A DNA stretch of 23,771 bases, from positions 1 to 23,771 of IMG/VR virus record IMGVR_UViG_3300015265_000018; one strand, given 5' to 3'. This document shows, one piece after another, positions 1 through 23,771 of this stretch. The number at the start of each line of letters is the position of its first letter. Position 1 is the first letter of the stretch. The position numbers were made by a program, and so were the translations under genes. The notes below the pieces were generated by a model. It was not told the DNA's origin, ran no database searches, and was given only the letters and a program-made list of their open reading frames with translations. The stretch is from a virus.

Positions 1-168
1 ATCGTCGATGAACCAGACCTTGCCCCGTTGATCGACCTCCATGCTGGCGTAACGATCGGCGACCTGGTTGAAGAAGAATCGCCGGCCATGGGTGCCGATG
101 ATCCGGATCGCTTGGTTGACGTGAACGACGCGCTGGCGCTTCAGAGCGAGTTTGTTTTCTGTGGGCAT
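1..168 (-). CDS. Hypothetical phage protein, 3' part cut by window edge
   Basis: The minus strand opens with ATG at 166-168 and stays open for 56 codons to the window edge, so the C-terminus is missing. The visible N-terminus begins MPTENKLALKRQRVV and is basic, then continues GTHGRRFFFNQVADRYASME. I do not recognise a named domain. It has the look of the small conserved proteins found near the integrase end of Pseudomonas prophages, but that placement is inference because no integrase is in view. It points left, like the early operon further right, but is separated from it by the rightward gene at 317-1225. Confidence 0.55.
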   Translation of the reverse strand, partial: MPTENKLALKRQRVVHVNQAIRIIGTHGRRFFFNQVADRYASMEVDQRGKVWFIDD

Positions 169-248
169 GGGGCGTCCTATGCCGGGGCATGCCCGGGCGG
201 TGAGATATAGAGTGGAAAGCCAATATTTAAATGGAGTTTTTGGCGGGG

Positions 249-297
249 TGAGGTAAGGTTTACGCCATTTGCGCAAGGGTGATGGCACCTTGCCTCA
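249..297. repeat. Inverted repeat / hairpin upstream of the 317 gene
   Basis: TGAGGTAAGGT at 249-259 pairs with ACCTTGCCTCA at 287-297: ten Watson-Crick pairs and one G-T wobble. An inner GCC/GGC pair lies in the 27-nt loop. It sits 19 bases before the ATG at 317 and has no T-tract on either side, so it does not look like a simple terminator. It could be a protein-binding site or a leader structure for the 317 gene. Confidence 0.5.
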
Positions 298-316
298 TTA
301 AGACGGGTAGCGTGGC

Positions 317-1225
317 ATGGGATTGTTTACTGATATCAAGGATGCTTCTGCCGTTTTAGCGCAGATATTAGGCATAGCAGGATTAGTGTGGATGCTGTTG
401 TTTTCGTGTTACGAAAAAAATAGAGCGTCAATAGTTAAGCTAATTGGAAGCGCTTTGGTTCTTGCATTGGCGTTCGCTGCCAACAATGCGGTTACATATG
501 GTCTGGCAATATTTATTGTAGCTACTCTTGTAACAGATCTTGATTTTCTGGAAAAGCTTGCGGCTCTTTTTTGGAATCGAGATAAGTACTGGGAGTATCA
601 GTTAAAAAAACAAAGCCCTGACGAAGAAACTGCTAAAGCCGCGAAAGAGGCTGATGAAATTATATCGGCAAATATGGCTAGTGCTGAGCAGGCTTCGCCA
701 GATACTGGCGCTACAGAAGCGAACAATCCGATAATCTCGCTGGCTACAGCAGCGCCTGCCCCCCGAAACTCTGAAGCCAAGCCTAGAAGTTCAGCAACCA
801 AAAGTAATCCGTATCTTCGAAAAGCGATAAAGTCGATGCAAATGACAAATCGCATATTAGGTTTTGAATCGCAGGTGGCGCGAGCAATTACTTCAAAAGA
901 TGGGCCATTAGAAGGTGGTGTTGCTTCAACAGGATTTGTTCTGAAAGGGCGAGACAGAGATTTTCATATAGATCTTATCGTGAAAATTCCCGGGGTTCAT
1001 TACGTTGCGGAAATAAAATATGCTACTGCTCCTCAAATTATCAAGTCAGCTGAGATGAGAGTTCGAGAGGTAGCTAAAGTGTACGAGTCTTATTTGAAGG
1101 AAAAGGGGTTGCTTGATGTGGTTGTCATTCCCTTGCTGATAGTTTCTCATCTCGCTGATTGCTCGAGGATCAGTTCAGGATTATCAGTGTTGAAATTTGA
1201 TGAGGGATTGAATGCCTTCGTCTAG
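317..1225 (+). CDS. Membrane protein with C-terminal PD-(D/E)XK-like nuclease domain
   Basis: The 302-residue protein has three hydrophobic segments at roughly residues 13-32, 38-56 and 57-75. A charged, Ala/Ser/Pro-rich linker follows (about 90-165), then a globular C-terminal domain (about 170-302). That domain contains E184 in a helix, D219 in a beta-strand-like stretch (FHIDLIV) and E232-x-K234 in VAEIKYA. This D-x12-E-x-K spacing is typical of PD-(D/E)XK nucleases of the Mrr/restriction-endonuclease type. Function is inferred from motifs only. The gene is visibly more AT-rich than the early operon and points against it. It converges on the cytosine methyltransferase gene with 16 bp between them. 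The ribosome-binding site before the ATG is weak. Confidence 0.7.
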   Translation: MGLFTDIKDASAVLAQILGIAGLVWMLLFSCYEKNRASIVKLIGSALVLALAFAANNAVTYGLAIFIVATLVTDLDFLEKLAALFWNRDKYWEYQLKKQSPDEETAKAAKEADEIISANMASAEQASPDTGATEANNPIISLATAAPAPRNSEAKPRSSATKSNPYLRKAIKSMQMTNRILGFESQVARAITSKDGPLEGGVASTGFVLKGRDRDFHIDLIVKIPGVHYVAEIKYATAPQIIKSAEMRVREVAKVYESYLKEKGLLDVVVIPLLIVSHLADCSRISSGLSVLKFDEGLNAFV

Positions 1226-1241
1226 TGGCATAGCCGGGTAA

Positions 1242-2165
1242 TTACGCGGCGGCCTTGAGCGCCTCAATTATTCTTTGTCCGGCCAGCGGCGGTACCGCAT
1301 TGCCTGCCATGTGCATGGTGAGCCGGTGATTGTCCGGGCGCTTTGTGTCAGCCGGGAAAGACATGGCAGCAAGGGCCTCGTTCGCCGAGAGCATCCGCAT
1401 CTCATCTCCGCGCACCAGAGCCCATCGGTCAAGCGTGGTGATGGTCCCGATCGGGCGCTCCAAGCTTCGGCCTGTCAGCCCAGAGCCGGATCCGTAATAG
1501 GGCATTATGAATCGATCACCGAAGCGTTCTCGACCATTCTTAACGCGGAGCAGCGTCGACTCAGCGCGCCCAGGCTTTACGACATTGCTCCATTTGCCGG
1601 CATCGAAGTCGATGAAGGAGGAGGCCGGAACGTGGCGGCGTTGGTGCAGCTGCAGAATGAGAGGCGCCTTGCTTCGGGTGCACACCAGAAAGAGGCGCAC
1701 CCGGTGTTGAGGCACGCCGAGATCGGCGCAATCAACGACGTGCGGAGCGATCATGTAGCCGAGCGCAGCCATTGCCTGTGACCATGCCGGGTACAAAGCC
1801 CAGGCCGTGAACTCTTCAACATTCTCGACCAGCACGACTTCAGGCCGGTGGAATTCGGCAGCCGACACAACTGCCCAAGCTGTTGACCTCGATGCATCGT
1901 GCTGCGCGTTGCCAGACTGCTTGCCTCGGGCTTTCGAATGTCCTTGGCAGCAGGGGGAGGCCAGCATGATGTCGTGCGCTGGGACCTTCGACCAATCCGC
2001 CTGGTGCAAATCTTGGCAGATGTGAATCGCGTCCGGGTGGTTGGCGCTGTGCCACTCGACCGCGACCGGCCAGTGATTGGCCGCCCAGATAACTTCGATG
2101 CCTGCGTTGCGGGCGCCGGTAGACCATCCGCCGAGACCGGAGAACAAATCGATTGCAGTGGGCAT
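1242..2165 (-). CDS. DNA (cytosine-5-)-methyltransferase
   Basis: The 307-residue protein carries the ordered motifs of C5-cytosine methyltransferases. Motif I is DLFSGLGG at residues 6-13 (SAM binding). The motif IV loop is SPCCQGHS, with the catalytic Cys probably at 73. Motif VI is ENVEEF (115-120), motif VIII is QHRVRLF (153-159) and motif X is GNAVPP near the C-terminus. The second proline of the usual PPCQ is a cysteine here. The start at 2165 is chosen because a strong GGGAGGT lies 7-8 bases upstream; a longer in-frame start lacks this. The variable region is short, consistent with a single recognition specificity. Phage versions usually protect phage DNA from host restriction or work with a cognate nuclease. 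Its neighbour at 317-1225 is a possible partner (inference). Confidence 0.9.
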   Translation of the reverse strand: MPTAIDLFSGLGGWSTGARNAGIEVIWAANHWPVAVEWHSANHPDAIHICQDLHQADWSKVPAHDIMLASPCCQGHSKARGKQSGNAQHDASRSTAWAVVSAAEFHRPEVVLVENVEEFTAWALYPAWSQAMAALGYMIAPHVVDCADLGVPQHRVRLFLVCTRSKAPLILQLHQRRHVPASSFIDFDAGKWSNVVKPGRAESTLLRVKNGRERFGDRFIMPYYGSGSGLTGRSLERPIGTITTLDRWALVRGDEMRMLSANEALAAMSFPADTKRPDNHRLTMHMAGNAVPPLAGQRIIEALKAAA

Positions 2166-2215
2166 GGGGATACCTCCCGGATATAGTTGAGAATTAACAG
2201 TTGGAGGACGCATGC

Positions 2216-3028
2216 ATGGACATACTTTTGGCTTCTGGAGGGTCAGCAGCTCTGGTTTCTTTAGTGCTTTGGCTTGCGAGAAATCTGATAATTACAAGAT
2301 TGACGAAATCAGTTGAAAGCGAATATGCCCATTTGCTTGAAAGTTATAAGTTTGATTTGCGAAGATCAGAAGAGTCTTTCAAGGCCGAGCTGCGAAGTAA
2401 TGAGGTGGAAATTACTGCGTTACGAAGCGGAACTCTTTCGGCTATATCAAGTAGACAGTTGTTGCTGGACAAAAAAAGAATGGAAGCCTGTGACGAGTTA
2501 TGGGCTTCAGTAGTTTCCCTTGGTGCATTTAAGATTGTATCTGTTTGGATGTCGGTTATAAAATTCGAAGTAGTGGCCGAAGCGGCTAAGCATGATCCAA
2601 ATGTTCGTAGACTTGTTGAGATTTTAGATAAACAGATAGATCCAGAGTTTTTGAAAGCTCAGATTGTTCCGTCAAGGTCACGTCCGTTCGTTACACCGAT
2701 GTTGTGGGCATCTTATTCTGCCTATGCGACCGTAATGATGCAGGCTGTCATGCGCGCATTTTCTATAAAACATGGACTTGGGGCTGATCTTCTTGACTTT
2801 AAGAAAACCTCAGAAGTTTTAAAGCTTGTGCTTCCGCATCAAACAGAGTATATCGATAAATTTGGCGCTTCGTGTTATCACTTTCTGATAGAGGAGCTTG
2901 AAGAAAAAATAATAAGTGAGATTCATCACACTATTTCGGGTGCTTCGACGGACGACGCGGGTATCCAGCAGGCTGCTGCCGTCATCAAAAAGTGTAACGA
3001 AATTACCGTTCCCATCGATAAGTCTTAA
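2216..3028 (+). CDS. Membrane-anchored coiled-coil protein of unknown function
   Basis: The 270-residue protein begins with a hydrophobic segment (about residues 5-22, GGSAALVSLVLWLARNLII). A charged heptad-like region follows (about 28-75), then a largely helical cytoplasmic region. I recognise no enzymatic motif. The ATG at 2216 is preferred because GGAGG lies 8 bases upstream (2203-2207); an in-frame TTG at 2201 has none. The start is 50 bp from the divergent methyltransferase start, so both genes probably share a control region. The gene is AT-rich with codon use unlike the recT block, suggesting separate acquisition. It lies 93 bp before the DUF2971 gene on the same strand, and the two may form a small operon. 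Confidence 0.75.
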   Translation: MDILLASGGSAALVSLVLWLARNLIITRLTKSVESEYAHLLESYKFDLRRSEESFKAELRSNEVEITALRSGTLSAISSRQLLLDKKRMEACDELWASVVSLGAFKIVSVWMSVIKFEVVAEAAKHDPNVRRLVEILDKQIDPEFLKAQIVPSRSRPFVTPMLWASYSAYATVMMQAVMRAFSIKHGLGADLLDFKKTSEVLKLVLPHQTEYIDKFGASCYHFLIEELEEKIISEIHHTISGASTDDAGIQQAAAVIKKCNEITVPIDKS

Positions 3029-3121
3029 GAAGATTTTCTTTGTCTTCTCGCCGGCTGGCGTGATTCGTTGAAGTGGGACATTTGTGTTCGGCCCGGCATG
3101 GCGCTGGCTAAGGGAGTGTTT

Positions 3122-4006
3122 ATGGGGCTTTACAAATATGTGACTGTAGGCACAGCGAAAAGGATATTGAAAGGGAGCATCAAATTCACCCAGCCTAGTG
3201 CCTTTAACGATCCGTTTGAGCTGTTGCCACAGTTCTTTGTCGCTGCAGATACAGTCGAGCACACAAGAAACCTGTCCTTTTGTGTTTTGAGCCCTCGAAG
3301 AGCAGGTCTAGATCGTGGACATATACCGGGTGATGAAAAGAACAGGAGCGATTTTCAGGCAAGAAACATCGTCTCAACGTTGAATAAGACTGTAGGCATT
3401 TTGTGTCTTAGTCGTAATGCTGAAAGCCTCCTGATGTGGGCTCACTACGCAGGGGAATACTCAGGTGCGCTGATTGAATTTGATGAAAGCCACGAATTTT
3501 TTAACGGTTTGAATCCTGTTAAATATCAGAAGCGTAGGCCTGTTTTCAATCTTTCAGATTTTTATGATCGCGTCGTACCTATTTCTGATCTATGCGTAAA
3601 ATCCAATGTCTGGGCTTACGAGAAAGAAGTTCGACTCGTACGAGCGACAAAAGATTTACATCTCGCCGAGGAAGGTGATGGCAAACATCCGGTATTGACA
3701 ATGGGGCTGCCATTGGAATGCATTAAGTCTGTATATATCGGCGAAAGAATGAAGGTCGAAGATCAAAAGGAGATTTGGAAGCTAGTCAAAGATACGAATA
3801 TATCGTTGAGCCTGGCCGCAGTCGCAAATTGGGATTATTCATTTCGGTATGACCAAATAAAATTTTCTGGATCTCTCCTCAGCTCCCCTATGATCACTCC
3901 CCGAACAGCACATATTTTTAAGGATGAGCCCGGTGAGTTTGGTGAAGTGGCCAGGTGGCTAATCGAGAATCATGAAATGTCTATATTTGTGAACAAGACA
4001 TGCTGA
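3122..4006 (+). CDS. DUF2971 family protein
   Basis: The 294-residue protein shows the series of short motifs I associate with DUF2971: LYKYVTVG at the N-terminus, FNDPFEL, a central SLLMWAHYAGEYSGALIEFD and a later WAYEKEVRLV. The biochemical role of the family is not established to my knowledge. Members are common in accessory regions and prophages. The start at 3122 follows AAGGGAG at 3110-3116; an upstream in-frame ATG at 3068 would add a leader with no family match. The gene is AT-rich, points rightward, and ends 5 bp before the stop of the convergent gene at 4012. A terminator-like hairpin at 4031-4071 lies just beyond it. Confidence 0.85.
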   Translation: MGLYKYVTVGTAKRILKGSIKFTQPSAFNDPFELLPQFFVAADTVEHTRNLSFCVLSPRRAGLDRGHIPGDEKNRSDFQARNIVSTLNKTVGILCLSRNAESLLMWAHYAGEYSGALIEFDESHEFFNGLNPVKYQKRRPVFNLSDFYDRVVPISDLCVKSNVWAYEKEVRLVRATKDLHLAEEGDGKHPVLTMGLPLECIKSVYIGERMKVEDQKEIWKLVKDTNISLSLAAVANWDYSFRYDQIKFSGSLLSSPMITPRTAHIFKDEPGEFGEVARWLIENHEMSIFVNKTC

Positions 4007-4011
4007 ACCAT

Positions 4012-4323
4012 TCAACCACTCTCTGAGCCAGTCGCGGCAAACGCTTCAAGCTGCCGCGACCACTTTTCTTTAACGACAATTTCCGGTCGCGACATGCTGG
4101 AGAAGTGGGACGACTCTTCCGGCGGCGCGGCCGCCAGGTTGATCAAGAACGTCGACACCGTCTCCTGCCATTCCTCGAAGTCGTGGCGCTGGCCCAGCAC
4201 ATCAAGTGCATCAGCGAGCGCTTTCGACACAATCAGCGTGCGCTTCTCGGCGCCGATCCGGTCGAGCAGAGCTTTCTCCTTGGCGCGTTTGTCCTTCTGC
4301 AGTTGCGCGTTGCTCTTGGCCAT
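4012..4323 (-). CDS. Conserved small phage protein, basic N-terminus
   Basis: The 103-residue protein begins MAKSNAQLQKDKRAKEKALL, a style I associate with small Pseudomonas phage early proteins that may bind DNA. The middle (RTLIVSKALADALDVLG) could form a strand-helix-helix of the ribbon-helix-helix type, but no motif proves it. The start at 4323 has a GAGG about 9 bases upstream; a longer in-frame start at 4338 would add five residues. It is the last gene of the leftward early operon before the rightward cargo genes. Its 3' end contains the hairpin that may terminate transcription from the DUF2971 gene. Confidence 0.65.
   Translation of the reverse strand: MAKSNAQLQKDKRAKEKALLDRIGAEKRTLIVSKALADALDVLGQRHDFEEWQETVSTFLINLAAAPPEESSHFSSMSRPEIVVKEKWSRQLEAFAATGSESG
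4031..4071 (+). terminator. Terminator-like hairpin for the rightward cargo genes
   Basis: GTCGCGGCA at 4031-4039 and TGCCGCGAC at 4052-4060 form a perfect 9-bp stem with a 12-base loop, followed on the plus strand by CACTTTTCTTT. The position 25 bp beyond the DUF2971 stop fits an intrinsic terminator. The whole element lies inside the 3' coding end of the opposing gene at 4012-4323. Confidence 0.5.
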
Positions 4324-4404
4324 GGCCTGCCTCTTCAATTCCGTGGGCCGGTAGATCCAGCCATGTCTGCCGTCGGCGCTGGCGCACCTGGTTGCTGATT
4401 CGTC

Positions 4405-4866
4405 TCATGCTGCGACCTTCACCTGATGCCAGACACCGGTGACGTAGAACACCTTCGCGGCCTGCATCTCGTCAAGCGAAACCTCCGCGGGAACGGCGAT
4501 CCAGCCAGAGGCGACCAAGTGGTTCGCGTTGCAGCTGTTTCGCAGCTCGAGGTAGTAATGCTCAATGGCATCCGTCAGGCGCTCGACCTTGTAGATGCCC
4601 TCGGGCGATATCTCCACCGACTTGACGTACTCGACACCGCGCTCGTCCCGACACATGGCGCTGAGGTAGATCGTCCAGTGGTAGGCGAAGTCGAACAGGG
4701 CATTGGCGATGGCCAGGCTCCGGATCTGCCGGCAGTTTTTCCAGTTCGCCATGATCTGGGCGCCGCTCGGATCGATGTTCACGACCGCAACGTGATTGGT
4801 GCTGAGTAGCGCCCGGCAACTACGTTCGACGCGGGCGAAGCCATTGTTTGCCTTGCGCTTGCTCAT
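4405..4866 (-). CDS. Conserved phage protein of unknown function
   Basis: The 153-residue protein starts MSKRKANNGFARVERSCRAL and contains NHVAVVNIDPSGAQIMANWK and HLVASGWIAVPAEVSLDE. The style matches conserved hypothetical proteins in the recT neighbourhood of Pseudomonas siphoviruses. That recognition is from memory and was not checked. No catalytic motif or membrane segment is visible. Its ATG overlaps the stop of the upstream 4863-5105 gene in an ATGA junction, so the two are probably translationally coupled. Downstream, about 80 bp separate it from the 4012-4323 gene. Confidence 0.75.
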   Translation of the reverse strand: MSKRKANNGFARVERSCRALLSTNHVAVVNIDPSGAQIMANWKNCRQIRSLAIANALFDFAYHWTIYLSAMCRDERGVEYVKSVEISPEGIYKVERLTDAIEHYYLELRNSCNANHLVASGWIAVPAEVSLDEMQAAKVFYVTGVWHQVKVAA

Positions 4867-5105
4867 AACGCCTCCGCGAGTTTCCGTAGCGCCTTGCGAT
4901 CTGCCGGACTTATGGTGGGGCGGCGGCGCTTGAGTACAGTTTCGGGATCGATCTTTGCGGAGCGCCCAGCAGGTGGCGGATTGATTTGAGCGGGCTCGGA
5001 TCGAGAGAAGCGCCCGCCGGCGGCAAGGTGCTGTTCGACCTGATTGGAAAGCTCCAGCGCTTTATCGCGCCGGAACTCGATGTCTGATTTGAGGTTGCTG
5101 ATCAT
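4863..5105 (-). CDS. Small hypothetical early protein
   Basis: The 80-residue protein begins MISNLKSDIEFRRDKALELS and ends in a basic, Pro-rich tail (KRRRPTISPADRKALRKLAE). No family is recognised. The ATG at 5105 is chosen over an in-frame TTG at 5111 because AGGAG at 5113-5117 is correctly spaced. The gene starts just past the exonuclease stop at 5108 and ends in an ATGA overlap with the next gene, so it belongs to the recombination operon. A role linked to recombination or DNA binding would be inference only. Confidence 0.65.
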   Translation of the reverse strand: MISNLKSDIEFRRDKALELSNQVEQHLAAGGRFSRSEPAQINPPPAGRSAKIDPETVLKRRRPTISPADRKALRKLAEAL

Positions 5106-5107
5106 GA

Positions 5108-5770
5108 TCAAGCTCCTAAACGATGGGCCTGCGCCCTGGCCTTGTCTGCGACCTCATCAACCATGCGGTTCAGTTCCAGGTTGAACTGAACCAGCTCTTT
5201 GTGAAGGTTGGCGATGTAGTCTTCGTCGCGGTGAATCGTCTCGATGTAGAGCTGACACTCTTCATCTTGGCGAGAATCGAACGACAGAAAGTCCCACCAT
5301 TTCCGCCCCGTAACGAACATGCAGCCCTGAACCTGCGGCATGTGTTCCTCAGGCATGCCTTCGAGCCACGTCCTGACGTGTATCGCCTCGTTGAAAGGAC
5401 ACTTGGACTCGGTGCCTCCGTCGTCGTTGATCAAGCCGTCCGGCGAGCAACCGAGCCAGTCATACTTCGGGTGGACGATGAACTCTGACGGTATGACGAT
5501 GTTGCCAGTCAGCATCTCGTAGGCGTTTTGAGCCTTCTGTTCTTCGGTGTGACCCCACTTCAGAGAGGCGCTGCTTACGTTGTGCTTGGACTTCTTTGCC
5601 AGTCGCTCGAAGCACAGTTCGCGCATGTATGAGGTGCGCGCCCCCATAGGCTCGCGCTTCCCATTTTTGTCAGGCTTCCCCCAGGCGATCACATCTTTAA
5701 ACCGGCTGGCTGTCACTCGGCCAGATCGGTCTGTATGCCATTTCTCAGTGCCCTGAAGTTCCGTTCTCAC
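5108..5770 (-). CDS. YqaJ-type phage recombination exonuclease
   Basis: The 220-residue protein fits the YqaJ/lambda-exonuclease branch of PD-(D/E)XK nucleases. Residue groups in order are the N-terminal GRVTASRFKDVI, E76-E77 in KWGHTEE, D111 in LGCSPDGLI, E121-x-K123 in GTESKCP, and a Gln-containing helix (MPQVQGCMFVTG, 144-155). Such enzymes degrade one strand of a double-stranded end so that a RecT-type annealing protein can load. The gene starts with GTG and overlaps the recT stop by one base, the usual SSAP-exonuclease pairing. It acts in the cytoplasm during early replication and recombination. Confidence 0.92.
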   Translation of the reverse strand: MRTELQGTEKWHTDRSGRVTASRFKDVIAWGKPDKNGKREPMGARTSYMRELCFERLAKKSKHNVSSASLKWGHTEEQKAQNAYEMLTGNIVIPSEFIVHPKYDWLGCSPDGLINDDGGTESKCPFNEAIHVRTWLEGMPEEHMPQVQGCMFVTGRKWWDFLSFDSRQDEECQLYIETIHRDEDYIANLHKELVQFNLELNRMVDEVADKARAQAHRLGA

Positions 5771-6759
5771 TACGCCGCTTCCCCGACCTGAGACAGGCCG
5801 TCGTTAGTGCCAGTCATATCGGTAAAGTCGCCATCAACGGTAGCTGCCATGTTCTTGAGCGCTTCGTGGCATTCAAGGCCGATTGCTGCACGTTGCTTCG
5901 GCTTGAGACCTGCCCACGCTGTTGCATAGGCTTCAATGTCCTGCTGCTTCGCGACGACCAAAAGGTCTGCGAATACTCCGTCGATTTCCGGCGAGGGGGA
6001 TTTCGGGCCGAACGACACACCAGCAGCGGCAGCGGTATTTGAAGCCTGCTTCGCGGGAGTGATATCAATTTCGCCGCCGTATGAGTCTTCGAATTCATCG
6101 GGTGTGTAGACACCAAGAATGACGTCAGGGCAGAACAGCCGCGCCCATTTCTTAGTCACCAAATAGGCAATCTGCTGCTTGGGATCTTCCGCCCAAAGCG
6201 TAGAGTTTCGGGTGCGGACCTGGGTGAGCAGAAGATCCAGAACGCGTGGCTCATCTTCGCCTTTGAAGGTTGCCCAAACCTTGATCCCGAGACCTTTTTC
6301 GTCGTCAAAGCTCCAGGCCGGAACGCGATACTTCTTGAACTCGCCGGTGTCCTCGTCTTTCTTGGTCTTGCTGGTGACTTCTCGCATCTTGCCGATGACG
6401 TTTTCCCAGGCGCCGAACCACTCGAAGTTCAAGCGACCCTTGACTGGCGCCTTGGCTGTGATCACTGCGTTGACGAGCTGTGCCTCATAGCTCAATGCGC
6501 CGCCGTTCACGATGAATGTTTTCTGCGCAACGGCGAATGGGTTCATCTGCCACTGCATCGCTTGCAGCACTACCGCCATGCAGTCAGCTTGATTACCTTT
6601 CAGATGCTTGGGGACAGTTGTCACGCCCTTCGACATCATCAGTGCGAGGTCGCTCATCGACTTCATAGTGCTCGGGTCGAGAATGAGCGCAGCTGCGTTG
6701 TGCGATGGATCGTGGTACGTGGCAAGGCCAGTTGAGGCTTGGGTGTCTGAGTCAATCAT
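5770..6759 (-). CDS. recT: RecT-family single-strand annealing protein
   Basis: The 329-residue protein matches the RecT family through LKGNQADCMAVVLQAMQWQM, the following NPFAVAQKTFIVNGGALSYE, the AQLVNAVI helix and the later QIAYLVTKKWARLFCPDVIL. RecT proteins bind single-stranded DNA and anneal complementary strands, with the adjacent exonuclease supplying 3' overhangs. The ATG at 6759 is selected because GGAG precedes it by 6-7 bases; a TTG at 6780 lacks a site. The C-terminal third (about 235-329) is more divergent and probably mediates partner contacts. A 7-bp hairpin lies 13 to 35 bases upstream of the start. Confidence 0.95.
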   Translation of the reverse strand: MIDSDTQASTGLATYHDPSHNAAALILDPSTMKSMSDLALMMSKGVTTVPKHLKGNQADCMAVVLQAMQWQMNPFAVAQKTFIVNGGALSYEAQLVNAVITAKAPVKGRLNFEWFGAWENVIGKMREVTSKTKKDEDTGEFKKYRVPAWSFDDEKGLGIKVWATFKGEDEPRVLDLLLTQVRTRNSTLWAEDPKQQIAYLVTKKWARLFCPDVILGVYTPDEFEDSYGGEIDITPAKQASNTAAAAGVSFGPKSPSPEIDGVFADLLVVAKQQDIEAYATAWAGLKPKQRAAIGLECHEALKNMAATVDGDFTDMTGTNDGLSQVGEAA

Positions 6760-6771
6760 TGCGCTCTCCGT

Positions 6772-6794
6772 GGCCGACAAGGAGTAGGTCGGCC
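6772..6794. repeat. Hairpin between coiled-coil gene and recT
   Basis: GGCCGAC at 6772-6778 and GTCGGCC at 6788-6794 form a perfect 7-bp stem with a 9-base loop, lying in the 53-bp gap ahead of recT. No T-tract follows on either strand. It may be a processing or mRNA-stability structure that adjusts recT/exo expression relative to upstream genes. Confidence 0.45.
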
Positions 6795-6812
6795 GTTAGA
6801 TGGAAAGGGTGG

Positions 6813-7973
6813 TTAGAAGCGGATGGCTTGAAGCCAGGCGCGAGCGGTGTCGAGGTCCACGTCGAAGCCCAGGGCTACAACCTCGACAATGTCATCAACG
6901 GATGGCGCGGTCGTAGTCACATCGTCGAATTCACCTGCAACCGCTTGTGCTGTGATAGGTACGACTTCAACCTTCTCGGCGACCAGAGGCGCAGTCACGG
7001 TAGTGACAACTACCGGTGCAGCAGCCTGGGCGCGCAGACGAGCCAGCTCTTCCTGATCACGTTGATACTGGGCATCACGTTCGCGCTGCTGGCGCTGTTG
7101 CTCTTCCTGCTGCTCACGCTGTTGGCGTTGCTGTGCTTCCATGTCGCGGCGCTGCTGGTCCAGTTCGTCCTGTTGTTTCTTCAACCGCTGACGGTCTTCC
7201 TCGGCGCGTTGCTTGCGCAGTTCCTCAGCTTCAGCGTCGGCAATGCGTTGCTTCTCGCGCAGCTCGTCGAGTTCTTTCTGCTGGGCCAGCAGCTTGGCGG
7301 CAGCTTCTTCTCGCTCAACGGCAGACTTGTGCAGTGTTTCCAACTGCTCAATAGCGTTGTCGCGAGCGATGGTGCCTTCAGCTTCGAACTCGGCATATTC
7401 TTCGGGCAGGATCACCGACTCCTTGACGCCTTGCAGAATGCTTGCGACATCGGCAGCGCTACGGCTTGCATATGCAGCAGCGACAGAGCTGAAGCGGGTA
7501 ATCTTCGCCCTTATGGCTTCGACGCGTTCAGCCTCAACACGCTCGCGCTCAGCTTTGGCGTCAGCTACGCGTTTTTCCTCGGCCTTAATTGCTTCGTCGA
7601 CAGGCGCTTCAATCGCCAACACGCGATCTTTCAGCGCCTCGCCGAACTCCTTAACCTGGTTGACTCGAGCCTGGGCATCTTTGACTTTTTGTTGATAGGG
7701 GACTAGCGCCGTCTTGGTGGTGTTCGCCAGGGCATAGCGCACGTCGCGGATATCGACGCGAACTTCCTTCGCATTCGCCAAGCCTTCGCTGGTCGAGCAG
7801 TCAACGACCAACTTCGCGTAGGTGGCTTCCAGACGGACGATCTGTTCCTCATGCGGCCGGTATTCGGCGATGTCGGTCACGGCAACCGCAGGGACAACAG
7901 TTTTTTTCGCATCGCCGCTTTCGCTCATTTCGAGCGATTCTTGGGCGAGTGCTTGTTTGGTATTTCCGGACAT
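6813..7973 (-). CDS. Long coiled-coil phage protein upstream of recT
   Basis: The 386-residue protein has a globular N-terminal part (about 30-105). Residues about 120-315 form a very long coiled coil, ending in Gln/Arg/Glu-rich stretches such as QQRQQREQQEEQQRQQ. A Val/Thr/Pro-rich linker and a short C-terminal domain (about 350-386, DIVEVVALGFDVDLDTARAW) follow. Coiled-coil proteins commonly sit beside recT in phage early operons (for example DUF1351-type proteins), but I cannot assign this one firmly. The start at 7973 has AAGGAA 6 bases upstream. Position suggests a helper of the annealing/exonuclease pair or of DNA metabolism. Confidence 0.8.
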   Translation of the reverse strand: MSGNTKQALAQESLEMSESGDAKKTVVPAVAVTDIAEYRPHEEQIVRLEATYAKLVVDCSTSEGLANAKEVRVDIRDVRYALANTTKTALVPYQQKVKDAQARVNQVKEFGEALKDRVLAIEAPVDEAIKAEEKRVADAKAERERVEAERVEAIRAKITRFSSVAAAYASRSAADVASILQGVKESVILPEEYAEFEAEGTIARDNAIEQLETLHKSAVEREEAAAKLLAQQKELDELREKQRIADAEAEELRKQRAEEDRQRLKKQQDELDQQRRDMEAQQRQQREQQEEQQRQQRERDAQYQRDQEELARLRAQAAAPVVVTTVTAPLVAEKVEVVPITAQAVAGEFDDVTTTAPSVDDIVEVVALGFDVDLDTARAWLQAIRF

Positions 7974-8016
7974 GACAGTTCCTTGCCGCGCGGCGCGCAG
8001 CGTTTGAAGTAATGGG

Positions 8017-8133
8017 TTATTGAGTGAGCTGTGAGCAGTAGGAGCTGACCAGCATCCAGGCAGTGAAGAACAGCAGGGCGACGACCGAGCCGCGCCAGGT
8101 GTAAATGCGGCGGGCGCGTTGTAGGCGGGTCAT
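8017..8133 (-). CDS. 38-residue single-pass membrane protein
   Basis: This minus-strand gene encodes MTRLQRARRIYTWRGSVVAL followed by LFFTAWMLVSSYCSQLTQ. A basic N-terminus precedes one clear hydrophobic segment (about residues 16-31). Its ATG at 8131-8133 overlaps the TGA of the upstream 64-residue gene in an ATGA junction, continuing a chain of such junctions. That coupling and the clean membrane-protein pattern support it despite its length. Function is unknown. Topology would be N-in by the positive-inside rule. Confidence 0.65.
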   Translation of the reverse strand: MTRLQRARRIYTWRGSVVALLFFTAWMLVSSYCSQLTQ

Positions 8134-8324
8134 GGCCGAACCATCACCGCGATCCGGCGACCCTTCATAGTCGGCGCCAGGCGCTGCGGCAAATTGACGA
8201 CCAACTCCTCGCGCTCGCGGCCAATCACTTCGTTGAAGGGTAGGCCGAAGCCGAGCAGGGCGATCTTGCGCTCGATGTCCTCAAGCTGTTCGTCGATCAG
8301 GGTTTTCACTGGTGCGGTGGTCAT
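8130..8324 (-). CDS. Small conserved early protein
   Basis: The 64-residue protein has a predicted helical N-terminal half (MTTAPVKTLIDEQLEDIERK) and a basic C-terminus (MKGRRIAVMVRP). No domain is recognised. It starts in an ATGA overlap with the gene above and stops in another with the gene below, so the set is almost certainly translated as one coupled unit from the pL transcript. Confidence 0.65.
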   Translation of the reverse strand: MTTAPVKTLIDEQLEDIERKIALLGFGLPFNEVIGREREELVVNLPQRLAPTMKGRRIAVMVRP

Positions 8325-8533
8325 GACGATCTCCCTTGCCGCATATCAAAGGTGCGGCGCAAACGCTCGGTGTATTTGGCGTCTTCGTCGGCGCTGATGA
8401 TGCTCAGCGTGCGGAAGATGAGGATTGCAGTGTTGGCTGATGCCTTTACCGCTATAGCGCTGCACTGCGGGTCGATCATGCTTTGGATGTAGCCATCAAG
8501 CATGCCGGTAGCAAGATCGTGCTGGCTGCTCAT
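8321..8533 (-). CDS. Small hypothetical early protein
   Basis: The 70-residue protein begins MSSQHDLATGMLDGYIQSMI and continues with a moderately hydrophobic helix (SAIAVKASANTAILIFRTLS). The ATG at 8533 follows AAGGAGA at correct spacing; an in-frame start at 8557 lacks one. ATGA overlaps occur at both ends with its neighbours. No known family is evident. The hydrophobic stretch is too polar to call a membrane segment with confidence. Confidence 0.65.
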   Translation of the reverse strand: MSSQHDLATGMLDGYIQSMIDPQCSAIAVKASANTAILIFRTLSIISADEDAKYTERLRRTFDMRQGRSS

Positions 8534-8778
8534 GCTGACTTCTCCTTCAATCCCCAAAACTCAGCGATGGCATCCACCGCTGCGGCTACACGTTTCGCGC
8601 TCGCCTTACGCTCTGCAGCCAAGCGAACATCGCGGTCTTCCAGTGCCTGGGTTCGTTTGAGTGCCTCAGCCTCGTAATCATGGAACTCCTCGGGTTTCGC
8701 TTTTTTCTCGCGGCCCCAAGCGTCGTAGCGCCTATCCCACTCCCGGGCCTGCGCACTGTCTGCATAGCTGGTTGCCAT
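8530..8778 (-). CDS. Small hypothetical early protein, charged and helical
   Basis: The 82-residue protein begins MATSYADSAQAREWDRRYDA and is rich in Lys, Glu, Arg and Ala, with a likely short coiled coil (about 30-70). A strong CTGGAGG lies 6 bases before the ATG at 8778, the best ribosome-binding site of this block, so it is probably the entry point of the coupled set running down to 8017. No family is recognised. Confidence 0.65.
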   Translation of the reverse strand: MATSYADSAQAREWDRRYDAWGREKKAKPEEFHDYEAEALKRTQALEDRDVRLAAERKASAKRVAAAVDAIAEFWGLKEKSA

Positions 8779-8890
8779 GGTCGCCTCCAGAGTGGCGGGT
8801 GTTGATCCAACAAAACTCGGCTGCACTCATCCGTTCCGCTGTTTGCCGTTGGGCGCGGAGGGGAGTGCATGCGGGTGGTGTCGGGAATTA

Positions 8891-8982
8891 CCTGTGGGAG
8901 CGAGATCGTGCTGAAATCGCCTTTCGCGACCACGAATCAGGATGAGAGGCCCGGTTTATAAGGCCAAACCCTGTAGGAGCGA
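8891..8982. repeat. Two REP-like fragments (Pseudomonas type)
   Basis: CCTGTGGGAGCGAG at 8891-8904 and CCTGTAGGAGCGA at 8970-8982 match the core of the REP sequences that are abundant between genes in fluorescent pseudomonads. Both are in the same orientation, about 79 bp apart. The first is followed by a partly complementary half (TTTCGCGA near 8922), so it may be a decayed full unit. Confidence 0.45.
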
Positions 8983-9015
8983 AAATCCCAGGCCCGCTAC
9001 TGGCGACGGCCTGGG
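8981..9015 (-). terminator. Terminator-like dyad in the early operon
   Basis: CCCAGGCC at 8987-8994 and GGCCTGGG at 9008-9015 are perfect 8-bp arms around a 13-base loop. On the minus strand the stem is followed by ATTTTC, a short U-tract. In the leftward operon it could act as a tL-like terminator that needs antitermination. Confidence 0.4.
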
Positions 9016-9256
9016 TTTGCTGCGTCAAGTTGTCCTGGTGCGATGGGGTGGCCTACCGGAATACCGGCCGATGCGCGGTGACATCGACGACCTACTGTCC
9101 GCTGCCTGTATGAGTGTTGGGCGTAGCCTTCAGGCTTGCTGCGCCACGCGGGGAAAGCGTTGATCTACTTCATGCCGGTAGCTCCTATCGTTCGCTCACT
9201 GGGCAGGCAGCGGCCACCTATTGAAGAGTGCAGATGGCCGGGCGCGAATCCGGCGA

Positions 9257-9283
9257 GAGCGGACCCTTTCGGGACGACCGCTC
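9257..9283 (-). other. GNRA-capped RNA stem candidate
   Basis: Read on the minus strand, GAGCGG pairs with CCGCTC. Inside this, CCC pairs with GGG around a GAAA tetraloop, with an asymmetric internal bulge (TCGT opposite T). This architecture is typical of folded RNA rather than coding sequence and lies in the gene-poor part of the early transcript. No known ribozyme or riboswitch is recognised. Confidence 0.35.
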
Positions 9284-9539
9284 GGAGGGGCAACCAGCAT
9301 TATCTGGCACCGTATTAACCTGCGTTTCTCCAGGGCCGCCGAAGCGTTCAACCCAGCTTTCAACGCCGCATCTGCTTGCCGGTTACGTCTCCGGCGCCGA
9401 GTTCCACGGCCGTCTCCAGTTCCTCCCGACTTAAGCGCGCAATCGGTCAGGCGATTTGATGCAGGTGGGCGGTTATAGGCCGCAGTTTCGTCCGCATCCG
9501 TCTGCCCACTCGGTGAATGGACAGAGGTGATGCTTTCGG

Positions 9540-9686
9540 TCAGGCCTGCTCAAGCGAATAACCACCCTCGCCGTAGCTGCGCGTCAGTACCTCGTTGATC
9601 TTTTCCAGCGAGTAAGCAATTCCAGAATGGCCGCGAGGACCTTTGTAGATGTACATTCCGTCTTTCAATCGATATGTGAATTTCAA
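9540..9686 (-). CDS. 48-residue hypothetical protein with TTG start
   Basis: The minus strand encodes MKFTYRLKDGMYIYKGPRGH and then SGIAYSLEKINEVLTRSYGE before a short tail. The composition looks like a compact small protein. A TTG start at 9684-9686 is preceded by GGAG at 7-base spacing; an internal ATG at codon 10 lacks a site. It lies downstream of the Cys-rich 9939-10298 gene in the leftward operon. Its start is only 11 bp from the start of the divergent 9698 gene. Function unknown. Confidence 0.55.
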   Translation of the reverse strand: MKFTYRLKDGMYIYKGPRGHSGIAYSLEKINEVLTRSYGEGGYSLEQA

Positions 9687-9697
9687 AGGGGATCTCC

Positions 9698-9898
9698 ATG
9701 ACATGGAAAATTGAGCCGAGCTTCGGGGTTGAGGCGTTTGTGACTGAGGACTTCAGGATCGGCCTGAAGCAAGAGCAGCCAGGGACCGACCAAGCTTTGT
9801 TCTTTAGTCGGGACGAAGTGCCTGGACTGATTGAGATTTTGAAATCAGTGTTGAAAGAAGCCGAAGAGCTTTATCAGCAGGAAACTGCTCACGAATAG
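9698..9898 (+). CDS. Small hypothetical protein, opposed to the early operon
   Basis: The 66-residue protein MTWKIEPSFGVEAFVTEDFR and following residues ends in an acidic helix (VLKEAEELYQQE). The ATG is preceded by AAGGGGA at good spacing. It points rightward inside the leftward operon and is flanked by leftward genes at 9540 and 9939, so the pL transcript would be antisense to it. No family is recognised. It resembles small 'SRDEV...LIEILK' phage proteins, but that is only an impression. Confidence 0.6.
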   Translation: MTWKIEPSFGVEAFVTEDFRIGLKQEQPGTDQALFFSRDEVPGLIEILKSVLKEAEELYQQETAHE

Positions 9899-9938
9899 AC
9901 CAGCCCAGCCCTCCGCTAGGCTGACGCAGCGCTGGTTG

Positions 9939-10298
9939 TCACAAAGCGCGATCTAGGTTTTCTGCGACTTGCTGCTCAACCAGATCGCCAATCTTGAATG
10001 TGTCGTCTATGGAGAAGTGCGGATTGCATTCAGAGCAGTGTCCGGCCACTTCAATCTCAACGGCGTGCTGGACCAGCTCTTGGTAGCGGAAGCAGGAAGG
10101 GCATCGAACGGTTTCAACGCCGCGCGCCTTTACTTTTCCGACACAGCACTTCTCCGCATCGTCTTTCTCCTCATATGCTTCTTCACAGGTATCGCACAGC
10201 CAAACGTCATTGACTTCTGGCCGACAGCACTGCTCGGCGGCGTAATGCGTGTTATGCACATCGTTGCAGCTTCCGCACTCAAAGGCCTTCTTCGGCAT
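9939..10298 (-). CDS. Cys-rich zinc-ribbon-like phage protein
   Basis: The 119-residue protein starts MPKKAFECGSCNDVHNTHYA and has repeated Cys pairs: FECGSC, EQCCRP, WLCDTCEE, EKCCVG, VRCPSC and HCSECN. These could bind two or three zinc ions, as in small phage zinc-ribbon proteins. The ATG at 10298 has GGAGG 8 bases upstream; an in-frame start at 10334 lacks a site. It is the first well-supported gene of the leftward operon after the pL/OL region. Zinc-binding is inferred from Cys spacing. A role in transcription or as an adaptor is possible but unproven. Confidence 0.75.
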   Translation of the reverse strand: MPKKAFECGSCNDVHNTHYAAEQCCRPEVNDVWLCDTCEEAYEEKDDAEKCCVGKVKARGVETVRCPSCFRYQELVQHAVEIEVAGHCSECNPHFSIDDTFKIGDLVEQQVAENLDRAL

Positions 10299-10344
10299 CT
10301 CGGTGCCCTCCGTTGATTTCCAATGCCGCCTCATCGAAGCGGCA

Positions 10345-10470
10345 TCAGTAAATCTGTGGGTGCTTCATATCTCCACCACGCGCATCGCCGGATTCATATC
10401 TCTGGCCGTCGTCGCACATTTCGTGTTCGGTGCTGATACGGCTGGCTTGCGTGGCTTCGCGCACATTCAT
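10345..10470 (-). CDS. Possible 41-residue first gene of the leftward operon
   Basis: A minus-strand frame encodes MNVREATQASRISTEHEMCD and then DGQRYESGDARGGDMKHPQI before its stop. The composition is protein-like and it lies between pL and the Cys-rich gene, where lambda has N. No good ribosome-binding site precedes the ATG, and the frame stays open upstream without a better start. It is not Arg-rich enough to call an N-like antiterminator. The remaining leader (10,471-10,640) shows no other gene. Confidence 0.35.
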   Translation of the reverse strand: MNVREATQASRISTEHEMCDDGQRYESGDARGGDMKHPQIY

Positions 10471-10642
10471 ATGGAAGGTGCGGCCAGTTCCAGAGCTGGC
10501 GTGGCATCGACTATTTATTGCTCGCGCTTACCGGCTGAAACCCGGGGTAGTCGATGGCGAGGATCCTGAGCTGTTAAAGAGCGGCGGATCTCTCGACCCT
10601 TCGCAGCTGGTCCCTGATTGGGTACTCGGTGGCGATGGAGTG

Positions 10643-10671
10643 AAGATAAGCCAATGCCTAATATCTGTAAA
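10643..10671 (-). promoter_or_regulatory. pL-like leftward early promoter
   Basis: On the minus strand TTTACA (10666-10671) and TATCTT (10643-10648) are separated by exactly 17 bases. The two OL operators overlap the promoter, one over the spacer and -10, the other over the -35. This is the expected layout for a repressor-controlled early promoter driving the recT operon. Confidence 0.6.
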
Positions 10672-10686
10672 TAGGTAATGCCTAAT
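10646..10686. promoter_or_regulatory. OL-like operator pair
   Basis: ATAAGCCAATGCCTAAT (10646-10662) and AATAGGTAATGCCTAAT (10670-10686) are 17-bp near-palindromes with centres 24 bp apart. They share the core seen three more times between cI and cro. CI and/or the Cro-like protein are the expected ligands. Confidence 0.75.
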
Positions 10687-10767
10687 TATTTTCAAATGAT
10701 TTGTCTCAGCGAAAAGGCTCAGTTCTGGATATGCAATTAACCAATGCTGCGATAAGCTCCGCCTAAC

Positions 10768-10783
10768 CTGTATGTATATCCAG
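10768..10783. promoter_or_regulatory. LexA box (SOS operator)
   Basis: CTGTATGTATATCCAG fits the CTG-N10-CAG LexA rule with an AT-rich interior, flanked by TA on the right. It lies 17 bp before the DUF1654 start codon, so LexA binding should repress that gene until DNA damage. Confidence 0.75.
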
Positions 10784-10800
10784 TATTATTTGGGGGCGAG

Positions 10801-11112
10801 ATGGCGAAGGCGAAAAAACAAGAAAAGCAGGCAGAGCGGCTGGAGATGAGCGGGATTGAACGACTGGGGCTTCGCGTCTCATCGATGATCAACCACCCCG
10901 TAGCGCAGATTCAGCGCTGGGTGACGATCCATCGCCTGGACACGGATGGTGATCGGGAGTGGGAGGAGGTGATGGGGCTACTGAACGAGACGGATGGCAT
11001 AGACATGACGTTCAACGACGATGAGTCGGTGACGCTGAAGTGGGAGGCGAGTGCAGTGGAGGATCGACCGGTAGAGGTAATGGAGCCAGTAGAGGAACCG
11101 GCGCCTTTCTAA
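10801..11112 (+). CDS. DUF1654 family protein, probably SOS-controlled
   Basis: The 103-residue protein has a Lys-rich start, then the DUF1654-type core SGIERLGLRVSSMINHPVAQ, a VTIHRLD strand, and an acidic WEEVMGLLNETDGIDM with a final DDESVTLKWEA strand. DUF1654 proteins are largely confined to Pseudomonas and their phages. A strong GGGGGCGAG precedes the ATG, and a LexA box lies just upstream. Placed between the pL region and the end of the lysogenic operon, it could be an SOS-induced helper of prophage induction in the manner of phage 186 Tum. That role is inference; the family's activity is unknown to me. Confidence 0.85.
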   Translation: MAKAKKQEKQAERLEMSGIERLGLRVSSMINHPVAQIQRWVTIHRLDTDGDREWEEVMGLLNETDGIDMTFNDDESVTLKWEASAVEDRPVEVMEPVEEPAPF

Positions 11113-11120
11113 GGTGCAAT

Positions 11121-11147
11121 AAAAAGCCCGCTAACTAGCTGGCGGGC
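11121..11147 (-). terminator. Intrinsic terminator of the lysogenic operon
   Basis: GCCCGC (11126-11131) and GCGGGC (11142-11147) form the stem. On the minus strand it is followed by TTTTT and then ATT. It ends transcription coming leftward from cI, the toxin-antitoxin pair and the DUF6941 gene. On the plus strand there is no T-run, so it is weaker for the DUF1654 gene. Confidence 0.75.
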
Positions 11148-11181
11148 GTTCATGCATCACTGGGTTTTGGCCGCGTGATAT

Positions 11182-11616
11182 TTAAATGATCTGGTACCCT
11201 TCAGGCGCAGCAGAAATTTGAATCCCACTGCATTCGAGATCCTCACCGTCAGCAAGAACGGTAATCTTAATTTTACCTGGCTCCTGAATGTGAAAAGGAG
11301 AAAGCACGAACATGGCCTGGGCAAAAAGTCCTTTAGCTTCGTCGACTTGAGCCGCCGATTGGTGCATTTGATTCAACTGCTCTTCTTCCAGGTTGGCATC
11401 AAAAAGAACAGTTTCTCCAAAGCAGCCCTTGAATTGTAGAGATTTGAATGGTTTATCGCGTGGCGTACTGGCTGTTACGGAAACGCACAGCTTTGGTAGC
11501 ACCGCTGGGAAGGACGGCACGTACATGAGGGTTCCAATAATCCCAATGAACGAGCATTTGTTGTTTACTTCGTACCGAATGTCGTCACAGAAAATTGAGT
11601 AGGCAAAACGATTCAT
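11182..11616 (-). CDS. DUF6941 family protein
   Basis: The 144-residue protein has the pattern I associate with DUF6941: AYSIFCDDIRYEVNNKCSFI followed by GIIG, then FPAVLPKLCVSV. It appears to be a single beta-rich domain without membrane segments or catalytic motifs. The ATG overlaps the antitoxin stop in an ATGA junction, so it is translated with the toxin-antitoxin pair from the lysogenic transcript. An intrinsic terminator follows about 35 bp downstream. The role is unknown. Its lysogenic expression suggests a function in the lysogen rather than in lytic growth. Confidence 0.75.
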   Translation of the reverse strand: MNRFAYSIFCDDIRYEVNNKCSFIGIIGTLMYVPSFPAVLPKLCVSVTASTPRDKPFKSLQFKGCFGETVLFDANLEEEQLNQMHQSAAQVDEAKGLFAQAMFVLSPFHIQEPGKIKITVLADGEDLECSGIQISAAPEGYQII

Positions 11617-12062
11617 TTTTTAGCCTTCGCTTGGAAAATTTGTTCTTGCCGATCAAGCATTTCGTCGAGCTCGCCCGAAGAAACTCCGAGAACCTCACGG
11701 AGGCGTTTGCATGTTGATCGCTGAAGGTCGACGTTGCCTTTCTCAATCCGCGCTACCTGAGCCTGCGTGGTTTCTAGCAACTCTGCGAGCTGTGTTTGAC
11801 TGAGGTTTTTTTTCAGACGTAAAGTTCTGACGGTTTCGCCTTCGTCAGCGAGAACATCGTCTACCAGCCATGCTCTTGCGCTCGCGATGCCGTCCTTATG
11901 CTCGGTACTCGTCTCAAGACGCGCCATCAGGCGAGAAAAGGCAGTGTTTTTTTTCGCAAGCGGAGCTGGCAGGATAGATGTTTCGAATTTCAGGACAACC
12001 CCTACACTAGCGGTGCCCGCCGTTTGCTCACCAGCCGTCCGCCTCAAGCTTCTGATAGGCAT
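11613..12062 (-). CDS. XRE-family antitoxin
   Basis: The C-terminal half has a clear helix-turn-helix of XRE type: VRTLRLKKNLSQTQLAELLE, then TTQAQVARIEKGNVDLQ. It sits directly downstream of a RelE/HigB-like gene, so it is the likely antitoxin and autorepressor. The start is uncertain. An ATG at 11927 gives 104 residues but lacks a ribosome-binding site. The frame is protein-like further upstream (VVLKFETSILPAPLAKKNTA), so I place the start at the ATG at 12062, overlapping the toxin 3' end by 35 bp. Two A8 runs in the coding strand, each encoding Lys-Lys-Asn, are potential slippage sites. The stop overlaps the DUF6941 start. Confidence 0.75.
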   Translation of the reverse strand: MPIRSLRRTAGEQTAGTASVGVVLKFETSILPAPLAKKNTAFSRLMARLETSTEHKDGIASARAWLVDDVLADEGETVRTLRLKKNLSQTQLAELLETTQAQVARIEKGNVDLQRSTCKRLREVLGVSSGELDEMLDRQEQIFQAKAKK

Positions 12063-12450
12063 CAAGGACGCGCTGTGTGACAGGGTGTTTTGGATCATAA
12101 TCGAATGCTCTCTCAACGACAGCCAATACAAAATAAAGGTCTTTTGAGGCGATGTAGGCGTAGATAATTCGGTATTCAAACCCGTCACGAGATAGCTCGA
12201 AATCTCTTAGCCTCCAGATGTTTTTCCCTCGCCTATAAAGAGAATAAATTTTTGAGACGCTGAAGGTTGCGCCCACCTCTGGTAGATGCGGTTTGCCACC
12301 GTATTGATCCCATGAGAGCTTCTCGAGCAACTCCTGACTGCCCTCAAGCTCCTGTAGGAGCACAGCCAGGCGGTATGCCGCTGTTGGATTTATCGCGAGG
12401 ATCTTTTCAAGATCATCGGATGCATCATCACCTACTATTAGCTCGTACAA
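12028..12450 (-). CDS. RelE/HigB-like toxin
   Basis: The 140-residue protein has the core of RelE/ParE-superfamily toxins: WRLRDFELSRDGFEYRIIYA followed by YIASKDLYFVLAVVERAFDY, and a C-terminal helix. Such toxins usually cleave mRNA at the ribosome. The start is probably TTG at 12450, with a GAGAAG upstream. The N-terminal extension (about 1-70) is longer than a minimal RelE protein. An AATATA/TATATT dyad overlaps the start and may be the autoregulatory operator. The pair lies downstream of cI on the same strand, so lysogens probably express it. Stabilisation of the prophage or phage exclusion are the usual guesses. Confidence 0.78.
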   Translation of the reverse strand: MYELIVGDDASDDLEKILAINPTAAYRLAVLLQELEGSQELLEKLSWDQYGGKPHLPEVGATFSVSKIYSLYRRGKNIWRLRDFELSRDGFEYRIIYAYIASKDLYFVLAVVERAFDYDPKHPVTQRVLDAYQKLEADGW

Positions 12451-12470
12451 TATATCTTCTCAGGTATATT
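12449..12470. promoter_or_regulatory. Putative toxin-antitoxin operator
   Basis: AATATA (12449-12454) and TATATT (12465-12470) form a symmetric pair overlapping the toxin start codon. Type II antitoxins of the XRE class usually bind such dyads. The 119 bp from here to the cI stop contain no gene and only a weak GCAG/CTGC hairpin with a short T-run on the minus strand. Confidence 0.4.
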
Positions 12471-12589
12471 CTCGCAAGGAGACTAGGCATTGATAGACGT
12501 GATTGGGCTTGAGTTTCCGGATGCATAGCTCTCAGGATCTCGCTCGAATCACCCGCGAAACAAAAAGCAGGGACGCTACTGCATCCAAA

Positions 12590-13498
12590 TCAAACCAAAT
12601 GCGCATTCCACACCAGCAGCACCCGTGCCTGAATGAAGGTCTCATCGGCCCTGATCGACTGCGGTGGGTGCCGATCGTTGTCGGAAATCATCTTTATCTG
12701 GTCGTCGCCAATCCACTGGAGGCGCTTGATGTACAGGTGCCCCTCCCAGGAGAACATGTAGATCCCATCCCCTGAGAACTCGCGAACGCTCACGTCGACC
12801 AAGAGCGGGTCGCGGTGCTTGATCGTGGGCGCCATCGACTGGCCCCAGCCCGTCACCATCTTCAGGTGGAAATGTTCTTTGAACTCAACTCCCATTTCGC
12901 GCAGGTGCTGGGGGCTGACGCGCACGTCCTGAAACATCTCGGGGTAATCGTGAGGGATCTGCCCGCCGCCCATTGCCGCACGTACGTCGTAGTGGGCAAT
13001 CCAAACCTCATCACCCACGGCACCAGGGCGATAGTAGTCGAGCTCAAGCACGTCGCCCCCATCCTCGGCTTCAGCCACTTCAAGCAAACGCCTACGGGCG
13101 TCCTCAGAAAGGTTTTTGCCTTGCTTAGAAAGCATTGAACGCACGATTTCAGCTGCTGATGGGTAATCAGAAATTTCGCGAAACGGGACCATCTTGATGT
13201 CGTGCTCATCGTCACGATCTGGAGTTGGGTCGATATCTGCAGTAGGACCTGAATCGGGTTCCGAGAGTTGTCTCCCAAAAGCGAATCGATGACTCAAACC
13301 CCAATGCTCAGGCCCCACCACGTCTTCAAAATAGGCGATCACATCCATCAGCTTCGACTTGTCGATACGACCGTTTTTCACCCAGCCCTGTATCGACGGA
13401 GGCTTCACTTGGAAGTCGTCTGCGAGTTTCTTCTTTGATACGCCCTTGGCGATCCGCGCGGCCTCAATGGCTGCGCCTAATTCCGGTCCGGTAAGCAT
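12590..13498 (-). CDS. cI: CI-type phage repressor (XRE HTH + S24 peptidase)
   Basis: The 302-residue protein has an N-terminal helix-turn-helix (about 14-43, AKGVSKKKLADDFQVKPPSI), a linker, and a LexA/S24 domain (about 165-302). The catalytic Ser is S221 in GWGQSMAPTI and the Lys is K258 in LYIKRLQ. The expected self-cleavage point is near residue 176 in VRAAMGGGQ. There the usual Ala-Gly or Cys-Gly pair appears as Met-Gly, preceded by Ala-Ala. It should hold OL and OR in the lysogen and be inactivated by RecA-stimulated autocleavage. Its ATG lies inside the leftmost OR operator, so binding there would directly cover its own start region. The ribosome-binding site is poor. Confidence 0.93.
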   Translation of the reverse strand: MLTGPELGAAIEAARIAKGVSKKKLADDFQVKPPSIQGWVKNGRIDKSKLMDVIAYFEDVVGPEHWGLSHRFAFGRQLSEPDSGPTADIDPTPDRDDEHDIKMVPFREISDYPSAAEIVRSMLSKQGKNLSEDARRRLLEVAEAEDGGDVLELDYYRPGAVGDEVWIAHYDVRAAMGGGQIPHDYPEMFQDVRVSPQHLREMGVEFKEHFHLKMVTGWGQSMAPTIKHRDPLLVDVSVREFSGDGIYMFSWEGHLYIKRLQWIGDDQIKMISDNDRHPPQSIRADETFIQARVLLVWNAHLV

Positions 13499-13564
13499 TG
13501 CCTAATTAAGCCTATCCGCAGATTGGTTAGGCAATGGCTTGTCGATGATAAGGTAATGCCTTAT
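13491..13564. promoter_or_regulatory. OR-like operator array, three sites
   Basis: Three 17-bp near-palindromes share the OL core: 13491-13507 (minus strand AATTAGGCAATGCTTAC), 13526-13542 (GTTAGGCAATGGCTTGT) and 13548-13564 (ATAAGGTAATGCCTTAT). Centres are 35 and 22 bp apart. The last is the most symmetric and lies between the pR -35 and -10. The first covers the cI start codon. Confidence 0.8.
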
Positions 13565-13567
13565 ATT
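13539..13567 (+). promoter_or_regulatory. pR-like rightward early promoter
   Basis: TTGTCG (13539-13544) and TATATT (13562-13567) are spaced by 17 bases, with the best operator between them. Transcription would start near 13574, about 20 bases before the cro-like start codon. Confidence 0.7.
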
Positions 13568-13593
13568 CACGTTCAGTCTCCAGGAGAGAAATC

Positions 13594-13842
13594 ATGAAAT
13601 CAGCAGAAGCAGCTAAAGAAGCTTCCCGTTTGCTGGGCAGCCAGGCGGAGATGGCGCGTCTCCTGCGGGTTACAGCGCCCACCGTCAACCAATGGTGTTC
13701 AGGCGAGCGCGCGGTACCAGCAAAGCGTGCGTTGCAGATCGAGGTATTGACCGAAGGCCAAATCAAGAAAGCCGATCTTTGCCCATCGTTCCCTTGGGCG
13801 CAGATCAGTTCGGTTATTGGCCAAACGCTTTCCGCCGCCTAG
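13594..13842 (+). CDS. cro: Cro-like regulator (YdaS-type HTH)
   Basis: The 82-residue protein carries a helix-turn-helix, LLGSQAEMARLLRVTAPTVN followed by QWCSGERAVPAKRAL, close to the YdaS/Cro-like proteins of proteobacterial prophages. It is the first gene from pR, divergent from cI with 95 bp between, and has a strong CAGGAGAG ribosome-binding site. By position it should compete with CI for OR and OL and push toward lytic development. The name cro is positional; the fold is YdaS-like rather than lambda Cro. Confidence 0.85.
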   Translation: MKSAEAAKEASRLLGSQAEMARLLRVTAPTVNQWCSGERAVPAKRALQIEVLTEGQIKKADLCPSFPWAQISSVIGQTLSAA

Positions 13843-14054
13843 TCAGTCACTTTCCGCTTCGAGGCAAGTGACACGGTGGCGCGCTCAAACCCGCGCAACT
13901 CATCACCGCCAAGTCGATCCCGTAGCGGATCGGCTATCTGCTCAAACGCAGGCCAAAGCCTGAGCTGAGATGACAAGGGGAGGGTGGACGCCAAAGCGAC
14001 CACCAGACAGCAAAGGGCGGAAATCTCGCCCTGTAATTCGGAATGATTGGTCAT
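13839..14054 (-). CDS. Small conserved protein antisense to the pR transcript
   Basis: The 71-residue protein starts MTNHSELQGEISALCCLVVA and continues LASTLPLSSQLRLWPAFEQI, with a hydrophobic helix near residues 10-28. The ATG at 14054 has AGGGA 8 bases upstream. The composition is protein-like and the style resembles small Pseudomonas phage proteins, although the frame continues upstream as a meaningless extension. It converges on the Cro-like gene with a 4-bp overlap of stop codons, so its mRNA would be antisense to the pR message. Function unknown. Confidence 0.55.
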   Translation of the reverse strand: MTNHSELQGEISALCCLVVALASTLPLSSQLRLWPAFEQIADPLRDRLGGDELRGFERATVSLASKRKVTD

Positions 14055-14135
14055 GGATGCGTCCCTGATCAGTTGATGGGTCAAGGATCGCGGAACTGGT
14101 GGCATCCAGCCACGTAACGATTTCAGAGGTGTGAC

Positions 14136-14561
14136 ATGCAGGAATTGATGAGGGCGATTTACGAAGTGGTCGATGACCACGGCACCCGGAAGATTGCCGA
14201 GGGTGCCGACTTCAAATCCAGGACTTTGCTTTCCCAAAAAGCCAACCCTGACTACGACACCCATCGCATGAACGTGGAAGAGCTGCACAGGATCATGAAG
14301 TTCACCCAGGACTTCCGGCCGCTGAAAGCTTGGGCCGAGTCATTCGGGTTCGACCTTGTCCCAAAGGAAAAGCCGGAAGGGATCAACTTGAACACCGCGT
14401 TGCTTCGATTACACGCCGATCTGGCAGACGTGACACGTCTCGCATTCGACGCCCAGGCCGACGGCCGCGTTTGCTCCCGCGAGAAGTCGGTTCTGCTCAA
14501 GGAAGCGGAGGAGGTGATCGTCAGCCTCGAGGTTTTTAAGCAGTCGGTAAAGGCCGCCTGA
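14136..14561 (+). CDS. cII: CII-type regulator (Phage_CP76 family)
   Basis: The 141-residue protein matches the CP76/CII regulatory family: an N-terminal domain with GTRKIAEGADFKSRTLLSQK, ANPDYDTHRMNVEELHRIMK, and a helical C-terminal half (LLRLHADLADVTRLAFDAQA). It follows cro on the pR transcript, the cII position in lambdoid phages, with an AGAGGTG ribosome-binding site. It probably activates lysogenic promoters. No activator site could be identified by eye. Confidence 0.85.
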   Translation: MQELMRAIYEVVDDHGTRKIAEGADFKSRTLLSQKANPDYDTHRMNVEELHRIMKFTQDFRPLKAWAESFGFDLVPKEKPEGINLNTALLRLHADLADVTRLAFDAQADGRVCSREKSVLLKEAEEVIVSLEVFKQSVKAA

Positions 14562-14572
14562 ATTTCAGGCAC

Positions 14573-14598
14573 AAAAAAGCCAGGTTCGTGGCCTGGCT
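14573..14598 (-). terminator. Leftward intrinsic terminator between cII and rha
   Basis: AGCCAGG (14578-14584) and CCTGGCT (14592-14598) form a perfect 7-bp stem with a 7-base loop. On the minus strand it ends in six T residues. The plus strand has the A-run first and no T-run after, so it acts against leftward transcripts, not the main pR message. Confidence 0.75.
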
Positions 14599-14613
14599 CA
14601 TTGCTACTTCAGC
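14573..14613 (-). ncRNA. Possible oop-like short RNA
   Basis: A leftward promoter (14620-14648) would start transcription near 14613. An intrinsic terminator ends it at about 14573, giving an RNA of about 40 nt consisting mostly of the terminator hairpin. It is complementary to the cII-rha gap, including the rha ribosome-binding site at its 5' end. In lambda, oop RNA occupies the equivalent position between cII and O. The ends are predicted, not observed. Confidence 0.4.
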
Positions 14614-14619
14614 GAGGCA

Positions 14620-14648
14620 ATAATGAATACACAATCAATCCCCGTCAA
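14620..14648 (-). promoter_or_regulatory. Leftward promoter overlapping the rha start
   Basis: On the minus strand TTGACG (14643-14648) and CATTAT (14620-14625) are 17 bases apart. The -10 covers the rha start codon at 14623. It feeds directly into the leftward terminator 22 bp away. Confidence 0.5.
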
Positions 14649-15435
14649 TAGCCAGACCAATGTCGCGACACGTTTTGTTAATTCCGAAAACGTGTCGCGC
14701 ACCACAATGTCCTCCCGCGAGATCGCCAATGTCACTGGCAAGCGCCACGACAACGTGAAGCGCGACATCGTTGCGATGCTCAAAGACCTGAAAGTAGATG
14801 TACTCAGTTTTGAGGACATCTACCTCGACGGTCGCAACCGGGAGCAGGTGCAGTATCTGCTCGATCGCGAACACACCGACTGCCTGCTCACCGGCTACAG
14901 CGCGCCGATGCGCATGAAGGTGATCCGCCGCTGGCGGGAGCTGGAACAGCAGCAGGGCGCCCGCGAGCAGGTCATGCTCAATGGCACCAAGGTCGTCGGT
15001 GAGATTGCCATCATGGAGTGCTTCACGCGCCTACTGAAGCCCGCTCCATCCTGCCAGATGGCCATGCTCACGAAGATTGCTCAGAACAACGGCTTGGACC
15101 CGAAGTTTCTCCCAAGCTATGCCGTCGACGCTGCACCAGATGCTGCCGGCGGCTCCTCCATGCCCACCAAGTCGGCAACGGCCTTGCTGAAGGACAACGG
15201 CATTCGCGTATCACCTGCGGCTTTCAACCGCGCACTGGAAACTAAGGGCCTCCTGAAGCAGCTCCAGCGCAAGAACTCAAAACAGGAATTGGTTCCGTTC
15301 TGGTCGGTTACCGAGAAAGGCATGGCCTACGGCAAGAACCTCACCAACCCCCAATCCCCTCGCGAGACGCAGCCTCACTGGTACGTCGATCGCTTCCTCG
15401 AACTGGCCGACCTGATCGGCAAAGGCAGCAAGTAA
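14623..15435 (+). CDS. rha: Rha-family phage regulatory protein
   Basis: The 270-residue protein has a Rha N-terminal domain (about 29-105): MSSREIANVTGKRHDNVKRD, then VQYLLDREHTDCLLTGYSAP and MRMKVIRRWRELE. A C-terminal domain with a winged-helix look follows (TALLKDNGIRVSPAAFNRAL, ETKGLL). Rha proteins are phage regulators that can block lytic growth in some hosts. Residues about 13-28 are encoded by a 45-bp dyad element (14661-14705), so the N-terminus looks extended. The ATG at 14623 has GCGAGG upstream; a later ATG at the Rha domain itself is possible. The stop overlaps the O-like gene start (TAATG). Confidence 0.88.
   Translation: MNTQSIPVNSQTNVATRFVNSENVSRTTMSSREIANVTGKRHDNVKRDIVAMLKDLKVDVLSFEDIYLDGRNREQVQYLLDREHTDCLLTGYSAPMRMKVIRRWRELEQQQGAREQVMLNGTKVVGEIAIMECFTRLLKPAPSCQMAMLTKIAQNNGLDPKFLPSYAVDAAPDAAGGSSMPTKSATALLKDNGIRVSPAAFNRALETKGLLKQLQRKNSKQELVPFWSVTEKGMAYGKNLTNPQSPRETQPHWYVDRFLELADLIGKGSK
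14661..14705. repeat. 45-bp dyad element, copy A (inside rha)
   Basis: Perfect 13-bp arms CGCGACACGTTTT (14664-14676) and AAAACGTGTCGCG (14687-14699) flank a 10-base loop. A TGTCGCGACA self-palindrome sits at the left edge. It is read in frame by rha. A diverged copy lies inverted at 21261-21305. Confidence 0.8.
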
Positions 15436-16232
15436 TGGCCGGAGACTGGATTAAAATGCGCATCGAACTTCAGACTCATCCGAAAGTTTTCCGCATGGTG
15501 TCCGCATTGAAAGCGGACAGACTTAGGATCATTGGCGGACTGCACATCGCTTGGAGCATCTTTGACACCCATTGTGATGATGGTGTGCTGGTGGGTTACA
15601 CCACCGATGCGATGGATGCTGTCATCGGCTGGCCGGGCTTTACCCAGGCCATGATCGACGTCGAGTGGGCCGCACTGAATGACTCTGGAAGCCTTGTAAT
15701 GCCTCGCTTTGACGAGCACAACGGCAAGAGTGCGAAGCGCCGCGCGAACGACAATGAGCGCAAGCGCAATTCTCGTAATGGTGAACCTGTCCCGAAAATG
15801 TCCGCTAGTGATGCGGACAAAAAGCGGACCAGAGAAGAGAAGAGTAGAGAAGAGAAGAAAGAGCAAGATCAAGAGACTTGCTCGGCGAGCGAGCGGGAAG
15901 AATTTTTCTCGAAGTTCTGGGCGCTCTACCCGCTGAAGGTGGGTAAGGCAAATGCCCTGAAGTCTTGGATGAAGCTCAAGCTCACTGACGAGTTGTTTGC
16001 TGAAATCGCCGGAGGCCTTGCCAAGCAAGTCGTTTGCGCTGACTGGACCAAGGACGGCGGCCAGTACGTCCCGCATCCTACGACCTGGCTCAACGGCAAG
16101 CGTTGGGAAGACGAGGTCAAGGTCGCCAGTAACGTGCACCAGTTCCCGGGCAAGTCCCGCCACACCGAACTGGACCAGATCGACCACGCTGCGAACCTCG
16201 AGGTGAATGCCGATGGCTCGTATCGCATCTAA
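15435..16232 (+). CDS. O-like phage replication initiator
   Basis: The 265-residue protein begins MAGDWIKMRIELQTHPKVFR, a typical start for winged-helix replication proteins of the lambda O/DnaD-like group. A very charged linker (about 95-150) contains KKRTREEKSREEKKEQ. The C-terminal domain (about 155-250, FWALYPLKVGKANALKSWMK and HPTTWLNGKRWEDE) is the part that usually contacts the helicase loader. The DnaC-like gene follows with a 20-bp overlap. The coding DNA holds two perfect 21-bp dyads and a purine-rich tract, suggesting the origin lies inside the gene as in lambda. The start codon overlaps the rha stop. Confidence 0.85.
   Translation: MAGDWIKMRIELQTHPKVFRMVSALKADRLRIIGGLHIAWSIFDTHCDDGVLVGYTTDAMDAVIGWPGFTQAMIDVEWAALNDSGSLVMPRFDEHNGKSAKRRANDNERKRNSRNGEPVPKMSASDADKKRTREEKSREEKKEQDQETCSASEREEFFSKFWALYPLKVGKANALKSWMKLKLTDELFAEIAGGLAKQVVCADWTKDGGQYVPHPTTWLNGKRWEDEVKVASNVHQFPGKSRHTELDQIDHAANLEVNADGSYRI
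15499..15519. repeat. 21-bp dyad in the initiator gene, copy 1
   Basis: TGTCCGC (15499-15505), seven bases, then GCGGACA (15513-15519) form a perfect inverted repeat. The same arms and the same 7-base spacing recur at 15799. A likely use is initiator binding. Confidence 0.7.
15799..15880. repeat. 21-bp dyad copy 2 with half-site and purine tract (putative origin)
   Basis: TGTCCGC (15799-15805) and GCGGACA (15813-15819) repeat the first dyad exactly in its arms, with a different 7-base spacer. A further half-site GCGGACC follows at 15824-15830. About 45 bases made almost only of A and G come next (15831-15875). Binding sites beside a strand-asymmetric tract inside the initiator gene match the lambda-type origin plan. 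Confidence 0.55.
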
Positions 16233-17034
16233 CATCGTGAGCGTGATCGGTGTGTTCGGCCAGATCCTGGAATCGCAGAAGCGCCAGTGCCCAGCGCACG
16301 GCGATTTCACCGATTTCCTGACCGGTCTGGGCAAGGCTCGCTCGGCGGTATGGTCTGGTTGCCAGCGCTGCGCCGATGAGAAACGGGCTGAAGCTGATCG
16401 TGTCGAGCAGGAAGCGTTGACTCGCGAAAACGCTCGGCGCGCCATCGAATCCCGGGTTGGCCGGTCCTGCATCCCGCCACGCTTCGCTGAACGCAGCTTC
16501 TCCAACTTCCGCGTTGGCAACCCTGGGCAGAAGAGTGCCCTGGCCATCTGCACGGAGTACGCCGAGAACTTTCCTGCTCACGCCCAGCGCGGCCGCAGCC
16601 TGATGCTGCTGGGCAATGTCGGCACCGGCAAGACGCACTTGGCCGCGGCCATCGGCAACCATGTCATGCGTGAGTTCGGCTTGACCGCGCTCTACGTTAC
16701 TGCCGGCGCCGTAATCCGCCACGTCAAGGCATCGTTCGGCCGAGATACCGCGCACAACGAGGTGCAGGCCTACCAGCTCTTCGCGGCACCGGATCTGCTG
16801 ATCATCGACGAGGTCGGCGTACAGAACGCCACTGAATTCGAGCGGACGGTGATGTTCGAGCTGATCAACTCCCGCTACGAAGCCATGAAGCCGACGATCG
16901 TGATTTCTAACCGCGGCCGGGACGACCTGCCGATGTACATGGGCGATCGCGTTGTGGACCGCCTGCGCGAGAACGGCGGCAAGCTGATCTTGTTCAACTG
17001 GGAGTCGCAGCGTGGCAACGGGGAGGGCGCGTGA
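16213..17034 (+). CDS. DnaC/IstB-like helicase loader (AAA+ ATPase)
   Basis: The 273-residue protein has an N-terminal region with Cys26, Cys50 and Cys53 (possible zinc site), then a AAA+ domain. Walker A is GNVGTGKTH (about 134-142), Walker B LLIIDE (about 195-200), and an arginine-containing sensor region follows (RDDLPMYMGDRVVDRLRENG). It probably loads the host DnaB helicase at the phage origin with the preceding O-like protein. I choose the ATG at 16213 because GAGG lies 9 bases upstream; an ATG two codons earlier has only 3-base spacing. The gene overlaps the O-like gene by 20 bp and its stop touches the next start. Confidence 0.9.
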   Translation: MARIASNIVSVIGVFGQILESQKRQCPAHGDFTDFLTGLGKARSAVWSGCQRCADEKRAEADRVEQEALTRENARRAIESRVGRSCIPPRFAERSFSNFRVGNPGQKSALAICTEYAENFPAHAQRGRSLMLLGNVGTGKTHLAAAIGNHVMREFGLTALYVTAGAVIRHVKASFGRDTAHNEVQAYQLFAAPDLLIIDEVGVQNATEFERTVMFELINSRYEAMKPTIVISNRGRDDLPMYMGDRVVDRLRENGGKLILFNWESQRGNGEGA

Positions 17035-17339
17035 TGGGCATCGACAAAGAGAAATTGAAGACGCTGCTCTGGGCTGAAGCCGCCTCCTTTCGAGCCGACT
17101 GCGCTGACTGGAAGCGCAACACCGAAGCGCTGCAAGACTTCCTCGGCGAGAAGACCGTCGAGGAGGTGGCCTTGGAGCTGCTGGCCGAAAACGAAGCGTT
17201 CCGCAAGGATGCTGAACGGTATCGGTGGCTGCGTGAGGGCGAATCTGGAAGCGCTCAAGATCGAATGGTCCGAGTTTTTATGCGCGAAGCGCTTGATCAA
17301 GAGATTGATTGCGCAATTAAGCGGGAGTCTCGGGCATGA
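17034..17339 (+). CDS. Hypothetical phage protein
   Basis: The 101-residue protein (MGIDKEKLKTLLWAEAASFR onward) is helical and contains FRKDAERYRWLREGE, a short phrase common in small phage proteins of unknown role. The ATG at 17034 follows GGGAGGG at 7-base spacing. It starts one base inside the DnaC-like stop and ends in an ATGA overlap with the NinB-like gene, so it belongs to the replication/nin operon. No function can be assigned. Confidence 0.7.
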   Translation: MGIDKEKLKTLLWAEAASFRADCADWKRNTEALQDFLGEKTVEEVALELLAENEAFRKDAERYRWLREGESGSAQDRMVRVFMREALDQEIDCAIKRESRA

Positions 17340-17806
17340 CTGACAAGATCAGCGTTAACAGCCAGGCCAAGCTTTCGGAAGCCATCACCTGCCTGACAAC
17401 CATGTACCGCGACAAAAAGTTCGTCGTGGTTTCCTTTCGCCCGGGCAAGGACCGCACACTCGATCAGAACTCGTTGTGGTTCGGGATGTACAAGCGAATC
17501 GCGGAAATGGCCCTGATCGGCGACGCGGCGGACGCCCGGCGTTACTGCAAGCTGCACTTCGGTGTGCAGATCCTGCTGAATGAGGACTCAGGGTTTCAGG
17601 CGGCGTGGTACCGGGTCATGCGCCATCTGCCCTATGAGGAGAAGCTGGCCATGATGGGCGAATGCAAGCTGTTTGGCCCTGACGGCTTCCCGGTGACCAG
17701 CCTGTTCAATCGCGCCCAGGGCATCCATTACACCGATCGCATCGCCGCTTTCTTCACCGGCCAGGGCGTGGTGTTCACCGATCTGCTGAGCAAGGAGGCC
17801 GCATGA
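17336..17806 (+). CDS. NinB-like recombination protein
   Basis: The 156-residue protein contains KKFVVVSFRPGKDRTLDQNS followed by LWFGMYKRIAEMA, which recalls the 'SLDQN...W' signature of NinB (Orf), the lambda recombination mediator that binds single-stranded DNA and SSB. The remainder (CKLHFGVQILLNEDSGFQAA, MGECKLFGPDGFPVTSL) is divergent. Position before ninG supports the call. It is translationally coupled on both sides by ATGA junctions. Sequence similarity to lambda NinB is limited to the signature, so other phage recombination families remain possible. Confidence 0.65.
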   Translation: MTDKISVNSQAKLSEAITCLTTMYRDKKFVVVSFRPGKDRTLDQNSLWFGMYKRIAEMALIGDAADARRYCKLHFGVQILLNEDSGFQAAWYRVMRHLPYEEKLAMMGECKLFGPDGFPVTSLFNRAQGIHYTDRIAAFFTGQGVVFTDLLSKEAA

Positions 17807-18414
17807 AGCGCACTCCCCTACAGCGCAAAACTCCGCTCACTTCGGGCGGCAACCGCAGAAGGCGCTGCCCGTCATGCCGAGTGATGTTTACGCCTGCACG
17901 CGACTCGCAAGCCGTATGCGGGGAGATCGACTGCGCCATCGCTCATGGGCAGTCAGAGAAGGGTCAGGCAAGCGCCCGTAAGGCCCTGGCGGATGTTGAG
18001 CGCCGCGAGATCAAGGTGCGTAAGGAGAAGCTGAAGAGTCGGGCCGAGCACCTCAAGGACACACAGATCGCTTTCAACGCCTGGGTGCGTGAGCGAGATG
18101 CCGAGCTGCCTTGCATCAGTTGCGGCCGGCACCACCAGGGAAAGTACGACGCAGGGCATTACCGAACCGTCGGCAGTAACCCTGCACTGCGCTTCGAGCC
18201 GCTGAATTGTCACCGGCAGTGCTCGCCGTGCAACACCCAGCTGTCTGGGAACATCGTGAACTATCGCATCGCGTTGCTTAAGAGGATCGGCGCCGAGCAG
18301 GTCGAGTGGCTGGAAGGCCCGCATGAGCCAAAGAAGTACACCGTCGAAGAGCTGAAGGCGATGACCGCCGACTACCGGGCAAAAACCAAAGAACTGAAGA
18401 GGGCAGCAGCATGA
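17803..18414 (+). CDS. ninG: NinG/Rap recombination protein
   Basis: The 203-residue protein shows the NinG layout: a basic start (MKRTPLQRKTPL), a first Cys cluster (C22, C25, C39, C44), a basic coiled middle (KALADVERREIKVRKEKLKS), then a second cluster with C104-x2-C107, DAGHY (H119) and CHRQCSPC (C136, C140, C143). Lambda Rap/NinG is a structure-specific endonuclease acting on recombination intermediates. The domain order and length match the family. It overlaps both neighbours by four bases. Confidence 0.92.
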   Translation: MKRTPLQRKTPLTSGGNRRRRCPSCRVMFTPARDSQAVCGEIDCAIAHGQSEKGQASARKALADVERREIKVRKEKLKSRAEHLKDTQIAFNAWVRERDAELPCISCGRHHQGKYDAGHYRTVGSNPALRFEPLNCHRQCSPCNTQLSGNIVNYRIALLKRIGAEQVEWLEGPHEPKKYTVEELKAMTADYRAKTKELKRAAA

Positions 18415-19088
18415 AGCTAATTGGCGCACGTCAGGCATGGACTGACTCTCAACACGAATCGAACGCCTCGATCACGGCGGCAGCCATCGACTCGGCGCAG
18501 TCAGCAGCATCGGTGAAGAAGGCGCGGGCCCGCCTGCATGAGGTGGTGTTCGCCGCCCTGGGCGACGACAAGGCCGAACGGATCATGGCCACCCGGCAGC
18601 GGATCAGCATCAGCGAAACGCGCCGGACACCCATCGGCCGATCTACCGCCCGCGCCGCGCACCTGGCAACCATCGGTAAGATCCTGCGCGCCATCGATAC
18701 GCTTCCGTTCCAAGTGCAGCAGTTCGGGCACTTCCTGTACCACCCTATGATGACCATGCAACACGTCATGAATGCGGTGCTGCTGATCACCGCTCACGCC
18801 AAGCTGCCAAACCTCACATCGGCCAAGCGCGTGAAGGCTCAGTACTTGGTGACCCTGGCCCTGCAGTCATACAAGGCCGAGGTGAGCGGGGCGGCAGAGT
18901 GGGGGCCGGCTCGTGTCGCCGCCGAGATGAAAACCTTCTTCGGCGTCACGATTGATCCGAAGAACTGGACGCGTGATTGGCTCGACCTGTGGGAATCCCT
19001 AAAAGAATTCATCAAGGAAGTGGATATTCAGGCTCAACAACCGGTATGGCAGGTGATACACGCGGAAAATGATGAAGAGGCGGCATAA
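18411..19088 (+). CDS. Protein at the late-regulator (Q) position
   Basis: The 225-residue protein (MKLIGARQAWTDSQHESNAS onward) is not a family I can name. It has a helical N-terminal half, a central LPFQVQQFGHFLYHPMMTMQ, and a C-terminal helix-rich region (KNWTRDWLDLWESLKEFIKE). Its place immediately after ninG and before a pR'-like promoter, tR'-like terminator and the lysis genes is that of antiterminator Q in lambdoid phages. That role is positional inference. No Cys zinc cluster like that of Q82 or lambda Q is seen. Confidence 0.7.
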   Translation: MKLIGARQAWTDSQHESNASITAAAIDSAQSAASVKKARARLHEVVFAALGDDKAERIMATRQRISISETRRTPIGRSTARAAHLATIGKILRAIDTLPFQVQQFGHFLYHPMMTMQHVMNAVLLITAHAKLPNLTSAKRVKAQYLVTLALQSYKAEVSGAAEWGPARVAAEMKTFFGVTIDPKNWTRDWLDLWESLKEFIKEVDIQAQQPVWQVIHAENDEEAA

Positions 19089-19093
19089 ACATA

Positions 19094-19122
19094 TTGACGT
19101 GACGGGAGTTTTGGCGTACTTT
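19094..19122 (+). promoter_or_regulatory. pR'-like late promoter
   Basis: TTGACG (19094-19099) and TACTTT (19117-19122) are 17 bases apart, just after the stop of the Q-position gene. Transcripts would begin near 19129 and meet a terminator about 40 bases later, as at lambda pR'/tR'. The -10 is poor. Confidence 0.5.
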
Positions 19123-19165
19123 TCCCATAGTGCACAAGTAACGCGAAACGCACATAGCTAAAGAA

Positions 19166-19190
19166 AGCTCGGCTCCTGCCGGGCTTTTTT
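19166..19190 (+). terminator. tR'-like intrinsic terminator
   Basis: AGCTCGGC (19166-19173) pairs with GCCGGGCT (19178-19185), with one wobble, around a TCCT loop. Six T residues (19185-19190) follow. It blocks late transcription unless an antiterminator acts. Confidence 0.85.
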
Positions 19191-19211
19191 GTTTCCGAGA
19201 ATAAGTATTAG

Positions 19212-19241
19212 CCTCTATTTCCATAATTTGAAGTAGAGGGG
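19212..19241 (+). promoter_or_regulatory. Hairpin that may hide a ribosome-binding site
   Basis: CCTCTATTTC (19212-19221) can pair with GAAGTAGAGG (19230-19239) over ten positions (one G-U) with an 8-base loop. The right arm contains most of the AGAGGGG Shine-Dalgarno sequence (19235-19241) of the 19246 gene, which would be masked when folded. Confidence 0.5.
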
Positions 19242-19245
19242 TTTT

Positions 19246-19587
19246 ATGAGTTTTAGTGGTATTGCTGAGCAATTCAGTGCGCTTGTCGCGCAGTTTCCGA
19301 TGACTGCAGTTATCGCAGGCGTTCTAACTTATGCATTATTGGCAGGGTACAAACGTAGCTACTCCATTGATGGGAAATGGATAGCGGCTTTGCTGGTTTT
19401 ATTGGCGCTCTGGGCATTTTTCCCGCATGGCTATCACGCCCTTTTCACCTCCAATATGCCGGAACTGCTTCTTGAGCAGGCAATTCAAGCGCCTTCGCAA
19501 AAGGCACTTTTCTTGGCTGACGTTATCTGGACCGTGATTGGCGCTGTCATTGGATGGGTGGCTTCCAGTCAATTTGGCCCGCACTAG
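19246..19587 (+). CDS. Small membrane protein, three hydrophobic segments
   Basis: The 113-residue protein has hydrophobic segments at about residues 18-34 (FPMTAVIAGVLTYALLAG), 44-60 (WIAALLVLLALWAFFPHG) and 90-108 (DVIWTVIGAVIGWVASS). It lies between the late promoter/terminator and the holin-like genes, with its own ribosome-binding site inside a hairpin and its own terminator at 19636. That gene-terminator packaging resembles a moron. A holin-related or exclusion role is possible, but no family is recognised. It is more AT-rich than the nin genes. Confidence 0.75.
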   Translation: MSFSGIAEQFSALVAQFPMTAVIAGVLTYALLAGYKRSYSIDGKWIAALLVLLALWAFFPHGYHALFTSNMPELLLEQAIQAPSQKALFLADVIWTVIGAVIGWVASSQFGPH

Positions 19588-19635
19588 TGATTTTGGACGC
19601 CAGCGTCTCAGATCGAAGTAGTGCCTGAATGATGC

Positions 19636-19663
19636 AAAAGCCTCGCCTAGTGTGGGGCTTTTT
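19636..19663 (+). terminator. Intrinsic terminator after the 19246 gene
   Basis: AAAAGCCTC and GTGGGGCTTTT-type arms (19636-19644 and 19654-19662) form a nine-pair stem with a 9-base loop and a T-tract. It separates the first accessory gene from the next. Confidence 0.75.
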
Positions 19664-19759
19664 AGTTTTCGCCGTTCGTCCAAACCTGGGCACTCGTGAT
19701 GCTCTGCTACCTCTCAAGTTTAAGCGCGGGCATTTCGCGCGTCACAACGGAGAGCGAGC

Positions 19760-19957
19760 ATGGAAATTGACGAGAATGCGCCAGGAAACATTTCTCAGGC
19801 AGGCGTAACGAACACAACGGACAACGAAACAGGCCATGATCCTCATGTGAATGAGCCTGAGGCTCCGCTGCCCGGGGACAATGAAGCGTCAATCGAAGAA
19901 GAAATGTCAGACGTGGAAGCCGTTAACTCGGTGTCGAGCGAGCATCCCGAACCCTAA
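19760..19957 (+). CDS. 65-residue acidic protein
   Basis: The protein MEIDENAPGNISQAGVTNTT onward is highly acidic (many Glu/Asp, almost no Lys/Arg) and appears disordered. GGAG lies 7 bases before the ATG, and a strong terminator follows 20 bp after the stop. Those signals support a real gene despite its low complexity. No family is recognised. Acidic small phage proteins sometimes mimic DNA or bind host proteins, but nothing here proves that. Confidence 0.55.
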   Translation: MEIDENAPGNISQAGVTNTTDNETGHDPHVNEPEAPLPGDNEASIEEEMSDVEAVNSVSSEHPEP

Positions 19958-19976
19958 TTGTTACCTCCTAATTATG

Positions 19977-20002
19977 AGCCCGGCCCCTGTGCCGGGCTTT
20001 TT
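19977..20002 (+). terminator. Strong intrinsic terminator
   Basis: AGCCCGGC (19977-19984) and GCCGGGCT (19991-19998) form a perfect 8-bp stem with a 6-base loop, followed by TTTTT. It is the third rightward terminator between the late promoter and the holin gene. About 90 bp without a gene follow. Confidence 0.85.
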
Positions 20003-20090
20003 CGTTTTCGGCTCCACCACACCCATCGCTCTGAGCTGGGAGTGCTGCTGGAGCTGATTCAATTCAAGTCATGCCAACGGAGTCGAGCGC

Positions 20091-20429
20091 ATGGAGTATT
20101 TGCAGCGCCTGCTCGACAAGATCGACAGGTTTGAATTGTTGATCGCGGGATTGGTCGGCGCCATTGTTGCCAGTTGGTGGCACAAGGACGATTTGTCGGA
20201 CTGGCGTGCCTGGCTGGTGTTTCTCACCACTGGTGTTGCCTGCTCGCTCTACCTGACGAGCATGGTGAGCGCGTATCTGAATGTCACTGAGCCGAAGATC
20301 GTCGCCGGCATTGGTTTCCTGCTGGGCACTTTCGGTGGCTCGCTCCTGGCAGCCATCAATCGCGCCATCAAAGCCGCAGACCTCTGGGCACTGATTCGCC
20401 AGCGGTTCGGCGGGGGTAATCCACCATGA
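20091..20429 (+). CDS. Holin-like membrane protein
   Basis: The 112-residue protein has an N-terminal amphipathic stretch (MEYLQRLLDKIDRF) and hydrophobic segments at about 16-29 (LLIAGLVGAIVASWW), 42-62 (LVFLTTGVACSLYLTSM) and 70-88 (IVAGIGFLLGTFGGSLLA), with a basic C-terminus. Size, topology and position before the spanin pair fit a holin. The ribosome-binding site is CGGAG at 8-base spacing. The next membrane gene overlaps by ATGA, suggesting a holin/antiholin or two-component pair. Confidence 0.75.
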   Translation: MEYLQRLLDKIDRFELLIAGLVGAIVASWWHKDDLSDWRAWLVFLTTGVACSLYLTSMVSAYLNVTEPKIVAGIGFLLGTFGGSLLAAINRAIKAADLWALIRQRFGGGNPP

Positions 20430-20770
20430 ACCTTGAACTTATCAACTCGATGGCCTGTGGCCTGATCTCGCTCTGGGCGACCTGGTGCGTACTGAGCGGG
20501 AAAGTACGGGACGGCATCCTGGGCAAGCTGATCTATTCGACGATCGCCATCAGCGGATTTGTCGTTATGGCGCGCAGCCAGAACATCTTCTTCGGCCCGA
20601 CCACCGCCGGACTGACGCTGCATGTGTCACTGGCGCTGGCCGGCGCCCGGCACATCTTTATGGTCACGTTCTGGCAACCAGTGAAAGCCTGGCTCTGCCG
20701 CACGCTGAACTGTGAGCACTGCCTGTCGTGTGACAAGGCCGGTGAGGCATCAGAGAGAAAAATCCCATGA
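20426..20770 (+). CDS. Second small membrane protein of the lysis cassette
   Basis: The 114-residue protein has hydrophobic segments at about 5-25 (LINSMACGLISLWATWCVL), 33-50 (GKLIYSTIAISGFVVMA) and 60-85 (AGLTLHVSLALAGARHIFMV). A Cys-rich tail follows (LNCEHCLSCDK), with C-x2-C-x2-C spacing. It is coupled by ATGA to the holin-like gene and to the spanin gene. It may be an antiholin or accessory holin. The tail cysteines could be oxidised or bind metal. Confidence 0.7.
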   Translation: MNLELINSMACGLISLWATWCVLSGKVRDGILGKLIYSTIAISGFVVMARSQNIFFGPTTAGLTLHVSLALAGARHIFMVTFWQPVKAWLCRTLNCEHCLSCDKAGEASERKIP

Positions 20771-21264
20771 CGCTTCTTCGGTTGGTTCCGACGTGGCTGA
20801 GGGTCGTCCTCGTTGCGCTGGTATCCGTCGGCTACCTCTCGTGGCGACTGGATGCCGTGAAGGCTGATCGCGCAACCATAGCGGCAGAGCGCGATACGGC
20901 CAACGCCAGGGTGACCTCCCTCGGCAACACGCTACGCCTGGAGCGCCAAATAACTGATGACATCAACCGAGTCTCCGACGATGCGAAAGCCAAGGCTGAA
21001 CATGTTACGGCTGCCATTGTTATTGCTGATGGTCGCGCTCGCAGCTTGCAGCAGCAAATCACCAATCTGCTCGCCGCCCGAAAGTCCTGTGCTGCCGAGG
21101 TTGCCAGCGGAGGCAAGGCAAGAGCCGACCTTTCCGTTCTGCTCGCCGACCTGCGTCGAAGCGCTGACGAAACAGCGGGAAGCCTGGCAGCAGCGCTTGA
21201 TCGAAGCCGAATAGCGGGTTTTGCGTGTGAGGCGGCTTACTCGGCTGCACAGAGAAACAAGTAG
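20767..21264 (+). CDS. Rz-like inner-membrane spanin (DUF2514 type)
   Basis: The 165-residue protein has an N-terminal membrane anchor (about 6-26, LVPTWLRVVLVALVSVGYLS) and a long periplasmic coiled coil (about 30-100). The C-terminal LDRSRIAGFACEAAYSAAQR resembles DUF2514 lysis proteins. It should join an outer-membrane lipoprotein to bridge the envelope and disrupt the outer membrane at lysis. An Rz1-type lipoprotein gene is embedded in another frame, which strongly supports the call. The ATG overlaps the upstream membrane gene. Confidence 0.88.
   Translation: MTLLRLVPTWLRVVLVALVSVGYLSWRLDAVKADRATIAAERDTANARVTSLGNTLRLERQITDDINRVSDDAKAKAEHVTAAIVIADGRARSLQQQITNLLAARKSCAAEVASGGKARADLSVLLADLRRSADETAGSLAAALDRSRIAGFACEAAYSAAQRNK
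21002..21214 (+). CDS. Rz1-like outer-membrane spanin lipoprotein, embedded in Rz
   Basis: In a different frame inside the Rz-like gene is MLRLPLLLLMVALAACSSKS. This is a signal peptide ending in the lipobox LAAC, followed by a Pro-rich segment (CSPPESPVLPRLPAEAR) and a short helix, about 70 residues in all. Lipidation on the Cys and proline richness are hallmarks of Rz1 proteins. AAGG lies 6 bases before the ATG at 21002. An in-frame ATG at 20981 would add a more basic N-terminus and cannot be ruled out. Confidence 0.8.
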   Translation: MLRLPLLLLMVALAACSSKSPICSPPESPVLPRLPAEARQEPTFPFCSPTCVEALTKQREAWQQRLIEAE

Positions 21265-21305
21265 TCCGCGACACGTTTCGCGAATTAGCAAATTGTGTCG
21301 CGACA
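21261..21305. repeat. 45-bp dyad element, copy B (after the spanin gene)
   Basis: Read on the minus strand, this 45-bp stretch matches copy A in rha (14661-14705) at 37 of 45 positions by hand alignment. Arms CGCGACAC and GTGTCGCG remain perfect. Its first four bases overlap the spanin stop; the rest lies in the gap before the inverted gene at 21350. Confidence 0.75.
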
Positions 21306-21349
21306 TGCGAGGACGCAACATGCATCGCTGTTGAACCTTGCCTCCAGCC

Positions 21350-21781
21350 TCAGCTACGTGCTCCATAACATGCTTGGAGAGATTCTTGGTACCCCTTCAG
21401 AACCTCTCGCAAATCGGCAACGGTCTGTTCTGAATAGCCATACCGAGCAGGGCGATTGATCGAGTCTTTCAGATCGGAGACTTGATCCAAGAGTGGGTTG
21501 CACCGGTCATTTTCGAGGACTGCGAGTCTGTCTAGTTTGCCTTGCAGTAGCGTCTGTTGGGCTTGATAGGCGTTGCGCCATTCTCCCAACTGCTTTACGA
21601 GAAGATCCTGTCCATTTTTTAGCTCTTCGTTTTTTGCCTTGAGCGCAGAGAGGTCGCTTTTTTGTTCGCCGAAATTTACAGCGAAGGTAACTGCAGATGT
21701 CAGCACTGATAGCAGTAGTGAACATAGCCCTACAGTAAGCCACGTTGGATTGTTTGATTGGGATGCTGTTTGAGGTTGCAT
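21350..21781 (-). CDS. Membrane-anchored coiled-coil protein, inverted in the late region
   Basis: The 143-residue protein has a short N-terminus, a membrane segment (about 15-36, LTVGLCSLLLSVLTSAVTFA), a coiled coil (about 40-85, FGEQKSDLSALKAKNEELKN) and a helical C-terminus. No family is recognised. It points leftward while the late genes point rightward, so it cannot be expressed from pR' and needs its own promoter. The start is uncertain: no clear ribosome-binding site precedes the ATG at 21781, and a GTG at 21853 would begin inside a hairpin. A lysogenic accessory gene is the likeliest reading. Confidence 0.6.
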   Translation of the reverse strand: MQPQTASQSNNPTWLTVGLCSLLLSVLTSAVTFAVNFGEQKSDLSALKAKNEELKNGQDLLVKQLGEWRNAYQAQQTLLQGKLDRLAVLENDRCNPLLDQVSDLKDSINRPARYGYSEQTVADLREVLKGYQESLQACYGARS

Positions 21782-21831
21782 AACTGGGAAATGAGCCTGG
21801 GTTGGGATTCGGGCTGATAGGGTGATGAGAT

Positions 21832-21853
21832 GTGCCGCAGGTGAGTGCGGCAC
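21832..21853. repeat. Hairpin between the two inverted accessory genes
   Basis: GTGCCGCA (21832-21839) and TGCGGCAC (21846-21853) form a perfect 8-bp stem with a 6-base loop. No T-tract follows on either strand, so it is more likely an RNA-processing or attenuation structure than a simple terminator. Confidence 0.5.
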
Positions 21854-21870
21854 CTCGATCGGGCTGCAGC

Positions 21871-22263
21871 CTACACTTCGTCTTCTTCGTATTGAAATCC
21901 GGTGCGAGCGGCCGTGTGCCTCCTTTCTAGATCAATAAATTCATTGCTTTCAGTGGGAGTTTGGCTCGCCATAAGCTCTATGTAGCGCTCCGACTCTGGT
22001 CTAATTAGGCCGATGAAAACCTCACGACCTTCTGGATCCTTATCGAGCGCTCGAGTTTCCCTAAGTAATGATCGGTTCCAGTCGCTTAGGTTTAATTCAT
22101 TCCTCAGCATTTGATCGCGAACAGCTTCAGCTGCCGCCTTATCACCGTAAGCTTCGTTGTTGCTTGGGTTTCCTGGGTCGGCCATGTCGATAATCCTGTA
22201 GCGCACACTACCGTTCGTGGCATGTACAAAGTCCAGCACTTTGAATCGCGGTTCCATGTTCAT
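21871..22263 (-). CDS. Hypothetical protein, inverted in the late region
   Basis: The 130-residue protein (MNMEPRFKVLDFVHATNGSV onward) looks soluble. It has a beta-rich N-terminal part (RYRIIDMADPGNPSNNEAYG) and a helical remainder with an acidic end. No family is recognised. No good ribosome-binding site is visible, and starts at 22263 or 22257 are both possible. It is divergent from the small terminase, with 68 bp between starts, and lies upstream of the membrane coiled-coil gene on the same strand, so the two may form a small leftward operon. Confidence 0.6.
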   Translation of the reverse strand: MNMEPRFKVLDFVHATNGSVRYRIIDMADPGNPSNNEAYGDKAAAEAVRDQMLRNELNLSDWNRSLLRETRALDKDPEGREVFIGLIRPESERYIELMASQTPTESNEFIDLERRHTAARTGFQYEEDEV

Positions 22264-22331
22264 TGTCCATAACGAGTGAACTCCCACCAATACCGGCAAC
22301 CAGCCACCTTTTCAAGTGTCAGAGTGAAACC

Positions 22332-22940
22332 ATGAAAACCAAGCAACCCGACTGGGAGGCAATCGAACGCGCCTACCGGGCTGGATTGCTTTCCGTAAGA
22401 GAGATCGCCGCTTCCTGTGGCGTGTCTCACACCGCTATCCAGAAGCGCGCCAAGGTGAATGGATGGGAGCGAGACCTCAAGGCGAAGATCAAGGCGAAGG
22501 CTGATTCACTGGTTGCCAAGCGAGAGGTTGCCACGCAGGTTGCCAGCAAATCGGTGGAAACCGAACGAGAGATCATCGAGGTCAACGCTGAGGTCATTGC
22601 GAATATCCGCATGGCTCACCGCGGCGACATATCACGCGGCCGGCGCCTCACGAACAAGCTGTTGGATGAGTTGGAGGGACTGACTGACAACCGCCAGCTG
22701 TTTGAAGAATTGGGCGAGCTGATGCGCTCCGAAGACGACAACGGGCAAGACAAGCGCAACGATCTGTACCAGAAGATCATCGATCTACCAGGCCGCTCCA
22801 AGACGATGAAAGAAATGGCCGAGACGCTGAAGACCCTGATCTCCTTGGAGCGCCAAGCCTACGACCTCGACACCAAATCTGGCGGCAACGACGCCGACGA
22901 GCTATCCAAGCTGATGGACGAATTATCGAAGGACGCCTGA
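22332..22940 (+). CDS. terS: Terminase small subunit
   Basis: The 202-residue protein begins with a DNA-binding helix-turn-helix (MKTKQPDWEAIERAYRAGLL, then SVREIAASCGVSHTAIQKRA) followed by KVNGWERDL. This pattern is common to small terminases that recognise the packaging site. A helical oligomerisation region follows. The large subunit starts 2 bp after its stop. The ATG at 22332 is chosen over an upstream in-frame start because AGAGTGA precedes it at suitable spacing and the conserved domain begins there. Confidence 0.88.
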   Translation: MKTKQPDWEAIERAYRAGLLSVREIAASCGVSHTAIQKRAKVNGWERDLKAKIKAKADSLVAKREVATQVASKSVETEREIIEVNAEVIANIRMAHRGDISRGRRLTNKLLDELEGLTDNRQLFEELGELMRSEDDNGQDKRNDLYQKIIDLPGRSKTMKEMAETLKTLISLERQAYDLDTKSGGNDADELSKLMDELSKDA

Positions 22941-22941
22941 T

Positions 22942-23771
22942 ATGAAGCCCGAGCACTTGAAGCTGCTCCGGGACAAGCGATGGCGCCTGAACAACCTTTA
23001 CTTCATCACGGACAAACAGGGCAAGAAGATCCGCTTCCGGATGACGGACGAGCAGATCGAGTACTTCGATGGGATGCACACCCGGAACATAATCCTGAAG
23101 GCTCGGCAGCTCGGCTTCACCACCGAGTGCTGCATCATCCAGCTGGACGCGGCTCTGTTCGAGTCTGCGAAGTGCGCACTGATTGCTCACACCCTGAATG
23201 ACGCCAAGCGCCTGTTCCGGGAGAAGGTGAAGTACGCCTACGATAACTTGCCGGCCGAAATTCGCGCTGCCAACCCGGCGAGCAATGACGCTGCCGGTGA
23301 GCTGGTGTTCAGCAAGGGCGGCTCGCTCTACGTTTCCACCTCATTCCGGGGCGGCACACTGCGTTACCTGCATGTGTCCGAATTCGGGAAGATCTGCGCC
23401 AAGTTTCCGCACAAGGCCCGCGAGATTGTCACCGGCGCCTTCGAGGCCGTGGCCACTGACTGCTTCGTCACGATTGAATCGACGGCGGAAGGCCGGGCCG
23501 GCTACTTCTTCGATTACTCGCAGAGCGCGGAGCGTCAGCAACTTGCCGGCGTGCCCCTGGGCCTGCTGGATTGGAAGTTTTTCTTCTTCAGCTGGTGGAA
23601 GAACAAGGCTTACTGGCTCGATCCGACTGATGTGGTCCTCCCCCAGCGCCTCACCGATTACTTCAATGAGCTGCATGCCAAGCACGGGATTGTCACGAAT
23701 GACGGTCAGCGCGCGTGGTACACGGCCAAGGAGAAGACGCTCGGCGACGACATGAAGCGGGAATACCCGTC
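22942..23771 (+). CDS. terL: Terminase large subunit, N-terminal part
   Basis: The frame is open from ATG 22942 to the window end (276 codons seen), so the C-terminal nuclease domain is missing. The ATPase domain is clear: KARQLGFTT (about 53-61) is the variant Walker A of terminases, LHVSEFGK (about 143-150) the Walker B, and TIESTAEG (about 177-184) motif C. It powers DNA translocation into proheads and cuts the concatemer. The spacing from the small subunit indicates coupled expression. Whether packaging is cos or headful cannot be decided here. Confidence 0.92.
   Translation, partial: MKPEHLKLLRDKRWRLNNLYFITDKQGKKIRFRMTDEQIEYFDGMHTRNIILKARQLGFTTECCIIQLDAALFESAKCALIAHTLNDAKRLFREKVKYAYDNLPAEIRAANPASNDAAGELVFSKGGSLYVSTSFRGGTLRYLHVSEFGKICAKFPHKAREIVTGAFEAVATDCFVTIESTAEGRAGYFFDYSQSAERQQLAGVPLGLLDWKFFFFSWWKNKAYWLDPTDVVLPQRLTDYFNELHAKHGIVTNDGQRAWYTAKEKTLGDDMKREYP

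What the first reader, a model, noticed from the sequence alone, without database searches (positions are those of the whole stretch)
317..4006. AT-rich cargo cassette at the distal end of the early operon
Three rightward genes (membrane PD-(D/E)XK-like protein, membrane coiled-coil protein, DUF2971 protein) are visibly more AT-rich than the recT block and point against the leftward early operon. They are interleaved with a methyltransferase, and a terminator-like hairpin closes the rightward pair. This is the layout of a swappable accessory locus, where prophages often keep anti-phage genes. It is the best candidate for an undescribed system in the window.
Basis: partly seen in the sequence, partly recalled or inferred. 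Interest (0 to 1): 0.7.

Follow-up and report, generated by a model that had tools for sequence, protein, structure and literature searches.

The report
Swappable defence-gene rack in Pseudomonas prophages
These three genes sit in a region that related bacterial viruses keep refilling with different, mostly membrane-bound or toxin-like genes, many of them probably weapons against rival viruses, and the refillable positions are marked by four short DNA signals that always come in the same order.

Summary
Three rightward AT-rich genes oppose the leftward operon: A (317-1225), C (2216-3028) and D (3122-4006). The cargo reading is strongly supported. In 139 related prophage ends, DNA similarity stops at the stop codon of the flanking gene (4012-4323). 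Beyond it lie opposite-strand AT-rich genes of 112 families (221 genes, 111 loci). In 100 loci with both sides, 143 such genes lie downstream and 7 upstream. 54 of 98 cargo families have a predicted membrane helix, against 3 of 99 operon families. Families include putAbiC, DUF2971/PDC-S31, HNH, SLATT, SIR2 and TIR types.

A carries a PD-(D/E)XK-like domain with invariant D219/E232/K234. D has a predicted ADP-ribosyltransferase-like fold with a conserved ExE motif; some homologues are integron cassettes.

New here: four ~32-bp elements (m1-m4) lie just before operon start codons in 132 of 139 loci: about 309 sites, one orientation, always in the order m1<m2<m3<m4, while the genes beside them change. 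The window holds m1 (3047-3078) and m2 (170-202).

I propose that RecT-type recombination at these joints exchanges cargo that defends the lysogen. Defence and joint function are untested.

The parts
317..1225 (+). Gene A: N-terminal membrane segments plus C-terminal PD-(D/E)XK-like domain; cargo, convergent with M
1242..2165 (-). Gene M: orphan-type C5 DNA methyltransferase of the leftward operon (ORF open to 2213; start taken at 2165)
2216..3028 (+). Gene C: N-terminal membrane helix plus helical/coiled-coil region; cargo
3122..4006 (+). Gene D: DUF2971 / PADLOC PDC-S31, predicted ADP-ribosyltransferase-like fold; cargo, convergent with E
4012..4323 (-). Gene E: phrog_5439, conserved flank; similarity between phages stops at its stop codon
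3047..3078 (-). Leader element m1 (1 mismatch to consensus), between C and D; conserved joint of slot 1
170..202 (-). Leader element m2 (exact consensus), directly before the start of the gene at 1-168; conserved joint of slot 2
1..168 (-). Start of the operon gene led by m2 (phrog_23101-like), runs off the window
4031..4060 (.). GC hairpin inside the 3' end of E, possible terminator for D; conserved in only some relatives
4408..4866 (-). Gene F: phrog_5434, conserved operon gene used as second anchor
5108..6780 (-). YqaJ-type exonuclease and RecT annealing protein, the proposed exchange machinery

Best explanation
The block is part of a multi-slot accessory rack at the distal end of the early operon of a large group of Pseudomonas temperate phages. 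Operon genes here (often DNA methylases) begin with one of four ordered leader elements, m1-m4, each a GC-rich palindrome or hairpin followed by a Shine-Dalgarno-like stretch. Cargo genes lie on the opposite strand between the stop codon of one operon gene and the leader of the next. Shown by comparison: the slots, the exchange of content, the fixed order and orientation of m1-m4, and the membrane-rich, toxin-like cargo. Inferred: the phage RecT/YqaJ pair exchanges modules with co-infecting phages or resident prophages through the short homologies of m1-m4 and the flanking core genes. Inferred: cargo is expressed in the lysogen and protects it from other phages as small stand-alone effectors. 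In this reading D is a NAD-dependent ADP-ribosyltransferase that modifies a phage or host target on infection, A is a membrane-anchored nuclease acting on incoming DNA at the envelope, and C is a membrane-anchored helical sensor or effector.
For: Similarity between loci collapses at the stop codon of E; 143 against 7 opposite-strand AT-rich ORFs down- and upstream. 221 cargo ORFs of 112 families in 111 loci. Closest relative L032 keeps M and C but has another family in place of D and lacks A. 54/98 cargo families against 3/99 operon families with a predicted membrane helix. Abi, PDC, HNH, SIR2, SLATT, TIR and RelA/SpoT-type matches among cargo. m1-m4: about 309 sites, one orientation, 268 of 268 ordered pairs colinear, none in 5 kb upstream, present in isolate genomes. 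A: invariant D...ExK and PD-(D/E)XK fold, Z to 9.8. D: top 16 VIA rows are ART folds, conserved ExE. D homologues are integron cassettes; C homologue in a gamma-mobile-trio island; A homologues beside phage repressors. RecT-type recombinases act on short or diverged homology (PMC3945230).
Against: No phage-resistance data. Most cargo families have no annotated function; PADLOC also hits operon-strand methylases, so a defence enrichment is not formally shown. D's fold match is below Z 8, Foldseek alone is not significant and no profile match to DarT is seen. No convincing sigma-70 promoter for the cargo. RecT-driven exchange at m1-m4 is not observed directly; some loci lack detectable RecT/YqaJ homologues of this type.
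Confidence: 0.68

Rival explanations
1. The rack is real, but the cargo consists mainly of general lysogenic-conversion genes (host fitness, bacterial competition, addiction) and not anti-phage genes.
For: Most cargo families are unannotated; membrane proteins serve many roles.
Against: The recognisable families are largely abortive-infection, nuclease, SLATT, SIR2, TIR and PDC types; homologues sit in other mobile cargo contexts.
Confidence: 0.25
2. A and M form a restriction-modification pair, with D and C unrelated passengers.
For: A has a PD-(D/E)XK-like domain and ends next to the C5 methylase M; in genome G060 an A homologue again lies beside a C5 methylase.
Against: M-type methylases are in 82 of the locus proteins, A in one further viral locus; the two genes are on opposite strands with very different composition; A has membrane helices; A homologues in L185/L186 lie beside a repressor instead.
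Confidence: 0.07
3. m1-m4 are conserved only for translation or regulation of the operon genes (a start-associated leader) and play no part in exchange; module swapping uses the core genes or illegitimate recombination.
For: All sites sit just before operon start codons, contain Shine-Dalgarno-like stretches and hairpins, and have a single orientation, like start-associated sequences of Cluster K mycobacteriophages (PMC3203893).
Against: Each element precedes 8-15 different gene families and its order is kept while both neighbours change, so similarity ends at the element on both sides.
Confidence: 0.4
4. D is not an ADP-ribosyltransferase but another small enzyme or binding protein whose fold only resembles ARTs.
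For: Z is under 8, Foldseek finds nothing significant, and the profile comparison with DarT gives no match.
Against: The top 16 VIA rows are ART-fold proteins of several families; a conserved ExE motif precedes a predicted strand as in ARTs.
Confidence: 0.35

Closest known systems
P2-like prophage and P4-like satellite antiviral hotspots in E. coli (Rousset et al. 2022, PMC9122126)
   Same: Fixed position in a phage genome with highly variable, often defence-type gene content
   Different: Other phage group and host; several successive slots; cargo on the strand opposite to the operon; slots marked by four ordered leader elements; no defence test yet
Start-associated sequences (SAS/ESAS) of Cluster K mycobacteriophages (PMC3203893)
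   Same: Short conserved elements just before phage start codons, some with inverted repeats, nearly all in one orientation
   Different: SAS is one 13-bp sequence in 11-19 copies that stays with given gene families; m1-m4 are four different sequences, usually one copy each, in fixed order before changing gene families
PADLOC phage-defence candidate PDC-S31 (DUF2971)
   Same: D matches PDC-S31 models, best E 3e-38
   Different: PDC-S31 is itself only a candidate; no mechanism was found in the papers searched
DarT and Tpt1 (ADP-ribosyltransferase fold)
   Same: Predicted fold of D, top VIA rows; ExE-type motif
   Different: No sequence or profile similarity to DarT; no DarG-like antitoxin beside D
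Can2/Card1 and other PD-(D/E)XK nucleases
   Same: Nuclease-like domain of A and its D...ExK residues
   Different: A carries N-terminal membrane helices instead of a CARF or other ligand-binding domain

Membership tests
Prophage anti-phage hotspot | Conserved phage genes flank variable content | tested here: met
   112 cargo families after gene E, sharp boundary at its stop codon
Prophage anti-phage hotspot | Content enriched in known or candidate defence genes | tested here: inconclusive
   Many defence-type matches but most families unannotated, and the operon-strand control hits PADLOC through methylases
Prophage anti-phage hotspot | Content protects the host from phages | not testable with these tools
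   needs plaque assays
ADP-ribosyltransferase superfamily (gene D) | ART fold | tested here: inconclusive
   Top 16 VIA rows are ARTs, best Z 7.2; Foldseek not significant
ADP-ribosyltransferase superfamily (gene D) | Conserved catalytic-type residues (ExE) | tested here: met
   E167 and E169 in 23 of 25 divergent DUF2971 proteins; assignment as catalytic is inference
ADP-ribosyltransferase superfamily (gene D) | NAD binding and ADP-ribose transfer | not testable with these tools
   needs biochemistry
DarT family (gene D) | Profile similarity to DarT and a DarG antitoxin gene beside it | tested here: not met
   hhalign probability 0.1 with a shallow DarT profile; no adjacent antitoxin-like gene seen in the loci read
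PDC-S31 / DUF2971 (gene D) | Match to the family models | tested here: met
   PADLOC E 3e-38; Pfam DUF2971 27.8 bits, cut-off 22
PD-(D/E)XK nuclease superfamily (gene A) | PD-(D/E)XK core fold | tested here: met
   Foldseek probability 1.0 to Can2/Card1; VIA Z up to 9.8
PD-(D/E)XK nuclease superfamily (gene A) | D...(D/E)xK active-site residues | tested here: met
   D219, E232, K234 invariant in five homologues
PD-(D/E)XK nuclease superfamily (gene A) | Nuclease activity | not testable with these tools
   needs biochemistry
Start-associated sequences (SAS/ESAS) | Located just before phage start codons | tested here: met
   distances 0-26 bp from element end to start codon in most cases
Start-associated sequences (SAS/ESAS) | One sequence in many copies per genome, kept with given gene families | tested here: not met
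   four different sequences, usually one copy each, before 8-15 gene families
Integron gene cassette (homologues of D) | attC-like site after the gene and integron integrase nearby | tested here: met
   L170, L171, L172: attC-type sequences fold with z -2.4 to -3.6, control L168 z 0; integrase-like gene beside D in L170 and L171, identified by reading its sequence

The most novel reading that the evidence does not exclude
m1-m4 are position-specific exchange joints: a phage-borne cassette rack in which the phage's own RecT-type recombinase swaps single genes between four fixed addresses, keeping order and translation signals intact. Its slots hold undescribed anti-phage effectors, including DUF2971 as a new class of stand-alone ADP-ribosyltransferase defence and A as a membrane-tethered nuclease.
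Probability: 0.3. Interest if true: 0.8.

Novelty: new variant of a known kind. Interest (0 to 1): 0.66.

Why it matters
If the cargo defends, this rack is a source of many untested candidate systems: about 100 families, over half with a predicted membrane helix, in a position that short DNA patterns alone can find. If m1-m4 act as joints, they make a long-standing question, how temperate phages swap single genes without breaking operons, testable with simple crosses. The predicted ADP-ribosyltransferase fold would give DUF2971, a widespread family with almost no literature in the library searched, a testable mechanism.

Tried and rejected
Relatives of the window's own genome: not available, it is a virus record. 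DarT profile against D: no match, so D is not filed under DarT. Solved-structure sequence searches for A, C and D: nothing meaningful. Viral fold library for D: nothing significant. Restriction-modification pair A+M: considered unlikely, since A is rare while M-type methylases are common, on the other strand and of other composition. Sigma-70 promoter for the cargo: only weak consensus hits; sigma-54 and sigma-70 readings of m1 were considered by eye and not supported. Hairpin after D as a conserved terminator: the stem is broken in many relatives. Literature: no paper with DUF2971 and phage, none with PDC-S31; searches for a described Pseudomonas prophage hotspot returned other hotspots, and the P. 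syringae prophage paper checked mentions none of this kind.
Full report
Observation. The window is a 23.8-kb virus record. They are 43-44% GC, against 60-61% for the neighbouring leftward genes M and E. A and D run end to end into the leftward genes M and E, so each is convergent with its operon neighbour. C is divergent from M.

Families. D matches DUF2971 and, much more strongly, PADLOC's phage-defence candidate PDC-S31. M is a C5 methyltransferase. A and C match no described family convincingly.

Is it a cargo locus? The flanking genes E (phrog_5439) and F (phrog_5434) were used to fetch related prophage ends, giving 139 distinct segments, the window included. Between loci, DNA identity is about 0.65-0.74 up to the stop codon of E and falls to 0.35-0.37, the level of unrelated sequence, right after it. 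Downstream lie opposite-strand AT-rich ORFs: 221 in 111 loci, in 112 single-linkage families. In 100 loci with both sides present there are 143 such ORFs downstream, in 78 loci, and 7 upstream, in 7 loci. The closest relative, L032 (RecT 97% and YqaJ 96% identical), shares M and C with the window but carries another family where the window has D, and lacks A. D sits next to E in L004, L005, L007 and L008 with other neighbours.

What the cargo is. By a simple hydropathy scan, 54 of 98 cargo families have a predicted membrane helix against 3 of 99 operon-strand families (p 1e-17). Profile matches among cargo representatives include putAbiC, AbiP, HNH and restriction-type nucleases, SIR2, PD-T7-4, PDC-S12, PDC-S31, PDC-S33, RT-associated SLATT, SLATT_5, a TIR effector, RelA_SpoT, PIN, 8xMP, DUF4145 and DUF4238. 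Most families remain unannotated. The operon-strand control hits PADLOC mainly through DNA methylases, so an enrichment for defence is suggestive and not proven.

Gene A. Five homologues, 24-40% identical to A, keep D219, E232 and K234. The predicted C-terminal domain (pLDDT about 80-90) matches PD-(D/E)XK proteins: Foldseek gives Can2/Card1 with probability 1.0, and VIA gives Z 8-9.8 for XisH-family proteins, EndoMS/NucS, Card1, Can2 and others. Two homologues lie end to end with a repressor-like gene. In genome G060 an A homologue, a methylase and a DUF2971 gene share one prophage end.

Gene C. Homologues lie next to a recombinase gene in three Pseudomonas genomes, in a gamma-mobile-trio island of a Photobacterium plasmid and next to an HNH gene on a Thauera plasmid.

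Gene D. AlphaFold gives pLDDT 81 and pTM 0.83 from 20 homologues. The top 16 structural rows by VIA are ADP-ribosyltransferase-fold proteins (Tpt1 Z 7.2, DarT Z 5.6-6.6, Rhs toxins), followed by other ART toxins mixed with unrelated folds. Foldseek alone is not significant, Z is below 8, and a profile comparison with DarT fails. Across 25 divergent DUF2971 proteins W106, Y109 and G115 are kept in all sequences that cover them, and E167, E169 and R171 in 23 of 25. An ART-like enzyme is therefore likely, not shown. In Marinomonas, Halomonas and Shewanella the homologue is followed by a VCR-like attC that folds as such (z -2.4 to -3.6; control near 0), and an integron-type integrase lies beside it in two of them. 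So the gene can travel alone.

The slots are marked. Comparing relatives exposed short conserved stretches with unrelated sequence on both sides. Four elements emerged. On the operon strand they are m1 CCCCACTTCAACGAATCACGCCAGCCGGCGAG, m2 CACCGCCCGGGCATGCCCCGGCATAGGACGCCC, m3 CCCCCTTCAAAGTCAGCCGCTATAGCGGCAAGGA and m4 CCACCTTCTGCCGCCACGCGCGGCATGGAGC. There are about 309 sites in 132 of 139 loci and none in the other orientation. Each ends shortly before the start codon of an operon gene, and the four precede 8-15 different gene families each. All 268 ordered pairs of different elements obey m1<m2<m3<m4. In 117 loci there are 197 sites in the 5 kb downstream of the anchor and none in the 5 kb upstream. 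With an exact 12-base seed, identity in the rest of each element is 0.81-0.90 against 0.26-0.31 in the flanks. In Pseudomonas isolate genomes the exact core of m1 occurs in 19 of 299 and that of m3 in 52 of 299, with no hit for the reversed-pattern control; where both occur close together on one contig they are 1.2-4.8 kb apart. The window holds m1 at 3047-3078 and m2 at 170-202. Here m1 lies between two cargo genes, C and D.

How it may work. Shown: a rack of successive slots, exchange of content, ordered position elements, membrane-rich cargo. Inferred: RecT and YqaJ, present in this window at 5108-6780, recombine short or diverged homologies as Rad52-like phage recombinases do (PMC3945230), and m1-m4 plus core genes supply the homology. 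Inferred: cargo is expressed in the lysogen and acts against other phages. The individual roles of A, C and D are inferred from their predicted domains.

Known relatives. Variable antiviral hotspots are known in P2-like phages and P4-like satellites (PMC9122126). Start-associated sequences are known in Cluster K mycobacteriophages (PMC3203893), but those are one sequence in many copies that stays with gene families. The combination seen here was not found in the library searched, which lacks most subscription papers.

Limits. ORFs were called mechanically, families are single-linkage, membrane helices come from hydropathy, and loci are not independent samples. The host genus is inferred from the genomes that carry related prophages. 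Nothing functional was tested.

Noticed in passing
window 11613-12450, - strand: A short RelE/HigB-like ORF (12028-12450) followed by an XRE-like helix-turn-helix ORF (11613-12188) looks like a toxin-antitoxin pair in another AT-richer patch; named by reading only.
   Followed up: no
phage isolate collection versus viral contigs, gene E: Gene E has at least 136 relatives among viral contigs but only one in 50,697 phage records: this phage group is hardly isolated.
   Followed up: no
L188, L189, L190; L207: C homologues end against a recombinase gene in Pseudomonas genomes, and one lies in a gamma-mobile-trio island with a recombinase gene downstream on a Photobacterium plasmid: possibly a second insertion site.
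   Followed up: partly
L185, L186, L242: A homologues lie convergent with a repressor-like gene, a usual place for lysogeny-expressed genes.
   Followed up: partly
cargo side of m1, e.g. window 3079-3121: Many cargo genes of different families share a second leader on their own strand (TATTTGTGTTCGGCCCGGCATGG...GGAG before ATG), so m1 is a divergent joint.
   Followed up: partly
L107: Three m1 copies in one locus, each before a cargo gene or fragment: possible repeated insertion at the same joint.
   Followed up: no
L209 (Salmonella phage SSU5): A distant DUF2971 gene lies between the partition gene region and the replicative helicase of this phage.
   Followed up: no
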